DNA of 64,000 bases from Lachnospiraceae bacterium (lineage in GTDB: Bacteria; Bacillota; Clostridia; Lachnospirales; Lachnospiraceae), in contig JAGAQJ010000049.1 in NCBI GenBank assembly GCA_017622845.1, positions 24,052 through 88,051 of the forward strand, read 5' to 3'. The notes beneath the pieces are model-generated. The model ran no database searches, was not told where the DNA came from, and saw only the letters and a list, made by a program, of their open reading frames with translations. A program made the position numbers and the translations under genes. This document shows, piece after piece, positions 1 to 64,000 of the stretch; the first letter of the stretch is position 1, and the number at the start of each line of letters is the position of its first letter.

Positions 1-1325
1 AAAATTCTTCGCAGCTAATCGGCATGCAGCGCCTTGATGCTGACGGAAAAAAGACAGGTGAGATTATCAATGAGGAAATGCTTGCACAGATTGAGGAGGA
101 AGGGCTTACCTATCTGCATCTCGATGCATTGTGGAAAAATTTCTGCATTTCAGATTCCTATGAACCGGGTTCAACGGCTAAATCGCTGACGCTGGCAATG
201 GGGCTGGAGACAGGAAGAATCGTCGGAAATGAGACATATGAATGTTCCGGAGCGCTTGACGTATCGGACCGGCATATCCGATGCAATGTCAGAAGCGGAC
301 ATGGAACGCTTGACGTAAGCGGTGCCTTGGAGCAGTCCTGCAATGTAGCGTTTATGAAGATGGGCGAGGCAATCGGCGTGAAAAATACCATACAGTTTGA
401 GCAGATTTTTAATATTGGTCTCAGGACAAATATTGATCTTGCAGGAGAGGCAAGGACGGCATCGCTTGTTTTTAATGAAGATACGATGGGACCGACCGAG
501 CTTGCAACAAGCTCATTTGGACAGGGTTATAATGTTACCATGATTGAGATGGCGACAGCCTTTTCTTCTATTATAAATGGCGGTTATTATTATGAGCCGC
601 ATCTTGTGAACAGGATTACAAATTCTAATGGAGACGTGGTAAAGAATATAGAACCGCGGGTACTCAAGCAGACGATATCATCTACAACCTCCGAGCAGAT
701 GAGGCAGTACCTCTATGCGGCAGTGGCAGAGGGTACCGGAAAGTCTGCACGTCCTGCCGGATATGCCATAGGAGGAAAGACAGGTACGGCAGAAAAGGCT
801 GCCCGGGATAAGAAAAATTATGTTGTTTCCTTTATCGGATTTGCGCCGGCAGATGATCCGCAGATTGTAATATACTGTGTGGTTGATGAGCCGAACGTGG
901 CTGACCAGCCGCATGCAACATACGCGACAGGTATCGTTAAAAATATTCTGACAGAAGTACTGCCTTATATGCATATTAGTAAGACAGAAGAAATGACGAT
1001 AGCGGAACAGGAAGAAGTCGAGAATGTGCTCGGATATCTGGGACAGGAGGACAGCTCTGAGACAGGAGATGAAAATGCTGAGGGCGAAAATGCAGAAGGT
1101 ACGGAGAACGGAGAAAGTACTGAGGCGGAAAGCGGAGAAAGCAGCGAGAGCGGTAATACTTCGAATTATGTGGTAGACCCTGATACCGGAGAACTGGTTA
1201 ATCCGGAAACCGGAGAAAAGGCAGAAATGGACTACAATTACAGCGCAGAGGACGGTGAGGAGTCCGGCAGCACAGAAGGAGAAAATTCAGGAGGAACATC
1301 GCAGGAGGTTTCGTTAGAGGATTAA
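1..1325 (+). CDS. Class B penicillin-binding protein (SpoVD/FtsI-like), 3' part only
   Basis: The window opens inside this gene; the frame is open from base 3 and the membrane anchor and dimerisation domain lie outside. What remains is a transpeptidase domain that cross-links peptidoglycan on the outer face of the membrane. The three active-site motifs are visible: STAK (bases 171-182), SCN (336-344) and KTGT (777-788), all canonical. After the catalytic fold comes a tail of roughly 90 residues (about 1045-1322) rich in Glu, Gly and Ser, which is longer and more acidic than usual and has no PASTA domain. A second gene of the same family follows after 86 bases, then murD, so this is the division/cell-wall cluster. 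Whether it is the vegetative (FtsI) or the sporulation (SpoVD) enzyme cannot be decided from this fragment. Confidence 0.9.
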   Translation, partial: NSSQLIGMQRLDADGKKTGEIINEEMLAQIEEEGLTYLHLDALWKNFCISDSYEPGSTAKSLTLAMGLETGRIVGNETYECSGALDVSDRHIRCNVRSGHGTLDVSGALEQSCNVAFMKMGEAIGVKNTIQFEQIFNIGLRTNIDLAGEARTASLVFNEDTMGPTELATSSFGQGYNVTMIEMATAFSSIINGGYYYEPHLVNRITNSNGDVVKNIEPRVLKQTISSTTSEQMRQYLYAAVAEGTGKSARPAGYAIGGKTGTAEKAARDKKNYVVSFIGFAPADDPQIVIYCVVDEPNVADQPHATYATGIVKNILTEVLPYMHISKTEEMTIAEQEEVENVLGYLGQEDSSETGDENAEGENAEGTENGESTEAESGESSESGNTSNYVVDPDTGELVNPETGEKAEMDYNYSAEDGEESGSTEGENSGGTSQEVSLED

Positions 1326-1411
1326 ATGCTTACGTAGATGAAGTAATCAAACATATATGCACTTCTGCAATAATAAGATAATAATAACAGAATCAATGCA
1401 GAGGGCAGAGT

Positions 1412-3229
1412 ATGGCAGCAAAAAACAGTACGGGAAGACGCAACATGACTGTACAGAAAAGGAAGACCTTTGTACTGTGTGTTATGTCGGTGGCAGCGCT
1501 TTTGCTGTTAGGAGTGCGTGTAGGATATTTGATGATTATGTGCTCTGAGCATTATACAGAGCTTGCAACGCAGCTTCATGAGAGGGAGCGTGACATTAAA
1601 GCCGCAAGGGGCAGAATTATTGATTCTACAGGAACAGTGCTTGCAGATAACAAGACCGTGTGTACCATATCCGTTATACATAGTCAGGTGAAAGAGCCGG
1701 AACAGGTGATTGAAGTGTTGAGCCGCGAACTGGGACTTTCTGAGGAGTATGTGCGTAAGCGCGTGGAAAAGTACAGCGCAAGAGAGCGCATCAAAAGCAA
1801 TGTGGATAAGGAGACAGGAGACAGAATACGCAGCCTTGATATGGCAGGCGTGAAGGTTGATGAGGATTACAAGAGATATTATCCGTACGGAGAGCTTGCC
1901 TCCAAAGTGCTGGGATTTACCGGCGGGGATAATCAGGGAATTATCGGACTGGAGGTTTCCTACGAAGAATATCTGACAGGAAAAAAGGGGCAGATATTGA
2001 CGCTCACGGACGCTAAGGGCATTGAATTGGACGGCATGGGGGAGCGGAGGCAGGAGCCTGAGGCAGGAAAGGATTTGTATATCAGCCTGGATATCAATAT
2101 TCAGAAATATGCTACACAACTGGCAAAGCAGGCATATGAGACAAAACAGGCAGCAGGAGTATCCATTATTGTCATGAATGTCAATAACGGGGAGATTCTT
2201 GCCATGACAGATGTGCCGGAATTTAACCTCAATGAGCCGTTCACGCTGATTGAAGAATTTCAGGTGCAGGAAATCGAAAAGGAAACAGAAGAACAGACAA
2301 CACAGCAGGACGAGGAAAATCAGACAGAAGAGAAGCAGGAAACAAGAGAAAGTACACAGGATTTGCTGAATAAGATGTGGAGAAATGGCTGTATTAATGA
2401 TACATATGAGCCGGGCTCCACATTTAAAATTATTACAGCGGCAGCAGGACTTGAAAGCGGCGTTGTAAGCCTGAATGATAACTTTTCCTGTCCGGGTTTT
2501 ATCGTTGTAGATGACAGGAGAATACGCTGTCATAAGATATCGGGACATGGAGCGGAAGATTTTACCCATGCAGTTATGAATTCCTGCAATCCGGTTTTTA
2601 TCACAGTAGGCTTAAGGATTGGCGCGGAACGTTATTATGAATATTTCACGAAGTTTGGATTAAAGCAGAAAACAGGGATTGATTTGCCAGGTGAGGCGGG
2701 AACGATTATGCATCAGCCGGATAAAATAGGCGAAGTGGAGCTTGCGACAATTTCCTTCGGGCAGTCTTTTCAGATTACACCGCTCCGGCTTATGACAACA
2801 GTTTCGGGATTGATAAATGGCGGCAGACTGGTAACTCCCCATTTCGGTGTCAAGGCGATGAGCGCAGACAGCACAATGGTTGAGGAGTTTACTTATCCGG
2901 TGTCAGAGGGAATCGTATCTGCAGAAACGACAGAGAAGCTAAAGTATGTATTAGAGCAAGTGGTAGAAAACGGCGGCGGCAAAAACGGATATGTGGAGGG
3001 CTTCCGGATAGGCGGCAAAACGGCTACAAGCCAGACGCTTCCAAGAGGAACCGGCAGGTACATCGCTTCTTTTCTGGGATTTGCACCAGCGGATAACCCT
3101 AAAGTGATGGCGCTCGCCATCATAGATACACCGCAGGGAACTTACTATGGCGGACAAATAGCAGCACCGATTGTGCGCCAGCTTTTTGAAAATATACTTC
3201 CATATTTAGAGGAAATGGATTATAATTGA
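1412..3229 (+). CDS. Class B penicillin-binding protein (SpoVD/PBP2-like), second copy
   Basis: A 605-residue membrane-anchored transpeptidase. One transmembrane helix lies near residues 18-42, followed by the dimerisation domain (RGRIIDSTGTVLA near residue 66) and the transpeptidase domain. Motifs: STFK with Ser336, SCN at 391-393, and KTAT at 536-539 where nearly all relatives have KTGT. A Glu/Gln/Thr-rich stretch at about residues 287-318 sits just before the catalytic serine motif, an odd insertion. The start has an AGAGGG-type ribosome-binding site. The gene lies between another PBP of this class and murD, so it should act in septal or spore-cortex peptidoglycan synthesis with the FtsW/SpoVE polymerase encoded downstream. 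The family assignment is firm; the sporulation versus division role is inference. Confidence 0.92.
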   Translation: MAAKNSTGRRNMTVQKRKTFVLCVMSVAALLLLGVRVGYLMIMCSEHYTELATQLHERERDIKAARGRIIDSTGTVLADNKTVCTISVIHSQVKEPEQVIEVLSRELGLSEEYVRKRVEKYSARERIKSNVDKETGDRIRSLDMAGVKVDEDYKRYYPYGELASKVLGFTGGDNQGIIGLEVSYEEYLTGKKGQILTLTDAKGIELDGMGERRQEPEAGKDLYISLDINIQKYATQLAKQAYETKQAAGVSIIVMNVNNGEILAMTDVPEFNLNEPFTLIEEFQVQEIEKETEEQTTQQDEENQTEEKQETRESTQDLLNKMWRNGCINDTYEPGSTFKIITAAAGLESGVVSLNDNFSCPGFIVVDDRRIRCHKISGHGAEDFTHAVMNSCNPVFITVGLRIGAERYYEYFTKFGLKQKTGIDLPGEAGTIMHQPDKIGEVELATISFGQSFQITPLRLMTTVSGLINGGRLVTPHFGVKAMSADSTMVEEFTYPVSEGIVSAETTEKLKYVLEQVVENGGGKNGYVEGFRIGGKTATSQTLPRGTGRYIASFLGFAPADNPKVMALAIIDTPQGTYYGGQIAAPIVRQLFENILPYLEEMDYN

Positions 3230-3264
3230 GTTTTGAAATAAGTTAATGTTAAATGGAGGTAAAA

Positions 3265-4650
3265 ATGATTAATATAAAGGATAAAAAAGTAATCATTGTC
3301 GGAACCGGAAAGAGCGGTATTGGTTCTGCTGTATTGCTTGAAAAAAATGGCGCACTGCCAATCATTTATGACAGCAGTGAAAAGGCGCAGGAGGAAACGG
3401 TAAAGGCTTCTGTCCGGGAAAAGCTCGGGCATGACACAAAAGCAAAGCTTTATACCGGCACATTTCCGAAAGAGATAACCGAGGGGGTGGAGCTTGCCGT
3501 GTTAAGTCCCGGCGTCCCTGCAGATGCGGATTTTGTGTTGTATATGAAGGAACAGGGGATTCACATCTGGGGAGAGATTGAGCTTGCCTATCATTTTGCA
3601 AAGGGCAGAGTGCTTGCAATCACAGGCACGAACGGAAAGACGACGACAACCTCGCTGGTAGGACAGATTATGCAGGAGTATTTTGACAGTGTGTATATTG
3701 TAGGCAATATCGGAAATCCATACACGGATGCCGCACCGCTTATGAAGGAGGATACGGTGTCTGTTGCGGAGATTTCAAGCTTCCAGCTTGAGACGATTGA
3801 GCATTTCCATCCGCAGGTGTCCGCGATATTGAATATCACGCCGGATCACTTGAACCGCCATCATACGATGGAAAATTATGCGGCGGCAAAAGAAGCAATA
3901 ACGATGAATCAGACAAAAGAGGATTTCTGTATTTTGAACTATGAAAATGAGTATACCAGAGCATTTGGGGACAGATGTCCTGCCGCGGTTGTATTTTTTT
4001 CCTCTGCCAGGAAGCTTGAAAATGGAATTTATCTGGATGGCGAGGAGATTTATCTTGCAAGGAATGGGAAGCCGCAGCGGCTTTTGAATGTTAAGACTGA
4101 CATGAATCTGGTCGGAATCTGCAACATCGAAAATGTGATGGCGGCCATCGGAATCAGCATGAGCGCCGGCGTGCCGATGGACAATATTCTTGCAGCGATA
4201 AAGCGCTTTGTCGCGGTAGAGCACAGAATCGAGTATGTAGCAACCAAAAAGGGAGTCATGTACTACAATGATTCCAAGGCAACCAACACAGATGCGGCAA
4301 TACAGGGAATAAAGGCTATGGATAAGCCGACAATACTGATAGGAGGCGGTTATGACAAGGGAAGCACGTATGATGACTGGATTAACAGCTTTGATGGAAA
4401 GGTCAAAAAATTAGTCCTAATCGGACAGACAAGGGAAAAGATTGCGGAGTGTGCAGAAAATTGCGGCTTTCCTAAAGAAAACATTATATTTGAGAATACC
4501 TTTGAGGCGGCGCTTGACACTTGTGTGAGAGAGGCTGCGGCAGGCGATGCAGTGCTTTTATCACCTGCCTGTGCAAGCTGGGGAATGTTTCCGAATTATG
4601 AGGTGAGGGGTAAGCAGTTCAAGGAATATGTAAAGAATTTAAGGGAGTGA
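3265..4650 (+). CDS. murD: UDP-N-acetylmuramoylalanine--D-glutamate ligase
   Basis: Cytoplasmic Mur ligase that adds D-glutamate to UDP-MurNAc-L-Ala using ATP. The 461-residue protein has an N-terminal dinucleotide-fold domain (GTGKSGIGSA near residue 12), the ATP-binding loop GTNGKTTTTS from residue 121, the Mur-ligase signature around NIENVMAA, and a C-terminal domain ending in SPACASWGMFPNYEVRG, which is typical of MurD. I chose the ATG at 3265 because TGGAGGT at 3254-3260 sits at the right distance; the in-frame ATG at 3253 overlaps that site. The stop lies four bases before the GTG of the ftsW/spoVE gene, so the two are probably co-transcribed and translationally coupled. Confidence 0.97.
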   Translation: MINIKDKKVIIVGTGKSGIGSAVLLEKNGALPIIYDSSEKAQEETVKASVREKLGHDTKAKLYTGTFPKEITEGVELAVLSPGVPADADFVLYMKEQGIHIWGEIELAYHFAKGRVLAITGTNGKTTTTSLVGQIMQEYFDSVYIVGNIGNPYTDAAPLMKEDTVSVAEISSFQLETIEHFHPQVSAILNITPDHLNRHHTMENYAAAKEAITMNQTKEDFCILNYENEYTRAFGDRCPAAVVFFSSARKLENGIYLDGEEIYLARNGKPQRLLNVKTDMNLVGICNIENVMAAIGISMSAGVPMDNILAAIKRFVAVEHRIEYVATKKGVMYYNDSKATNTDAAIQGIKAMDKPTILIGGGYDKGSTYDDWINSFDGKVKKLVLIGQTREKIAECAENCGFPKENIIFENTFEAALDTCVREAAAGDAVLLSPACASWGMFPNYEVRGKQFKEYVKNLRE

Positions 4651-4654
4651 TATC

Positions 4655-5806
4655 GTGGCAAAGGAACCGATTAAATTCCGAAGCAGTAAGCATAATATGG
4701 ACTATATCCTTCTGACAGTGGTGCTGTTCCTGGTTGGCTTTGGACTTTTAATGATATACTCAGTAAGCTCGTATGAAGCGAGCGTAGAGTTTGGCGATTC
4801 GGCATATTATCTGAAAAATCAGGCGCAGTCAACAATGATTGGCTTTGTCGGGCTGTTTGTGATGATAAAGTTTCCGTACAAGGCACTGCAGAAAATGGAT
4901 GTAATGGCGCTTCTGGTGTCTGCCGTGTTAATCATACTTGTGAAGTCACCGCTTGGCATTACCAGAAACGGCGCAAGCCGCTGGATTAATCTGGGCTTTA
5001 TCACCTTCCAGCCTGCGGAGGTTGCCAAGATAGGAGTTATTATTTATCTGGCCAGTATTATTCAAAGACTGGAAAGCCTTGGGAAAAATGTAATACGTAC
5101 TCCCAAGGGGCTTGCGATTATCCTTGTTCCACCTACAATTATAGCTGGATTAATTTACCTGATAACCAATAACTTAAGTTCGGCGATTATTGTAATGGGT
5201 ATCGCTGTTGCCATGCTTTTTGTGGCTGTGCCGGATTACAAGTGGTTTGTGGCAATCGGCGCGGCAGGCGTAGCAGCCGTGGCAGCGCTTGTCATAGCAG
5301 TTTCCAATGCTGATGCGACAGGCTCAAACTTTCGATTGGCACGTATTCAGGCATGGCTTGATCCGGAGTCTTACAGTACGGACAGAGCATTTCAGACGCT
5401 TCAGGCATTATATGCGATAGGCTCAGGCGGCATATGGGGAAAAGGGCTTGGACAGAGCATGCAGAAGAGAGGATTTCTGCCCGAGGCGCAGAACGATATG
5501 ATTTTCTCTATTATCTGTGAGGAGCTTGGGCTGTTTGGTGCATTTACGATTATTCTGCTGTTTGTGGTGCTGATATGGAGCTGTATGGTGATAGCCAACA
5601 AGACAATGGACCGGTTTGGTTCTCTTTTGGTGGTGGGGGTAATGGCGCATTATGCCATACAGGTTATCCTGAATATTGCCGTTGTGACCAATACGATACC
5701 CAATACAGGCATTACGCTGCCGTTTATCAGCTATGGCGGCACATCGACGCTGTTTCTGCTGATGGAAATCGGCATTGTGCTGAATGTCAGCAAATACTGC
5801 AGGTAA
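4655..5806 (+). CDS. SEDS-family peptidoglycan polymerase FtsW/SpoVE
   Basis: A 383-residue polytopic membrane protein of the shape, elongation, division and sporulation family, which polymerises lipid II into glycan strands together with a class B PBP. About ten hydrophobic segments are seen. The family signatures are present: GASRWINLGFITFQPAE near residue 105 and, near the C terminus, NTIPNTGITLPFISYGGTS. The start is a GTG whose ribosome-binding site AAGGGAG lies inside the end of murD. In Bacillus both spoVE and ftsW exist; position beside murD and the PBPs resembles spoVE/ftsW of the dcw cluster. Sequence alone does not tell which role it has, so no gene symbol is given. Confidence 0.93.
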   Translation: MAKEPIKFRSSKHNMDYILLTVVLFLVGFGLLMIYSVSSYEASVEFGDSAYYLKNQAQSTMIGFVGLFVMIKFPYKALQKMDVMALLVSAVLIILVKSPLGITRNGASRWINLGFITFQPAEVAKIGVIIYLASIIQRLESLGKNVIRTPKGLAIILVPPTIIAGLIYLITNNLSSAIIVMGIAVAMLFVAVPDYKWFVAIGAAGVAAVAALVIAVSNADATGSNFRLARIQAWLDPESYSTDRAFQTLQALYAIGSGGIWGKGLGQSMQKRGFLPEAQNDMIFSIICEELGLFGAFTIILLFVVLIWSCMVIANKTMDRFGSLLVVGVMAHYAIQVILNIAVVTNTIPNTGITLPFISYGGTSTLFLLMEIGIVLNVSKYCR

Positions 5807-5870
5807 ATGGAAATTTTAACAATGCCGCTGCATATAATATTATAATTCATGTTTTTATGTGGTGAAGCCT

Positions 5871-7193
5871 ATGACCCGTTTTGGCAGAAATAATGAGTCT
5901 ATACGGATGGAGGGTAAAAATGCGCTGAACGGCAGAATACGGATACAAGGGTCTAAGAATGCGGCGCTTCCGATACTGGCAGCATGCATGCTGATTCCGG
6001 ATAAGTGCGTGCTGAAGAACTGTCCGGATATTACCGATATCGGATACATGTGCAGTCTCCTGAAAAGTACCGGCGCTGTGGTGGACGCAAAGCCCGTAAC
6101 AGGGCAGACAGGGCTTTGCCTTGAGATTGATGCGCAGAATGTGAAGGAGCACAGACTGCCGGAGAAATATGTTTCAGCAATGCGCTCTTCGGTTGTATTG
6201 ATGGGAGCCATGCTTGGGCGGCTTGGCGAGGTGTGTGTGAATTATCCGGGAGGCTGCGTAATCGGTGAACGGCCGATTGATTTGCATCTGAGCGGTCTTG
6301 AAAGACTTGGCGCACAGATATGGACAGAAGGAAACCACATTCATGCATATGCAGACGAATTGAAAGGCGCAGTAATTGCTTTTCCGTTTTCCAGTGTGGG
6401 TGCGACACAGAATACGATTCTGGCGGCAGTTACGGCAAAGGGAACGACAGTCATAAAAAATGCAGCCAGAGAGCCTGAAATTGTGGAGCTGTGCCGTTTT
6501 TTAAATCAGGCAGGAGCAAGAATTGAACTTTCCGATACCTTTATGGAACAGGGAAAGCTTGTGATTCACGGCGTGGAGCTTTCAAGGCTTCACGGAGTGG
6601 AGTACGATATCCCTTCTGACCGGATTGTTGCAGGAACTTATCTGTTTGCAGCGCTGGCAGCAGGCGGAGAGGTCCGTCTGGAAAATATTCCCATAGGACA
6701 AATGGACAGCGTTTGCGGTATTATTACAAGGATGGGAGCAGCAGTTGTGCAGTGTCCGGAAGACAAAGCGATTCAAGTCAATGCAATTGACAGAGACCGG
6801 ATTGTTAATATTCCATACATAGAGACTGATGTATATCCAGCATTTCCGACAGACCTGCAGTCACCGCTGCTTGCAGCGGCATGTATGGCAAAGGGAAGGC
6901 TGATACTCAAGGAGAAAATCTTTTCAAGCAGATTCCGCATTGTGGAGGAGTTGCAGCGAATGGGAGCCGATGTCACCATAGACAGGGATACCGCAGTAGT
7001 CACCGGCGGCAGAGAGCTTGAGGGGCGCAATGTCATAGCCAGAGAGCTTCGCGGCGGTGCAGCGCTGGTGATTGCAGGCTTATGCGCATCAGGAATTACG
7101 ACAGTAGCAGACTGCGGATATATCTGCAGGGGTTATCAGGACATTGTGGGCGATTTGGCAGGACTGGGTGCCAGGATAGGCTATGTGGATTAG
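5871..7193 (+). CDS. murA: UDP-N-acetylglucosamine 1-carboxyvinyltransferase
   Basis: Catalyses the first committed step of peptidoglycan synthesis, transfer of enolpyruvate from PEP to UDP-GlcNAc, in the cytoplasm. The 440-residue protein shows the N-terminal GSKNAALPIL motif and the active-site loop PGGCVIGERPIDLH with Cys129, the residue attacked by fosfomycin in this family. The C terminus keeps the ALVIAGLCASG segment of the EPT fold. The ATG at 5871 has GGTGA five bases upstream; GTG codons at 5859 and 5862 are possible alternatives. The gene occupies the place between ftsW/spoVE and divIB where many Firmicutes carry murG. Firmicutes often have two MurA copies; which one this is cannot be told here. 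Confidence 0.95.
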   Translation: MTRFGRNNESIRMEGKNALNGRIRIQGSKNAALPILAACMLIPDKCVLKNCPDITDIGYMCSLLKSTGAVVDAKPVTGQTGLCLEIDAQNVKEHRLPEKYVSAMRSSVVLMGAMLGRLGEVCVNYPGGCVIGERPIDLHLSGLERLGAQIWTEGNHIHAYADELKGAVIAFPFSSVGATQNTILAAVTAKGTTVIKNAAREPEIVELCRFLNQAGARIELSDTFMEQGKLVIHGVELSRLHGVEYDIPSDRIVAGTYLFAALAAGGEVRLENIPIGQMDSVCGIITRMGAAVVQCPEDKAIQVNAIDRDRIVNIPYIETDVYPAFPTDLQSPLLAAACMAKGRLILKEKIFSSRFRIVEELQRMGADVTIDRDTAVVTGGRELEGRNVIARELRGGAALVIAGLCASGITTVADCGYICRGYQDIVGDLAGLGARIGYVD

Positions 7194-7241
7194 GGTGGAT
7201 TTGGATGGCTGGTAAGCCGCAGGTACAAGGAAATGGTCATA

Positions 7242-8033
7242 ATGAAGAAAAAGGCTGAAGAGAAAGCAAAGAGAATCACGAAAAAAAGCGGCAGTACAAT
7301 TGCGAAAATGCCTGACACAAGGTTGAAGGTGCGTATTATTATCGCATTAGGCATCATCAATGTGCTTCTGCTGGCTTCATACTTTGTATTGACGCATTAT
7401 ACAGTCAAAAATGTTCAGGTGGACGGCAATAAGCATTATTCCGCAGAAGAGATCAAGGCTATGATCATGACCGGATATTTTGGGGATAATTCCCTCTATC
7501 TGTCTCTCAAATATAAAAACAAGGATATAGAGGGAGTTCCGTTTATAGAGACAATGGATGTAGTGGTCCAGTCCAATGACACGATTCGGATTATCGTATA
7601 TGAAAAGGCTCTTGCAGGCTATGTGCAGTATCTTGGAAGGTATATGTATTTTGATAATGAAGGAGTCATTGTCGAAGCGTCAAAGGTTACAACAAAAGGC
7701 ATTCCGCAGGTGACAGGACTGAAATTTGACCATGTGGTACTTTATGAGAAGCTTCCGGTGGAAAATGACCAGATTTTTCAAAATATACTGACCATTACAA
7801 AGCTGCTGAACAAATACGATGTGATTTGTGATAAAATACAGTTTGATAGTAATTATAATGTTACCTTAGGCTATGACAGCGTAAAAGTTAATATCGGTCC
7901 TTTAGAAAATCTTGACGAAAAATTGATGCAGCTGCCAAAGATTCTGCCATCTTTGGAGGGAAAAAAGGGGACGCTTGACCTGCAGAATTATACGGCTGAC
8001 CGAAAAAGCATCACTTTTGAGAGAGAAAATTAG
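7242..8033 (+). CDS. ftsQ: Cell-division protein DivIB/FtsQ
   Basis: A 263-residue bitopic protein with a short basic cytoplasmic tail (Lys/Arg-rich, residues 1-32), one transmembrane helix (about 33-52), and an outer POTRA domain beginning YTVKNVQVDGNKHYS, followed by the FtsQ/DivIB beta domain. It is a structural divisome component that bridges FtsL/DivIC and the septal PBP. The ATG at 7242 is preferred over that at 7233 because AAGGA ends at 7231. The position directly before ftsZ is the usual one. Identity rests on size, topology, POTRA features and location, since this family is weakly conserved. Confidence 0.88.
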   Translation: MKKKAEEKAKRITKKSGSTIAKMPDTRLKVRIIIALGIINVLLLASYFVLTHYTVKNVQVDGNKHYSAEEIKAMIMTGYFGDNSLYLSLKYKNKDIEGVPFIETMDVVVQSNDTIRIIVYEKALAGYVQYLGRYMYFDNEGVIVEASKVTTKGIPQVTGLKFDHVVLYEKLPVENDQIFQNILTITKLLNKYDVICDKIQFDSNYNVTLGYDSVKVNIGPLENLDEKLMQLPKILPSLEGKKGTLDLQNYTADRKSITFEREN

Positions 8034-8144
8034 AGGTTTACTATAAATTAAAAAGAAAAGCAAAAAATAGGTTGATTAATTGCCAAAAAAATTATATGAT
8101 AAGTTAGATGGAATTTAATAGGAAGTGTGAAGGAGGAAGGAAAC

Positions 8145-9341
8145 TTGCTCGAGATTAGATCAAATGAGACAGATGCCGCAGCAAGAATTATTGTTGTAGG
8201 TGTAGGCGGTGCAGGTAATAATGCCGTAAACCGAATGATAGATGAGACGATAACAGGTGTTGAGTTTATTGGGGTTAATACAGATAAGCAGGCTTTACAG
8301 CTCTGTAAGGCGCAGAAGCTTTTACAGATTGGCGAGAAGCTTACCAAGGGGCTTGGCGCAGGCGCTAAGCCGGAGGTAGGAGAGAAAGCGGCTGAGGAAA
8401 GCTCAGAGGATATAAAGGAAGCATTAAAGGGTGCAGACATGGTATTTGTCACCTGCGGCATGGGTGGCGGTACCGGTACGGGTGCAGCGCCTATTGTAGC
8501 AGCGATTGCTAAGGAGATGGGTATCCTTACGGTCGGTGTTGTCACAAAGCCCTTTAAATTTGAGGCGCGCACACGTATGACAAATGCGCTGACAGGTATA
8601 CAAAAATTAAAGGAGCATGTCGATACGCTTATTGTAATTCCAAATGATAAGCTGCTTGAGATTGTGGACAGGCGGACAACCATGCCGGATGCCTTAAAGA
8701 AGGCTGATGAGGTGCTTCAGCAGTCTGTTCAGGGCATCACGGATTTGATTAATGTTCCTTCTGTTATCAATCTTGACTTTGCTGATGTGCAGACAGTTAT
8801 GAAGGACAAGGGTATCGCGCATATCGGTATCGGTTACGGTACCGGTGAGGAAAAGGCAGCCGATGCAATCAAGATGGCGGTAGAGTCACCGCTTCTTGAG
8901 ACAACACTAAGCGGAGCTACCGATGTAATTCTGAATATTTCAGGTGATATCTCCATCTTTGATGCAAATGACGCTGCAAGCTATGTACAGGAGCTTGCAG
9001 GAGAGGATATCAATGTTATCTTTGGTGCGATGTACAATAAGGATATGGCAGATTCCTGTTCGGTTACGGTTATTGCTACCGGTATTGTGGAGTCTGTTCC
9101 TAATTCGCCGATTAACAACATGGGTAAGATTAACAGCAATTTTTCCGTTAAGCCGGGCAATGTGCCCAATACGCCTGTAAGGCCAAGGCCGCAGCCAACT
9201 GCCGGAATTAACGGAATGCAGTCAAAAGGACAGGCTTCCGCCGCACCGGTACGGTCTGCGACAGGCATCAAGCCTCCTGCGGATTTGAGAAGCAATGTGA
9301 AGGAGCAGACGTTAAATATTCCCAATTTCTTAAAGAGATAA
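8145..9341 (+). CDS. ftsZ: Cell-division GTPase FtsZ
   Basis: Tubulin-like GTPase that polymerises into the cytokinetic ring. The 398-residue sequence opens [20 protein letters not shown], the usual Firmicute N terminus, has the nucleotide-binding [13 protein letters not shown] and the tubulin signature [10 protein letters not shown] near residue 108, a variable Pro-rich linker, and the C-terminal peptide LNIPNFLKR that binds FtsA/SepF-type partners. The start is the TTG at 8145: AGGAGG at 8131-8136 is eight bases upstream, whereas the in-frame GTG at 8127 overlaps the ribosome-binding site. A strong terminator follows, ending the division cluster here. Confidence 0.98.
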
Positions 9342-9390
9342 TACGAAGCTACATAATAAAAATAAAGTCGAAAAATAAATGTGAATACGT

Positions 9391-9425
9391 CCCATGCTTT
9401 GACAAAAAAGCATGGGATTTTTTTG
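9391..9425 (+). terminator. Rho-independent terminator of ftsZ
   Basis: A perfect 10-bp stem, CCCATGCTTT (9391-9400) with AAAGCATGGG (9407-9416), closes a six-base loop and is followed by ATTTTTTTT. It lies 50 bases after ftsZ and separates it from spoIIGA. Confidence 0.92.
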
Positions 9426-9513
9426 TATACTGTTCCATAGCGTATTGAAAAGTATTTGATTACAGCTCCAGTGCCGGGCTGTTAAAACATATTTGAAGTA
9501 CGCTTTGCCTGAA

Positions 9514-10317
9514 ATGGAGGTGATACGAATTTATGAGGTATATATTGATATCTATTTTATAGAAAACGGGATGATGGATGCGCAGCTTTTGATTCTGACA
9601 ATGCTGCTGCTGAAGGAAAAAATCCTGCCGCGGAGACTGGCAGCAGCGTCCCTGACAGGAGGAATAGGAGCTGTACTGATTCTCTTGTCCGGTGTCGGAT
9701 TCGGCATCGGCTACATTCTGCTTGTGCTTGTGCTTGACATGGTGATGCTTCTTGTGTGCATGAAGGGAATTCTTAGACGGGAGGAGGCATTTCAGAGGAT
9801 TGCAATAGGAGTCATTTATCTGCATGGTATGGCATTTGCCTACGGAAAGCTGGTGGAATGCGCTGAAAGACTTGGGGCAGGAGGGGCGGCGCAGATTGTG
9901 GTGGCAGCCGGGATTACAGGTATTGTATGCTTTCTGCTTGTCTATCGCGCCCGTGCGAAGCGAAGATGCATTTATAAGGTGACACTGACAGAGAACGGTG
10001 AGAAAGTCGAGCTTAAGGCATTGTTTGATACAGGCAATCTTCTGACAGACCCCATATCGGGCAAGCCTGTTTCGGTAATGGAGGATACGGAGATTATCAG
10101 GCAGTGGATTACAAAATATCCGCAGAAGTATAAAGCGATTCCTTATCGGAGCGTCGGAAAGGAACACGGGGTCCTTGAAGGGATTGTGGTAGATGAATTG
10201 GTCATACAGAAGGAAGAGGAACAGGTGGTAAAAAAGGAGACAATTGTAGCTCTCTATAAAGGAAGGCTTTCCGGCGAGGGAGCTTTTCAGATGATATTAA
10301 ACCATAATCTGATATAA
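9514..10317 (+). CDS. spoIIGA: Sporulation sigma-E processing peptidase SpoIIGA
   Basis: Membrane-embedded aspartic protease that removes the pro-sequence of sigma-E in the mother cell. The N-terminal half has about five hydrophobic segments; the C-terminal half carries LFDTGNLLTDPISGKPV with the catalytic Asp (base 10027), the signature of SpoIIGA. Immediate linkage to sigE confirms it. The start is uncertain: the only good ribosome-binding site, GGAGGTGAT at 9516-9524, lies inside the frame and is placed for an ATT codon at 9529 rather than the ATG at 9514 used here. Homologues start close to the YEVYIDIYFIEN stretch, which fits the later start. Confidence 0.9.
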   Translation: MEVIRIYEVYIDIYFIENGMMDAQLLILTMLLLKEKILPRRLAAASLTGGIGAVLILLSGVGFGIGYILLVLVLDMVMLLVCMKGILRREEAFQRIAIGVIYLHGMAFAYGKLVECAERLGAGGAAQIVVAAGITGIVCFLLVYRARAKRRCIYKVTLTENGEKVELKALFDTGNLLTDPISGKPVSVMEDTEIIRQWITKYPQKYKAIPYRSVGKEHGVLEGIVVDELVIQKEEEQVVKKETIVALYKGRLSGEGAFQMILNHNLI

Positions 10318-10332
10318 AGCAAAGGGAGGTTT

Positions 10333-11064
10333 ATGATGATTATTAAATTATATTTGCCGGGAAGAGTAAGGCTGTCATTAGGCAAACATAACAATAAGGG
10401 TGCCGCAGGAAACGAAATACACTATATCGGAGGCTCAGAGGTGCTGCCCCCTCCGCTGGAGGGAGAGGAGGAAAACGAGGCGATTAACGGTCTGGAGACA
10501 GAAGGAGCAAACGAGGCAAGAGCGCTTCTGATTGAACACAATCTCAGGCTTGTGGTATATATTGCCAAGAAGTTTGACAACACGGGAGTGGGTGTGGAGG
10601 ATTTGATTTCCATAGGAACGATTGGGCTGATTAAGGCAATTAATACCTTTAACCGCAGTAAAAATATTAAGCTTGCAACATATGCATCAAGATGCATTGA
10701 AAATGAAATTCTGATGTACCTGAGAAGAAATAATAAGACAAAGCTGGAGGTTTCCATTGACGAACCGTTAAATGTAGACTGGGATGGAAATGAACTACTT
10801 TTATCAGATATCCTCGGAACGGATGAAGATGTGATTTACAAGGACCTTGAGAATGAGGTGGAACGCAGCCAGTTAAAAAGAGCGATATCAAAGCTTGGAG
10901 AGCGTGAACGCACGATTATCATGCTCCGGTTTGGACTCAACAGTCCTGATGACATGGAAATGACACAGAAAGAAGTAGCAGACTATCTTGGAATATCCCA
11001 GTCTTATATTTCAAGGCTCGAAAAAAAGATTATGAAAAGACTGAAAAAGGAAATGGTAAGCTGA
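10333..11064 (+). CDS. sigE: RNA polymerase sporulation sigma factor sigma-E (pro-form)
   Basis: Mother-cell sigma factor of early sporulation, 243 residues. The N-terminal pro-sequence is visible, with the conserved processing neighbourhood [12 protein letters not shown] at about residues 35-46. Region 2 ([39 protein letters not shown]) and region 4 with its helix-turn-helix ([20 protein letters not shown]) follow. GGGAGGT precedes the ATG at 10333; a second ATG follows at once. It lies 15 bases after spoIIGA, whose product activates it, so the two form an operon as in Bacillus. Confidence 0.98.
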
Positions 11065-11109
11065 CAGGATTCATACAGACGCATTTACGCCCTTTGTACA
11101 TATGTCCGT

Positions 11110-11128
11110 ACAGGCATTCATTGCCTGT
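11110..11128 (+). promoter_or_regulatory. Hairpin in the sigE-sigG spacer
   Basis: ACAGGCA (11110-11116) pairs perfectly with TGCCTGT (11122-11128) around a five-base loop. It has no T-run, so it is not a typical terminator. It lies 28 bases before the sigG start and ahead of its GGAGGG ribosome-binding site. Confidence 0.55.
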
Positions 11129-11156
11129 TGGGCATAGACTATAGGAGGGTATAAGA

Positions 11157-11939
11157 ATGGCACTTGGTAAAGTTGAAATATGCGGTGTAAATACGTCGAA
11201 GCTTCCGATTCTGAAAAATGAAGAAAAAGAGGCGCTCTTTGCGAGAATCGAACAGGGCGATATGGAAGCAAGAGAAGAATATATCAGAGGAAACTTAAGG
11301 CTGGTCCTGAGTGTGATTAAAAGGTTCTCACAATCCAATGAGAATGTAGACGACTTGTTTCAGATAGGATGCATCGGTCTGATTAAGGCGATTGACAATT
11401 TTGATTCCAGCTTAGATGTGAAGTTTTCAACCTATGCAGTTCCTATGATCATTGGGGAAATCAGAAGATTCCTGCGTGATTCCAGTAATCCGATACGTGT
11501 GAGCCGTTCCCTGAAGGATACTGCGTATAAGGCAATCTATGCAAAGGAAAATCTTACCAGGAAAAATCTCCGGGAGCCGACAATCATGGAGATATCCGAA
11601 GAAATCGGCATTCCCAAGGAGGATATCGTATATGCGCTGGATGCGATACAAAATCCCATGAGCTTGTACGAACCGGTATATACAGAGGGCGGAGATACGC
11701 TTTATGTGATGGATCAGATTAGCGACAAAAAGTGCAAAGAGGACAACTGGGTCGAAAATATCTCACTGAGTGAGGCAATGAAAAGATTAGATGAGAGAGA
11801 GAATGAGATTATCCAGCTAAGATTTTTTGAGGGAAAAACGCAGATGGAAGTGGCGGAGTATATCGGAATATCCCAGGCGCAGGTATCAAGGCTTGAAAAA
11901 AATGCCCTGCGCGTTATGAAAAAATATTTAGTCTATTAA
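11157..11939 (+). CDS. sigG: RNA polymerase sporulation sigma factor sigma-G
   Basis: Forespore late sigma factor, 260 residues. The N-terminal VEICGVNTSKLPILKNEEK is the hallmark of sigma-G (this segment is used for anti-sigma factor recognition in Bacillus). Region 2 (NLRLVLSVIKRF, DDLFQIGCIGLIKAIDNF, FSTYAVPMIIGEIRRF) and region 4 (TQMEVAEYIGISQAQVSRLE) are intact. The ATG at 11157 follows AGGAGGG. The gene lies 92 bases after sigE with a hairpin between, the classic spoIIGA-sigE-sigG order. Read-through from the sigE operon is possible, but the forespore promoter was not identified. Confidence 0.98.
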   Translation: MALGKVEICGVNTSKLPILKNEEKEALFARIEQGDMEAREEYIRGNLRLVLSVIKRFSQSNENVDDLFQIGCIGLIKAIDNFDSSLDVKFSTYAVPMIIGEIRRFLRDSSNPIRVSRSLKDTAYKAIYAKENLTRKNLREPTIMEISEEIGIPKEDIVYALDAIQNPMSLYEPVYTEGGDTLYVMDQISDKKCKEDNWVENISLSEAMKRLDERENEIIQLRFFEGKTQMEVAEYIGISQAQVSRLEKNALRVMKKYLVY

Positions 11940-11995
11940 ATTTGAAGTTTTTAGAAAAAATCTGCTTATTTTGAAGTGACAGACAATACAAACTA

Positions 11996-12024
11996 TTGAC
12001 TAAAATCGAAAAACAATTTACAAT
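11996..12024 (+). promoter_or_regulatory. Sigma-A-type promoter of the chemoreceptor gene
   Basis: TTGACT (11996-12001) and TACAAT (12019-12024) are separated by exactly 17 bases, 45 bases ahead of the chemoreceptor start. Good match to the vegetative consensus. Confidence 0.7.
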
Positions 12025-12068
12025 AGTTCTTAAGTAATTAAAGTTTGTTGTGCGAAAGGAAGTTACTT

Positions 12069-13859
12069 ATGAATAAGCAGAAAAAGAATAAATCAGGCAG
12101 ACGTACAAGTGTTAAGTGGTTGATTATAGCAATCGCATCGGTCCCTCTTTTGGTCGCATGTGTATTAATTACGACTTTTTCAGCATGGATTTTGAAAGAC
12201 GGATTGAAGAACGAAGTGGTAACAGGTCTGGAGTCCTCCGCATCGGGCGTGCTGCTGTCTTTGGATTATGTTTCTACGGACAGCTTCCGTCTGGTGGGTG
12301 AAGATTTGTACAAGGGCGATTATAATGTCACGGAGAATATGGACGCGATTGACTACTTTGCTTCCAGCAATGATGTGGAAATCACAATATTTTACGGAGA
12401 CACCAGAAGGGCGACTACGATCAAAAATGAAAACGGACAGAGAATCGTGGGAACGGTAGCGGATTCTGAAGTTGCGTCAATCGTACTGGATCAGGGACAG
12501 GAATATAATACGGAAGATGTGATAGTAAACAATAAGCACTATTATGGATATTACATGCCGGTAAAGGATTTGAGTACAGGAAATGTTGTAGGCATGATTT
12601 TTGCAGGGAAGTCGCAGGAGGAGGTTACTTCATACATTAGTGTAAGAATTAACGCTCTGGTCATTTTATCCGTTGTTATCTATATTCTCTGCATGATAGT
12701 TGCGACGCTTGTTACCCAAAAAAGATTCCTTGTGCCGATTGGAAAGCTGTCGAAAGTGGCGCAAAGGCTGGCAGGAGGAGATATTAACCAACAGGTTGAA
12801 CGGGATACAAACGATGAGTTTGGAGACCTGACCGATGACTTTGCAATGATGATAGCGAATATAGGAAATCAGGCACGGATTGCAGAAAAAGTAGCTGACG
12901 GAGATTTGACAGTAGCATGCAAGCCGGCAGGCGAAGCCGATGTTATGGGCAAGGCACTCAAGAAGATGCTGCATGATAATAACAGGAATCTGTCTGTAAT
13001 CCGCGATGCGGCAGCAAGAATGGCATCAGGCGCAAACGAGGTTGCGAGTGCAAGTAATTCCCTGGCGCAGGGTACAACTGAGCAGGCAAGCGCGATTGAG
13101 GAGATTACGGCTTCCATTGAAGAGATTGCAAATGGTGCAAAAATCAATGCAGATGATGCCAATAAGGCAAATGATTTAGTACAGAATACTAAGGACGAGG
13201 CAATTCGCGGCAACGAGCAGATGAAGCAGATGATATCTGCAATGCAGGATATCAATGAGTCTTCTGAGAATATTTCTAAGATTATGAAGGTAATTGATGA
13301 CATTGCTTTCCAGACCAACATTTTGGCACTGAATGCTTCCGTGGAGGCCGCAAGAGCAGGAGTGCATGGCAAAGGATTTGCGGTAGTGGCTGATGAGGTT
13401 CGAAACCTGGCAAGCAAATCAGCGGAAGCTGCTAAGGATTCTGCTGAGATGATAGAGGATTCCATTAAGAGGGTTGAGGTTGGTTCTAAGCTTGCAGTGG
13501 AGACAGCAGCGGCTCTTGAAGAAATCTTAAGCTCTGTTGAGAATATCGCATCAATTGTAAGCAACATTGCAGAGGCTTCAGTTAATCAGGCAAGTTCTGT
13601 AGGACAGGTTAACGCAGGCATTACACAAATCGCGGATGTTGTACAGACAAATTCTGCCACATCTGAGCAGTGTGCAGCCGCCAGTGCAGAGCTTTCAAGC
13701 CTTGCAGGACAGCTTCAGCATGCAGTCGGCAAGTATAAGCTTCTTGCCAAAAGGGGAAGAAAGGTTGACTTTGATGATATGACGGAAGCTGAGGAAGAGA
13801 GTGACTATGTAGATAACGAAAGCATCATTTCGCTCGAATCAGACTTCGGGAAATATTAA
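12069..13859 (+). CDS. Methyl-accepting chemotaxis protein with extracellular Cache-type sensor
   Basis: A 596-residue transmembrane chemoreceptor. Helix one lies near residues 17-40; an extracellular domain of about 150 residues with the single-Cache pattern (GYYMPVKDLSTGNVVGMIFA near its end) follows; helix two lies near 195-218; then a HAMP domain and a long cytoplasmic coiled coil. The signalling tip FQTNILALNASVEAARAG is the most conserved stretch of this family. The start at 12069 is chosen because AAAGGAAG precedes it. It would signal through CheA/CheW to the flagellar motor, none of which are in the window. The ligand is unknown. It has its own promoter and a hairpin downstream, so it is probably monocistronic. 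Confidence 0.93.
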   Translation: MNKQKKNKSGRRTSVKWLIIAIASVPLLVACVLITTFSAWILKDGLKNEVVTGLESSASGVLLSLDYVSTDSFRLVGEDLYKGDYNVTENMDAIDYFASSNDVEITIFYGDTRRATTIKNENGQRIVGTVADSEVASIVLDQGQEYNTEDVIVNNKHYYGYYMPVKDLSTGNVVGMIFAGKSQEEVTSYISVRINALVILSVVIYILCMIVATLVTQKRFLVPIGKLSKVAQRLAGGDINQQVERDTNDEFGDLTDDFAMMIANIGNQARIAEKVADGDLTVACKPAGEADVMGKALKKMLHDNNRNLSVIRDAAARMASGANEVASASNSLAQGTTEQASAIEEITASIEEIANGAKINADDANKANDLVQNTKDEAIRGNEQMKQMISAMQDINESSENISKIMKVIDDIAFQTNILALNASVEAARAGVHGKGFAVVADEVRNLASKSAEAAKDSAEMIEDSIKRVEVGSKLAVETAAALEEILSSVENIASIVSNIAEASVNQASSVGQVNAGITQIADVVQTNSATSEQCAAASAELSSLAGQLQHAVGKYKLLAKRGRKVDFDDMTEAEEESDYVDNESIISLESDFGKY

Positions 13860-13884
13860 ATAAAAATAACAGGCAATTGTTCTG

Positions 13885-13915
13885 CCCCGGCAATAAAATG
13901 TCGGGGTAGTATTTC
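13885..13915 (+). terminator. Probable terminator after the chemoreceptor gene
   Basis: CCCCGGCA (13885-13892) pairs with TGTCGGGG (13899-13906) with one G-T pair and a six-base loop. The following TAGTATTTC is a weak T-run, so strength is uncertain. Confidence 0.55.
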
Positions 13916-13944
13916 ATGCAGACAGAGACGAAAAAGGAGCAAAG

Positions 13945-14622
13945 TTGAAAATATACGCAGCAAGAGTCTGTGCGATTCAGGCAGCAGAGGAGAAAAGGCT
14001 GTGTGAGCTGTTAGACAGTGACAGAATGGTTAAGGTACGGACATTGAAACATCAAAAAGAGAAGGAACGGAGTATATGCGCAGGACTGCTGCTTCGGTAT
14101 GCTTTTCTGCAGGCAGGCTATCATGAAAACGCATGGCAGCAAATTGAGATTGAAAAAGGGGAATACGGCAAACCGCAGATGAAAGAATATCCGGACTTCC
14201 ACTATTCATTGTCACATTCCGGGGAATGGGTTGTATGTGCTGCAGATGCGGCGCCGGTGGGGGCAGACGTACAGGAAATGAAGCCATGGAAGATGCAGCT
14301 GGCAAAAAGGTTTTACCATAGAGAGGAATACAGCAGGCTCCTTGCATTGGGGGAGATGGATACAGACAGACAGACCAGAGCGTTTTATCGTATGTGGACA
14401 GCAAAGGAAAGCGTGGTGAAGCGGACCGGAAGAGGGATTGGAGCCGGTGTCAGCAGGTATGTGACCACAGAAGATTTTCAATGTGTATATGACGAAGCTG
14501 CAAATGAAACAATTCATATCAAACAATATGATGAACTGGAAGGATATATCGTCTGTGTATGCAGTGAGTCAGGAAATTTTCCCAAAAAACTTGAATTGAT
14601 TAATATTACGAACATGGGATAA
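13945..14622 (+). CDS. 4'-phosphopantetheinyl transferase, Sfp type
   Basis: Transfers the phosphopantetheine arm of CoA to a serine of a carrier protein. The 225-residue length and three motifs fit the Sfp/AcpT superfamily: GKPQMKEYPDFHYSLSHSG (residues about 74-92), VGADVQEM with the metal-binding acidic residues near 109, and FYRMWTAKESVVKRTGRG near 152. The start is a TTG preceded by AAGGAG. The usual clients are carrier proteins of fatty-acid, polyketide or peptide synthetases; no such synthetase is in the window, so the substrate is open. It lies 21 bases before the large cNMP-fold gene and is probably co-transcribed with it. Confidence 0.9.
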   Translation: MKIYAARVCAIQAAEEKRLCELLDSDRMVKVRTLKHQKEKERSICAGLLLRYAFLQAGYHENAWQQIEIEKGEYGKPQMKEYPDFHYSLSHSGEWVVCAADAAPVGADVQEMKPWKMQLAKRFYHREEYSRLLALGEMDTDRQTRAFYRMWTAKESVVKRTGRGIGAGVSRYVTTEDFQCVYDEAANETIHIKQYDELEGYIVCVCSESGNFPKKLELINITNMG

Positions 14623-14643
14623 AGGCCAAATGGAGGAAAGCAG

Positions 14644-16965
14644 ATGCTAAAGGAGTATGGAAAAAATCCAGTTAAAAAAGGAGAAGTAATCTTTACAGTG
14701 GGTGAGGCGCTGAGCCAGATTGGAATTGTTCTTTCCGGAAAGGTAATCATGCAGGGAGACTGTATCAAAATGATGAGAACGCAGGGCTCTTATCTTGCAT
14801 TAAATGAATTGGGGCAGGAGACTTACAGTGCGACCTATACGGCACTGGAAGATTCGGTTGTGTATGTGCTTCCGGTTCAGGGAGAAGCGACACTCAAAAA
14901 TATTATCGGAAAAAATGCGGATTACCGTGCCATTATGATATCATCGCAATTTCGGACTGCAGTAGAGCTTTACCGGATCAAATTAAGCCTGAATGAGCGT
15001 ACGGAGAGAATTTATGCCTTTGCGCAGCGGAGCTACGAGGAATATAAGAATATGTGCAGGGCGTTTGGCTTTCCGGTGATGGGAATAGAGGAGCTTGAAG
15101 ACCTCAGCCCTTATGAAAGTGCACAGGATATTGATGAGAACAAAGTCACTTATTATGAGGAAGGAGCAAAAATTCCTCTGCCTGCCAATAAGACATATTT
15201 TTCATACAGCGAAGAGATGGTGAGCATTCAGGTCCATGAGATTATGGAGTTTGTGGCAGTGCTGCGCGAGGATTGTACTGCCGCAGCAGAATACATCAAG
15301 AGTCTGCTTGATGCCTTATGCTTAAGACCAAGAATCAATCTGTATGAATACATGTACAATAAAGCGCAGGAAATCAAGAAAAAAGACGATGTACCGATTG
15401 AACTCCATATGTTTATGAATGGTATTATTGAGGAAACAGGTTTTCAATACAAAGAGCTGCAAAGCCAGTCTGCCAATATGCCTGATCTTGACATGGAACA
15501 ATTAAGGAGTAAATTGGACAGCCTGGCTTCCGGAAAAATATCCAATGGAGAGCAGAAATCCAAGGAAGAAAAGGAAGCGGATATTAAGAGGGATTTGGAA
15601 TCCCTGAAGGGTTCCATGGAACAAATTCTCCGGTATGGGGCACTCAGCGATGAGGATAATAAGACGCTCAGGGTAAATGTAGAGCATCTTGTACATGCAC
15701 CTGACAGAATGTCTATTGAAGATGATGTGAAAAAGGCAAAGAAAGCGATTACTCCGCTTGTATTCAAGCTTTATCTGGCATGCTACCGCAGAATCAAGGA
15801 GGGACTGATAGAACCGCCCAAGGCAGTAGAGCTTTTTATGAATTTCGGCATGCTTGACGAGCGGCTGCTTGATGCAGAACATTTGGAATTTTTATGCGGA
15901 ATAGAGCCTGAAGTCAATGAAGGCCCCTGCAAAGTAGTCACCATGATGGAATGGCTCGACTTAATTTATGAAGGAAAGAGGGAGCCGTCCAAGAGTGAAT
16001 TTGATGAGGATTATGTAGAGAATCTCCGTTCACTCAAGAAGCAGGGGGAGATTACGGAAAAGGAACAGAAGGTATTGCTTAATAATATGGACAAGCGGGT
16101 GGAGTACGAAATTATGAATATGCAGATGAGCAATTCACGTACTGTATACGGGCAGCCTTCTTCTTATATGCCGATTTTGTATAAAGAAGCGATATTCGGA
16201 TATCTTGACAAGATTCTTGTCACGAAAAAGAAAATTAACGAAAGTGTAAAAAAGCTTCTGAAGTTAGATTACTCCGTATTTTACAGAGAGGTCATTTACT
16301 CAAACAATGATCTTAAGATTATCAATGAAACAGTGATGAAAAATGTATATCCGGACGTTATATTGTTCCCGTTATTTGGAAATAACGCGTCAATGTGGCA
16401 GGAGGTCGGCGGCAAGAATAAGGGAACGCCGGGGCGTTTCTGCTTTCCGATAATGACAAGCAGCAACATTGATGACCTGATGATAAAAATGTTCGGCCGC
16501 TTCCGCTGGGAGCTTTGCCGCTGCATACAAGGCATGGCATGGAACGATGTAAAGGTAAAATCACTGACCTCAGAGTATATGGATTACATTCAGTTCTACC
16601 GCAAAAACAGGGATTTATCAGATGAGGCACGCGATAAAATTAAGCTCCAGATTCAGAAGGCAAGGAATAATTCAAGGGAAATCTTTCTTATGGATTATGA
16701 GGCATGGATTAAGAACGAGGCAAATGGCGCCATGAAGATGAACAAGGTGGCAAGGGAGATTGTAGCTACTTACTGTCCGTTAGAGAAGGGAATCCGGACC
16801 AGGCTTAATGCCCAAAGACCATACGAAGTGGCACAGGCGCGAAGCATCAGAAATGCGCAGAAGAAAAAGCAGGAGTTCGAGCTGAAAATCAAGGCGATAC
16901 AGAAGGTCACGCCGGATGTGCCGGACGAGATTATGAATACATATAACTTCTATGCGGATATGTAA
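14644..16965 (+). CDS. Large protein with N-terminal cyclic-nucleotide-binding-like fold, function unknown
   Basis: A 773-residue soluble protein. Residues 1-95 read like the beta-roll of the CRP/cNMP-binding family (KKGEVIFTVGEALSQIGIVL, then a GSYLALNELG turn), but the canonical phosphate-binding cassette is not clear and there is no helix-turn-helix. The rest is mostly helical and charged, with a Lys/Glu-rich coiled-coil-like part near residues 280-330 and a C-terminal half containing GTPGRFCFPIMTSSNIDDLM and MFGRFRWELCRCIQGM. No transmembrane segment or enzyme motif was recognised. The ATG follows GGAGGAAAG. It may be co-expressed with the phosphopantetheinyl transferase gene upstream; whether the two cooperate is unknown. 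Confidence 0.75.
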   Translation: MLKEYGKNPVKKGEVIFTVGEALSQIGIVLSGKVIMQGDCIKMMRTQGSYLALNELGQETYSATYTALEDSVVYVLPVQGEATLKNIIGKNADYRAIMISSQFRTAVELYRIKLSLNERTERIYAFAQRSYEEYKNMCRAFGFPVMGIEELEDLSPYESAQDIDENKVTYYEEGAKIPLPANKTYFSYSEEMVSIQVHEIMEFVAVLREDCTAAAEYIKSLLDALCLRPRINLYEYMYNKAQEIKKKDDVPIELHMFMNGIIEETGFQYKELQSQSANMPDLDMEQLRSKLDSLASGKISNGEQKSKEEKEADIKRDLESLKGSMEQILRYGALSDEDNKTLRVNVEHLVHAPDRMSIEDDVKKAKKAITPLVFKLYLACYRRIKEGLIEPPKAVELFMNFGMLDERLLDAEHLEFLCGIEPEVNEGPCKVVTMMEWLDLIYEGKREPSKSEFDEDYVENLRSLKKQGEITEKEQKVLLNNMDKRVEYEIMNMQMSNSRTVYGQPSSYMPILYKEAIFGYLDKILVTKKKINESVKKLLKLDYSVFYREVIYSNNDLKIINETVMKNVYPDVILFPLFGNNASMWQEVGGKNKGTPGRFCFPIMTSSNIDDLMIKMFGRFRWELCRCIQGMAWNDVKVKSLTSEYMDYIQFYRKNRDLSDEARDKIKLQIQKARNNSREIFLMDYEAWIKNEANGAMKMNKVAREIVATYCPLEKGIRTRLNAQRPYEVAQARSIRNAQKKKQEFELKIKAIQKVTPDVPDEIMNTYNFYADM

Positions 16966-17030
16966 GAAAGCAGCAGGCGGTTTGGGTGCTGTGTCAGATA
17001 ACCGCAAAACCAGATGATTGAAAATATTGA

Positions 17031-17066
17031 AAGACCGGCAAAATATTTAGTTTGCCGGTCTTTTGA
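17031..17066. terminator. Bidirectional terminator between convergent genes
   Basis: A perfect 12-bp stem, AAGACCGGCAAA (17031-17042) with TTTGCCGGTCTT (17051-17062), followed by T's on the plus strand and preceded by A's, so it can end transcripts from both sides. It lies between the convergent cNMP-fold gene and the CNNM gene. Confidence 0.9.
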
Positions 17067-17085
17067 AATGATTTATGAAAACGTT

Positions 17086-18402
17086 TTACGATTCCTCTGC
17101 TTTTGACTCGTCATCGTGTGCTTCAGATGGTTCATCGGCAGGTTCTTCACTTTCAGGAAGAAGTATTGTGACCGTTTCGATACGATTATTCTCTACCTTC
17201 TTGGCAGTGAGCGTGACTTTGTCCTGTGTGATAACAGATTCTCCCTCGGCAGGAAAGCGGTCCAGCAGTTCAATCATAATACCGCCGATGGAGTCGTAAT
17301 CTTCAGAGTCAAATTTTGTTCCAAGCGCATCGTTGATATCATCAAGCTTCATGCTTCCGCTTACCTCATATTCGTTGTCACTCAGCTTTTTCAGAAGCTC
17401 AGCTTCGTCGGCGTCAAACTCATCGCGGATTTCACCTACGATTTCTTCCAGAAGGTCCTCAACCGTAATCATGCCGACAGTAGCGCCGTATTCATTCAAT
17501 ACGAAAGCGACATTGGTCGTGATAAGACGCATCTCCAGAAGCAAATCAGCAGTTTTTTTGTACTCATAGGTGTAGTAGCCCTCACGCATGATATCGCGTA
17601 TCCTGAAGCTTTCTTTGTCATTGACCAGCAGGAAATCCTTCACGATAACAATACCGATAATATTGTCGATTTCATCTTCGTAGACAGGAAGGCGCGTGTA
17701 CATGGATTCGCGGAATATTGTCAGCAGCTCTTCATAGGATGCATTGACATCGACAGTAGTCATGTCGATGCGCGGAATCATGATATCTTTTGCCACGGAG
17801 TCGCCGAATTCAAACACGTTATAGATGAGCTTCTTTTCTTCCTGTTCGATAACGCCGTCTTCATGGCTGACATCAACATAAGTTTTCAGCTCCGTTTCTG
17901 TCATTACAACACGGTTGGAAGGGTCTATGTGCATAAGACCAAGGAAAATGCCTGCAATTTTGTCTATGATGAAGATAATCGGAGTCAATACCTGCATAAG
18001 GAAATAGATTACCCGTGCATATGCAAGGGATAGCTTTTCGTTGTTGCACATTGCCCATGTCTTCGGTACGATTTCACCGAAAATCAGTACGAGCAGTGTG
18101 AGAACACCGGTTGCGATACCGACAGCCGCATTTCCGAAGATACGTATAACGAGTGAGGTCATGAGAGAAGAAGCGCTGATATTAACAATATTGTTGCCGA
18201 TAAGTACTGCGCTGATGAGCTTACTTTTTTTATCAAGAATTTTTTGAAGCGTGATAACGCTTTTTGTGGGGTTTTCATCTGCCATTGCACGTACCTTTAC
18301 GCTGCTGATGGTGGTGAGGGCGGTCTCCGCCGATGAGAAAAAGCCTGACAGTACCAGAAGTACTGCGAGAATAACAAGTTGTATGACACCAGAGGTATCC
18401 AA
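17086..18402 (-). CDS. CNNM/CorC (HlyC-like) membrane protein with CBS pair
   Basis: A 438-residue protein of the family once called hemolysin C, now linked to magnesium and other divalent-cation transport. Domain order: CNNM transmembrane domain (residues 1-185, with FFSSAETALTTISS and FGEIVPKTWA), two CBS motifs (about 200-320, including KDIMIPRIDM and VLNEYGATVGMITVEDLLEE), and a C-terminal CorC_HlyC domain (340-420). The end is acidic. The start is a TTG with AAAGGAG ten bases upstream. It is convergent with the gene before it and divergent from the next. Annotation as a haemolysin should be avoided; the transported ion is not known. Confidence 0.92.
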   Translation of the reverse strand: MDTSGVIQLVILAVLLVLSGFFSSAETALTTISSVKVRAMADENPTKSVITLQKILDKKSKLISAVLIGNNIVNISASSLMTSLVIRIFGNAAVGIATGVLTLLVLIFGEIVPKTWAMCNNEKLSLAYARVIYFLMQVLTPIIFIIDKIAGIFLGLMHIDPSNRVVMTETELKTYVDVSHEDGVIEQEEKKLIYNVFEFGDSVAKDIMIPRIDMTTVDVNASYEELLTIFRESMYTRLPVYEDEIDNIIGIVIVKDFLLVNDKESFRIRDIMREGYYTYEYKKTADLLLEMRLITTNVAFVLNEYGATVGMITVEDLLEEIVGEIRDEFDADEAELLKKLSDNEYEVSGSMKLDDINDALGTKFDSEDYDSIGGIMIELLDRFPAEGESVITQDKVTLTAKKVENNRIETVTILLPESEEPADEPSEAHDDESKAEES

Positions 18403-18587
18403 AACAAAATCACTCCTTTAAAATTATAAATTCTTATTCTGCAACTGCTGTGAATATGACTGTTAGAAAAAGATTCCTTCCTTTACTTTCAGCATAAAAG
18501 TCATATTATTACGCGTATTAGCATAGATTATAACAGTGTTGGTGAAATAATACAAGACAATCTGTTAAAAATTGGAGGTAGTGTATT

Positions 18588-18959
18588 GTGAAAAGTGCAT
18601 TAAGTACGGAGAGGCTGGTAGCCTTGCTGAAATGTCTGATGGCGGCATATCTGATCACAGGGGTGCTGCTTGCCGCGGTGGCAGGACTGCTGTACAAGTT
18701 TTCCCTTGGAGAAAATGCGATTGATATCAGTATCATTGTAATTTACTGTGTATCTTCGCTTCTGGCAGGACTTTTTTTCTCAAAAGGAGCGTCCAGCCGG
18801 AGATTTCTATGGGGAATGGCAGCCGGCGCGGCATATTTTTTAATTATATGTGCGGTATCGGCTGTGACGGAGCCTGGTTTTAATCCAATCAGCAATTCCT
18901 GCATCACTACGCTTTTCATCTGCCTTGGCAGTGGAATGCTGGGCGGGATGCTGGGATAG
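18588..18959 (+). CDS. Small four-helix membrane protein (TIGR04086/YrzE-like)
   Basis: A 123-residue protein with four hydrophobic segments and short loops, matching the length and layout of the TIGR04086 family of Firmicute membrane proteins of unknown function (family assignment is from memory of its pattern). It starts with GTG at 18588 behind GGAGGTAG. In related genomes such genes sit near secDF and the SCIFF locus, as here, where the SCIFF gene lies 1.3 kb downstream. No catalytic motif is seen. Confidence 0.7.
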   Translation: MKSALSTERLVALLKCLMAAYLITGVLLAAVAGLLYKFSLGENAIDISIIVIYCVSSLLAGLFFSKGASSRRFLWGMAAGAAYFLIICAVSAVTEPGFNPISNSCITTLFICLGSGMLGGMLG

Positions 18960-18992
18960 GACCGCAGTAACAATAATTGGATAAAAGATATT

Positions 18993-19021
18993 TTGAAAAA
19001 AACTGTATTTTCTGTCATAAT
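18993..19021 (+). promoter_or_regulatory. Probable sigma-A promoter of the GH25 gene
   Basis: TTGAAA (18993-18998), 17 bases, CATAAT (19016-19021). It would give a leader of about 140 bases before the lysozyme gene, which contains a CTCCTG/CAGGAG stem (19071-19076 with 19096-19101). Confidence 0.5.
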
Positions 19022-19169
19022 ATGTTATACTCAGACTGTGCCGCGGTTATCATAAGCTTTTGACAAAGACCTCCTGAATCAGAAAAATTTTTATGCAGGA
19101 GATGGTTGTTTGACGGCTTTTGAATGTATGGTTAAGCGGTAAAGTATAAAATAGGAGGAGAATAGCAGT

Positions 19170-20201
19170 ATGAAGTACACATTACACAAGAAAACAGCGG
19201 GAATCAAAGCACTTCTGATGACGATGATTATAATTTTATCAATGGCTGTTCCGCAGATTACGGTGCAGGCAGCCCCCAATGAGGTCATTCAGGCAGCGCT
19301 TGGAATTGATGTGTCACGTTATCAGGGACAGATTAATTGGGATCAGGTAGCAGCCTCCGGCGTACAGTTTGCGATGATTAGAGTCGGATACCGCACACAG
19401 GGCACCGGTGTATTGAATGAAGACCCTTATGCGAGGTATAATCTTCAGGAAGCACAAAGAGTAGGAATTAAAGTAGGAGCGTACTTTTTCTCTGCCGCAG
19501 TGAATGAGGCTGAGGCGGTTGAGGAAGCTGTTTTCACGGCAAATCTTATCGATAAGTACAAAATAACTTTTCCTGTAGCATATGACTGCGAAGGTTTTCG
19601 GAGCACATCAAGCAGGCAATATGGCTTAGGCAAGGCTGTGAGAACTGCGCTTGCGGTGAAATTTCTGGATACGATTGCAGCCAGAGGATATACGCCGATG
19701 TTTTATGCCTCCAAAAATGAGATGACAGACAGTGCTGATTGGGATATGAGTGTGCTTAACAAATACAAGGTTTGGGTATCACAATATCCGACGGAGCCTT
19801 TTCCGATTACGCCGGCAAGCACTTATGCAGGAGTGCAGGCTATGTGGCAGTATACCTGTAATGCGGTAATTCCGGGAATTGCAGGAACAGTTGATATGAA
19901 TGTTTCTTATTTTAATTATGACGGCATCGCGGAGCCGAAGGACGCAAGCGGGGCAGTACCGGTAAGTGCACAGGCAGCCGCAAATGTACAGTACAGCGAA
20001 GTGCTTGAGGTGGTTACCGCCACGACGACAGTAAATCTCAGAACAGTGCCGGGCACAGACAGCCCTGACACAATCGTAGTTCCGATAAATGCAGGAGACA
20101 TGGTATACCGGGTAGGAATCGGAAATAACGGCTGGTCCAAGGTCCTTCTGAACAATCAGGTATTGTATGCATACACATCTTATCTGAAAAAAGTAATGTA
20201 G
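19170..20201 (+). CDS. Secreted GH25 lysozyme with C-terminal SH3-like domain
   Basis: Cell-wall muramidase, 343 residues. A signal peptide of about 35 residues ends at VQA/APN. The GH25 domain (about 43-245) has the characteristic GIDVSRYQGQINWDQV opening, GVQFAMIRVGYR, and the acidic catalytic pair region VAYDCEG; AMWQY and DMNVSYFN close the barrel. After a short Ala-rich linker, residues about 285-340 form a bacterial SH3 repeat (TVNLRTVPGTDSPDTIVVPI, GWSKVLLNN) likely to bind the wall. AGGAGGAG precedes the ATG. A probable own promoter lies upstream. Role may be wall remodelling or competition; the sequence does not decide. Confidence 0.93.
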   Translation: MKYTLHKKTAGIKALLMTMIIILSMAVPQITVQAAPNEVIQAALGIDVSRYQGQINWDQVAASGVQFAMIRVGYRTQGTGVLNEDPYARYNLQEAQRVGIKVGAYFFSAAVNEAEAVEEAVFTANLIDKYKITFPVAYDCEGFRSTSSRQYGLGKAVRTALAVKFLDTIAARGYTPMFYASKNEMTDSADWDMSVLNKYKVWVSQYPTEPFPITPASTYAGVQAMWQYTCNAVIPGIAGTVDMNVSYFNYDGIAEPKDASGAVPVSAQAAANVQYSEVLEVVTATTTVNLRTVPGTDSPDTIVVPINAGDMVYRVGIGNNGWSKVLLNNQVLYAYTSYLKKVM

Positions 20202-20247
20202 CTGCAGGCAAAAAAATAAAAAAATACTTTTCGAATGAATAAATATG

Positions 20248-20256
20248 TGATATACT
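20248..20256 (+). promoter_or_regulatory. Extended -10 element of the SCIFF gene
   Basis: TGATATACT is an extended -10 (TG, one base, TATACT) 36 bases ahead of the SCIFF start. The matching -35 region is poor. Confidence 0.4.
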
Positions 20257-20292
20257 ACTCTAAACTATAATAACTTCAAGGAGGCAATTGGT

Positions 20293-20436
20293 ATGAAGCA
20301 CATTAAGACATTGACTACCAGAGACTATAAAGAGTCTGTGAAAAAAGGTGGATGCGGAGAGTGTCAGACATCCTGCCAGTCAGCTTGCAAGACATCATGC
20401 ACAGTTGGAAATCAGAGCTGCGAGAATGTAAAATAA
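20293..20436 (+). CDS. scfA: SCIFF six-cysteine peptide precursor (ranthipeptide)
   Basis: A 47-residue peptide starting MKHIKTLTTRDYKESVKKGG, with six cysteines in the C-terminal half spaced GGC-GEC-TSC-SAC-TSC-QSC. Length, the fixed N-terminal leader and the cysteine pattern identify it as the SCIFF family (six cysteines in forty-five residues), a ribosomal peptide that the adjacent radical SAM enzyme converts by forming thioether bonds from Cys sulfur to a partner residue. AAGGAGG sits eight bases before the ATG. A hairpin downstream separates it from scfB, probably allowing more peptide than enzyme. SCIFF is nearly universal in Clostridia; its biological role is still poorly known. Confidence 0.96.
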   Translation: MKHIKTLTTRDYKESVKKGGCGECQTSCQSACKTSCTVGNQSCENVK

Positions 20437-20508
20437 TTTCTACATAAGCAGATTTGGCATTAATAGATTGCTTAAAGGATTTCACACAATAGAAGAAGTG
20501 TAGGTAAG

Positions 20509-20540
20509 CAGCGATTTTTTTGAGAATCGCTGTTTATTTA
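20509..20540 (+). terminator. Terminator/attenuator between scfA and scfB
   Basis: CAGCGATT (20509-20516) pairs with AATCGCTG (20525-20532) around an eight-base loop and is followed by TTTATTTAT. A second stem, CGGGCAG with CTGCCCG (20547-20553, 20571-20577), follows just before scfB. Confidence 0.7.
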
Positions 20541-20615
20541 TGCACACGGGCAGCAGAGAAGGGCGTTTTCCTGCCCGGCTACATATTTACAATGTTTAGG
20601 AAGGAAAGAGATAAG

Positions 20616-22022
20616 TTGATACACCAGTATAAAAATAATGGTTATAACATTGTGCTGGACGTGAACAGTGGTTCGGTACATGTGGTTGATGATATCGTAT
20701 ATGATGTAATTGCCTGCATGGTGGAAAATAATCTTGAAAATGCGGATAAAGCTGCTGCATTGAAGATTTTGGGAGAGAAATTTGCAGACAAGACAGAGGA
20801 GCTTTCTGAGCTTGTCGATGAGATATATGAGCTTAAGGAAGACGGAATGCTATTTACCGAAGATATTTACGAAAAGAGCATTGGTGCATTCAAAAACCGC
20901 GAGACGGTAGTCAAGGCGCTTTGCTTACATATTGCCCATGACTGTAACCTGAAGTGCAGATATTGTTTTGCAGAAGAAGGCGAATATCATGGCAGGCGTG
21001 CGCTTATGAGCTATGAGGTCGGCAAAAAGGCATTGGATTTTCTTGTGGCAAATTCGGGAAGCCGCGTGAATCTTGAGGTAGATTTCTTCGGCGGAGAGCC
21101 GCTTATGAACTGGCAGGTTGTAAAGGACCTGGTAGCATATGGCAGAAGCCTTGAAAAGCCGCACAACAAAAAGTTCCGTTTTACCCTGACAACGAATGGA
21201 GTTCTTTTAAATGATGACATCATAGAATTTGCCAATAAGGAAATGGCAAATATTGTGCTCAGCGTGGACGGCAGAAAAGAAGTCAATGACAAGATGCGTC
21301 CTCTTGCAGGAGGACAGGGAAGCTATGATATCATAATGCCGAAGTTCAAAAAGGTGGCTGAGAGCAGAAACCAGACAAATTACTATGTAAGGGGAACTTT
21401 TACGCATTTCAATAAGGACTTTGCGGCAGATGTCTGTCATTTAGCGGATATGGGATTTCAGCAGATATCGGTAGAGCCTGTAGTGGCGCCTGAGAATGAG
21501 GATTACGCACTTGTTGAGGCAGATATCCCTGAGCTGCTTGCAGAGTATGATAAGCTTGCGGCTGAGATGATTAAACGACATAAAGAAGGCAGAGGATTTA
21601 ACTTTTTCCACTTTATGATTGATTTAAAGGGTGGTCCCTGTGTATACAAGAGACTTTCAGGCTGCGGTTCCGGTACGGAATATCTGGCTGTGACGCCGTG
21701 GGGAGATTTCTATCCCTGTCATCAGTTTGTAGGGCAGGAGCAATTCCTTATGGGAAATGTGGATACAGGTATTACCAATACTGATATCCGCGAAGAATTT
21801 AAGGCATGCAATGTGTATTCCAAGGAAAAATGCAAGAACTGCTTTGCAAAGTTTTACTGCAGCGGCGGCTGTGCAGCAAATTCTTATAATTTTCATGGAA
21901 ACATTAATGACGCATATGATTTGGGCTGTGAGCTGCAGAGAAAACGTGTAGAATGTGCGATTATGATTAAGGCTGCCTTAGCTGAGGAAGAAGAAAAAGC
22001 ACCGGGGCGGAGCGGACAGTAA
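20616..22022 (+). CDS. scfB: Radical SAM thioether maturase of the SCIFF peptide
   Basis: Radical S-adenosylmethionine enzyme that installs thioether crosslinks in the SCIFF peptide. The N-terminal part resembles a peptide-recognition (RRE-like) region (NGYNIVLDVNSGSVHVVDD). The radical SAM cluster motif is CNLKCRYCFAEEG; FFGGEPLMNW is the following GGE motif. The C-terminal SPASM domain has CGSG, GDFYPCHQF, CKNCFAKFYCSGGC and GCELQRKRVEC, ligands for auxiliary iron-sulfur clusters. I chose the TTG at 20616, giving the family's usual start (IHQYKNNGYN), with AGGAAAG upstream; an in-frame ATG at 20592 is the alternative. It sits between its substrate gene and secDF, the standard SCIFF neighbourhood. 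Confidence 0.95.
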   Translation: MIHQYKNNGYNIVLDVNSGSVHVVDDIVYDVIACMVENNLENADKAAALKILGEKFADKTEELSELVDEIYELKEDGMLFTEDIYEKSIGAFKNRETVVKALCLHIAHDCNLKCRYCFAEEGEYHGRRALMSYEVGKKALDFLVANSGSRVNLEVDFFGGEPLMNWQVVKDLVAYGRSLEKPHNKKFRFTLTTNGVLLNDDIIEFANKEMANIVLSVDGRKEVNDKMRPLAGGQGSYDIIMPKFKKVAESRNQTNYYVRGTFTHFNKDFAADVCHLADMGFQQISVEPVVAPENEDYALVEADIPELLAEYDKLAAEMIKRHKEGRGFNFFHFMIDLKGGPCVYKRLSGCGSGTEYLAVTPWGDFYPCHQFVGQEQFLMGNVDTGITNTDIREEFKACNVYSKEKCKNCFAKFYCSGGCAANSYNFHGNINDAYDLGCELQRKRVECAIMIKAALAEEEEKAPGRSGQ

Positions 22023-22028
22023 CGAAGC

Positions 22029-22061
22029 TTACAGGAATGCCGATGGCTGAACTGTAACAGG
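22029..22061. repeat. Dispersed palindromic repeat, copy between scfB and secDF
   Basis: Imperfect palindrome TTACAG..GCC..GGC..CTGTAA containing GGCTGAACTGTAAC (22046-22059). Related copies lie near 37338 and 40840, with half-copies near 42438, 42766, 58123 and 58190. Confidence 0.6.
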
Positions 22062-22096
22062 AAATAAGCAAAGGAAAGTAAAGGAGTATACAGACA

Positions 22097-24343
22097 ATGA
22101 AAAAGAATAAGAGTATTATTACTTTGATTCTGACTGTGCTGATTATGGCGGCATTGGGGTATGTGGCAATATGGGGAATTGGCACGGAAAAGGCAGGGTC
22201 AGCATCAAAGATTAAGCAGGGGCTTGACCTTGCGGGCGGTGTAAGCATCACATATCAGGTAAAGGGCGATGAAAAGCCTTCTGCCGAGGATATGAGCGAT
22301 ACAATCTACAAGCTTCAAAAGAGAGTCGAGACTTATAGTACGGAAGCACAGGTATATCAGGAGGGTGATGACCGTATCAATATTGAGATTCCCGGAGTAT
22401 CTGATGCGAATACGATTCTTGAAGATTTGGGAAGACCCGGAGCGTTGTATTTCATAGCGCAGACAGATGCGGACGGAAATCAGAATTATTCTTATACAGG
22501 TGCAGGAGCGACAGGGTATTCACTAAATAAGACGATTGAGGAACTGAAAGCTGACGGAAGCATTGTGCTTGAAGGCACAGACGTAAGCGTTGCACAGGGC
22601 GGTTCGGCAAGCGATTCCCTTGGCAACAGCCAGTTCGTTGTAGACCTTACTTTTACGAAGGAGGGGACACAAAAGTTTGGAGAGGCTACTACAAAGGCAT
22701 ATGCAAATAGCGAGTCTATCGGTATTTATTATGATGAGGATTTCATCAGTGTGCCGCGTGTACAGGCTGCATTGACGGATGGCAAGGCGCAGATTACAGG
22801 CATGAGCAGCTTTGAGGAGGCAGAACGGATTGCAAGTCAGATTCGTATCGGCGGATTAAAGCTTGAGCTTGAGGAACTGCGTTCGAATGTGGTAGGCGCC
22901 CAGCTTGGTGAGGAAGCGATTAGTACCAGCTTAAAGGCAGCGTTGATTGGATTGATCATTATTGCTTTGTTCATGATTATTGTATATCGTGTACCGGGCT
23001 TTTCTTCTGTCATTGCATTGATTATTTATACGATTTTGATTGTAATTTGTCTCAATATATTTGAGATTACCCTTACACTTCCGGGTATTGCAGGTATTAT
23101 TCTTTCTATCGGTATGGCAGTTGATGCAAATGTTATTATTTTTGCGCGTATCAGAGAGGAGATTACAGCAGGAAAGACTGTAAGAAGTGCTATTGATACA
23201 GGATTCCAGAAGGCTCTCTCTGCAATTGTAGATGGAAATGTGACAACATTAATTGCAGCGCTTGTGCTTGCCCTGAAGGGGTCCGGTACAGTTAAGGGAT
23301 TCGCATATACGCTTGCACTTGGTATTGTGCTTTCCATGTTTACAGCGCTTGTGGTAACCAGAATGATTCTCAAGTCACTCTTTGCTGTAGGCTTAAAGGA
23401 TGTGAAGTTCTATGGTACGAACAAGGAAAAAAAGACTGTGAACTTCTTAGGCAGGAGAAATATTTTCTTTGCATGCTCTATCGCTGTGATTGTACTTGGA
23501 TTTGTATTTATGGGAATAAACAATGCTTCAACAGGCAGAGCGCTTAATTACAGCCTTGATTTTGTGGGCGGTACGTCTACAAATGTTACCTTTAATGAGG
23601 ACATGGACCTTGCAGAAATTGATGCAGATGTTGTTCCGGTGTTCAGCAGTGTGACCGGTGACGGTGCGGTTCAGGTGCAGAAGGTTGCAGGCTCGAATGA
23701 GGTCATTTTCAAGACCAGAGAGCTGAATGTTGATGAGAGACAGCAATTAGCAGATGAATTGGAAGCGAATTTCGGTGTCAACAAGGAATTGATTACTGCT
23801 GAGACGATCAGCTCTACCATCAGCTCAGAGATGAAAAGCGACGCCGTTGTGGCAGTTATCATTTCTGCAATTTGTATGCTGATTTATATCTGGTTCCGTT
23901 TTAAGGATATTCGATTTGCAGCCAGCTCTGTCGCAGCGCTTTTGCATGATGTGCTTGTTGTACTTACATTCTATGCAGTTGCAAGAGTATCTGTGGGAAG
24001 TACGTTTATTGCATGTATGCTTACGATTGTAGGTTATTCAATCAATGCGACAATCGTTATCTTTGACCGTATCAGAGAGAACCTTGGCACCATGCTTAAG
24101 AAGGATTCCCTGGAGGAGCTGGTTAACAGAAGCATCAGCCAGACGCTTTCAAGAAGTATCTTCACTTCATTAACAACCTTTATCATGGTTGCTGCATTGT
24201 ATGTGCTTGGCGTTACTTCAATCAAAGAGTTTGCATTGCCGCTTATGGTAGGTATCGTATGCGGTACATATTCCTCTGTATGCATCACTGGTGCACTTTG
24301 GTATGTACTTCGTACAAAGCTTGTAAAAAAGGCTGCAAAATAA
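22097..24343 (+). CDS. secDF: Fused protein translocase SecD-SecF
   Basis: A 748-residue fusion of SecD and SecF, the accessory part of the Sec export channel that uses the proton gradient to pull proteins out. The SecD half has one N-terminal helix, an extracytoplasmic P1-type domain (GLDLAGGVSITYQV; VPRVQAALTDGKAQITG) and five helices with GIAGIILSIGMAVDANVIIF. The SecF half starts near residue 450 (RRNIFFACSIAVIV; YSLDFVGGTSTNVTF) and ends with GYSINATIVIFDRIREN. AAGGAG precedes the ATG. Fusion is normal in Bacillus and many Clostridia. Neighbouring SCIFF genes are a conserved linkage whose reason is unknown. Confidence 0.96.
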   Translation: MKKNKSIITLILTVLIMAALGYVAIWGIGTEKAGSASKIKQGLDLAGGVSITYQVKGDEKPSAEDMSDTIYKLQKRVETYSTEAQVYQEGDDRINIEIPGVSDANTILEDLGRPGALYFIAQTDADGNQNYSYTGAGATGYSLNKTIEELKADGSIVLEGTDVSVAQGGSASDSLGNSQFVVDLTFTKEGTQKFGEATTKAYANSESIGIYYDEDFISVPRVQAALTDGKAQITGMSSFEEAERIASQIRIGGLKLELEELRSNVVGAQLGEEAISTSLKAALIGLIIIALFMIIVYRVPGFSSVIALIIYTILIVICLNIFEITLTLPGIAGIILSIGMAVDANVIIFARIREEITAGKTVRSAIDTGFQKALSAIVDGNVTTLIAALVLALKGSGTVKGFAYTLALGIVLSMFTALVVTRMILKSLFAVGLKDVKFYGTNKEKKTVNFLGRRNIFFACSIAVIVLGFVFMGINNASTGRALNYSLDFVGGTSTNVTFNEDMDLAEIDADVVPVFSSVTGDGAVQVQKVAGSNEVIFKTRELNVDERQQLADELEANFGVNKELITAETISSTISSEMKSDAVVAVIISAICMLIYIWFRFKDIRFAASSVAALLHDVLVVLTFYAVARVSVGSTFIACMLTIVGYSINATIVIFDRIRENLGTMLKKDSLEELVNRSISQTLSRSIFTSLTTFIMVAALYVLGVTSIKEFALPLMVGIVCGTYSSVCITGALWYVLRTKLVKKAAK

Positions 24344-24394
24344 GCGTAATCGTTTCGCAAAGGCTGGCTGTAACGAATGAACGGTGCATGTGGC

Positions 24395-24441
24395 ATCCAA
24401 AGGAAAAATGTCAGCAGAACTGACGGGTGTCGGAGCGTGGG
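24395..24441 (+). repeat. 47-bp intergenic repeat, copy 1
   Basis: Matches 28421-28468 at about 83% with one gap; the core GCAGAACTGACGGGTGTC is nearly invariant. It lies between secDF and the TraX-like gene. Confidence 0.65.
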
Positions 24442-24492
24442 GAAGTGAAACTATCATTTCCTTGCCAGATGATATAGATGGAAACAAATTTT

Positions 24493-24518
24493 CAGCCAGT
24501 ACACGATTGTACTGGCTG
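24493..24518. terminator. Perfect inverted repeat before the TraX-like gene
   Basis: CAGCCAGTACA (24493-24503), loop CGAT, TGTACTGGCTG (24508-24518). It has no strong T-run, so it could be a weak terminator for secDF or an operator. Confidence 0.45.
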
Positions 24519-24583
24519 ATTGATATTTGGGAAAACTCCGCAGAATCATTTTTCATTAGTAAGGAGGAGGAAGGAGAGATAAG

Positions 24584-25291
24584 ATGCGTGCATTGCACAG
24601 GAATCAGGGAATATCGGCGGCTGTTCTGAAATGGATTGCGGTGGGAACGATGATCATAGACCATTTTGCAGCGGCAATTTACTGGCAGATGGCAGACCGA
24701 AATGGAGAACTCTATGAGCTTATGAGAAGAATCGGCAGAATTTCCTTTCCGATTTATTGTTTTTTGCTGGTGGAGGGCTTTTTCCATACAAGAAATGTGT
24801 ACTGGTATCTTCGAAACTGCCTTCTGTTTGCTGTGATATCAGAAATTCCTTTCAATATGGCAATATTTGGCAGAGTATGGTATCCTTATGGGCAAAACAT
24901 TTATTTTACGCTTTGTCTGGGCTTATGTGCGCTTATATGTCTTGACAAGCTTCGATACCAATATAAAATAAAATACCTGCTGATGAAGCTATGCATAATC
25001 GGAGCATTCGCATATGCAGGAGAACTGCTTGCGGTGGATTATCACTGGAAGGGTGTATTGTTTATCATTATGTTTTATTATACCAGGGATATGCAGGAGT
25101 GGGCGCGGAACATCATCGGAGTCTGTGCATTTGCTTATGAGATTACGGCGCCGCTTGCGTTTATCCCGCTGCATTTTTATAATGGAAAGCGCGGCAGGCA
25201 GCATAAATATTTTTTTTATGCGGTTTATCCGGTGCATTTATTGATATTTGGACTGATTAGACTGTATATGAATGGGACTTTAACCGGTTAA
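24584..25291 (+). CDS. TraX-like polytopic membrane protein
   Basis: A 235-residue membrane protein with about seven hydrophobic segments. Features of the TraX family (named after the pilin acetylase of plasmid F): LKWIAVGTMIIDHFAA at the start, MRRIGRISFPIYCFLLVEGF, SEIPFNMA, and a final hydrophobic YAVYPVHLLIFGLIRLYM. In Firmicutes these chromosomal genes are not linked to conjugation, and a general acyltransferase role is likely by family. A very purine-rich AAGGAGGAGGAAGGAG tract precedes the ATG. Its stop codon lies inside a TTAACCGGTTAA palindrome. Substrate unknown. Confidence 0.85.
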   Translation: MRALHRNQGISAAVLKWIAVGTMIIDHFAAAIYWQMADRNGELYELMRRIGRISFPIYCFLLVEGFFHTRNVYWYLRNCLLFAVISEIPFNMAIFGRVWYPYGQNIYFTLCLGLCALICLDKLRYQYKIKYLLMKLCIIGAFAYAGELLAVDYHWKGVLFIIMFYYTRDMQEWARNIIGVCAFAYEITAPLAFIPLHFYNGKRGRQHKYFFYAVYPVHLLIFGLIRLYMNGTLTG

Positions 25292-25342
25292 GGGATAACA
25301 GTGTTATTTGTTAACCATGATAGAGCATTTACCGGTTAAATG
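25280..25342. promoter_or_regulatory. Paired ACCGGT palindromes upstream of the thioesterase
   Basis: TTAACCGGTTAA (25280-25291) is a perfect 12-bp palindrome; CATTTACCGGTTAAATG (25326-25342) is a near-perfect one centred 49 bases later. The pair could be an operator for the thioesterase gene at 25391. This is inference from symmetry only. Confidence 0.35.
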
Positions 25343-25390
25343 ATAATCAGGAAAAACAAAGATGATATCTGTTAGAAAGGAAGATAAGAG

Positions 25391-26110
25391 ATGTATACAT
25401 ATGAAATGAACGCAGGCTACAGTGATATGGACGAGTCGCTTCAGATGACGATACCGGCAATTTTGGACTGCTTTCAGGATGCAGCAATCTTTGAGGCGCA
25501 AAACGGCAAGATTACGGTAGAGTATCTGTATGACAGACAGATTGCATGGCTTCTTAGTTCATGGCAGATAGTGATAGAGAGACGCCCAAGGCTTAATGAG
25601 CGAATCAGGATTGCCACAGTACCCTATGAATTCAGAGGATTTCTGGGCTACCGGAATTTTACGCTTACAGGGGAAGACGGCAGGATAATTGTGAAGGGAG
25701 CGTCAATATGGACATTGATAGATACAAATAAGCTGCTGCCGGTAAAGCCGACACAGGAATTAATCAATGGGTATCAAATAGGCGAAAAGCTTGACATGAA
25801 CTACGCGCCGCGCAAGATAGCGCTTCTTGGTGACGGAGCGGAGGCAGAGCGTTTTCAGGTGCGCAAATACCAGATTGATTCCAACCGCCATATGAATAAC
25901 GTGGAATATGTTAAGCTTGCCATGGAAACGCTGCCCAAGGAGGCTTCCATCAAGGAATTGAGGGTAGAATACAAAAAAGCAGCTCATGCAGGTGATGAGA
26001 TAATGGCTCAAGTAGCTGTGATGGACAATAAGCATCAGGTTGTGCTGAAAGCTTCTGACAAAGAAATCTATGCCATTGTTGAATTTACACTGGCAAAAAT
26101 AGTGGATTGA
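25391..26110 (+). CDS. Acyl-ACP thioesterase
   Basis: A 239-residue double hot-dog protein of the bacterial FatA/FatB-type family (Pfam Acyl-ACP_TE), which releases fatty acids from acyl carrier protein in the cytoplasm. Typical features are the N-terminal MNAGYSDMDESLQMTIPAIL, WLLSSWQIVIERRPRLNERI, and FRGFLGYRNFTL in the first hot dog, and in the second QIDSNRHMNNVEYVKLAME, which contains the Asn and His catalytic residues of the family. AGAAAGGAAG precedes the ATG. It is followed by recJ after 91 bases and may be transcribed alone; the flanking palindromes suggest control by a regulator. Confidence 0.9.
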   Translation: MYTYEMNAGYSDMDESLQMTIPAILDCFQDAAIFEAQNGKITVEYLYDRQIAWLLSSWQIVIERRPRLNERIRIATVPYEFRGFLGYRNFTLTGEDGRIIVKGASIWTLIDTNKLLPVKPTQELINGYQIGEKLDMNYAPRKIALLGDGAEAERFQVRKYQIDSNRHMNNVEYVKLAMETLPKEASIKELRVEYKKAAHAGDEIMAQVAVMDNKHQVVLKASDKEIYAIVEFTLAKIVD

Positions 26111-26201
26111 CTATCTTTACACTGACGCTGATTGCCATAAATTACAAGTGGCCAGTACGCAGTATAAACGATTTGCAGAAAGTATGTAATAGGAGGTTTC
26201 C

Positions 26202-27983
26202 ATGAGTAAATGGATGGTAGCTGCTAAGCGGGCTGATTTTAATGCGATTTCTGAAAAATACGAGATTAGTCCTGTGCTTGCACGCATTATCAGAAACAGA
26301 GATGTCGTGGAAGACAGAGACATAGACAAATTCCTGAATGGAACAAGACAACAATTGTATGCGCCAACGCTTCTAAAGGACATGGATAAGGCGGTGGATT
26401 TGCTGCTTGAAAAGACAGCAGAGGGAAAGCATATCCGCATTATAGGAGATTATGACATTGATGGGATTTGTTCTACCTACATATTATACAGAGGGCTGAT
26501 GGAGTGCAGGGCACATGTTGACACTGCGATTCCGCATAGAATCCATGACGGCTATGGGTTGAATGAACATCTGATACAGGAGGCGTATGATGCAGGTACG
26601 GATACCGTTCTTACCTGTGACAATGGAATTGCGGCATATGACCAGATAGCGTTTGCAAATACTCTGGGAATGACCGTGATTGTGACAGACCATCATGAGG
26701 TGCCATATGAAGAAAAAGAGGGTGTCAGACAGTATAAAGTGCCGCCGGCGAAGGCAGTAGTAGACCCAAAGCAGGAGGATTGCCAATATCCCTTCTCTGA
26801 AATCTGCGGCGCAGTGGTGGCATATAAGCTGGTGCTTGCATTGCTTGGTAAAAAAAATAATGTGGACTGGAAGCAGATTATGGAATCGGAAATCGGGCTT
26901 GAGCTTTTGGAGTTTGCCGCATTTGCAACAATTGGTGATGTGATGGAGCTAAGGGACGAGAACCGCATTATTGTGAAAAGCGGACTTGAGCTTATGAAAA
27001 ATACAAGAAATGCAGGTCTGAAAGCGCTGATGCAGGTAACCGGAACAGACTCTTCGCAGATAAAGCCTTATACGATAGGCTTTGTGCTTGGTCCATGCCT
27101 GAATGCTACGGGAAGGCTTGATACGGCTGTGAATGCACTTGAGCTTTTTCAATCTGCAAGTGCAGAGCAGGCAGTGAAGCTTGCAGGAGACCTTAAGGCT
27201 ATGAACGACAGCAGGAAGGAGCTTACGCTGAAAGGCGTGGAGGAAGCCGTCAGGCAGATTGAGGACAAAGGACTTGATAAGGACCGCGTGCTGGTCATTT
27301 ATCTTCCTGACGTACATGAGAGCCTTGCCGGCATCATAGCAGGAAGAATCCGTGAGAAATACTACAAACCGACCTTTGTCCTTACCAAAGCAGAGGACGG
27401 TGTGAAGGGCTCGGGACGTTCTATCGAGGCGTTTCATATGTATGACGAGATGACAAAGTGCAAGGAGCTTTTTACAAAATACGGAGGGCACAAGCTTGCC
27501 GCAGGTTTATCGCTTGCAGAGGAAAATGTTGATGTCCTGAGACGCAGGCTTAATGAGAATTGCCGGCTTACAGAGGATGACTTTGAGGAAAAGGTGCTCA
27601 TTGATGTTCCTATGCCGATGAGTTATGCAAGCATTGCATTTGTGGCAGAGCTTTCAAGGCTTGAGCCTTTCGGAAATGGGAATCCAAAGCCGCAGTTTGC
27701 GCAGAAAAATGTACATTTCGTCAAGGGGAAAATTCTTGGGGCGAACCGTAATGTAGGAAAATATACAGTGGAAGACGAAAACCAAAGAAGTTATGAGCTG
27801 ATTTACTTCGGAGATATCGAAGGCTTTAACGCATATATGGAGCAGAGGTTTGGAAAAAAGGCAGTGAATTTGCTTTATCAGACAAGGACAGACGATATCG
27901 TTTTATCTGTGGTGTATTATCCTGATATCAACGAATTCAGAGGAAATAAAACCTTGCAGATGGTCATGAAGTATTATCAATAG
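26202..27983 (+). CDS. recJ: Single-stranded-DNA-specific exonuclease RecJ
   Basis: 5'-to-3' exonuclease acting in recombination and repair, 593 residues, the short form common in Clostridia. The DHH phosphoesterase motifs are present: GDYDIDGICS (near residue 82), CDNGI, VTDHHE (near 160), and the DHHA1 domain has GGHKLAAGLSL and RSIEAF. A C-terminal OB-type segment ends the protein. AGGAGGT precedes the ATG. The next 550 bases carry no protein gene, and the first hairpin after recJ belongs to a candidate small RNA, so where the recJ transcript ends is not clear. Confidence 0.95.
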   Translation: MSKWMVAAKRADFNAISEKYEISPVLARIIRNRDVVEDRDIDKFLNGTRQQLYAPTLLKDMDKAVDLLLEKTAEGKHIRIIGDYDIDGICSTYILYRGLMECRAHVDTAIPHRIHDGYGLNEHLIQEAYDAGTDTVLTCDNGIAAYDQIAFANTLGMTVIVTDHHEVPYEEKEGVRQYKVPPAKAVVDPKQEDCQYPFSEICGAVVAYKLVLALLGKKNNVDWKQIMESEIGLELLEFAAFATIGDVMELRDENRIIVKSGLELMKNTRNAGLKALMQVTGTDSSQIKPYTIGFVLGPCLNATGRLDTAVNALELFQSASAEQAVKLAGDLKAMNDSRKELTLKGVEEAVRQIEDKGLDKDRVLVIYLPDVHESLAGIIAGRIREKYYKPTFVLTKAEDGVKGSGRSIEAFHMYDEMTKCKELFTKYGGHKLAAGLSLAEENVDVLRRRLNENCRLTEDDFEEKVLIDVPMPMSYASIAFVAELSRLEPFGNGNPKPQFAQKNVHFVKGKILGANRNVGKYTVEDENQRSYELIYFGDIEGFNAYMEQRFGKKAVNLLYQTRTDDIVLSVVYYPDINEFRGNKTLQMVMKYYQ

Positions 27984-28077
27984 TGCCTGCCGGCGAGGGT
28001 GTTGGATATACATTTTTTGGAAATGGTTTATCTTTTGTTAAGAAAAATTATGCTATTTTTATGATTTAAACACATTT

Positions 28078-28108
28078 TTGACACATTTAGTGGGTATATT
28101 AATATACA
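28078..28108 (+). promoter_or_regulatory. Promoter-like sequence ahead of a candidate small RNA
   Basis: A perfect -35 TTGACA (28078-28083). Possible -10 hexamers are AATATA with 17-base spacing or TATACA (28103-28108) with 19. The -10 area is part of a 14-bp palindrome, GTATATTAATATAC (28094-28107). Confidence 0.45.
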
Positions 28109-28111
28109 GAT

Positions 28112-28192
28112 AGTTGAAGCACTCACTATCTCCCCCCTCATAAGAAAATATGCGATAAGGACTCACCGTCAGGCGAGTCCTTATTGTATTTC
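28112..28192 (+). ncRNA. Candidate small RNA with C-rich loop and terminator
   Basis: Between recJ and murE a promoter-like TTGACA is followed within about 110 bases by a strong hairpin, ATAAGGACTC (28155-28164) with GAGTCCTTAT (28175-28184), then TGTATTT. The predicted RNA of about 80 bases contains an open CTCCCCCCTC run (about 28130-28139), perfectly suited to pair with GGAGG ribosome-binding sites, as do C-rich sRNAs of other Firmicutes. The segment has no convincing reading frame. Alternatively the hairpin is simply the recJ terminator. No known family was recognised. Confidence 0.4.
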
Positions 28193-28310
28193 CTGCAGGC
28201 TATCCGGTACTGGATTTGCTGGACGAAAACGGATACTGCGGCTGCTTGTATTTAAATGCTGTATTTGGTTCACAGTTAATTGATTAATTGTTTCAAAGAC
28301 AACGGTATGA

Positions 28311-28353
28311 ACAGGTTATAAGGGTAAAAACTTATAACCTGTTTATTTTTACC
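28311..28353 (+). terminator. Strong hairpin with competing alternative stem
   Basis: ACAGGTTATAAG (28311-28322) pairs perfectly with CTTATAACCTGT (28331-28342), followed by TTATTTTT. The loop sequence GGTAAAAA (28323-28330) can instead pair with TTTTTACC (28346-28353); the two folds exclude each other. Confidence 0.65.
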
Positions 28354-28420
28354 CCTCTTGATTAAAAAAAACAGATATGATATTCTTGAGTGTAGTATGG
28401 TTAGGCTGATATACACAGGA

Positions 28421-28468
28421 ACCCAAAAGAAAATTGGCTGCAGAGCTGACGGGTGTCCGGCGCGTGGG
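28421..28468 (+). repeat. 47-bp intergenic repeat, copy 2
   Basis: Partner of 24395-24441. It lies about 70 bases before the murE start; the core is GCAGAGCTGACGGGTGTC. Confidence 0.65.
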
Positions 28469-28538
28469 CAGGAGAGAAGGTCATTCTTCTGTTCAATTTT
28501 CATAGAATATAAGAGAAATATTGGAATGGAGTGAGGGT

Positions 28539-30026
28539 ATGATAAAATGTAGAAGTCTGTTAAAGGGAATAGACTACGAATGTATTAAGGGCAGTGCGGA
28601 TGTGGATGTATCTGAGGTAGTAAACGACTCCAGAAAAATTACAAAGGACTGCCTTTTTATATGTATACAGGGTGCGAATTTTGATGGGCACAATGCAGCG
28701 TCTGATGCTGTGAAGGCAGGAGCGGCAGTGCTTGTAATCAGTCATGAGGTGGAGCTTCCCGGGGATGCAGAGGTTACAGTAATTAAGGTTGCCGATACCA
28801 GATATGCGATGGCATTTATCTCAGCCAATTACTTTGGCAATCCGGCTGATGATATGAAGATTATCGGCGTGACAGGCACAAAGGGAAAAACCACAACGGC
28901 ATATTTTGTCAAGTATATCCTTGAAAATGCAGGTTATAAGGTCGGACTCGTAGGAACGATAGAGACGATTATCGGCGATAGGGTGATTCCTGCTTCCAAC
29001 ACAACGCCCGAGTCGTATACGCTCCAGAAATATTTCAGGGAAATGAAAGAGGCAGGCTGTCAGGTGGTTGTAATGGAGGCTTCCTCACAAGGCTTTATGA
29101 TGCACAGGACGCAGGGCTTTGTGTTTGATTATGGCATTTTTACCAATATAGAGCCTGACCATATCGGACCTAACGAACATGCTTCCTTTGAGGAGTATCT
29201 GTCCTGTAAGGCGATGCTCTTTAAGCAGTGCAGAGTAGGAATCGTAAACTGCGATGACAGACACTGGGAGAAGGTGACGGAAGGTCATACCTGTGCGCTT
29301 GAGACATATGGCTTTGACGAGCGTGCTGATTTGAGGGCAAGTGATTTGAAGCTGGTGACAGGCGCCGGATTTTTGGGGATTAATTTTAAAGTTTCAGGGC
29401 TTCTGAATATGGAGATTGAGACAGATATTCCCGGCAAATTCAGTGCTTACAATGCATTGACGGCGATTGCCATATGCAGGCATTTCGGCGTAAAAGAGGA
29501 CGACATCAAGAAGGCGTTGGCTGGCGCCAAGGTAAAGGGCAGAATCGAGATGGTCAAGGTATCAGATGATTTTACGCTGATGATTGACTATGCACATAAT
29601 GCGATGGCGCTTGAGAGCCTGCTCACTACGCTTAGAGAGTATCAGCCCAATCGACTGGTCTGCCTTTTCGGGTGCGGAGGAAACCGTTCCAGGCTCAGGC
29701 GTTATGAGATGGGCGAGGTGAGCGGAAGACTTGCAGACCTTACGATTATTACTTCGGATAATCCGCGGTTTGAAGAACCGCAGGATATTATAGAAGATAT
29801 TAAAATCGGCATCGGCAAAACAGAAGGCAAATATGTAGAGCTCTGTGACCGCAAGGAGGCAATCCGGTACGCTATCACACATGGTCAGAAGGGCGATATT
29901 ATTGTGCTCGCAGGAAAGGGGCATGAGGATTATCAGGAAATCAAGGGCGTGAAGCATCCTATGGATGAACGCGTACTGATTCAGGAAATTCTAAGCGAAA
30001 TCAATTGCGGCAGCGATAACAGTTGA
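28539..30026 (+). CDS. murE: UDP-N-acetylmuramoyl-tripeptide synthetase
   Basis: Mur ligase that adds the third residue of the stem peptide in the cytoplasm, 495 residues. The ATP loop is GVTGTKGKTTTAYFV (near residue 109), the carbamylated-Lys region is present, and SNTTPESYTLQ recognises the substrate. TSDNPRFEEPQDI contains DNPR, the motif characteristic of meso-diaminopimelate-adding MurE, so the wall is inferred to be meso-DAP type. The ATG at 28539 follows GGAGTGAGG; an upstream in-frame TTG at 28521 is less likely. It is separated from the murD cluster by 24 kb and precedes priA. Confidence 0.95.
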   Translation: MIKCRSLLKGIDYECIKGSADVDVSEVVNDSRKITKDCLFICIQGANFDGHNAASDAVKAGAAVLVISHEVELPGDAEVTVIKVADTRYAMAFISANYFGNPADDMKIIGVTGTKGKTTTAYFVKYILENAGYKVGLVGTIETIIGDRVIPASNTTPESYTLQKYFREMKEAGCQVVVMEASSQGFMMHRTQGFVFDYGIFTNIEPDHIGPNEHASFEEYLSCKAMLFKQCRVGIVNCDDRHWEKVTEGHTCALETYGFDERADLRASDLKLVTGAGFLGINFKVSGLLNMEIETDIPGKFSAYNALTAIAICRHFGVKEDDIKKALAGAKVKGRIEMVKVSDDFTLMIDYAHNAMALESLLTTLREYQPNRLVCLFGCGGNRSRLRRYEMGEVSGRLADLTIITSDNPRFEEPQDIIEDIKIGIGKTEGKYVELCDRKEAIRYAITHGQKGDIIVLAGKGHEDYQEIKGVKHPMDERVLIQEILSEINCGSDNS

Positions 30027-30145
30027 GTACAGGGATGTCTGTGAATAGTAACAGTAATAATGTGCCGTGGTTTTGGTTACAGGAGAGATGAATTGTTACT
30101 TTCATCAAAAACGAGTAATACATAATATAAGGAAATGAAGAATGA

Positions 30146-32401
30146 ATGACAGGCAGATTTGCTAATATTATAGTAGATATTTCACATGAAAAGGTTGACA
30201 GACCATTCCAATACCGCATACCGGAAGCATTAAGGGAAGAAATCGCAGTAGGAACGGCGGTGATGATTCCATTTGGCAGAGGAAACAAGCTGATCAAAGG
30301 CTATGTGATGGAGATTACGGATAAGGCGGAATATGATGAGGAACGGTTAAAGGCGATTGATTCCGTTGTAAAAGGAGGAATCAGTGCGCAGGGCGACGCA
30401 CTCAGGCTGGCATGGTGGATTAAGGAAAATTATGGTTCTACGATGATAGCGGCGTTAAAGACGGTACTTCCCGTGAAGCAAAAGATGAAACAGCTTGTGA
30501 AAAAGACGCTGGTTTGCAAGGCAGATGCGGCAGCGGCAAAGGCAGAGGAATTTGAAGCAAAGCATCAGAAAGCAAAGGCAAGACTCATGCGGGAGCTTTC
30601 TATACAGCCGATCATTCCCCAGAGCCTGGTGACAGGTAAGTTAAACATTACAGCGCAGACGATTCAGTCTCTTGAGAAGGCAGGATTGATAGAGGTACAA
30701 TCAGAGGATATCTACCGTAGCGCATTGCCTGCAAATGTTTCGCAGGGGTGGCAGAAAAAGCAGCCCGGAAAGTTATCGGAAAAACAGCGTGCGATTGTGG
30801 ACAGTATTGCAGCGGAATTTCAGGCAGGCATCAGACAGACGTATCTGCTTCACGGGGTGACAGGAAGCGGTAAGACAGAAGTCTATATGGAACTGATTGA
30901 TTATGTGATTGCCCAGGGAAAGCAGGCAATCGTACTGATACCCGAGATAGCGCTTACGTATCAGACGCTTGTGCGGTTTTATCAGCGGTTTGGCGACAGG
31001 GTATCCGTGATGAATTCGCGTTTATCGGCAGGTGAGCGTTCCGATCAATATGAGCGTGCCGCTAAGGGAGCGATTGATATCATGATTGGTCCCCGTTCCG
31101 CTCTTTTTACACCGTTTGAGAGATTGGGACTTGTAATTATAGACGAAGAGCATGAGGGCAGCTATAAAAGTGAGAGCATGCCAAAGTATCATGCAAGGGA
31201 GGTGGCAGAAGCGCTTTGCCGCATGAAGCATGCCAGCCTGCTTTTAGGTTCGGCAACACCGTCACTGGAGTCCTATTACAGAGCTCAAAAAGGTGAGATA
31301 ACGCTTTTTGAGCTAAAGGAGCGGCTTGCCGGAGGGGAGCTTGCGCAAGTTTATGTGGAGGATTTAAGGGATGAGCTTAAGAGTGGAAACCGTTCGATAT
31401 TCAGCAGGAGGCTTCATGCGCTTATTGAGGATAGATTGAAAAAGGGCGAGCAGACCATGCTTTTTATCAACCGCAGGGGATATGCAGGCTTTGTATCGTG
31501 CAGGGCGTGCGGCTATGTGATGAAATGTCCGCATTGTGATGTATCCTTGTCAGAGCATACGGACCGGCACAGGAAAACGAGCAGGCTGGTATGCCACTAC
31601 TGCGGATATGAGACCCCTAATGTCATCAATTGTCCTCAATGCGGTTCGAAATATATCTTAGGCTTTCGGGCAGGCACACAGCAGATTGAGGAGCTTCTGC
31701 ACAAGGAGTTTCCGGCTGCAAGAGTGCTGCGGATGGACGCTGACACGACGAAAAGCAAGGACAGCTACGAGCAGATATTGTCACAGTTTGCCAATGAGGA
31801 GGCTGATATTCTTGTAGGAACGCAGATGATTGTAAAAGGACATGATTTTGCAAAGGTTACCCTTGTGGGAATCCTTGCGGCAGATATGTCACTTCATGCA
31901 GGCGACTACAGGGCAGGAGAGCGCACTTTTCAATTGCTGACGCAGGCAGCAGGCAGAGCAGGTAGAAGCGCACTTGCAGGCGAAGTGGTGATACAGACAT
32001 ATCAGCCGGAGAACTACACGATTATCCACGCTGCCAATCAGGATTATGAGGGCTTTTACGAGGAAGAGATTTCTTATCGTGATTTGATGATGTATCCGCC
32101 AGTGGCACATATGATGGCAGTGCTTGTCCTCTCGGCAGATGCGCTTACCGGCGCAGAGCATGCGCAGGAGCTTGCCGACAGGGCAAAAGACAGATGCGGA
32201 GCGAAGAATCCGGTAATCATAGGTCCGACGGAGGCTTCTATCGGAAGGATTAATGATGTTTACCGATATATTTTTTACGTGAAGCACAGGGATTATCAGG
32301 TACTTGTGGATATTAAGAATGAGCTGGAGGATTTCATTGGCAGACTGCAGTGGAGCACAGACAGCGTGCAGTTTGATTTTGATCCGATGAGCAATTATTA
32401 A
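30146..32401 (+). CDS. priA: Primosomal replication-restart helicase PriA
   Basis: 3'-to-5' DNA helicase that reloads the replisome at stalled forks, 751 residues. An N-terminal DNA-binding domain (VDRPFQYRIPEAL, VGTAVMIPFGRG) is followed by Walker A GVTGSGKTEVYMEL (near residue 234), the DEEH box (near 331), LLGSATPSLESY, and eight zinc-ligand cysteines in CRACGYVMKCPHCD and CHYCGYETPNVINCPQCG. Helicase motifs V and VI (VGTQMIVKGHDF; TQAAGRAGR) are intact. AAGGA lies upstream of the ATG. It precedes def and fmt, the classic priA-def-fmt-rsmB order of Firmicutes. Confidence 0.97.
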   Translation: MTGRFANIIVDISHEKVDRPFQYRIPEALREEIAVGTAVMIPFGRGNKLIKGYVMEITDKAEYDEERLKAIDSVVKGGISAQGDALRLAWWIKENYGSTMIAALKTVLPVKQKMKQLVKKTLVCKADAAAAKAEEFEAKHQKAKARLMRELSIQPIIPQSLVTGKLNITAQTIQSLEKAGLIEVQSEDIYRSALPANVSQGWQKKQPGKLSEKQRAIVDSIAAEFQAGIRQTYLLHGVTGSGKTEVYMELIDYVIAQGKQAIVLIPEIALTYQTLVRFYQRFGDRVSVMNSRLSAGERSDQYERAAKGAIDIMIGPRSALFTPFERLGLVIIDEEHEGSYKSESMPKYHAREVAEALCRMKHASLLLGSATPSLESYYRAQKGEITLFELKERLAGGELAQVYVEDLRDELKSGNRSIFSRRLHALIEDRLKKGEQTMLFINRRGYAGFVSCRACGYVMKCPHCDVSLSEHTDRHRKTSRLVCHYCGYETPNVINCPQCGSKYILGFRAGTQQIEELLHKEFPAARVLRMDADTTKSKDSYEQILSQFANEEADILVGTQMIVKGHDFAKVTLVGILAADMSLHAGDYRAGERTFQLLTQAAGRAGRSALAGEVVIQTYQPENYTIIHAANQDYEGFYEEEISYRDLMMYPPVAHMMAVLVLSADALTGAEHAQELADRAKDRCGAKNPVIIGPTEASIGRINDVYRYIFYVKHRDYQVLVDIKNELEDFIGRLQWSTDSVQFDFDPMSNY

Positions 32402-32450
32402 CAATGATTTATGATGAAACAAAAAAGACAGAAAGGTAAGGAGAATCAGT

Positions 32451-32930
32451 ATGGCAATCAGAACAATCAGAGAAATAGGAGACCCGGTTTTAAACAAGAT
32501 TTCAAAGGAAGTAAAAGAGGTGACACCGCGGATACAGGATTTAATTGACGATATGTTTGAGACAATGTATGAGGCAAATGGTGTCGGACTTGCTGCACCT
32601 CAGGTGGGAATATTAAAACGAATTGTGGTAATTGATACTACGGGGGAGGACCCGATTCTGCTTATCAATCCACGTATTGTAGAGACAAGCGGAGAGCAGA
32701 CAGGAAATGAAGGCTGCCTGAGCGTTCCGGGGAAAACAGGCATTGTCACCAGACCCAACTACGTTAAGGTAGTGGCTCAGGACGAGGAGCTTAATGAATT
32801 TGAGATTGAGGGTGAGGAGCTTCTTGCAAGAGCGCTTTGCCATGAGATTGAGCATCTTGACGGTCATCTCTATGTGGAGAAGGTAGAAGGCGAGCTTATG
32901 GATGTAGAGCTGCTTGATGATGAAGATTAG
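32451..32930 (+). CDS. def: Peptide deformylase
   Basis: Metallo-hydrolase that removes the formyl group from nascent proteins, 159 residues. The three motifs are complete: [10 protein letters not shown] (near 43), EGCLSVPG with the metal-binding Cys (near 87), and [11 protein letters not shown] with two His ligands and catalytic Glu (near 130). AAGGTAAGGAG precedes the ATG. It works on the same substrate chain as Fmt, encoded next, and lies 49 bases after priA. Confidence 0.97.
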
Positions 32931-32950
32931 CAGCTGGTCAGTGCGTGAGA

Positions 32951-33008
32951 ACACATAAATTGTGTAAGGCATCAAGCCGCCGCGAAGCGGTTCTGCATGG
33001 CTTGATGC
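32951..33008. repeat. Nested hairpins between def and fmt
   Basis: ACACA/TGTGT (32951-32955, 32961-32965), then a perfect 10-bp stem GCATCAAGCC (32969-32978) with GGCTTGATGC (32999-33008) enclosing CCGC-GAA-GCGG (32980-32990). No T-run follows, so it is not a standard terminator. Confidence 0.55.
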
Positions 33009-33062
33009 TCGTGACGATGAAGTACTGAATCGTTACGGAGACTAAAAAGGAGTGTGAACAAA

Positions 33063-34004
33063 ATGAAAATTGTTTTTATGGGGACTCCGGATTTTTCCGT
33101 GGGAGCGCTCGAGGCACTGATTCATGCCGGACATGAGATTACTGCAGTTGTAACACAGCCTGATAAGGCAAAGGGAAGAAGCGGCCATCTGCAGTTTTCC
33201 CCGGTTAAGGAGTGTGCCGTTCAACATGGAATCCCTGTATTCCAGCCGAAAAAAATTAAGACACCGGAGGCGATAGCGGAGCTGAAACAATACGAGGCAG
33301 ATGTTTATATCGTGGCAGCATTCGGACAGATCTTGTCAAGGGAAATATTGGAAATGCCAAGATTTGGCTGTATTAATATTCATGCCTCTTTGCTGCCAAA
33401 ATACAGAGGAGCGTCACCGATTAACCAGTGCATTATAGATGGAGAGAAGGAGACTGGCGTCACAATCATGCAGATGGATTTGGGAGTGGATACCGGTGAC
33501 ATACTTACACAGAAAAAGGTTACAATAGATGCTAAGGAAACAGCAGAGAGTCTTTTTGATAAGCTTTCGCAGACAGGAGCAGAGTTGATTGTGGAAACGC
33601 TTTCAATGCTTGAGCGCGGAGAGATTACTCCGGTAAAACAGGACGAGAGCCTTTCCAGCCATACAAAAATGATGGACAAATCATTAGGAAGGATTGACTG
33701 GACCAAAGATGCCGTCTCCATAGAGAGGCTGGTCAGAGGATTAAATTCATGGCCAAGTGCATACACATTGGCAAATGGTAAGACAATCAAGCTTTGGAGC
33801 TGCGATGTTGTTTCTGGGGACAGTATCAATGAGCAGAAGCCGGGCACGATTGTTTCCATTGCAAAGGACTCCTTTGATGTGGCATGCGGAAAAGGCATTT
33901 TGAGAGTCTGTGAATTGCAGCTTGAAGGAAAAAAGCGTATGGATACGAAAAGCTTTCTGCTTGGGAATCAGTGGAAAGCGGGCATGTGCTTAGGGGAATC
34001 ATAA
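33063..34004 (+). CDS. fmt: Methionyl-tRNA formyltransferase
   Basis: Formylates initiator Met-tRNA using 10-formyl-tetrahydrofolate, 313 residues. The N-terminal Rossmann-like domain has MGTPDFSVGALEALI and the folate-binding INIHASLLPKYRGASPINQ with the catalytic Asn and His, then GVTIMQMDLGVDTGDIL with the catalytic Asp. The C-terminal OB domain ends the protein. AAGGAG at 33047-33052 supports the ATG at 33063 rather than the GTG at 33054. It completes the formylation/deformylation pair with def. Confidence 0.97.
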   Translation: MKIVFMGTPDFSVGALEALIHAGHEITAVVTQPDKAKGRSGHLQFSPVKECAVQHGIPVFQPKKIKTPEAIAELKQYEADVYIVAAFGQILSREILEMPRFGCINIHASLLPKYRGASPINQCIIDGEKETGVTIMQMDLGVDTGDILTQKKVTIDAKETAESLFDKLSQTGAELIVETLSMLERGEITPVKQDESLSSHTKMMDKSLGRIDWTKDAVSIERLVRGLNSWPSAYTLANGKTIKLWSCDVVSGDSINEQKPGTIVSIAKDSFDVACGKGILRVCELQLEGKKRMDTKSFLLGNQWKAGMCLGES

Positions 34005-34037
34005 GAGCTTGTTTGAACATTTCAGAAAGGAGTTTTT

Positions 34038-34739
34038 ATGCCGTATTTTTATGGATATTATTTTGATCCCACTTATATTTTGGTATTGATTGGAGCAGTT
34101 CTGAGTATTATTGCGTCTGCAAAGGTCAACTCTACTTTTAACAAATATTCAAGAGAGAGAAGTATGTCAGGAATGACCGGAGCACAGACAGCAGAGGCGA
34201 TTTTAAGGAGTAAAGGTATCTATGATGTGCGTGTGGAACATATCAGAGGAAACCTTACGGACCATTATGACCCATCAGCAAAGGTGGTTCGCCTTTCAGA
34301 CAGCGTTTATCATTCCACTTCTGTAGCGGCAATCGGTGTAGCAGCGCATGAATGCGGACATGTCATGCAGCATCATGAAGGATATGTACCGCTGAACATC
34401 AGGACGGCGCTTGTCCCGGCGGCCAATATCGGTTCTAAGCTTGGAATTCCTATTATTCTGCTCGGAATTATACTTGGGAGCAACTCTTTGTTGATTCATA
34501 TCGGTATCTGGGTATTTGCGCTTGCTGTTCTTTTCCAGCTAGTGACGCTTCCGGTGGAGTTTGATGCTTCGAAAAGAGCGCTTGTCTGTATTGAGCAGTA
34601 TGGTATTGTCACAAGCGAGGAGCGCAGGAAAAGTGCGAAAGTATTAAAAGCGGCAGCATATACTTATGTGGCAGCGGCAGCGTCATCAATTCTGCAGCTT
34701 TTAAGACTGGTGATGCTGTTTGGAAGACGAGACGATTAA
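34038..34739 (+). CDS. Membrane zinc metallopeptidase (YugP-like)
   Basis: A 233-residue membrane protein of the neutral zinc metallopeptidase family (Pfam Zn_peptidase_2). It has an N-terminal helix, the zinc motif HECGHVMQHHEGY (HExxH, near residue 112), and two or three C-terminal hydrophobic segments with LVTLPVEFDASKRAL, a conserved stretch of the family. AAAGGAG precedes the ATG. It lies between fmt and rsmB, a common Firmicute arrangement. The substrate is unknown. A 16-base piece at its 3' end is repeated 70 bases downstream. Confidence 0.9.
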   Translation: MPYFYGYYFDPTYILVLIGAVLSIIASAKVNSTFNKYSRERSMSGMTGAQTAEAILRSKGIYDVRVEHIRGNLTDHYDPSAKVVRLSDSVYHSTSVAAIGVAAHECGHVMQHHEGYVPLNIRTALVPAANIGSKLGIPIILLGIILGSNSLLIHIGIWVFALAVLFQLVTLPVEFDASKRALVCIEQYGIVTSEERRKSAKVLKAAAYTYVAAAASSILQLLRLVMLFGRRDD

Positions 34740-34833
34740 AACCATGAAAGAAAGAGAAGCAAACTGAATTATGATCGTTTGATTCCAAAATGGAAGACGA
34801 GACGATGAAACCAGGAAGTAAAGGGTGTAAAAT

Positions 34834-36240
34834 ATGCAGGCTGTGACGGAAAATAATAAAATGAATCTGCGTATGCTTGTGCTTGAGATGCTTTTGACAG
34901 AGAATGCGTATTCGCATGTCATTGTCAGAGAGGTACTCAATAAGCATAATTATCTCTCTCAGCAGGAAAAATCATTTATCAAAAGATTGTATGAGGGAAC
35001 TTTAGAGAGAAGAATTGAGCTGGACTATGTGCTGAATCAATTTTCTAAGGTTCCGGTCAATAAAATGAAGCCTGTTATACGGGCTGTTATGCGTATGGGT
35101 GTGTATCAGATATTGTATATGGACGCAGTGCCTGATGCAGCAGCCTGCAATGAAGCGGTAAAGCTTGCGCAAAAAAAGGGATTTTCTTCGCTGAAGGGCT
35201 TCGTAAACGGTGTGCTTCGGACAATTGTGCGCAATAAGGAAAATATCACATATGACAGCTTATCTGTAAAATATTCCATGCCCGAATGGATTGTTGGCTT
35301 ATGGATGCAGCAGCTTGGTAAGGAAACGACAGAGCTTGTATTGCAGGGACTGCTGGAGGAGCACCCAGTCACAATTCGGTTCAGAGATATTCCTGAGATA
35401 ACAGAGGTCGATATGGACACCGCGGTAAAGGCTGTCGAAAAGGCGCTTTTTAGTCAGGATGGAAAAATAGAAAAACATCCGTACCTGCCATATGCATATC
35501 AATTATCAAAGACAGATGATATTACGAGACTTCCGTATTACAATGCCGGAGCATTCGTGATACAGGACGTCAGCTCTATGCTTGCAGTGGAGGCAATCGG
35601 CTTTAAGGAGATGAACCTTAAAGACAGAAAGGAGCCTGTATTCGTCTTAGACCTTTGTGCGGCACTGGGCGGTAAATCAATGCTTGTGGCAGATTTGCTG
35701 GAAAAGCTTGGCGTAAATTACGTGGTGATATCAAGAGATGTGTCAGCACGCAAGGTAGAGCTGATGCAGGAAAACTTTGACAGGTGCGGACTCAGGCATG
35801 CGGAGGCGGTTGTAAAAGATGCGCTGCAAAAGGACGAGGAACTTTTTGAAAAGGCGGATATTGTAATTGCCGATGTACCTTGTTCGGGTCTTGGCGTGAT
35901 GGGCAAAAAAAGGGACATCAAGTACAATATCACTCCGGAGGCAGTCGAAGATATTATCAAACTTCAGGAGCAGATACTTGAAACAGCGGTATCATACCTC
36001 AAAACCGGAGGAAGACTGCTCTTTAGTACCTGCACAATCAATCAAAATGAGAATGAAAGACATTTTGAATGGCTGAAAAAAGAAAAGAAACTGACACCAG
36101 TGTCATTAAATGGCAGCTTGCCGGAGTGCTTACATACAGATACGACAGAAAAAGGTTATTTACAGTTATTGCCGGGAGTACATGACACAGACGGATTTTT
36201 TATCAGTGTATTTACAAAAAATAATATACTATCAGAGTAA
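34834..36240 (+). CDS. rsmB: 16S rRNA (cytosine-967-C5)-methyltransferase RsmB
   Basis: Methylates C967 of 16S rRNA, 468 residues. The N-terminal NusB-like domain (LRMLVLEMLLTENAYSHVIV, VNKMKPVIRAVMRMGVYQIL) precedes the SAM-binding Rossmann fold (VLDLCAALGGKS) and the two catalytic cysteines in ADVPCSGLGVMGKKRDIKYN and FSTCTINQNENE. The usual AAPGGK is here CAALGGK. It is placed between the zinc peptidase and rlmN, the usual order. Confidence 0.95.
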   Translation: MQAVTENNKMNLRMLVLEMLLTENAYSHVIVREVLNKHNYLSQQEKSFIKRLYEGTLERRIELDYVLNQFSKVPVNKMKPVIRAVMRMGVYQILYMDAVPDAAACNEAVKLAQKKGFSSLKGFVNGVLRTIVRNKENITYDSLSVKYSMPEWIVGLWMQQLGKETTELVLQGLLEEHPVTIRFRDIPEITEVDMDTAVKAVEKALFSQDGKIEKHPYLPYAYQLSKTDDITRLPYYNAGAFVIQDVSSMLAVEAIGFKEMNLKDRKEPVFVLDLCAALGGKSMLVADLLEKLGVNYVVISRDVSARKVELMQENFDRCGLRHAEAVVKDALQKDEELFEKADIVIADVPCSGLGVMGKKRDIKYNITPEAVEDIIKLQEQILETAVSYLKTGGRLLFSTCTINQNENERHFEWLKKEKKLTPVSLNGSLPECLHTDTTEKGYLQLLPGVHDTDGFFISVFTKNNILSE

Positions 36241-36277
36241 TTTTTGCATTTAAAATGATATTGGGAGACGCAGCGGT

Positions 36278-37312
36278 ATGAAAACAGATATAAAGTCTTT
36301 ATCAATAGAGGAATTAAAGACTGAGATAGAGAAACTGGGAGAAAAGCCCTTTCGTGCAAAGCAGCTCTATGAATGGATGCATGGAAAGCTTGCGCGGAAT
36401 TATGATGAGATGACCAATATTCCCAAAAGTCTCAAGGAAAAGCTTGCAGAACATTGTGACTATACTTCATTAAAAGAGATAACAGTACAGACCTCAAAAA
36501 TTGATGGTACGAAAAAATATCTTTTTGAGCTGTCAGATGGTAATCTGGTCGAGAGCGTGTGGATGAAATATCATCATGGCAATTCTGTGTGCATTTCTTC
36601 GCAGGTAGGGTGCCGCATGGGCTGCCGCTTCTGTGCGTCAACACTTGACGGACTTGAGAGAAGTCTTACGCCTTCTGAGATGCTTGACCAGATTTATGCG
36701 ATTGCAAGGAGCACAGGGGAGCGCGTATCCAATGTTGTCGTAATGGGAACAGGAGAGCCGCTTGATAATTATGATAATCTGCTAAAATTCATACAGCTTA
36801 TCACAGATGAAAACGGACTGCATATCAGTCAGAGAAATATTACCGTATCAACCTGCGGTATTGTCGAAAATATGAAAAGGCTGGCGGACGAAAAGCTCCA
36901 GATTACACTGGCATTGTCGCTTCATGGTTCTACACAGGAAAAGCGTCAGGAGCTTATGCCGATTGCCGGCAAGTACCATATCAGTGAGGTTATAGATGCC
37001 TGCCGTTATTACTTTGAGCAGACAGGCAGACGAATTACTTTTGAATACAGTCTTGTAGGCGGAGTGAATGACACAAACGAGGACGCGGAAAATCTCTGCA
37101 GACTGGTAGGCGGCTTAAACTGCCACATTAATCTGATTCCGGTCAATCCGATTAAGGAGCGCGACTATATAGAGTCTGAACGCAGAGATATTCTTAATTT
37201 TCAGAATAAATTGGAGAAGCGGCACATCAACGTTACCATACGCAGGGAGATGGGCAGAGATATTGACGGGGCATGCGGCCAGCTGCGCAGACGTCATGAG
37301 GCAGCAGTTTAG
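36278..37312 (+). CDS. rlmN: 23S rRNA (adenine-2503-C2)-methyltransferase RlmN
   Basis: Radical SAM enzyme that methylates A2503 of 23S rRNA and A37 of some tRNAs, 344 residues. The cluster motif is CRMGCRFCAST (near residue 111), with VVMGTGEPLDNYDNLLKF after it and a C-terminal GACGQLR carrying the methyl-accepting Cys. The N terminus is the usual KPFRAKQLYEWMHGK. GGGAGACG lies before the ATG. It precedes the phosphatase/kinase pair, the common Firmicute order rsmB-rlmN-stp-prkC-rsgA-rpe. Confidence 0.97.
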   Translation: MKTDIKSLSIEELKTEIEKLGEKPFRAKQLYEWMHGKLARNYDEMTNIPKSLKEKLAEHCDYTSLKEITVQTSKIDGTKKYLFELSDGNLVESVWMKYHHGNSVCISSQVGCRMGCRFCASTLDGLERSLTPSEMLDQIYAIARSTGERVSNVVVMGTGEPLDNYDNLLKFIQLITDENGLHISQRNITVSTCGIVENMKRLADEKLQITLALSLHGSTQEKRQELMPIAGKYHISEVIDACRYYFEQTGRRITFEYSLVGGVNDTNEDAENLCRLVGGLNCHINLIPVNPIKERDYIESERRDILNFQNKLEKRHINVTIRREMGRDIDGACGQLRRRHEAAV

Positions 37313-37337
37313 TCCGGACATTTGCACCTGCTATGCC

Positions 37338-37382
37338 GGTAATAGGAAGCCGAAGGCTGAACTGTTACGGCTGAACTGTTAC
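37338..37382. repeat. Dispersed palindromic repeat with tandem half-unit
   Basis: GGCTGAACTGTTAC occurs twice head to tail (37355-37368 and 37369-37382), the first preceded by the GAAGCCGAA arm of the palindrome. It lies in the rlmN-phosphatase gap. Confidence 0.65.
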
Positions 37383-37487
37383 GTCATGCAGAAAACTTGA
37401 ATTAGGGCAGTACTTGTGCTAATATATAGGGAAGTGTGAAGCGCAATGCTAATTCAGCAAAGGACGCTGAATCAGAACTTATGCAGG

Positions 37488-37510
37488 AAGAACGCAAGGG
37501 CGGCGTTCTT
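37488..37510. terminator. Hairpin before the PP2C phosphatase gene
   Basis: AAGAACGC (37488-37495) pairs with GCGTTCTT (37503-37510), followed only by TTG. It is a possible weak terminator or leader structure. Confidence 0.35.
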
Positions 37511-37550
37511 TTGCGATTATGCCGCAAAGGTTGTGATTGGAGGAGAAAAA

Positions 37551-38291
37551 GTGAAGTTATTTTCTATAACTGATGTTGGTAGGAGAAGGGAAATAAACGA
37601 GGACTATATATACACTTCGGATAAGCCGGTTGGACATCTTCCGAATCTTTTTATTGTGGCTGACGGAATGGGCGGTCATAACGGCGGTGATTATGCCTCA
37701 AAACATGCAGTGGAGAAAGCGGTGGAGGTAATCGGAAACGACACACAGGAGTATGATGCGGAAAATATCCTGCAGAAGGCGATTGATGATGCCAACACGT
37801 ATATCAATAAAATGTCCAGGATGAATGAAAAGCTCAAAGGAATGGGAACAACATTTGTGGCTGCCACAGTAGAGGATAACCGCGTGACAGTGGCAAATGT
37901 AGGTGACAGCAGACTGTATGTCATCAATGACTTTATCACACAGATTACCAAGGATCATTCCCTCGTCGAGGAAATGGTCGATATGGGCGGTATCGACAGA
38001 GAAACTGCAAGGACGCATCCTGACAAAAATATAATCACAAGGGCAGTCGGCGTAAAAGAGTATGTGCTTGTGGATTTTTTTGATGTGCACATTAGTGAAA
38101 AGGAAAAGCTGCTGCTTTGTACAGACGGACTTACCAATATGCTTAAGGATGATGAGATACACAGGATTATCAATAGCAGCAGCAGTCTTGAGGAGGCAGG
38201 GAAGCGCCTTATCGAGGCTGCCAATGCAAACGGTGGACGTGATAATATAGCTGTGGTTCTTGTGGAACCGTTTGGAGGTCAGAATGATTAA
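37551..38291 (+). CDS. PP2C-type Ser/Thr protein phosphatase (Stp/PrpC)
   Basis: A 246-residue metal-dependent phosphatase that reverses phosphorylation by the kinase encoded next. Signature residues: TDVGRRREINEDY with the Arg and Asp (residues 8-20), VADGMGGHNGGDYAS (near 37), VANVGDSRLYV, TKDHSLV, and LLLCTDGLTNML. The GTG at 37551 is chosen because GGAGGAG lies six bases upstream and homologues start here (KLFSITDVG). The stop overlaps the kinase start by eight bases, implying translational coupling. The pair is known to tune cell-wall growth, translation and dormancy in Firmicutes. Confidence 0.95.
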   Translation: MKLFSITDVGRRREINEDYIYTSDKPVGHLPNLFIVADGMGGHNGGDYASKHAVEKAVEVIGNDTQEYDAENILQKAIDDANTYINKMSRMNEKLKGMGTTFVAATVEDNRVTVANVGDSRLYVINDFITQITKDHSLVEEMVDMGGIDRETARTHPDKNIITRAVGVKEYVLVDFFDVHISEKEKLLLCTDGLTNMLKDDEIHRIINSSSSLEEAGKRLIEAANANGGRDNIAVVLVEPFGGQND

Positions 38292-40815
38292 GTTAGGAAT
38301 GCTGATAGGAGACCGCTATGAAGTGCTTGAGAAAATCGGCACCGGTGGAATGTCAGACGTATTTAAGGCGAGGGATCAGAAGCTCAACCGATTTGTTGCG
38401 GTGAAGGTTTTAAAGCAGGAGTTTTCCGAAAACAGAAATTTTGTATCAAAATTCAGGGTAGAAGCACAGGCGGCAGCCGGACTGATGCACCCCAATATCG
38501 TAAATGTTTATGATGTCGGAGAGGAAAACGGTATTCATTATATTGTAATGGAGCTTGTGGAGGGAATTACACTTAAAAAATATATTGAGAAAAAGGTCAG
38601 ACTTACGACCAAGGAAGCAATCAGCATTGCAATACAAGTGGCTATGGGGATTGAGGCGGCGCACAATAACCATATTATACATAGGGATATTAAACCGCAG
38701 AACATTATGATATCAAAGGAAGGAAAGGTAAAGGTAACTGATTTTGGCATTGCCAAGGCAGCATCAAGCAATACGATTACTTCGAACGTAATGGGGTCCG
38801 TTCATTATTCCTCACCGGAGCAGGCAAGGGGCGGATTCTCTGATGAAAAGAGTGATATTTATTCCATGGGGATAACCATGTTTGAGATGCTTACCGGACG
38901 TGTGCCTTTTAACGGAGACACAACCGTATCAATTGCCATCAAGCATATACAGGACCCGATGCCGTCAATGAGAGATTTTGTTCCTGAGATTCCTGTCAGC
39001 GTGGAAAATATTGTTATGAAATGCACCCAGAAAAGTCCCGACAGGAGATATCAGAATATGGGCGACATGATTAAGGACTTGAAGCATTCCCTGATTAATC
39101 CTGATGCAGTGATTGCACAGGTTGATACTGCTGATGATGCGGGAAAGACCAAGATTGTTCCGCCAGCCTCCAATATGCAGGGTGATGCCGTGAATACGCA
39201 GACAGCAGCATCCGCTTCAGCCGCAGCACCAGGATCAATACCGGCAGTGCTTGACACCGTATGGGAAGACAGAGTGCCGCAGAGAGAGTCGTATGCAGAC
39301 GAGGAAGAACTGGAGGCGATTCCCAATCAGGTGAAGCCTGTTAAGAGAAGGACCAGTCATTATTATGACGATAATACGGTGGAAACATCCGAATACGGCA
39401 GTGATGTGTATTATGGGGAGGACGGGTATTACAGTGAGGCAGTGATGGAACAGCCTGTTAAAAGCAGCAGGCAAAAAACAGCAAAAGCGTCAGGAGAACA
39501 GCACCCGAATACAAAAAACGCCAATAATAAAAAGACAGCAAAGAAAAATAATAAGAATAATAACACAAAAGCAAAGCAGCAGAAATCCAAAAACAGTCGG
39601 GAGTATGATTACTACGAGGAAGCAGGATATGCACAGGAGACTGTAAACCGGCAGAATGTGCGCCGGAATGATTATGAATATGAGACGGACAGATACCGAA
39701 ATGATTATGGAAATAAGGAGTATGACTACAATCCGAAGGCGGAAAGCTTTACAACATTTCTGACAATTGTGGCAGCAATTATTATAGGCTGTATTGTTTT
39801 GTATTTTGCAGGACAGGCGACAGGTATTTTTGAACAGATTGGCCAGGCATCTGAGCAGCAGGACAGCGGTGACACGACAGAGAGAGCTGTGATGCCTGAA
39901 TTTGTAGGAATTGATGTGGAGGAGGTAAAAGCCGCACTCAATTCAGCCGGACTGGGATGCAGGACTACATTTATCGAGTCAACACAGTATCCTAAGAATC
40001 AGGTAATATCAGCAGCACTGGAGGATGGTGAGACAGTACTGCCGAATGATAAGATTCTGATGAACACCACGATTGTGCTTACGGTTAGTGCGGGCGCTAA
40101 CGGCATCAATGTGCCTTCTGTAGTAGGAATGTCAGAGGCAGAGGGAACAGCGGCGCTGACGAAGGAAGGCTTTCGGGTCATCAAAACAGATGCGTATTCA
40201 ACAGAATATGCAAAGGGAACGATTATCTCACAGTCGCCCGAGGGAAATGCCATTGCGCCGCTTGAGTCGGAGGTTACCATTGTGCTGAGCAAGGGAAGCG
40301 ACAGTGTGGAGGTGCGTATGCCGGAGGTACTGGGCAATACCAAAGAAGCTGCTGTCAGTACATTGGAGGCAGCAGGGATTGTTGTCGGAAAAATCGAGGA
40401 CTCGTATAGCTCGGAATATCCGGAGGGACAAATATGCTACCAGAGTTATGAGCCGGGTACCAGCGTAAGTGCAGGTACAACGGTTGACCTTAAGATTAGT
40501 ATCGGCAGTGAAGTCGCGACTTATAGCTGTAGTCTGATGATACAGGCGCCGGAAGATTATATGGGCGGAAACGCAGAGGTTATCCTGATGACAGCAGACG
40601 GCAGCGAGCAGCTGTGGTATTCGCAGAATGTTACTGCATTTCCGGTATCCATCAACCTCAATAATTTTACAAGCCCGTCAGCTTACGGAATTGTGATTAT
40701 TTCATACCTCAAAAATGTGGAGGAGTTAGTAACTGATGCGGATGGAAATCTGACAACGCAGGTAAGTCCGGCTCTGGCACAGACACAGCAGAATGTACAG
40801 TTTACCAAGAATTAA
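38284..40815 (+). CDS. prkC: Membrane Ser/Thr kinase with PASTA repeats (PrkC/Stk1-like)
   Basis: An 843-residue transmembrane kinase. The cytoplasmic Hanks-type domain has IGTGGMSDVFKA, the VAVKVLK lysine, HRDIKPQNIMI (near 132) and DFG (near 152). A long linker follows with a very Lys/Asn-rich basic part (about 400-440) and a Tyr-rich acidic part. One helix spans about residues 488-510. Outside are three PASTA repeats (MPEFVGIDVEEVKAAL; VPSVVGMSEAEGTAAL; MPEVLGNTKEAAVSTL), which bind muropeptides or lipid II in relatives, and an extra beta-rich tail. GGAGGT supports the ATG at 38284. Partner phosphatase upstream, rsgA downstream, whose homologues are known PrkC targets. Confidence 0.95.
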   Translation: MIKLGMLIGDRYEVLEKIGTGGMSDVFKARDQKLNRFVAVKVLKQEFSENRNFVSKFRVEAQAAAGLMHPNIVNVYDVGEENGIHYIVMELVEGITLKKYIEKKVRLTTKEAISIAIQVAMGIEAAHNNHIIHRDIKPQNIMISKEGKVKVTDFGIAKAASSNTITSNVMGSVHYSSPEQARGGFSDEKSDIYSMGITMFEMLTGRVPFNGDTTVSIAIKHIQDPMPSMRDFVPEIPVSVENIVMKCTQKSPDRRYQNMGDMIKDLKHSLINPDAVIAQVDTADDAGKTKIVPPASNMQGDAVNTQTAASASAAAPGSIPAVLDTVWEDRVPQRESYADEEELEAIPNQVKPVKRRTSHYYDDNTVETSEYGSDVYYGEDGYYSEAVMEQPVKSSRQKTAKASGEQHPNTKNANNKKTAKKNNKNNNTKAKQQKSKNSREYDYYEEAGYAQETVNRQNVRRNDYEYETDRYRNDYGNKEYDYNPKAESFTTFLTIVAAIIIGCIVLYFAGQATGIFEQIGQASEQQDSGDTTERAVMPEFVGIDVEEVKAALNSAGLGCRTTFIESTQYPKNQVISAALEDGETVLPNDKILMNTTIVLTVSAGANGINVPSVVGMSEAEGTAALTKEGFRVIKTDAYSTEYAKGTIISQSPEGNAIAPLESEVTIVLSKGSDSVEVRMPEVLGNTKEAAVSTLEAAGIVVGKIEDSYSSEYPEGQICYQSYEPGTSVSAGTTVDLKISIGSEVATYSCSLMIQAPEDYMGGNAEVILMTADGSEQLWYSQNVTAFPVSINLNNFTSPSAYGIVIISYLKNVEELVTDADGNLTTQVSPALAQTQQNVQFTKN

Positions 40816-40839
40816 TATATTGAAAAATAAGTGGGATTC

Positions 40840-40871
40840 TGTTACAGGGAAGCCGAAGGCTCAACTGTAGC
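40840..40871. repeat. Dispersed palindromic repeat between prkC and rsgA
   Basis: GTTACAG..GAAGCCGAAGGC..CTGTAGC forms a near-perfect hairpin, the same unit as at 22029 and 37338. Confidence 0.65.
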
Positions 40872-40897
40872 AAGGGATTGATAGTTAAGGATTCATA

Positions 40898-41782
40898 ATG
40901 CAGGGGAAAATTATTAAAGGAATTGCCGGCTTCTACTATGTACATGTTGCCGGAAAGGGAATCTATGAGTGCAAGGCAAAGGGGATATTCCGAAAGGAAA
41001 ACATTAAGCCTCTTGTAGGCGATGATGTGGTGATTGAGATTACAGATGCCAGGGATTTTGAGGGAAATATTATGGAAATACTTCCAAGAAGAAGCTCCCT
41101 CATTCGCCCTGCCGTGGCAAATATTGATCAGGCATTATTGATTTTTTCAATGACAAAGCCAGAGCCGAATTATAACCTGCTTGACAGATTTCTGATTATG
41201 ATGAAAAAACAGGGACTAGAGTGTATTTTATGTTTTAACAAAAACGATATCTCCAACAGAGAAGAACGTGAGCGTATAGCAAAGATATACGAAAATAGCG
41301 GTTGTCAGGTACTATTTGTGAGCGCTGTGAAAAAAGAGGGAATGGACAGTCTGATGGAAATACTTCGCGGCAGAACGACAGCAGTAGCAGGTCCCAGCGG
41401 AGTAGGAAAATCGTCCATTGTGAACTGCCTGCAGAAAGAGAAGCAAATGGAGACAGGCGCTATCAGCGAGAAAATCGAACGCGGTAAGCACACTACCAGA
41501 CATTCGGAGCTAATCACCATCTCTGATAATACGTACATTATGGACACCCCGGGTTTTAGCTCATTGTCTTTGTTTGATATGGAGAAGGAGGAATTAAAGG
41601 AGTATTATCCCGAATTTGCACCATATGAGAATCGGTGCAGGTTTATGACCTGTGTGCATATTCATGAACCCGTGTGCGGAATAAGGGATGCCGTGGGGGA
41701 AGAACGTATCAGTAAGATACGATACGATAATTATGCGGCATTTTATGAAGAACTAAAAGAAAAAGAAAAGAGGAAATATTGA
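40898..41782 (+). CDS. rsgA: Ribosome small-subunit maturation GTPase RsgA
   Basis: Circularly permuted GTPase that checks late 30S assembly, 294 residues. An N-terminal OB fold (MQGKIIKGIAGFYYVHV) precedes motifs in permuted order: G4 NKND, then G1 GPSGVGKSSIVNCL, G2 near KHTTRHSEL, and G3 DTPGF. The C-terminal zinc site is CRFMTCVHIHEPVC. The ribosome-binding site is weak. It follows the kinase gene and is one base from rpe, so it belongs to the same run. Confidence 0.96.
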   Translation: MQGKIIKGIAGFYYVHVAGKGIYECKAKGIFRKENIKPLVGDDVVIEITDARDFEGNIMEILPRRSSLIRPAVANIDQALLIFSMTKPEPNYNLLDRFLIMMKKQGLECILCFNKNDISNREERERIAKIYENSGCQVLFVSAVKKEGMDSLMEILRGRTTAVAGPSGVGKSSIVNCLQKEKQMETGAISEKIERGKHTTRHSELITISDNTYIMDTPGFSSLSLFDMEKEELKEYYPEFAPYENRCRFMTCVHIHEPVCGIRDAVGEERISKIRYDNYAAFYEELKEKEKRKY

Positions 41783-41783
41783 A

Positions 41784-42434
41784 ATGAATTATTTATCGCC
41801 CTCAATTTTATCGGCTGATTTTTGTGAGCTTGGAAGAGATATTGCGCTTGTGGAAAAGGCAGGAGCGCCTTATCTGCACATTGATATTATGGATGGAATG
41901 TTTGTCCCTTCCATATCTTTTGGAATGCCGATACTCAAATGCGTAAAAAAGCGTTCCGGACTTTTTATGGATGTGCATATGATGGTGGCACAACCTGAGC
42001 GGTATGTTGAGGAGCTGATAGAGCTTGGTGCAGACGGTGTAACAATTCATGTGGAAGCTTGTGACTGCGTCGCACAGACACTTGCTAAAATCAGGGCGCT
42101 TGGTGCAAAGCCCGGTATTGCCATCAATCCCGAGACGCCTGTAAGTGCAGTGCTGCCATACCTGGGAATGGTGGATATGGTGCTTGTGATGACAGTGCAC
42201 CCCGGCTTCGGCGGACAAAAATATATTGCTGAGTGCGCAGATAAAATCAAAGAAGTACGCCGTATAATTGATGAGAAATATCCGGATGTGAAGCTTGAGA
42301 TTGACGGCGGCGTATGCCTTGACAATCTTCAGATGAATCTTGAGGCAGGTGCGAATGTGATTGTTGCAGGTTCGGCTGTGTTTAAAGGTGATATTGAGGC
42401 AAATGTCAGGGACTTTTTAAAGATGATGTCCTAA
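41784..42434 (+). CDS. rpe: Ribulose-phosphate 3-epimerase
   Basis: Interconverts ribulose-5-phosphate and xylulose-5-phosphate in the pentose phosphate pathway, 216 residues, TIM barrel. Motifs: LSPSILSADFCELG, the metal/His stretch HIDIMDGMFVPSISFG, MDVHMMV, VLVMTVHPGFGGQKYI, and IDGGVCLDN. The start lies one base after the rsgA stop and so relies on coupling (GAAATG context). It is the last core gene before the accessory island. Confidence 0.97.
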   Translation: MNYLSPSILSADFCELGRDIALVEKAGAPYLHIDIMDGMFVPSISFGMPILKCVKKRSGLFMDVHMMVAQPERYVEELIELGADGVTIHVEACDCVAQTLAKIRALGAKPGIAINPETPVSAVLPYLGMVDMVLVMTVHPGFGGQKYIAECADKIKEVRRIIDEKYPDVKLEIDGGVCLDNLQMNLEAGANVIVAGSAVFKGDIEANVRDFLKMMS

Positions 42435-42437
42435 TCC

Positions 42438-42776
42438 GTAACAGTTCAGTTTTTATGTATTAACATCTGGATGAAAACGGTAGAAAGTATCCCTCCGGCT
42501 GCCATTGGTTCCGAATGGGAATTTCCAAATACGATGAATCAAGGCTTTCTAATGAGGAACGAGTCGGTCTCCATGCCTCCGTCTCGCCTAAATTTGCTTC
42601 CATGCAAATTTACTTCTGTACACTGACGCTATCATCATATAAGGAAATATCACTATTCTCTACCAGGCAGCCTGTACGATACTATCTGCCGTTTTCTGTT
42701 CATTGAAACCGTAAAATCCAACAGTTGCCAGTACACAGAAGGTCGGCTAAAATGCTCCATAAGACCGAACTGTTAC
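42438..42776. mobile_element. MITE-like segment with terminal inverted repeats
   Basis: The region between rpe and the first island gene holds no convincing gene. It is bounded by inverted copies of the same sequence: GTAACAGTTCAGTTTTTATG at 42438-42457 and, inverted, CATAAGACCGAACTGTTAC at 42758-42776. Inside, AAATTTGC (42590-42597) pairs with GCAAATTT (42604-42611). A 63-codon frame at 42515-42706 has no good ribosome-binding site and is probably not translated. The size (about 340 bp), inverted ends and lack of a gene suggest a miniature transposable element; no clear target duplication was seen. Confidence 0.45.
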
Positions 42777-42814
42777 ATATTGGCATATATTCTGATAAGG
42801 AGTGATTATTTATA

Positions 42815-43231
42815 ATGAACAAAGAAGAAGCAAAAGAACTACTATCTTTTCACTCATGCAGAAATTCGGACATTCATAATCCAAAATGGACAGACGGTTT
42901 TTTAGGCAGTCTGCGTCCCTTTGCAGGAAAGTTAAATCAAGAAAATTTCATAGAAATAATGGAATGCCTGAATGTGCTGAAGGAAGAATTTTCTAAACCG
43001 ACTGTCGATAAAGAGATCGTCTCAGATATTGTGGGAATAACCTGCCTGACCAGAGCATGGGCATCTCCGGAGGGGATGTTAGGGAGAAATCATTTGCTGA
43101 CAAATGAACAGACAAAACAGCTCTTATTATGGACTGATATCATGGAGGAGTGCTTGATGTGTTTGCTGGAAGAAGATTGGGAAGATGCTTTTTGGGATTA
43201 CCATGAATATTTGGAGGGGAGATTAGATTAG
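42815..43231 (+). CDS. Hypothetical helical protein, first gene of the immunity-like island
   Basis: A 138-residue acidic, largely helical, probably cytoplasmic protein; no family recognised. It opens MNKEEAKELLSFHSCRNSDI and contains NPKWTDGFLGSLRPF and a Trp/Glu-rich end (EEDWEDAFWDYHEYLEG). AAGGAGTG lies ten bases before the ATG, so it is a real gene. It is followed at once by a DUF1963-type gene and then other small orphans. Small size, acidity and company are like immunity proteins of polymorphic toxin systems, but that is inferred from context. Confidence 0.6.
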   Translation: MNKEEAKELLSFHSCRNSDIHNPKWTDGFLGSLRPFAGKLNQENFIEIMECLNVLKEEFSKPTVDKEIVSDIVGITCLTRAWASPEGMLGRNHLLTNEQTKQLLLWTDIMEECLMCLLEEDWEDAFWDYHEYLEGRLD

Positions 43232-43334
43232 CTTATTGTCAACGGAGGATATGCATATTGCATTTGACGGACTGCAGATACGCGGCGGATATTCTGCTGA
43301 AAGCTTTATCAAAAATGAGGAAGGAGCTTCGCTT

Positions 43335-44192
43335 ATGACAATCGAAGAAATAAAGGACAGGCTTAAAAAAATGGAGCGTTATTCCATACAGCTAAAAATT
43401 GAAGGCGATATGACAGATGTAGTAGGAAATAGTCATTTCGGCGGTGTTCCGGATGTCCCTGACAATTTTGTCTGGCCGGTATTTGAAACAGATACCTTTG
43501 ATGATAAAACCATAAAGCCAAGACCACTGTCTTTTATCGCACAATTCAATTGTCAGGAGCTTGCAGCATACGACAGAGACGGCTTGCTGCCTGAAACAGG
43601 AGTGCTGTCTTTCTTTTATGAAACCAATTCACAAAGATGGGGCTTTGATCCCAAGGATGCCGGATGCGCAAAAGTTTATTGGTTTGAGGATATTCAGAAC
43701 TTGTCCAAGGGAATGTTTCCAAAGGAGTTAGAAGAGGATTTCAGATTTCCGGCAATGAAGATAACATTTGAAGCGAAAAGAAGTCTGCCGGAATATCAGG
43801 ATTTCGCAGCAGGTTTATCGGATAAAGAATATATAGAAACGTGGGATAATTTTGAAAAGGCGACAGCGGAATTTCATATAGATAATGAAATGTGTTCGAA
43901 GCTGCTCGGGTGGGCAAATATTATCCAAAATTGTATGACTTGTGAATGTGAGCTGGTTTCAAGAGGCTATTATTTAGGTAATACATGGAAGGATATTCCG
44001 AAGGAGGAAGCAGATTATGCAAAGCAGCATTCATCTGATGAGTGGCTGCTGTTGTTTCAATTGGATTCTGTGGAAAAGGAAGATTTTGAACTGATGTTCG
44101 GAGATTGTGGCAGTATCTACTTTTACATCAGAAAGGAAGATTTGGCTGCCAAAAATTTTGACAAGGTTTGGCTGATTCAGCAATGTTATTAA
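43335..44192 (+). CDS. DUF1963/YwqG-like protein
   Basis: A 285-residue soluble protein with the YwqG/DUF1963 pattern: SHFGGVPDVPDNFVWPVFE, PLSFIAQFNCQELAAY, LPETGVLSFFYE and, near the end, LLFQLDS followed by FGDCGSIYFYIRKEDL. Family members often occur among immunity genes of contact-dependent or secreted toxins, though no biochemical role is set. I prefer the ATG at 43335 because AAGGAG at 43321-43326 is well placed; the frame stays open upstream to a TTG at 43236, where GGAGG is too close to an ATG at 43251. Confidence 0.8.
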   Translation: MTIEEIKDRLKKMERYSIQLKIEGDMTDVVGNSHFGGVPDVPDNFVWPVFETDTFDDKTIKPRPLSFIAQFNCQELAAYDRDGLLPETGVLSFFYETNSQRWGFDPKDAGCAKVYWFEDIQNLSKGMFPKELEEDFRFPAMKITFEAKRSLPEYQDFAAGLSDKEYIETWDNFEKATAEFHIDNEMCSKLLGWANIIQNCMTCECELVSRGYYLGNTWKDIPKEEADYAKQHSSDEWLLLFQLDSVEKEDFELMFGDCGSIYFYIRKEDLAAKNFDKVWLIQQCY

Positions 44193-44317
44193 TAGGGATA
44201 TTGGATATGAAGGTTTCAAGGTATATTTTTGTGAAATAGGCAGAAAAGATATCAAGATGAAAGCAGCATATAGTTTTGGATAATGGAACATATAACAGAG
44301 AAACAGGAGGAAAGAAT

Positions 44318-44797
44318 ATGGAGTCTTTTTACAAGTATGTTGGGGAAATGAATGATCAGATTTTTCAGGAAATCCGCAGGGTAGCAGGAGCAGCAGTTCG
44401 TATTTTTCATATTACGGATTTGGATGACGGAAGGAAAATTGCAGCACAGGTGAGAAAAATCGTAGATGAAATCCTGGAAACAGGTAAATTTCCGGAGGAA
44501 TATGAGGACATTATGGATGTGGCAATAGGTCTTGGAGCGGTTTTTGGAAATGCACTGTGTATCGGATATGGCTGGGAATGGAAGGAATTAGGAGAAAGCG
44601 AAGAAAATACAGTTCACAGTGTGGTTTCGCCGAAAGGATATTTTTCAAATGCGCCAATGCTGTATTTATATAGAATTTTAACGGGTAATAATATAGGATT
44701 AGACGGGCAAAACGATAATACAGTACTGCTTTTATACAATATGTTAGAAAATATTGATGAAAAACCGGAAGATAAAATGTATATTCCTATGGCATAA
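44318..44797 (+). CDS. Small hypothetical protein, possibly DUF3806-like
   Basis: A 159-residue protein with MDVAIGLGAVFGNALCIGYG followed by WEWKELGE and SVVSPKGYFSNAPMLYLYRI, a pattern that recalls DUF3806 (weak, from memory). AGGAGGAAAG precedes the ATG at 44318. No signal peptide or membrane segment. It is the third member of the same-strand row of small genes; an immunity role is possible by context only. Confidence 0.6.
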   Translation: MESFYKYVGEMNDQIFQEIRRVAGAAVRIFHITDLDDGRKIAAQVRKIVDEILETGKFPEEYEDIMDVAIGLGAVFGNALCIGYGWEWKELGESEENTVHSVVSPKGYFSNAPMLYLYRILTGNNIGLDGQNDNTVLLLYNMLENIDEKPEDKMYIPMA

Positions 44798-44811
44798 ATG
44801 CAGACAGAAGC

Positions 44812-45140
44812 ATGGAATTTATGGATATAGAAGCATCAGGTGAAGTTGGAAATGTTTATGGCGGTTCTGCCAATATAAAAGCCGATTGGTATGTATTGGA
44901 TGATATTTATGAGTATATTTGTGAGAAATATAAAGAAATGCCGGATTATTTTTGGAACAAGCCGGATATACAGAACTTGCATCAGCTTATAACCGGGTGT
45001 TTTTGGATGAACAGCCATATGCAGTAGAGAAAATCAGCAGTATGTTTCCTGACATTGTAAATTGGATGGATGAGCATGAGGAAATAATTCAAAAATTTTA
45101 TTTGGATGTATTAAAAACACATTTTTTTAGGAATATATAG
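44812..45140 (+). pseudogene. Frameshifted small gene of the island
   Basis: Two overlapping frames belong together: 44812 onward reads EYICEKYKEMPDYF and then fails, while the next frame continues LEQAGYTELASAYNRVFLDE to 45140. They join if one T is restored in the run TTTTT at about 44948-44952, giving a protein of about 109 residues. Either the gene is inactivated by a one-base loss in a homopolymer or the read has an error. No good ribosome-binding site was seen before 44812. Family not recognised; high Tyr, Glu and Asp content resembles its neighbours. Confidence 0.6.
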
Positions 45141-45235
45141 CCCAAGCTAAAGCTGCCTGTTTGCCAGTGCTGCAGGAAGCATTGATTGATGATTCGTTGA
45201 ATTAATAAATACTTTCATTCAGGAGTAAGATAATA

Positions 45236-45688
45236 TTGATAGTACATAAATACAGGCTGTGTAAAACAAGCTGGGGAATTGCAATTAATATATATGGAAA
45301 CGTATTTGATTATGATAGGTACAATTCAAAAGTCTATGTCATGGAAAATAATCATCTTACGAAGATTTGTGAAGGCTTATATGTGCTTTTTGATAAAGAA
45401 CAAAATAGAAACGTTGGTCCCAATCATTCCTATAATCAGATGCAGGTTGATGATTATTCTTATATGATTGAGGGATTGTTAAAAGTATCCGGGAAGATTA
45501 AAGAAAATACGGAGTATCAGAATACTTTAATTGTGATAACAAGACTTGAATTCAGCTTGTGTGATTTTCAAGAAGAAGGGCTTATTGCAGGTATGATGGA
45601 ATGGGCGGCGAAGGCATTTGATTTTACATGTCCGCATATAGAAGTAAAATACCAAAAGGATATAAACAAGTATCTTTATGAGTTATAA
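45236..45688 (+). CDS. Hypothetical protein of the island
   Basis: A 150-residue protein of mixed alpha/beta character; family not recognised. It opens MIVHKYRLCKTSWGIAINIY and contains EGLYVLFDKEQNRNVGPN and TLIVITRLEFSLCDFQEEGL. The TTG start has GGAGTAAG some 12 bases upstream, so initiation is likely but weak. AT-rich relative to the core genes. It stands alone, 95 bases after the frameshifted gene and 165 before the next. Confidence 0.55.
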   Translation: MIVHKYRLCKTSWGIAINIYGNVFDYDRYNSKVYVMENNHLTKICEGLYVLFDKEQNRNVGPNHSYNQMQVDDYSYMIEGLLKVSGKIKENTEYQNTLIVITRLEFSLCDFQEEGLIAGMMEWAAKAFDFTCPHIEVKYQKDINKYLYEL

Positions 45689-45853
45689 GAATATGTGGAA
45701 AGCATTACTGGTATGTTTTGCCTGCGCAAATATAGAGAATGATAATTCCATTGTTGGGTGGAATAATCACTAATGCAGTGATTTGTCATAATTGTTAGTG
45801 CTTGATTTCAAAGAAAATTGGAGACGGGCAAGAATTTAAAGAGGGAATGGAAA

Positions 45854-46258
45854 GTGGTATCAGAACTCGAGGTAAAATATATGAGTGCAGATTTTCCGCT
45901 AACTCGGTTTGATTTTTCAAATCTGATTGAATACATACAAAAAGCTGAAGTGTTGCCGGAGATGATTGTTGATAACGAAACTGGGATAGAATTTTATGGT
46001 GGAAGCACTATTTCAAGAGATACTTTCGTTTATTTTCTTGAAAACTTTAATATTTTGGATAACCTTGCTCAAGATGACAGCAGACAGGAATATGAAAAGC
46101 ATACGCAATTTGGAGTTCAAAGTTTTCAGTTTGAGCCATCATGGGTGAAGATTATGCTTGATAAGGTTATCATTGGATACGTTGGGATTTATGTAAATAC
46201 GGATTTTAGTCTAACCTTTTCTAAAAAGAATGATGTGTGGACCTTAACGAAAGGATAA
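45854..46258 (+). CDS. Hypothetical protein of the island
   Basis: A 134-residue acidic protein; family not recognised. It contains FDFSNLIEYIQKAEVLPEMI and GIEFYGGSTISRDTFVYFLE, and ends in beta-like WTLTKG. Two starts are plausible: the GTG at 45854 behind GAGGGAA and the ATG at 45881 behind GAGGTAAA; an upstream TTG at 45818 lacks a site. It follows the pattern of a compact cytoplasmic protein in the immunity-like row. Confidence 0.55.
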   Translation: MVSELEVKYMSADFPLTRFDFSNLIEYIQKAEVLPEMIVDNETGIEFYGGSTISRDTFVYFLENFNILDNLAQDDSRQEYEKHTQFGVQSFQFEPSWVKIMLDKVIIGYVGIYVNTDFSLTFSKKNDVWTLTKG

Positions 46259-46320
46259 CACGCTATTATTGGAGAGCGTAAAGTTAGGCGATACAGAAGC
46301 CTTTCAGGGAGGATTTGAGC

Positions 46321-46758
46321 ATGTTGAAAACATTCGGTGCAGACAGTTCAAACCAGGCAGAAAATGGCCAAAAGATTGATTTTTATTCTGGTTTTGAGGG
46401 AGAGGGAGAAATCGTTTTATATGCCGACAATATAGAATTGCACATATGGGATGGATATTTCGCTCCAATTATGAATATTGCGCTGGACAAAGAAATAGAA
46501 GAATATACAGAAGCGTTTGGAGTCGTTGGCCAGTATCAGACATTAACAGGCTGGTGCGATGTTGGCGCTGAAAGGTCAATCATAAAATTTCCACAAAAAG
46601 AGCTTGCAGTTTTAGAAAGGTTAGATATTGCAGAGAGTTTGGAATGTTTTCAGGCAGAATTGTCAGAGGATTATAAAAAGGACATTATTCAAGTATATAA
46701 AGCGTTAGTTGATTTTTTTAAACAAGCAGAAGGTATTGTGTATATTGAGGATTGCTAG
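46321..46758 (+). CDS. Hypothetical protein of the island
   Basis: A 145-residue acidic protein; family not recognised. The N-terminal half is beta-rich (EGEIVLYADNIELHIWDGYF; GQYQTLTGWCDVGAERSIIK) and the C-terminal half helical (ECFQAELSEDYKKDIIQVYK). GGGAGG at 46306-46311 suits the ATG at 46321; a TTG at 46315 is closer to the site. Immediately precedes the SUKH gene by 94 bases. Confidence 0.55.
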   Translation: MLKTFGADSSNQAENGQKIDFYSGFEGEGEIVLYADNIELHIWDGYFAPIMNIALDKEIEEYTEAFGVVGQYQTLTGWCDVGAERSIIKFPQKELAVLERLDIAESLECFQAELSEDYKKDIIQVYKALVDFFKQAEGIVYIEDC

Positions 46759-46852
46759 TCGTCAGTGTATAAGGGGCAGTGTTTCCATTGTGCATTGGTA
46801 CTTACTTGAATAAACATATATTTACCAAACATAACAAATAAGAGGTGTAAAA

Positions 46853-47485
46853 ATGGACATTGATGAGAGAATTAACAGAATTATGAATAAAATGAAAAAT
46901 TTATCAAGTATACAGCCAGAGTTTCGCTGCGGCGAGTTTCCTCCAAAATGGGACAATCCCTTAGAGGAGCAAATGATTGAACGATATGAGAAGGCAAATG
47001 GAATAACTCTGCCAGAGGATTACAGAAGATTTATCACAACAGTTGCAGGCAGCGGTACACAGCCTTTTTATGGTTTATACAGTCCTGTTGGGGAATCAAC
47101 TCAATATGCGCCGAAGGCTGACATAAAGGAAAAATTCCCTTATACAGTCAGGACTCCTTTGAATGTAGCAGAGCTGTCTGATAAAGAGTATGATGCTATT
47201 TTTGAGACCGAAGAACTGAATATCGATGCAGGATATGTACTTTTGTGTCATGAAGGCTGTGGAATGTATAGTATTTTAATTGTAAATACGGACGATGAGG
47301 ATACTTATGGAACTGTCTGGTTTTATGACCTTGCCAATGATGCAGGAATTTACCCTTTGATTCATCAGGGGACGAACAGGGCGATGCGTTTTCTGGACTG
47401 GCTTGAGTATTATGCGGATAGGACACTGGAATTGGGTAATACCGGATATTTCAGCTATGGTGAACTGGCAGGAAGGATAGAATAA
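46853..47485 (+). CDS. SMI1/KNR4 (SUKH) family protein, probable immunity protein
   Basis: A 210-residue protein with the SUKH core: LEEQMIERYEKANGITLPED, YRRFITTVAGSGTQPFYGLY, then GYVLLCHEGCGMYSILIVN, and a C-terminal MRFLDWLEYYADRTLELG. The superfamily is one of the commonest immunity folds neutralising secreted nuclease and other toxins, known from comparative genomics and several solved cases. AAGAGGTG precedes the ATG. No toxin gene is within the window, so the cognate toxin is either absent or from competitors. It is the clearest functional anchor of this island. Confidence 0.85.
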   Translation: MDIDERINRIMNKMKNLSSIQPEFRCGEFPPKWDNPLEEQMIERYEKANGITLPEDYRRFITTVAGSGTQPFYGLYSPVGESTQYAPKADIKEKFPYTVRTPLNVAELSDKEYDAIFETEELNIDAGYVLLCHEGCGMYSILIVNTDDEDTYGTVWFYDLANDAGIYPLIHQGTNRAMRFLDWLEYYADRTLELGNTGYFSYGELAGRIE

Positions 47486-47541
47486 CAGGGAGCCGCATAA
47501 TTTTGCTGCAGTAAGTCATATCCGGACGAAGAGGAAAAATA

Positions 47542-47673
47542 ATGGCAAGACACATTAGCAGCATGAATGAATTAGAAAAATCATTACAGCCTGTAATCAA
47601 AGCAATGGTAGGTGAATTAGCAGAAAGAGTATATGAGACACGAAACTTATATAGTTTTATGCCGTATGTTTAG
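47542..47673 (+). CDS. Short open frame, likely remnant of a longer gene
   Basis: A 43-codon frame, MARHISSMNELEKSLQPVIK then AMVGELAERVYETRNLYSFM, preceded by GAGGAAAAAT. It ends where its 3' end overlaps a minus-strand coding fragment, as if a longer gene had been broken at about 47657. Composition is coding-like but no family is recognised. Confidence 0.4.
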   Translation: MARHISSMNELEKSLQPVIKAMVGELAERVYETRNLYSFMPYV

Positions 47674-47800
47674 TTGTATCTGCTTTGTGTTTATCTGAGA
47701 TTTCATGCACTCTCTCAACTTCATCAGGAATTGTGATATTAGATTGATTAAATACAATATGCCACAATTTAGATGCAAAGTCTATTTCATTATCAACGAA
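47657..47800 (-). pseudogene. C-terminal fragment of an unidentified gene
   Basis: On the minus strand a stop codon at 47659-47657 is preceded by 47 sense codons with coding-like composition (ASKLWHIVFNQSNITIPDEV then ERVHEISDKHKADTT) and an in-frame stop but no start upstream. It is read as the tail of a gene whose front was lost. The debris lies between two copies of ACAGCCTGTAAT (47586-47597, 47816-47827). Confidence 0.45.
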
Positions 47801-47969
47801 TCATGAAAGATTATCACAGCCTGTAATGAAAATAGGGTACTGGCTCCACTGCTTTTTTGGAAAAGACCCTAAGTGCCCATTTGTACTTTATATCAGAAGA
47901 AAAACTGATTAAAAGAACGGAATTTGAGAGAAACATAAACAATGCAATAGAATTATGACATGGACTTTT
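47801..47969. other. Degenerate sequence before the integrase remnant
   Basis: No intact gene. A plus-strand frame through the second ACAGCCTGTAAT copy reads NHERLSQPVMKIG, weakly echoing NELEKSLQPVIKAM of the short frame at 47542, which suggests a partial, decayed duplication. Confidence 0.4.
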
Positions 47970-48016
47970 GAGCCTTTATATGATAATATATAATATTGTA
48001 TTAAGGCTCTTTTCTT
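47970..48016 (+). terminator. Probable terminator ahead of the integrase remnant
   Basis: GAGCCTT (47970-47976) pairs with AAGGCTC (48003-48009) around an AT-rich loop that can itself pair; TTTTCTT follows. Confidence 0.5.
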
Positions 48017-48040
48017 ATATTTGAGAAAGGAGACTTGTCA

Positions 48041-48376
48041 ATGGGAAAAGATTTGAAAGGGAAGGAGTTAGGCATTGGCGTAAGTCAGAGAAAAGACGGA
48101 TTGTACACTGACGCTAATGTAAAAGGCGAAAATATTCGCTGCAACACACAACTTTTTTATTACTGTGATAAGGCTGGCATTCCGGGATTTTCTATGCACG
48201 TCCTAAGACACACTTTTGCTGCCCGGTGTATTGAAGGTGGAATGCGCCCTAAGACCTTACAGGTGATTCTAGGTCATGCCAATGTAGGTATTACGATGAA
48301 TTTATATGTTCATGTGACCGGGGATGAGAAGGTTAAAGAGGTAGAAAGAATCGAAAGTGCCTTAAAAATTGTGTAG
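48041..48376 (+). pseudogene. Tyrosine recombinase (integrase) with internal deletion
   Basis: A 111-codon frame joins the two ends of a phage/ICE-type integrase. The start MGKDLKGKELGIGVSQRKDG is the N-terminal arm-binding domain; after residue 25 the sequence jumps to the C-terminal catalytic end, FSMHVLRHTFAARCIEGGM, with the HxLRH box, then GHANVGITMNLYVHV with the catalytic Tyr. Intact relatives have about 380-400 residues, so some 280 codons are missing in frame, including the first catalytic Arg. AAAGGAG precedes the ATG. It marks the right edge of the island and cannot be active. Confidence 0.85.
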
Positions 48377-48452
48377 TGATTTGTGTAGTAAAAATATATA
48401 GAAAGGCAGAAACCCTTGAAAACCAAGGATTTCTGGATAGGTGTAAGATAAA

Positions 48453-49550
48453 ATGAAATTAGGAATCGTAGGGCTCCCAAATGTAGGAAAAAGTACTTTA
48501 TTTAATTCCCTGACAAAGGCAGGAGCTGAGTCGGCAAATTATCCCTTCTGTACGATTGACCCCAATGTAGGCGTTGTTGCCGTGCCTGATGAGAGAATCA
48601 AGCTTTTGGGCGAGCTGTATCACACGAAAAAGGTAACACCTGCCGTGATTGAGTTTGTAGATATTGCAGGACTTGTAAAAGGCGCTTCGAAAGGTGAAGG
48701 ACTTGGCAATCAGTTCCTTGCAAATATCCGTGAAGTAGATGCGATTGTGCACGTGGTAAGATGCTTTGAGGACTCCAATATTGTCCATGTAGACGGAAGC
48801 ATCAACCCTTTAAGGGATATCGAGACCATTAACTTAGAGCTTATCTTTTCTGATATTGAGATTCTGGAACGCCGCATTGCCAAGGTTTCAAGAGGGGCAA
48901 AGAATGACAAGACACAGGCGAAGGAGCTTGCTCTTGCAGAACGGCTTAAGGCGCACCTTGAGGAAGGAAAGCTGGCAAAGAGCTTTGTGACAGAAGATGA
49001 CGAGGAGATTGTATGGAGAAACGGATATAATCTTCTGACAGACAAGCCGGTTATCTTTGCTGCAAATGTCGCAGAGGACGACCTTGCAAATGACGGCGCA
49101 GACAACGAAGGAGTAAAGGCAGTACGCGAATATGCAGCAGGAGAAGGCTTTGAGGTTTTTGTAATTTGTGCGCAGATTGAGCAGGAGATTGCAGAGCTTG
49201 ATGATGATGAGAAAATGATGTTCCTTGAGGATTTGGGATTAAAGGAGTCAGGGCTTGACAAGCTGATTGCAGCAAGCTACAGGCTTTTGGGATTAATCAG
49301 TTTCCTTACGGCAGGAGAAGATGAGTGCCGCGCATGGACGATTAAGGTCGGCACAAAAGCACCGCAGGCAGCAGGAAAGATTCATACGGATTTTGAGCGC
49401 GGCTTTATTCGTGCAGAGGTTGTAAATTATAAGGATTTGCTTGAAAATGGCTCGCTCGCGGCAGCAAGGGAAAAAGGACTGGTAGGCTTAGAGGGGAAAG
49501 AGTACGTGGTAAAGGACGGCGATGTGATTCTTTTCCGATTTAACGTGTAG
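48453..49550 (+). CDS. ychF: Ribosome-binding ATPase YchF
   Basis: Obg-related P-loop protein that hydrolyses ATP rather than GTP, 365 residues. G1 is GLPNVGKSTLFN (residue 7), G3 DIAGLVKGASKGEGLGNQ, and the usual NKxD is replaced by NVAE-type sequence (FAANVAEDDLAN), the basis of ATP preference. A helical hairpin and a C-terminal TGS domain (TIKVGTKAPQAAGKIHTDFE) follow. It is a core gene directly after the integrase remnant. The leader carries a short inverted sequence near 48400. Confidence 0.97.
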   Translation: MKLGIVGLPNVGKSTLFNSLTKAGAESANYPFCTIDPNVGVVAVPDERIKLLGELYHTKKVTPAVIEFVDIAGLVKGASKGEGLGNQFLANIREVDAIVHVVRCFEDSNIVHVDGSINPLRDIETINLELIFSDIEILERRIAKVSRGAKNDKTQAKELALAERLKAHLEEGKLAKSFVTEDDEEIVWRNGYNLLTDKPVIFAANVAEDDLANDGADNEGVKAVREYAAGEGFEVFVICAQIEQEIAELDDDEKMMFLEDLGLKESGLDKLIAASYRLLGLISFLTAGEDECRAWTIKVGTKAPQAAGKIHTDFERGFIRAEVVNYKDLLENGSLAAAREKGLVGLEGKEYVVKDGDVILFRFNV

Positions 49551-49578
49551 TACAGAAAATAAAAGCGAGGTAGAGAAT

Positions 49579-50484
49579 ATGCCTGATATAATGGGAGCAA
49601 GGGATATTGCATTTCCCCATCTTGGAATTTATATAGAAAATTTGCCAAAAAGCTTTTCTGTATTTGGGATTGAGATTGCATTTTATGGACTGATTATTGG
49701 TATCGGAGTGATACTGGGAGTGCTGATGGCGGTAAAAATGGCAAAGCTTGAGGGCATGAATCCGGATATCATATGGGATTTTGCCATCTATGCGGTTATT
49801 TTTTCCGTGATTGGCGCGCGTATTTACTATGTGGTTTTTTCATGGGATATGTACAAGGACGACCTATTGAGTATTTTTAATATCAGGCAGGGCGGACTTG
49901 CCATATATGGCGGAGTCATTGCAGCATTTATTACGCTTTTTGTATACAGCAGGATAAAAAAGCTGTCGCCTTATCAGATTGGCGACTGCGGTGTGTATGG
50001 TCTTGTGCTTGGACAGATTATCGGCAGATGGGGAAATTTCTTTAACAGAGAAGCGTTCGGAAGCTATACAGATTCTCTGTTTGCCATGAGACTTCCGGTT
50101 GATGCAGTGCGTTTTCGTGATATGGCGCAGTCGCATATTGACGGTATGGCAGCAATGGGAGATGTGAATTTTATACAGGTACATCCCACATTTTTATACG
50201 AAGGAGCGTGGAACCTTTGCCTGCTGATTGTCATGCTCTTATATCACAAAAGAAAAAAGTATCATGGTCAGATGTGCCTTTTCTATCTCGGCGGTTACGG
50301 CATAGGACGCTTTATCATTGAAGGACTTCGAACAGACCAGCTTTTAATACCAGGCACGCAGATTGCAGTGTCGCAGGTACTTGGGCTTGCATTATTTATA
50401 TTTGCAGTGATTTTAAATGTTATAGTAAGGCTTCGATTATTGAAAAATACCAATAGCACAGAGAAGGAGGATAAGGAGCAATGA
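49579..50484 (+). CDS. lgt: Prolipoprotein diacylglyceryl transferase
   Basis: Membrane enzyme that lipidates the lipobox Cys of prelipoproteins, 301 residues, about seven helices. Motifs: SVIGARIYYVVFSWDMYKDD, GGLAIYGGVIAAF, GRWGNFFNREAFG with the signature Asn/Arg, and VHPTFLYEGAWNL, then GRFIIEGLRTDQL. GCGAGGTAG precedes the ATG. It overlaps the GH3 gene by four bases (ATGA). One possible client, a lipobox substrate-binding protein, is encoded at 53887. Confidence 0.96.
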   Translation: MPDIMGARDIAFPHLGIYIENLPKSFSVFGIEIAFYGLIIGIGVILGVLMAVKMAKLEGMNPDIIWDFAIYAVIFSVIGARIYYVVFSWDMYKDDLLSIFNIRQGGLAIYGGVIAAFITLFVYSRIKKLSPYQIGDCGVYGLVLGQIIGRWGNFFNREAFGSYTDSLFAMRLPVDAVRFRDMAQSHIDGMAAMGDVNFIQVHPTFLYEGAWNLCLLIVMLLYHKRKKYHGQMCLFYLGGYGIGRFIIEGLRTDQLLIPGTQIAVSQVLGLALFIFAVILNVIVRLRLLKNTNSTEKEDKEQ

Positions 50485-52712
50485 CCAAAGACAAAATAAA
50501 GGAACTGATATCACAGCTTACCTTGCAGGAAAAGATTGACATGATACATGGAAATGGACTTTTTGCTACAAAGGGAGTGGAGCGGCTTGGCATTCCACCT
50601 TTTATCACCTCAGATGGTCCAAGAGGCGTAAGAAAGGATTTTGAGAATGATAAATGGAAGGATATCGGATTAAGTTATGATTATGTGTCATATCTTCCCT
50701 GCAATTCTGCGCTTGCTGCAACTTGGAACAGAGAGCTTGCTTATGCTACCGGCAAGATACTTGGTAAGGAAGCAAGAGGACGCGGAAAGGATATGATTCT
50801 TGCTCCCGGAATTAACATCATGCGTTCGCCGCTCTGCGGTAGAAGCTTTGAGTACATGGGTGAGGACCCGTATCTTGCATCGGAGATGGTAGTGCCTGTC
50901 GTACAAGGTATTGAGGAAAATGATGTGTCTTCCTGCGTGAAACATTTTGCAGTGAATAATCAGGAAACGAGGCGTCTTGATGTTGATGTAGAGGTCAGTG
51001 AGCGTGCACTTCGTGAGATATATCTTCCGGGCTTTGAGGCAGCGGTGAAAAAGGGCAAGGCAAAGGGCATTATGGGAGCTTACAATAAACTTCGGGGTAC
51101 ACACTGCTGCCACAATGACTACCTGTTAAATGATATCCTCCGCAAGGAATGGGGATTTAAAGGCATCACTGTGTCAGACTGGGGCGGTGTTCATGATACA
51201 AAGGAAGCTCTGATGAATGGCCTTGATATGGAAATGTCCGTTACAGACAACTATGATGAGTATTATATGGCAAGTCCGCTGTTAGAGCTGATTGAAAGCG
51301 GAGCAGTTGACAGAAAGACTGCCTGCACAAAGATTGACGAGAAGGTGCGTCATATCCTTTATGTGATGAATGAACTCCATATGCTTGATGGAGAGCGCAG
51401 TGCGAGCACATACAATGATTATCAGGACAAGGCGGCATTAAGGCAGACTGCAAGAGAGTCTGTCGTGCTGTTAAAAAATGAGAAAAATATTCTTCCGCTT
51501 GATAAAAAGAAAGTGAAAAAGCTGCTGGTTGTAGGAGAGAATGCCAACAGACAGCACGCACCGGGCGGCGGAAGCGCTGAGATTAAGGCGCTGTATGAGA
51601 TTACACCGTTGATGGGTCTGCATATGCTTTTGGGAGGAAATGCCGAGATTGTATACCAACCAGGATATTTCAACGAAGATGTCGGAAATATATGGGCAAA
51701 CACCGGAGACAGTGAGAATGGTCAGGCAGACAGTCTCAATCAGGACGCTGAGGCAACACAGTCATCGCCGGAGCCTGAGAAGAAGATAAAGTCAGAAGAG
51801 AAGCAGAAGCATCAGAAGGAAATGAATGAAAAGTACCAGAAAGAAGCGATAGAAGCTGCGAAGGATGCAGATGCAGTCATTTATGTGGGCGGACTGACCC
51901 ATGATTACGATACGGAGGGACAGGACCGAACGGATATGAAGCTTCCTTATGAGCAGGATCGACTGATATCAGAGCTTCTAGAGGTAAGACCTGATACCGT
52001 TGTCGTTCTTGAGGCCGGTTCTCCGGTTGATATGAGCGCATGGATTGATGGGGCTGATACGCTTATATATAGCTGGTATGCAGGTATGGAAGGCGGTATT
52101 GCGCTTGCTGAGGTAATTTTTGGTGATGTTAATCCATCAGGACGGCTTCCTGAGACATTCCCAATCAGTGAGAGGGAATGCCCGGCGGTTGTGCTTGGCG
52201 AGTTCCCGGGAGGAGATCAAGTCCATTATGGTGAGGATATCTTTGTCGGATACAGGTATTATGACACTTATGATGTACCGACTGCTTTCCCGTTTGGATA
52301 CGGATTGTCATACACTGATTTTGTCATGACCGGCATCAGGGCGGAGGTGCTTGAAGACTGTGCGGACAGTAAGAGTGTAAAGGTAAGCTTCGATATTTCC
52401 AATATAGGCAGACGCGCAGGCGCCACTGTTGCACAGATTTACGTTGCCGATAAATATCCGAAGGTCAAAAAGCCTGCGAAGGAGCTGAAAGCCTTTGAGA
52501 AGCTGTATCTTGAACCCGGAGAGACCAGAGAGGTTACATTGATCCTTGAGAATGATGCATTTACATACTATGATGAAGAACTGCACGGATTTAAGGTCAA
52601 CGCCGGAAGCTACATGCTTCTGCTGGCAAAGAATGCTGATGAAGTAGTAGATGTAACAGAGATTGAATTTCGCTGCAGTACAGTTTCGTGTGCAGAAAAA
52701 GTTCAAATATAA
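50481..52712 (+). CDS. GH3 family beta-glucosidase
   Basis: A 743-residue cytoplasmic glycoside hydrolase; no signal peptide. Order: GH3 N-terminal TIM barrel with the nucleophile Asp233 in VSDWGGVHDTKEALMNGLDM, the GH3 C-terminal domain (ESVVLLKNEKNILPLDKKK; GGLTHDYDTEGQDRTDMKLP), and a fibronectin-type III-like end (FPFGYGLSYTDF; VAQIYVADKYPKVKKPAKEL). The layout matches bacterial beta-glucosidases releasing glucose from short oligosaccharides. A Lys/Glu/Gln-rich insert lies at about residues 410-455. It overlaps lgt by four bases, so expression is coupled to a lipoprotein gene, an odd pairing. Exact sugar specificity unknown. Confidence 0.93.
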   Translation: MTKDKIKELISQLTLQEKIDMIHGNGLFATKGVERLGIPPFITSDGPRGVRKDFENDKWKDIGLSYDYVSYLPCNSALAATWNRELAYATGKILGKEARGRGKDMILAPGINIMRSPLCGRSFEYMGEDPYLASEMVVPVVQGIEENDVSSCVKHFAVNNQETRRLDVDVEVSERALREIYLPGFEAAVKKGKAKGIMGAYNKLRGTHCCHNDYLLNDILRKEWGFKGITVSDWGGVHDTKEALMNGLDMEMSVTDNYDEYYMASPLLELIESGAVDRKTACTKIDEKVRHILYVMNELHMLDGERSASTYNDYQDKAALRQTARESVVLLKNEKNILPLDKKKVKKLLVVGENANRQHAPGGGSAEIKALYEITPLMGLHMLLGGNAEIVYQPGYFNEDVGNIWANTGDSENGQADSLNQDAEATQSSPEPEKKIKSEEKQKHQKEMNEKYQKEAIEAAKDADAVIYVGGLTHDYDTEGQDRTDMKLPYEQDRLISELLEVRPDTVVVLEAGSPVDMSAWIDGADTLIYSWYAGMEGGIALAEVIFGDVNPSGRLPETFPISERECPAVVLGEFPGGDQVHYGEDIFVGYRYYDTYDVPTAFPFGYGLSYTDFVMTGIRAEVLEDCADSKSVKVSFDISNIGRRAGATVAQIYVADKYPKVKKPAKELKAFEKLYLEPGETREVTLILENDAFTYYDEELHGFKVNAGSYMLLLAKNADEVVDVTEIEFRCSTVSCAEKVQI

Positions 52713-52723
52713 TTCATAAAATG

Positions 52724-52787
52724 ACTCCCCCTTGGAAGGATGGTGCATATAATAAAGAAATGCACCGCTTCCGAAGGGGGAGTTTTT
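52724..52787 (+). promoter_or_regulatory. Long hairpin covering the ymxH ribosome-binding site
   Basis: ACTCCCCCTT (52724-52733), GGAAG (52734-52738) and GGTGCAT (52742-52748) pair with ATGCACC (52760-52766), CTTCC (52768-52772) and AAGGGGGAGT (52774-52783): 22 pairs with small bulges. TTTTT follows at 52783-52787 and the ATG comes directly after. It can end the GH3 transcript, and it also buries the AAGGGGGAG site of the next gene. The loop side contains TATAAT (52748-52753). Confidence 0.8.
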
Positions 52788-53018
52788 ATGATAAGCTTTA
52801 AGGAGCTGAAAAAGAAAGAAGTTATTTGCATCAAGGACTGCAGGAGGCTCGGACATGTCTGCGATTTGGAGATTGACGAATGCAAAGGGTGCATATGTAA
52901 AATTGTTGTTCCCGGATGCAAAGGGTTCTGGTCAATGCTTACCGATGATTCTGTGATTGTCATACCATATAACTGCATCAGACAGATTGGACCGGATTTA
53001 ATTCTTGTAGACATATAA
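52788..53018 (+). CDS. PRC-barrel sporulation protein, YlmC/YmxH family
   Basis: A 76-residue protein of the PRC-barrel family represented by YlmC and YmxH of Bacillus, small proteins of poorly known function linked to sporulation. The core RRLGHVCDLEIDE and KIVVPGCKGFW fit the pattern. It is unusually rich in cysteine: eight in 76 residues (C..DC, HVC, DECKGCIC, PGC, YNC). GGGGGAG precedes the ATG but lies in the 3' arm of a long hairpin. It stands alone, between the GH3 gene and nrdR. Confidence 0.8.
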   Translation: MISFKELKKKEVICIKDCRRLGHVCDLEIDECKGCICKIVVPGCKGFWSMLTDDSVIVIPYNCIRQIGPDLILVDI

Positions 53019-53111
53019 ATGTAGTTGACTTAAGGAAAAACATAAATTATACTGATTGTGTGGCAATGAATAAACTGATTGATTAGAAAGACTTTATACG
53101 GAGGAAGCAAG

Positions 53112-53564
53112 ATGAAGTGTCCGTTCTGCAGTCATGAAAATACCAGAGTGATTGATTCCAGACCTGCCGAAGAAAATAATTCTATCCGAAGAAGACGCAT
53201 ATGTGATGTGTGCAGTAAGCGTTTTACCACATATGAAAAGGTTGAGACAATTCCATTGATTGTGATAAAGAAAGATGATAACAGGGAGGTCTATGACCGG
53301 TCAAAGATTGAAGCGGGAGTACTCAGGGCATGCCATAAGCGTCCTGTCAGCGCTGCCAGCGTCAACGTTCTTGTGGACGAAGTGGAAACGGAGATTTTCA
53401 ACCGCGCTGAGAAGGAAATTCAAAGCAGGGTGATTGGTGAATTGGTTATGAATAAGCTGAAGGATTTGGATGCAGTGGCATATGTTCGGTTTGCTTCCGT
53501 ATACCGCGAATTTAAAGATGTCAATACTTTTATGGACGAATTAAAAAAAGTGCTGGATAAATAG
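53112..53564 (+). CDS. nrdR: Transcriptional repressor of ribonucleotide reductase genes
   Basis: ATP-cone regulator that senses dATP/ATP and represses nrd operons, 150 residues. The zinc ribbon is CPFCSHENTRVIDSRPAEE with its partner RRRRICDVCSKRFTTYE; the ATP-cone starts at VIKKDDNREVYDRSKI. GGAGG (53100-53104) supports the ATG at 53112, the universal MKCPFC start. A terminator overlaps its stop codon, so it is the end of its transcript. Targets (nrd genes) are not in the window. Confidence 0.97.
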   Translation: MKCPFCSHENTRVIDSRPAEENNSIRRRRICDVCSKRFTTYEKVETIPLIVIKKDDNREVYDRSKIEAGVLRACHKRPVSAASVNVLVDEVETEIFNRAEKEIQSRVIGELVMNKLKDLDAVAYVRFASVYREFKDVNTFMDELKKVLDK

Positions 53565-53590
53565 GATGTGCATAGGTACATCCTTTTTTT
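53564..53590 (+). terminator. Terminator of nrdR
   Basis: GGATGT (53564-53569) pairs with ACATCC (53578-53583), followed by seven T's. Confidence 0.85.
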
Positions 53591-53886
53591 GCATAGTTGC
53601 TGTTCACACCCCTATTGTATTTTAAGTACAAAAAGAAAAGCTTTTTGGCGCACGATTCCCTCTGCTTTGACGGAGAGCGAGCAGTAACCTTGTATACAAT
53701 AAAGAACAAGATTATTCCGAAAATGTATTGCTTTTTTCTTGATATTTATATACAATTTATCATAACTCGGAGGGTGGTACGGTGAGTGTCATATGCGGCT
53801 GCACCTCCGGTTCGGGATATGGCTGTGTTTATGATAGTGCATATCGGGAACAATTAAATATAGAAAATATAAAAGGAGTAAAAGAC
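53591..53886 (+). promoter_or_regulatory. Promoter and leader of the peptide ABC transporter operon
   Basis: TTGCTT (53728-53733), 17 bases, TACAAT (53751-53756) form a likely sigma-A promoter. Downstream CGGAGGGTGG (from 53768) could pair with CACCTCCG (about 53801-53808), and a GTG at 53782 opens a frame that runs into the binding-protein gene. The stretch 53591-53727 shows no gene. Confidence 0.5.
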
Positions 53887-55518
53887 ATGACAAAGAGAGG
53901 ACAAAGGTTTGTAAAGGTTCTTTTTGCAAGTATGTTGCTTACACTGACTGTTGCACTGGGCGGATGCTCAGGTGATAAGGAGGCTGGAGACTCTACACAG
54001 ATTGCAGACAAAACTGCCGCAGAGAGCAGTGATGCAAATGCTGAGACAGGCACCTCGTCAGAGGCAGCAGACAACACAGAGGAGGCAGCATCACACATCA
54101 CGATAGGTATTCCGCAGGATTTGGACAGTCTGGTGCCAAGCCTTTCACAAGGGGCAGGGACACAGGAAGTTCTTTTCAATATCTATGAGGGCTTATATAA
54201 GCCGGACAGTGAAGGCAATCTAATCCCTGCTGTAGCAAGCGGTTATACCATGACAGAGGATGGACTTGTCTACACCTTCACATTAAGAGAAGGCATACAG
54301 TTCCATAATGGAAATCCCGTTACCGTAGAGGATGTTAAGTATTCGATTGAAACCTGCGCCGGTCTTAATGGGGGAGAACCTGTTATATCGGCGTTTTCTA
54401 ATATTGAGAGTGTAGAAACACCTGATGAGCAGACAATCGTCATTACCCTGAAGGAGTCAAGCAGTTCCTTTATGGCGATTTTGGCGACTGTTGAGGCAGC
54501 AATTGTACCTGCTGATGCAGATGACCTTCAAAATAATCCGGTAGGTACAGGACCTTACAAATTCGTTTCGCGTTCTTTGCAGGAAAATGTAGAGCTGGAG
54601 CGTTTTGATGCGTATTGGGGAGAGCCGGCGCATATTCAGAATATTACCTTAAAGGTGCTTGCGGATACGGACTCTATCGTTATGAATCTCCAGGGCGGTG
54701 CGGTTGATTTAGTTGCCAGAGTTTCCACTGCACAGGCGGCAGAGCTTGGAGATGACTTTGAGGTTCTTGAAGGAACGATGAATCTGGTACAAGCAATGTA
54801 TTTAAATAATGCCGTAGAGCCGTTTAACAATGAAAAGGTGCGTCAGGCGCTTTGCTATGCAGTAAACAAGCAGGAGATTCTTGATTTTGTATCAGAAGGC
54901 AAGGGTACTCCGGTAGGAAGCAGCATGTTTCCGGCATTCGGAAAGTATTATATTGATGAGCTGAACGATATCTATACAACAGATATTGAGAAGGCAAAGT
55001 CGCTTTTGGCTGAGGCAGGATATCCTGACGGCTTCAGCTTTACGATGAGGGTGCCATCCAACTATCAGCAGCATATTGATACGGCACAGGTTGTAGCAGA
55101 GCAGTTAAAGCAGATTGGTGTCACAGCGAATATCGAGCTGATTGAGTGGGAGACATGGCTAAGCGACGTATATCAGGGACGTGATTTTGAGGCTACGCTT
55201 GTCGGTGTCGATGCATCGACTCTGACAGCAGGAGCAATGCTCAGCCGTTTCCGTTCTGATGCACATAACAACTTTACAAACTATAACAATGAGGATTATG
55301 ATACAGCATATGCAAATGCACTTGCAGCAGAAGCAGCATCCGATGATGACAAGGCGACAGAGTATTATAAGGAATGTGAAACAATTCTTGCACAGACAGC
55401 GGCAAATGTTTACATTCAGGATATGTGCGAGCTTGTAGCTGTCAGAAAGGGCTTTGCAGGCTATACCTTCTATCCGCTTTATATTCAGGACTTTTCAAAG
55501 CTTTATATAGTGGAATAA
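53887..55518 (+). CDS. ABC transporter substrate-binding lipoprotein (peptide/nickel type)
   Basis: Extracellular lipoprotein of family SBP_bac_5, 543 residues. A lipoprotein signal peptide (TKRGQRFVKVLFASMLLTLT) ends in the lipobox LGGC with lipid-bearing Cys27, followed by a Ser/Ala/Glu-rich spacer. The binding domain has IGIPQDLDSLVPSL, LYKPDSEGNLIPAVASGYTM, YTFTLREGIQFHNGNPVTVE and NPVGTGPYKFVS. AAGGAG at 53873-53878 suits the ATG at 53887; an alternative GTG at 53782 would put 35 residues before the signal peptide. It heads a five-gene transporter operon. Ligand (oligopeptide, dipeptide, nickel or other) is not readable. Confidence 0.92.
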   Translation: MTKRGQRFVKVLFASMLLTLTVALGGCSGDKEAGDSTQIADKTAAESSDANAETGTSSEAADNTEEAASHITIGIPQDLDSLVPSLSQGAGTQEVLFNIYEGLYKPDSEGNLIPAVASGYTMTEDGLVYTFTLREGIQFHNGNPVTVEDVKYSIETCAGLNGGEPVISAFSNIESVETPDEQTIVITLKESSSSFMAILATVEAAIVPADADDLQNNPVGTGPYKFVSRSLQENVELERFDAYWGEPAHIQNITLKVLADTDSIVMNLQGGAVDLVARVSTAQAAELGDDFEVLEGTMNLVQAMYLNNAVEPFNNEKVRQALCYAVNKQEILDFVSEGKGTPVGSSMFPAFGKYYIDELNDIYTTDIEKAKSLLAEAGYPDGFSFTMRVPSNYQQHIDTAQVVAEQLKQIGVTANIELIEWETWLSDVYQGRDFEATLVGVDASTLTAGAMLSRFRSDAHNNFTNYNNEDYDTAYANALAAEAASDDDKATEYYKECETILAQTAANVYIQDMCELVAVRKGFAGYTFYPLYIQDFSKLYIVE

Positions 55519-55555
55519 TTCATACAATATTTGTTTTATAAAAGGAGACGGGAAT

Positions 55556-56500
55556 ATGAAATACATCGGTAAAAAGCTGGCAACAATGCTGATAACACTT
55601 CTGGGTATTTCGTTTCTCGTCTATCTTGCTTTTGACATCATACCGGGAGACGCCGCACTTGCCGCACTCGGGACAGATGCTACACCAGAGAGTCTGGAGG
55701 CTCTGAGAGAGCAGCTTGGACTGAACAGACCGTTTTTACAGCGGTATTTTGAATGGCTTTTCAATTTTATCCGGGGTGATTTCGGCACCTCATACAAGTA
55801 CCATATTCCTGTAGCGGATATGATTGTATCAAAGCTTCCGATTACAGTGATTATGGCAATGCTTTCTTTTTTCATTATGGTAGTGATATCGCTTCCCATT
55901 GGCATTTATACGGCAAAACACAGTGGGAAGTGGGCAGATCACTTGATTATGACAGTGAATCAGGTGATGATGTCAGTACCGCATTTTTTTATGGGCATTA
56001 TGATTACGTATTTCTTCGGGCTTGTATTAAGGCTTTTTACACCCGGAGGATTTGTATCTTATGAGACAGATTTTCGCGGATTTCTTGCATATATTATTTT
56101 CCCATGCATTGCAATAGCGATTCCCAAGATAGCAATGTCCGTAAAGCTGCTTCGAAGCTCCTGCATTGAGGAGGCGAAGAAGGATTATGTAAGAACGGCA
56201 TACAGCAAAGGAAACAATACCAATAAGGTTTTATATAGACATGTACTTCGAAACGCCATAATCCCGGTGGTTACGCTGTGGGGAATGACGCTGGCAGATA
56301 TGCTGGTGGGCAGCATTGTCATAGAGCAGGTATTTAATATACCGGGCATCGGGCGTATTCTTCTGACCTCCATATCCTATCGCGATTATCCGGTGGTAGA
56401 GACGATTATCATACTGATTGCCTTTGTGGTAATCGTGTCAAATTTCTGTGTTGATATTATCTATCAGCTGATTGACCCGCGAATCAGTGTACAGGATTAG
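55556..56500 (+). CDS. ABC transporter permease, DppB/OppB type
   Basis: A 314-residue inner-membrane permease with about six helices and the binding-protein-dependent transport signature near residue 215 (YRHVLRNAIIPVVTLWGMTL, then GSIVIEQVFNIPGIGRILLT). It opens MKYIGKKLATMLITLLGISF, typical of the B subunit, whose long periplasmic-side loop contains GLNRPFLQRYFEWLFNFIRG. AAAAGGAGACGGG precedes the ATG. It works with the next permease and the two ATPases. Confidence 0.94.
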   Translation: MKYIGKKLATMLITLLGISFLVYLAFDIIPGDAALAALGTDATPESLEALREQLGLNRPFLQRYFEWLFNFIRGDFGTSYKYHIPVADMIVSKLPITVIMAMLSFFIMVVISLPIGIYTAKHSGKWADHLIMTVNQVMMSVPHFFMGIMITYFFGLVLRLFTPGGFVSYETDFRGFLAYIIFPCIAIAIPKIAMSVKLLRSSCIEEAKKDYVRTAYSKGNNTNKVLYRHVLRNAIIPVVTLWGMTLADMLVGSIVIEQVFNIPGIGRILLTSISYRDYPVVETIIILIAFVVIVSNFCVDIIYQLIDPRISVQD

Positions 56501-56511
56501 GAGGTGCTTGT

Positions 56512-57315
56512 ATGGAGAAGAAAAGGGCATATTCCCTGAATTTTATAATCGGTGCCGTCATAACAGGTGTGATGCTTGTACTTATTTTGACAGGCTTCAT
56601 ACATACGCCGTATGATATAACGAAGATGGACAGTACGGCAAAGCTGGCAGCGCCTTCGCTGGAGCATCTGATGGGCTGTGACAATTTCGGACGTGATATT
56701 TTTTCGCGCGTGCTGAAGGGTATGGGAAATACTTTTACAATTGCAGTAGCTACTGTGGCAATCGGCGCTGTCTGCGGTGTATTGATAGGTGCATTTACCG
56801 GATATTTCGGAGGCTGGCTTGACGAAGTATTAATGCGCATCAACGATGTGGTATTTGCATTTCCAAGTATTCTTCTGGCATTGGTATTTGTCAGCATATT
56901 CGGAACAGGAAAGTATAATGTTGTAGCGGCGCTTGGTATTGCTTTTATTCCGAGCTTTGCGCGCATTGTCAGAGGAGAATTTATCAAGTATAAGGATATG
57001 GATTATGTCAAGAGCGCAAGACTTGCAGGCGTACCAAAGCTGCGTATCATTTTTGTGCATATCCTGCCGAACACGATGCCTGTTTTGATGTCTTCTATTA
57101 TGATTGGCTTCAATAATGCAGTACTTGCCGAGGCAGGCATGAGCTATCTTGGAATCGGCGTACAGCCGCCTGACGCAAGTCTTGGAAGTATGCTTTCGGA
57201 ATCACAGACATATCTTTTTTCGGCGCCATGGTACGCAGCCTTTCCGGGACTAATGATTATTCTTATGGTACTTGGCTTTTCACTGCTGGCAGACGGCAAT
57301 ACAAAAAGGGTGTGA
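56512..57315 (+). CDS. ABC transporter permease, DppC/OppC type
   Basis: A 267-residue permease, partner of the DppB-type protein. It has the short N terminus with PYDITKMDSTAKLAAPSLEH then LMGCDNFGRDIFSRVLKGM, typical of C subunits, and the EAA-like loop (VKSARLAGVPKLRIIFVHIL) before GMSYLGIGVQPPDASLGSML. AGGAGG precedes the ATG, 11 bases after dppB-type stop. The following ATPase starts eight bases later, confirming one operon. Confidence 0.94.
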   Translation: MEKKRAYSLNFIIGAVITGVMLVLILTGFIHTPYDITKMDSTAKLAAPSLEHLMGCDNFGRDIFSRVLKGMGNTFTIAVATVAIGAVCGVLIGAFTGYFGGWLDEVLMRINDVVFAFPSILLALVFVSIFGTGKYNVVAALGIAFIPSFARIVRGEFIKYKDMDYVKSARLAGVPKLRIIFVHILPNTMPVLMSSIMIGFNNAVLAEAGMSYLGIGVQPPDASLGSMLSESQTYLFSAPWYAAFPGLMIILMVLGFSLLADGNTKRV

Positions 57316-57322
57316 ATACGGC

Positions 57323-58120
57323 ATGTTATTAGAAGTAAAAAAATTAAGTATAGAATTTCATGATCATGATGTACCGGAGCGTGTTGTGAACAAGCTTGAT
57401 ATGGAACTGGAAGCAGGCGATATTCTTGGAATCGTTGGTGAGTCAGGCTCCGGCAAATCCATGACAGCTATGGCGATTGCAGGACTTTTAAGGCGTCATG
57501 ATATGAAGACGGAAGGCGAGATATTATTTGAGGGCGAGGAACTGCTGCATGCAAAACGTGATACGCTCAGGCAGTATCAGGGAAATGATATCAGCATCGT
57601 ATTTCAGGAGCCGATGACGTCGCTCAATCCCGTGAAGCGCATCGGCTGGCAGGTGGAGGAAAGCCTTAGAATACACAGACCGGATATGAGCAAGGATGAG
57701 CGCTACAGACGTGCAATCGAAGTATTGACCGACGTGGAGCTTGAAAATCCGGAGATTGTCTATAAAAAGTACCCGCATGAGCTTTCGGGCGGCATGAGAC
57801 AGCGTGTCATGATTGCATCAGCTATGATTTGCGAGCCAAAGCTTTTGATTGCAGATGAGCCGACGACAGCGCTTGATGTAACGATACAGCTGCAGATTGT
57901 GAAGCTTTTGCAGCGGCTTAACAGGGAAAAACATACAGCAATCCTGTTTATTTCCCATGATTTAAGTCTGGTAAAGCGTCTGTGCAGTAAAATTGTCGTA
58001 ATGCATAACGGAAATATGGTGGAGACAGGCACTACAGAGGAAATATTTCATAATCCGAAGATGGATTATACAAAGGAACTGCTTCGTGCAATACCACGGC
58101 TTGAAAAGATAGTATTTTAG
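57323..58120 (+). CDS. ABC transporter ATPase, DppD/OppD type
   Basis: A 265-residue ATP-binding subunit. Walker A is GESGSGKSMTAMAI (near residue 37), Q-loop in FQEPMTSLNPVKRIG, signature LSGGMRQRVMIASAM, Walker B LLIADEPTTALDV, and the H-loop FISHDLSL. The ATG at 57323 fits homologues that start LLEVKKLSIEF; AAGGGTG lies upstream. It is shorter than typical OppD (about 320 residues), lacking the Cys-rich oligopeptide C-terminal extension. Powers the two permeases. Confidence 0.94.
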   Translation: MLLEVKKLSIEFHDHDVPERVVNKLDMELEAGDILGIVGESGSGKSMTAMAIAGLLRRHDMKTEGEILFEGEELLHAKRDTLRQYQGNDISIVFQEPMTSLNPVKRIGWQVEESLRIHRPDMSKDERYRRAIEVLTDVELENPEIVYKKYPHELSGGMRQRVMIASAMICEPKLLIADEPTTALDVTIQLQIVKLLQRLNREKHTAILFISHDLSLVKRLCSKIVVMHNGNMVETGTTEEIFHNPKMDYTKELLRAIPRLEKIVF

Positions 58121-58122
58121 GC

Positions 58123-58208
58123 AACAGTTCTGCCTTTCGGTTTTTCGGCTACTACATTTTCTTACGAGGTTTGCAGCAGGTATAAGCCTCTGGGCTGAAC
58201 AGTTATGA
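58123..58208. repeat. Inverted pair of dispersed-repeat half units between ATPase genes
   Basis: GCAACAGTTCTGCC (58123-58136) and GGGCTGAACAGTTATG (about 58193-58208) are opposed half-copies of the palindromic repeat, flanking about 55 bases without a gene. Confidence 0.5.
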
Positions 58209-58240
58209 AAGCATGTATCAGCAAATATTTCTGAAAGGGC

Positions 58241-59014
58241 ATGGATACTTTTATGAAAAATATACTGGAAGTCAACAAGTTAAACGTGTATTATACAAAT
58301 AACGAAGGTCTGGCAAAGAAATTAAAGAGAAAGTCCGGTGAAAGCCGGCAGCATGTTTTAAAGGATGTAAGCTTTGATATGAAAAGGGGAGAGGTGCTCG
58401 GACTGGTAGGAGAGAGCGGATGCGGAAAGACAACGCTTGCAAAAGCGATTCTTGGTATGCAGAAGCAATATGACGGTGAGATATGGCTGGACTGTCCCAA
58501 TCCGCAGATGGTGTTTCAAGACCCGTACGCTTCCCTCAATCCCTCTAAGAAAATCGGCTGGATATTGGAAGAACCGCTCCGCATGAAAAAAGGCAGTGAC
58601 AGGCTGACAAAGGCGGAACGCGCCAAACGAGTTGACGAGATGCTTGTGCGTGTCGGACTGGATGGGAAACTCAAGGAACATTATCCGGCAGAGCTTTCAG
58701 GCGGTCAGAGACAGCGGATAGCCATCGCAGAGGCGCTTTTATGCGATACGGATTTTTTGATTGCAGATGAGCCGGTGTCTGCGCTCGACGTGACGATTCA
58801 GGCACAGATTATCAGACTGCTTTTAAAGCTCCACAAAGAGCTGGGCATATCGATTCTTTTTATTTCACATGATTTGAGAGTCGTATATCAGATGTGCGAC
58901 AGGGTCATGATTATGAAAAACGGCGTAATTCTTGAGCAGGGAAACGTAGAGGAGGTTTATCGCAATCCTTTCTCCGACTATACGAAGCTTTTGCTTGATG
59001 CCGCCAATCTATAG
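58241..59014 (+). CDS. ABC transporter ATPase, DppF/OppF type
   Basis: A 257-residue ATP-binding subunit. Walker [17 protein letters not shown]-loop [15 protein letters not shown], signature [15 protein letters not shown], Walker [15 protein letters not shown]-loop FISHDLRV. It forms the ATPase heterodimer with the DppD-type gene, from which it is separated by 120 bases holding a repeat, an unusually long gap for this operon. The start is unsure: the AAAGGG site is too close to the ATG at 58241 and somewhat far from that at 58253. Confidence 0.93.
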
Positions 59015-59027
59015 GAGGACTTTTTTG

Positions 59028-59552
59028 ATGCTTCAATGCTTTTATCCCAGGGAATATCTTGATTCCGCTTATGTGATAGATTTTGAGAAAATGTATGAAT
59101 CAGGCTTTAGAGGTATTATTTTTGACATTGACAATACACTTGTACCACATGGGCTTCCTGCAGACGAGCGTGCGGCTGCGTTATTTGAGAGACTTAAGAA
59201 GGTCGGATACAAGGTCACGATGCTTTCAAATAACAAGGAGCCGCGCGTAAAAATGTTTTGTGATGAAGTTGATGCCCCTTATATTTATAAGGCTGGAAAA
59301 CCAAATCCTGACAAATATAAAATGGCGATGAGAAATATGGGAACTGATGAAAAAAGCACACTGTTTGTCGGTGACCAGATTTTTACGGATATATGGGGAG
59401 CAAACAGAGCCGGCATTTATTCTATTCTGGTCAAACCAATTCACCCTAAGGAGGAAATACAGATTGTTCTGAAACGATACCTTGAGCGGATTGTTTTATG
59501 CTGTTATCGCAGATATACCAAAAAGATGGAGGAAAAAGACGGATGGAAATAA
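59028..59552 (+). CDS. YqeG-type HAD phosphatase
   Basis: A 174-residue HAD-superfamily hydrolase, subfamily IIIA, close to YqeG of Bacillus and to phosphatidylglycerophosphatase Gep4. Motif I is FDIDNTLVPHG (two catalytic Asp), motif II TMLSNN, motif III KAGKPNPDKYKMAM, motif IV VGDQIFTDIWGANRAG. AGGAGGA precedes the ATG at 59028. It overlaps aroE by ten bases; the yqeG-aroE linkage is common in Firmicutes. The substrate is not proven, though lipid-phosphate is suggested by homologues. Confidence 0.9.
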   Translation: MLQCFYPREYLDSAYVIDFEKMYESGFRGIIFDIDNTLVPHGLPADERAAALFERLKKVGYKVTMLSNNKEPRVKMFCDEVDAPYIYKAGKPNPDKYKMAMRNMGTDEKSTLFVGDQIFTDIWGANRAGIYSILVKPIHPKEEIQIVLKRYLERIVLCCYRRYTKKMEEKDGWK

Positions 59553-60454
59553 ACGGAAAGACGAGAACCTGTGGACTGATTGGCAATCCGGTGGAGCATA
59601 CTCAGTCACCGGTGATACATAATACTCTGGCAAAAGAGCTCAACATCAATATGGCGTATGTGCCGTTTCATGTGCCGTCAGGACAGCTTGAGGCAGCAGT
59701 AAAGGGAGCGTTTGCATTAAATATTCTTGGCATGAACGTGACAGTACCGTACAAAAATGATGTGATTCCGTTTTTGTCAGATATTGATGAGCTTGCAGGA
59801 AAGATAGGTGCAGTCAACACTTTGGTGCGCACTGAGAGCGGCTACAAGGGATATAACACAGATATCACAGGACTGCTGCGCGCGATGAAAAGTGACGGTA
59901 TTATGATAAAGGACGAGGAAGTTATCATACTCGGAGCAGGCGGTGTGGGGCGTGCTGTTGCTTTTATGTGTGCGGCAAACGGCGCATCTAAAGTATATCT
60001 GCTCAACCGAAGTGTACAAAAGGCAGAAAGCGTGGCTGCCGAGGTCAGTCAAGCGCTGGAAACAGATTGTGTAACGGCTATGCCGCTATCCGCATACAAG
60101 GAGCTGTCACAGGATGGGGAGCGCAGATACCTGGTAATACAGAGTACAAGCGTTGGCTTATCGCCCAATATTGAAGATGTTGTGATTGACGATGAAGCAT
60201 TTTACCGCTGTGTGAAGTATGGGTATGATTTGATTTATTCTCCGTGGGAGACCAAATTCATGAAGCTTGTCAGGAAAAACGGCGGTGAGGCATATAACGG
60301 ACTGAAAATGCTGTTGTTTCAGGGAATTGATGCCTTTGAACGATGGAATGACTGTAAGGTGTCTGATGAAAACGCTTACAAGGTATATGAAAAGCTTGTA
60401 GCCGCAGTTGCACCGGAGAAAGGTCATGGAGAATGTGAGGAAGTAATATCATGA
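59543..60454 (+). CDS. aroE: Shikimate dehydrogenase
   Basis: NADPH-dependent reduction of 3-dehydroshikimate, fourth step of the shikimate pathway, 303 residues. GLIGNPVEHTQSPVIHNTLA opens the substrate domain; NVTVPYKNDV and GYNTDITGLLRAM hold the catalytic Lys and Asp; the nucleotide fold has VIILGAGGVGRAVAFM; GLKMLLFQGIDAFERWN closes it. GGAGG at 59528-59532 supports the ATG at 59543. It overlaps yqeG upstream and aroK downstream by four bases (ATGA), so the three are translated together. Confidence 0.96.
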   Translation: MEINGKTRTCGLIGNPVEHTQSPVIHNTLAKELNINMAYVPFHVPSGQLEAAVKGAFALNILGMNVTVPYKNDVIPFLSDIDELAGKIGAVNTLVRTESGYKGYNTDITGLLRAMKSDGIMIKDEEVIILGAGGVGRAVAFMCAANGASKVYLLNRSVQKAESVAAEVSQALETDCVTAMPLSAYKELSQDGERRYLVIQSTSVGLSPNIEDVVIDDEAFYRCVKYGYDLIYSPWETKFMKLVRKNGGEAYNGLKMLLFQGIDAFERWNDCKVSDENAYKVYEKLVAAVAPEKGHGECEEVIS

Positions 60455-60957
60455 AAAATATTATTCTGACAGGTTACATGGGAAGCGGCAAGACAACCAT
60501 CGGCAAGAAGCTTGCAAAGCTTACGGGATATACGTTTATGGATACCGACGAACTGATTGAACAACAGCAGGGCAGGACAATCAGTGAGATATTTGCTGCA
60601 GATGGTGAAGAAGCTTTTCGTGAAATGGAAACGAAGCTTCTGGAGCAGATGCTTGAAGAAAAAAAGGAACGGCTTGTAATTTCCACCGGAGGCGGAATGC
60701 CGCTTAGAGAAGAAAACAAGACTTTGCTTGCCGGACTTGGAGTGGTATTCTACCTAAAGCTCGAGCCGGAAACAGTATACAATAGAATCAAGGATGATAC
60801 CAAAAGACCGCTTCTGCAGTGCGATAATCCGCTTGCAAGGATAAAAGAAATGCTTGCAGTGCGCGGTCCGGTTTACGAAAGCGCTGCTCAACATATCATA
60901 CAGGTTGACGGCATTAAACAGAACGAGATTGCAGAGCAGATAATAAAATATATGTAA
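60451..60957 (+). CDS. aroK: Shikimate kinase
   Basis: Phosphorylates shikimate with ATP, the step after AroE, 168 residues. Walker A GYMGSGKTTIGKKLAKL, shikimate-binding DTDELIEQQQGRTISEIF and GEEAFREMETKLLEQ, the GGG motif VISTGGGMPLRE, and the lid with DTKRPLLQ. GTGAGGAAG lies before the ATG. Adjacent aroE makes its substrate. It is the last core gene before the AT-rich foreign segment. Confidence 0.96.
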   Translation: MKNIILTGYMGSGKTTIGKKLAKLTGYTFMDTDELIEQQQGRTISEIFAADGEEAFREMETKLLEQMLEEKKERLVISTGGGMPLREENKTLLAGLGVVFYLKLEPETVYNRIKDDTKRPLLQCDNPLARIKEMLAVRGPVYESAAQHIIQVDGIKQNEIAEQIIKYM

Positions 60958-61130
60958 GAGACAAATAGATATTTTGCAATAAATGTTAGAGTATATAATC
61001 TTATATTAGAAAATGAAATTAAATATTTTCAAAAAATATATAAGCAAAATGCATTTTACAGTAATAATATGATGTATTAATAAGAATATTGTATCACCTT
61101 AAGGATAAAATGATAGTGGAGGTGACTGCA

Positions 61131-62252
61131 ATGAAAATTGGAGGAAAGAGATATATGGCAGATGTTTTTGCTAATGAAGAAGAAGGCTATAGTTTAGATA
61201 TACCAAAGGAAAATCGTTTTCTTAATACTGCTGCATATGATTATTCAGTTGAATATTTATATAATTTGATAAAAAAAGGGAAAATTGTTTTAGAAGTACC
61301 TTTTCAAAGAAAGCATATTTGGAAAAATGATAAAGCTTCTATGCTGATTGAATCAATTATTATGAATGTTCCTATTCCTCCGTTGTATTTTGCTGAGGAG
61401 GAAGATGGGAAATGGTTGGTATTAGATGGTTTACAAAGACTATATAGTATATTAAATTTCTATGATAACGAGTTTGCATTAAGTAAGGTTGAAGTTTTAG
61501 AGGAACTTCAAAAAATGAAATATAAGGATTTACCACCTAAAGCAAAAAGTTTACTTGATGATGGATTGCTAAGGGTAAATATAATAAAAAAAGATTCTCA
61601 TAGGGATATCAAATACGATATTTTTATGAGGTTGAATAGAGGAGCAGTAACATTAAATTATCAAGAACTCCGCAATTGTTTATACCGTGGTAATTTAAAT
61701 GACGCTGCAAAAGAATTATGCAAAGAAAATCACACATTTATGAAAATATTAAAACAAAAAGAACCTAATTCCAGATATCTTGATGTTGAGTTTATCATAA
61801 GATATTTTGCTATATCAGATAATCTTGTAAAAGATTCTCAAAATAACATATATATTTTGGGCTATAAAGGTAAATTGGTTTCGTTTTTGAATGAATATAT
61901 GGATAAAAACAAAGATTGCTCTTTAGAGGAGAAAGCGAAGTATAAAGAACGTTTTAATCAAACAATAGAAAAAATTAGTAGTGTATATGGTGTAGATGAA
62001 GCTTTTAGAGATATATCAACTGATAATGTCAAAGTTTATAAAACTATTGCAGATTTTATAATGCCAAGTTTTGAGCGAATGAGTTTAGATTATGTCAACA
62101 ATCATAGGCTGGAATTATATGAAAAAACTAAGAGTTATCTTGCAAAAGAAATAACACAAAGTAGGTTGTTGATTAAGACATCTGATAAAGATGTTATGAA
62201 TGGAAAAATATCAGATTGGTTTAAGGAGTTCAATAATGAAATATCATTTTGA
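61131..62252 (+). CDS. DUF262 domain protein, candidate defence component
   Basis: A 373-residue soluble protein with the DUF262/GmrS-like ParB-type fold: LEVPFQRKHIWKNDKASMLI, then PPLYFAEEEDGKWLVLDGLQ with the DGxQR-type box (residues about 98-102) and FMRLNRGAVTLNYQELRNCL. No DUF1524 HNH domain is fused, unlike GmrSD, and the HEPN-like protein is encoded separately. GGAGGTGA precedes the ATG at 61131. The gene is far more AT-rich than its surroundings, with AAA/TTT/ATA codons favoured, which points to recent transfer. It overlaps the HEPN-like gene by 17 bases, so the two are a unit. DUF262 proteins are frequent in anti-phage loci; function here is inference. Confidence 0.85.
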   Translation: MKIGGKRYMADVFANEEEGYSLDIPKENRFLNTAAYDYSVEYLYNLIKKGKIVLEVPFQRKHIWKNDKASMLIESIIMNVPIPPLYFAEEEDGKWLVLDGLQRLYSILNFYDNEFALSKVEVLEELQKMKYKDLPPKAKSLLDDGLLRVNIIKKDSHRDIKYDIFMRLNRGAVTLNYQELRNCLYRGNLNDAAKELCKENHTFMKILKQKEPNSRYLDVEFIIRYFAISDNLVKDSQNNIYILGYKGKLVSFLNEYMDKNKDCSLEEKAKYKERFNQTIEKISSVYGVDEAFRDISTDNVKVYKTIADFIMPSFERMSLDYVNNHRLELYEKTKSYLAKEITQSRLLIKTSDKDVMNGKISDWFKEFNNEISF

Positions 62253-62736
62253 TGCTACAGAAGATTTTCTAATGCGTCAAAATGAGATAAAAATTTTATT
62301 AGAAACTGCACAAGAAAAAGACGATATTAGGAAAGAGACTTTTTTTAAATTATCAATTGTTTCATTGGTAACCAAGTTTCAAGTGTTCGTAGAAAGTGTA
62401 CTAAAAGAGTTTGTTTATTTAATAAAAATTAATCACATACAATATAAGAGATTGCCGTTGTATATGAAACTGAACTCTGTTAAAATTGACGTTGTCAATA
62501 ATGCACTTGTTAATTTATCAAAACATAATAAATTTGATGAGGATACAAGACAGAAAATTGAAAAGTATATTTTAAGCATAGACTATATCTTTAAAGATGA
62601 ACAGATTGTTAATGAAAATTTAAAGTTAAAAACTTCTTTTCCATTAGGAAGAACAGGAAAAGATGAATTATTAAATTTGTTTAAACAAATAAAAGGAGAT
62701 GAAAATATTTTTTCTAATACTGAACTAGTACATTGA
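62236..62736 (+). pseudogene. HEPN-like nuclease partner, truncated by an IS630 element
   Basis: 166 codons are left. The helical KLSIVSLVTKFQVFVESVLK segment followed by EFVYLIKI resembles the MAE_28990/RiboL-PSP-type HEPN proteins that accompany DUF262 genes (recognition from memory of this pairing). AAGGAG precedes the ATG at 62236 inside the end of the DUF262 gene. The IS begins at CTAG 62725, and the last codons (GTA CAT TGA) come from the element, so the true C terminus, probably with the catalytic R-H motif which is not visible here, lies beyond base 64000. Strongly AT-rich. Activity is probably lost in this copy. Confidence 0.65.
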
Positions 62737-62756
62737 ATAATAAATAATTGCTATAT
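62725..62756 (+). repeat. IS630 left inverted repeat
   Basis: Starts CTAGTACATTGAATAATAAA; the best-conserved inner block is TAAATAA..TGC.ATAT. It overlaps the stop codon of the transposase. Confidence 0.85.
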
Positions 62757-63913
62757 TATACCGATGCGGCTTCATCTTCGCTGATTTCATCCATTTTGTA
62801 CTTCCAGTGATAAACCACAGGCTCGCGGTTGACTTCTTCAAAGTACTTGTAAATCCGTTCTTCCAACTCCTGCTTAGAGTTGACACGAATCCCACGAAGC
62901 ATCTGTTTGGTCATCTTGCTAAAGAAGCTTTCAATCATATTTAACCAGGAGCCATGCTTGGGGGTAAATACAAATTTGAAACGTCCCTTTGGCATGGTGT
63001 CCAGAAAGCGCCGTGTTTCTTTGGAAGTATGTGCTGAGTGATTATCCAGAATGATTCTAATTGTATCTTGTGATGGATATTTTTTGTCCAGTATCTTAAG
63101 AAACTCAATAAAGTCAGAACTCTTGTGGGTCTCACTTACCAACGGAATAGCTTCTCCTGTAAGCAGATCAATACCAGCCAATAAAGAGAGCGTCCCAAGG
63201 CGCTTGTATTCTGCGTCACGATATACTTCTCCATTTTCTGCTGTAGGACGTAAGTCCGGTGCTGTATTGGAGATTGCTTGAATGCCGGGCTTTTCATCAT
63301 ACGATACAGTAATTGTCAGTTTATAGTCATCTGGAACAATGAGGTTACCATTTTCATCAAACTGCATTTCAATCTGCTTGTAAACCAGCAGCACATCATG
63401 CATTTTTGATTCGAAATCAGGATCACGTTTTTCACAATAATACTTGATTTTAAATGGTTTCATGTCCTGTTCTTTGAGAAACTTCTGAATATATGGCTTG
63501 GTAACTGTTGCGAGTCTTGGATAACCGGCATCTGCTGCATGCTTTTGAATATGTTTGTGCAGAGATGTCAAAGTCCAAAGTTCCTGCGCATAACCGAGTT
63601 CGGCTGGTCTCTGACAGGCAATACTGATAATCCATGCTTTTGCATCATCCGTAATCTCTGGCGGACGGCCCGTACGCTGGATGTCAAAAAGAGCCGCTTC
63701 AATCCCGCCTTCATTATATTTAGAAATACAAAGGCGTACAGTTGAAGTACTGATTGCAAGTTTTTCGGCAATTTCGATGAAGGTCAGTCCATCGGCTTTA
63801 TATAACAGAATTCTGGCACGGTCTACGGCTTGTGCCTGAATAGTTCTCTTTTTGGATAATGATTTAAGGTAATTTTTGTCTTCATCTGACAAAGCAAGAT
63901 ATGTTCTTTTCAT
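62756..63913 (-). CDS. IS630-family transposase
   Basis: DDE transposase of 385 residues. The N-terminal part is a Tc1-like paired helix-turn-helix (ARILLYKADGLTFIEIAEKL, then AISTSTVRLCISKYNEGG), and the catalytic core shows the first Asp in VSYDEKPGIQA, the second in IILDNHSAHTSKET, and the final acidic residue in HGSWLNMIESFFSKMTKQM. The frame is intact. The second ATG (63913) is chosen since AAGGG lies nine bases ahead; the first ATG (63922) overlaps that site. Confidence 0.94.
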   Translation of the reverse strand: MKRTYLALSDEDKNYLKSLSKKRTIQAQAVDRARILLYKADGLTFIEIAEKLAISTSTVRLCISKYNEGGIEAALFDIQRTGRPPEITDDAKAWIISIACQRPAELGYAQELWTLTSLHKHIQKHAADAGYPRLATVTKPYIQKFLKEQDMKPFKIKYYCEKRDPDFESKMHDVLLVYKQIEMQFDENGNLIVPDDYKLTITVSYDEKPGIQAISNTAPDLRPTAENGEVYRDAEYKRLGTLSLLAGIDLLTGEAIPLVSETHKSSDFIEFLKILDKKYPSQDTIRIILDNHSAHTSKETRRFLDTMPKGRFKFVFTPKHGSWLNMIESFFSKMTKQMLRGIRVNSKQELEERIYKYFEEVNREPVVYHWKYKMDEISEDEAASV

Positions 63914-63968
63914 AACGTTCATCCCTTCTTAGATGACACTATTTTACCACACATTATTCCGAAAAGAT

Positions 63969-64000
63969 ATATGGCAGTTATTTAATTTATTTTGTACTAG
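63969..64000 (-). repeat. IS630 right inverted repeat
   Basis: Read on the minus strand it starts CTAGTACAAAATAAATTAAA and matches the left end. Its outer tip is the final base of the window. Confidence 0.85.

What the first reader, a model, noticed from the sequence alone, without database searches (positions are those of the whole stretch)
61131..64000. Two-gene DUF262 + HEPN-like defence candidate, broken by an IS630 insertion
Seen: a DUF262 gene and a short helical gene overlap by 17 bases, are far more AT-rich than the aro genes before them, and the second frame ends five codons into IS630 DNA. Known: DUF262 occurs in GmrSD and other anti-phage systems, and MAE_28990-type HEPN proteins are often its neighbours. 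Inference: a compact type of defence unit acquired by transfer, with the effector half knocked out while the DUF262 half stays intact. Loss of the nuclease may have relieved self-toxicity.
Basis: partly seen in the sequence, partly recalled or inferred. Interest (0 to 1): 0.75.

Follow-up and report, generated by a model that had tools for sequence, protein, structure and literature searches.

The report
Phage-defence gene pair cut by transposon
A gut-type bacterium carries a two-gene unit of a known anti-phage type (a sensor-like protein plus a predicted RNA-cutting protein), and a jumping gene has landed in the second gene ahead of its catalytic motif; intact copies exist in related bacteria.

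Summary
Window 61131-62252 encodes an open 373-aa DUF262 (GmrSD_N) protein. A 17-base overlap leads into a second gene at 62236, which an IS630 element (62728-63997) cuts after codon 164. The pair is 27% GC against 43% for the window. The contig ends at the IS right end, so the far half cannot be read. Intact pairs occur in three other genomes (DUF262 71-80% identical to the window's, HEPN 44-64% over the window's part), all with the same 17-base overlap. In two of them tested (G107, G1008) the second protein passes Pfam's cutoff for RiboL-PSP-HEPN. All three carry R-x4-H, the HEPN catalytic motif (recalled), beyond the point where the IS cuts. DUF262 followed by HEPN was also seen on 5 of 5 plasmids opened and in phages. 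By domains it equals PD-T4-2, a tested E. coli anti-phage system. So this is a PD-T4-2-like unit with its effector broken: a new member of a known kind. Structure prediction never ran (server busy).

The parts
61131..62252 (+). DUF262 (GmrSD_N) protein, 373 aa, open frame; DGLQR motif kept
   Evidence: motif
62236..62252 (+). 17-base overlap of the two genes, also 17 bases in three intact relatives
62236..62736 (+). Truncated HEPN (RiboL-PSP-HEPN type) frame: 163 codons plus CTA, then two IS codons and TGA; lacks R-x4-H
62728..63997 (.). IS630 element; CTAG at both ends (TA at 62726-62727 and 63998-63999)
62756..63922 (-). IS630 transposase, 388 aa, open frame
60451..60957 (+). aroK (name recalled), host gene before the unit; in the genus aroQ usually follows it

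Best explanation
It is a horizontally acquired two-gene anti-phage unit of the PD-T4-2 kind (DUF262 + RiboL-PSP-HEPN), sitting after aroK where aroQ usually stands in this genus, and later broken by an IS630 insertion in the HEPN gene. Intact units most likely work like this: the DUF262 protein (NTPase domain with a DGxQR pocket) senses a cue of phage infection; NTP hydrolysis or a change of shape then frees or activates the HEPN ribonuclease made from the overlapping frame; the HEPN cuts RNA and stops phage growth, probably at the cost of the cell. In this genome the HEPN frame stops two codons into the IS, before R-x4-H, so the nuclease cannot be made from this frame and the unit should be dead as a defence. 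Shown here: domains, pairing, overlap, conserved motif, the cut ahead of the motif, and the same arrangement on plasmids and in phages. Inferred: sensing, NTP control, RNA target, cell death, loss of function in this strain.
For: GmrSD_N in the DUF262 protein; PF18735 above cutoff in the intact G107 and G1008 partners. Intact pairs in G107, G204 and G1008 with the same 17-base overlap. R-x4-H in the same columns in 17 of 17 intact rows of an 18-row alignment of DUF262 neighbours, missing only in the window's row. The gene after DUF262 is a PF18735 HEPN on 5 of 5 plasmids opened, of 768 with a match; two of the five are near-copies. A DUF262-like gene is followed by one noted RiboL-PSP-HEPN in a Vibrio phage, next to a CI-like repressor. 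PMC10952713 passages list DUF262 and PF18735 HEPN for PD-T4-2; PMC9519451 section 7 reports that deleting PD-T4-2 in its native strain strongly raised T4 plaquing. Low GC and differing neighbours in relatives fit transfer.
Against: PADLOC fits the DUF262 protein better to Menshen NsnA (1.8e-69) than to PD-T4-2_A (3.4e-46), and no tested HEPN partner matched a PD-T4-2 model; the only PADLOC hits among 18 members were weak single ones to Csx1 and DpdH. The far side of the IS cannot be read. No solved structure matched the pair's sequences in a meaningful way and no fold was predicted. Nothing here shows activity, and the passages read do not say whether PD-T4-2 kills the cell.
Confidence: 0.7

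Rival explanations
1. The intact pair is mainly a toxin-antitoxin module (HEPN toxin, DUF262 as its antidote) kept for stability of mobile DNA rather than for defence; the IS removed the toxin and left the antidote.
For: Small overlapping gene pair, common on plasmids; HEPN toxins with partner antitoxins are known (recalled; titles of HEPN/MNT papers seen in listing).
Against: DUF262 is a defence-type NTPase domain; the same DUF262 family pairs with ATPases in Menshen-like units; the pair stands beside restriction-type genes in G107 and G1008.
Confidence: 0.15
2. The DUF262 protein still works alone, as a nuclease or modified-DNA sensor with other partners, and the unit is not dead.
For: The DUF262 frame is open, with private changes at 14 of 247 sites against 8 of 241, 9 of 242 and 29 of 262 in the relatives.
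Against: DUF262 with HEPN behind it is the rule in its clade (4 of 4 rows); a recent insertion would leave no decay yet; no DUF1524 or HNH part was found in the protein.
Confidence: 0.1
3. The break is an assembly effect or a minority variant: a repeated IS was joined to this flank in a draft, and the gene is intact in most cells.
For: The contig ends exactly at the IS end; 76 contigs, 95.3% complete.
Against: The left junction lies inside a contig, at CTAG as in the other ends of IS copies seen. The far half was not found elsewhere in the assembly (best E 0.066). aroQ and efp queries found nothing either (no positive control), so a missing contig is the simpler reading.
Confidence: 0.05

Closest known systems
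PD-T4-2 (E. coli, Vassallo et al. 2022, PMC9519451; domains per PMC10952713)
   Same: Two components with DUF262 and PF18735 HEPN; P0001 matches the PADLOC model PD-T4-2_A at 3.4e-46
   Different: NsnA fits P0001 better; no HEPN partner matched a PD-T4-2 model; here the HEPN is broken
Menshen (NsnABC)
   Same: DUF262 protein fits NsnA best (1.8e-69)
   Different: The partner is a HEPN, not the NsnB ATPase and NsnC; ATPase-paired DUF262 form their own branch (97/99) without the window's protein
RiboL-PSP-HEPN in operon with ParB (Anantharaman et al. 2013, PMC3710099)
   Same: Its table lists Ribo L-PSP-HEPN as 'operon with ParB' and MAE_28990 'in operon with a ParB nuclease' (passages): the arrangement was already noted
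   Different: A domain census, without this clade or its break
GmrSD / BrxU / SspE
   Same: DUF262 domain with DGxQR
   Different: No DUF1524 or HNH nuclease domain in the pair

Membership tests
PD-T4-2 | First gene with DUF262, matching the PD-T4-2_A model | tested here: met
   3.4e-46, second to NsnA
PD-T4-2 | Second gene with PF18735 HEPN | tested here: met
   By the intact relatives G107 (2.4e-12) and G1008 (6.4e-13); the window's fragment is below cutoff
PD-T4-2 | Second gene recognised by a PD-T4-2 model of PADLOC | tested here: not met
   No such match; I did not see whether the library holds such a model
PD-T4-2 | Protection against phage | not testable with these tools
   Needs an experiment
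Menshen | NsnA with NsnB and NsnC beside it | tested here: not met
   NsnA model matched, but the partner is a HEPN in the three intact relatives
GmrSD | DUF262 plus DUF1524 nuclease | tested here: not met
   Pfam gave only GmrSD_N for P0001 and only HEPN for P0002 and P0004
RiboL-PSP-HEPN (PF18735) | Profile above cutoff and catalytic R-x4-H | tested here: met
   Intact relative: 47.6 bits against 28.4, R180/H185. The window's copy lacks the motif
HEPN fold | Helical bundle by structure prediction | not tested
   Server busy
IS630 | IS630 transposase, inverted ends, TA at the target | tested here: met
   NF033545 1.2e-67; ends and TA

The most novel reading that the evidence does not exclude
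DUF262 + HEPN pairs form a broad, mostly unnamed defence family in which one sensor family works with exchangeable effectors: PD-T4-2 is one branch, this Lachnospiraceae clade another, and the ATPase-paired Menshen type arose once from HEPN-paired stock.
Probability: 0.3. Interest if true: 0.5.

Novelty: new member of a known kind. Interest (0 to 1): 0.27.

Why it matters
It adds a Firmicute clade to a two-gene defence arrangement tested so far in E. coli, shows that PADLOC models miss its effector, and points to natural intact pairs that can be tested directly. The broken copy itself is an ordinary case of a defence unit lost to an insertion sequence.

Tried and rejected
MAE_28990 as the HEPN type: the intact relative matched PF18735 only, though 11 of 18 members of the wider alignment match PF18737 and 16 of 18 match PF18735. 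Contig C1 as the right-hand flank: its IS end differs at 3 of 217 aligned columns and the DNA beyond it is not HEPN. Weak hit on contig C66 for the missing C-terminus (E 0.066): two long frames of one strand were looked at by eye and neither resembles it. Close relatives outside cellular genomes: none for the window's HEPN fragment in plasmids and phages, none for the intact HEPN in plasmids and viral contigs, none for alignments A2 and A3 in viral contigs; the intact HEPN was not searched in phages. Distant DUF262 genes do occur in 768 plasmid and 28 phage records. Solved structures: no meaningful match for P0001, A2 or A1. dN/dS: synonymous sites are near saturation, so only constraint can be claimed.

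Full report
What is in the window. The DUF262 gene (61131-62252, 373 aa) is open from end to end and matches Pfam GmrSD_N at 2.4e-23. The second frame starts at 62236, overlapping it by 17 bases. Three intact relatives have a 17-base overlap too. GC is 27.8% for DUF262 and 24.3% for the HEPN part, against 45.2% for aroE-aroK and 43.2% for the window; the pair (26.8%) is below the 1st percentile (29.0%) of equal-length stretches of the window, a scan that includes the pair itself.

The break. An IS630 element lies at 62728-63997 with CTAG at both ends and an open 388-aa transposase frame. The window ends where contig G000:C33 ends, at the IS right end. The search of the own genome with the IS gave six places: this one, a 68% relative on C12, a 216-base piece at 99% at the end of C1, and three short pieces at 76%. 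The C1 piece differs at 3 of 217 aligned columns and leads into unrelated DNA.

Why the other half cannot be seen. The last 82 residues of the intact relative found only a weak hit (E 0.066) in the own genome. In the genus search, 36 of 38 genomes, the own included, had aroK, and loci were given for 19 relatives. In 17 of these 19, aroQ lies within about 1.5 kb after aroK, and in 10 of 19 efp is seen too (gene names are my reading of the sequences, not searched). Queries with aroQ and efp of one relative found no match in the own assembly; no positive control was run, and the tool warns that an empty answer alone shows little. The simplest reading is that a contig with the HEPN end, aroQ and efp is missing from this 95.3%-complete draft. 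So 'sequence after 64000 continues the HEPN frame' is neither confirmed nor refuted.

Intact relatives. The pair is intact in G107, G204 and G1008. Identity to the window: DUF262 79.0%, 79.6% and 70.7%; HEPN, over the window's 163 residues, 64.2%, 60.5% and 44.4%. It is rare in the genomes searched. Each search included the own genome, and the sets overlap. Genomes with a match beside the own: HEPN 1 of 194 searched, 1 of 392 and 0 of 391; DUF262 at E 1e-60 or better 2 of 348. Looser DUF262 matches were found in 61 of 392. Neighbours differ: a D12 methylase and an AlwI-type endonuclease in G107, a serine-recombinase-like frame about 4 kb away in G204 (my reading), and a DUF262-HNH gene in G1008. 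This fits transfer.

What the second gene is. The G107 protein matches RiboL-PSP-HEPN (PF18735) at 2.4e-12 over residues 14-216, the G1008 one at 6.4e-13; the G204 one was scanned only within the 18-member set, where 16 of 18 match PF18735 and 11 of 18 PF18737 at E 0.01 or better, without names per member. That set is small frames next to DUF262 genes, chosen by me from the loci. All 17 intact rows carry R-x4-H in the same columns; the window's row does not. That this is the HEPN catalytic motif is recalled. The H printed as invariant is, in the window's row, an IS-coded residue and an alignment artefact.

The arrangement elsewhere. Of 768 plasmid records with a distant DUF262 I opened 5, and in 5 of 5 the next gene is a PF18735 HEPN above cutoff; two of the five are near-copies. 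Of 28 phage records I opened 2: a Vibrio phage with a CI-like repressor, the DUF262-like gene and a gene noted RiboL-PSP-HEPN, and a Klebsiella phage with a 220-aa gene holding R-x4-H (not scanned by Pfam). A tree of 36 DUF262 proteins used labels given by me from neighbouring frames: 24 HEPN, 8 ATPase (only one of them checked by profiles), 4 other; loci L038 and L045 were left out as fragments. ATPase-paired proteins form one branch (97/99); the HEPN label needs 5 changes; the window's protein groups with its three relatives (100/100) and next with HEPN-paired plasmid proteins. 36 of 36 carry DGxQR.

How it most likely works. Passages of PMC10952713 describe DUF262 as an NTPase domain that in SspE triggers a nuclease, suggest the same for Menshen, and list DUF262 and PF18735 HEPN for PD-T4-2. 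Section 7 of PMC9519451 reports that deleting PD-T4-2 in its native strain strongly raised T4 plaquing; it does not say there whether PD-T4-2 kills the cell. By analogy, the DUF262 protein senses infection and the HEPN cuts RNA. These steps are inferred.

Membership. By domains it is PD-T4-2-like. By PADLOC the first protein fits NsnA (1.8e-69) better than PD-T4-2_A (3.4e-46), and no HEPN partner matched a PD-T4-2 model, so I do not file it as PD-T4-2 proper. It is not Menshen (no NsnB or NsnC beside the intact pairs) nor GmrSD (no DUF1524). The arrangement itself was listed in 2013 (PMC3710099, passages). In the paper library, 2 papers hold both 'DUF262' and 'HEPN', 4 hold 'PD-T4-2' and none 'RiboL-PSP' in that spelling; other papers were seen as listings only.

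State of the surviving gene. DUF262 pairwise dN is 0.147-0.228 over six pairs; synonymous sites are saturated in three of the six and near it in the rest. Private changes in the window's copy are 14 of 247 sites, against 8 of 241, 9 of 242 and 29 of 262: no clear decay, but a recent break would show none. Whether the break was selected or neutral cannot be decided.

Verdict. A real and well-spotted but ordinary event: a known type of two-gene defence unit, transferred in, then cut by an IS in its effector.

Noticed in passing
L050 3469-6846 (own genome, contig C68): A complete Menshen-like unit: NsnA 5.4e-104, NsnB 1.3e-89 and NsnC 1.1e-48 by PADLOC, so the same genome holds a second, apparently intact DUF262 system.
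   Followed up: partly
window 60957-64000 and own assembly: aroQ and efp, which mostly follow aroK in the genus, gave no match in the own assembly, hinting at a missing contig at this junction.
   Followed up: partly
L009 3413-4078 (contig C1): A 221-aa frame next to another IS630 end looks like an Rpn/PD-(D/E)XK type protein (my reading, not searched).
   Followed up: no
L052 2159-3283 (G1008): A single-chain DUF262-HNH gene stands near the DUF262-HEPN pair.
   Followed up: partly
L015 59-4138 (G107): A methylase frame with two D12 stretches and an AlwI-type endonuclease lie just before the intact pair.
   Followed up: partly
36 DUF262 proteins: ATPase-paired DUF262 form one branch while HEPN-paired ones are spread around it, hinting at one exchange of effector; labels rest mostly on my reading of neighbouring frames.
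   Followed up: partly
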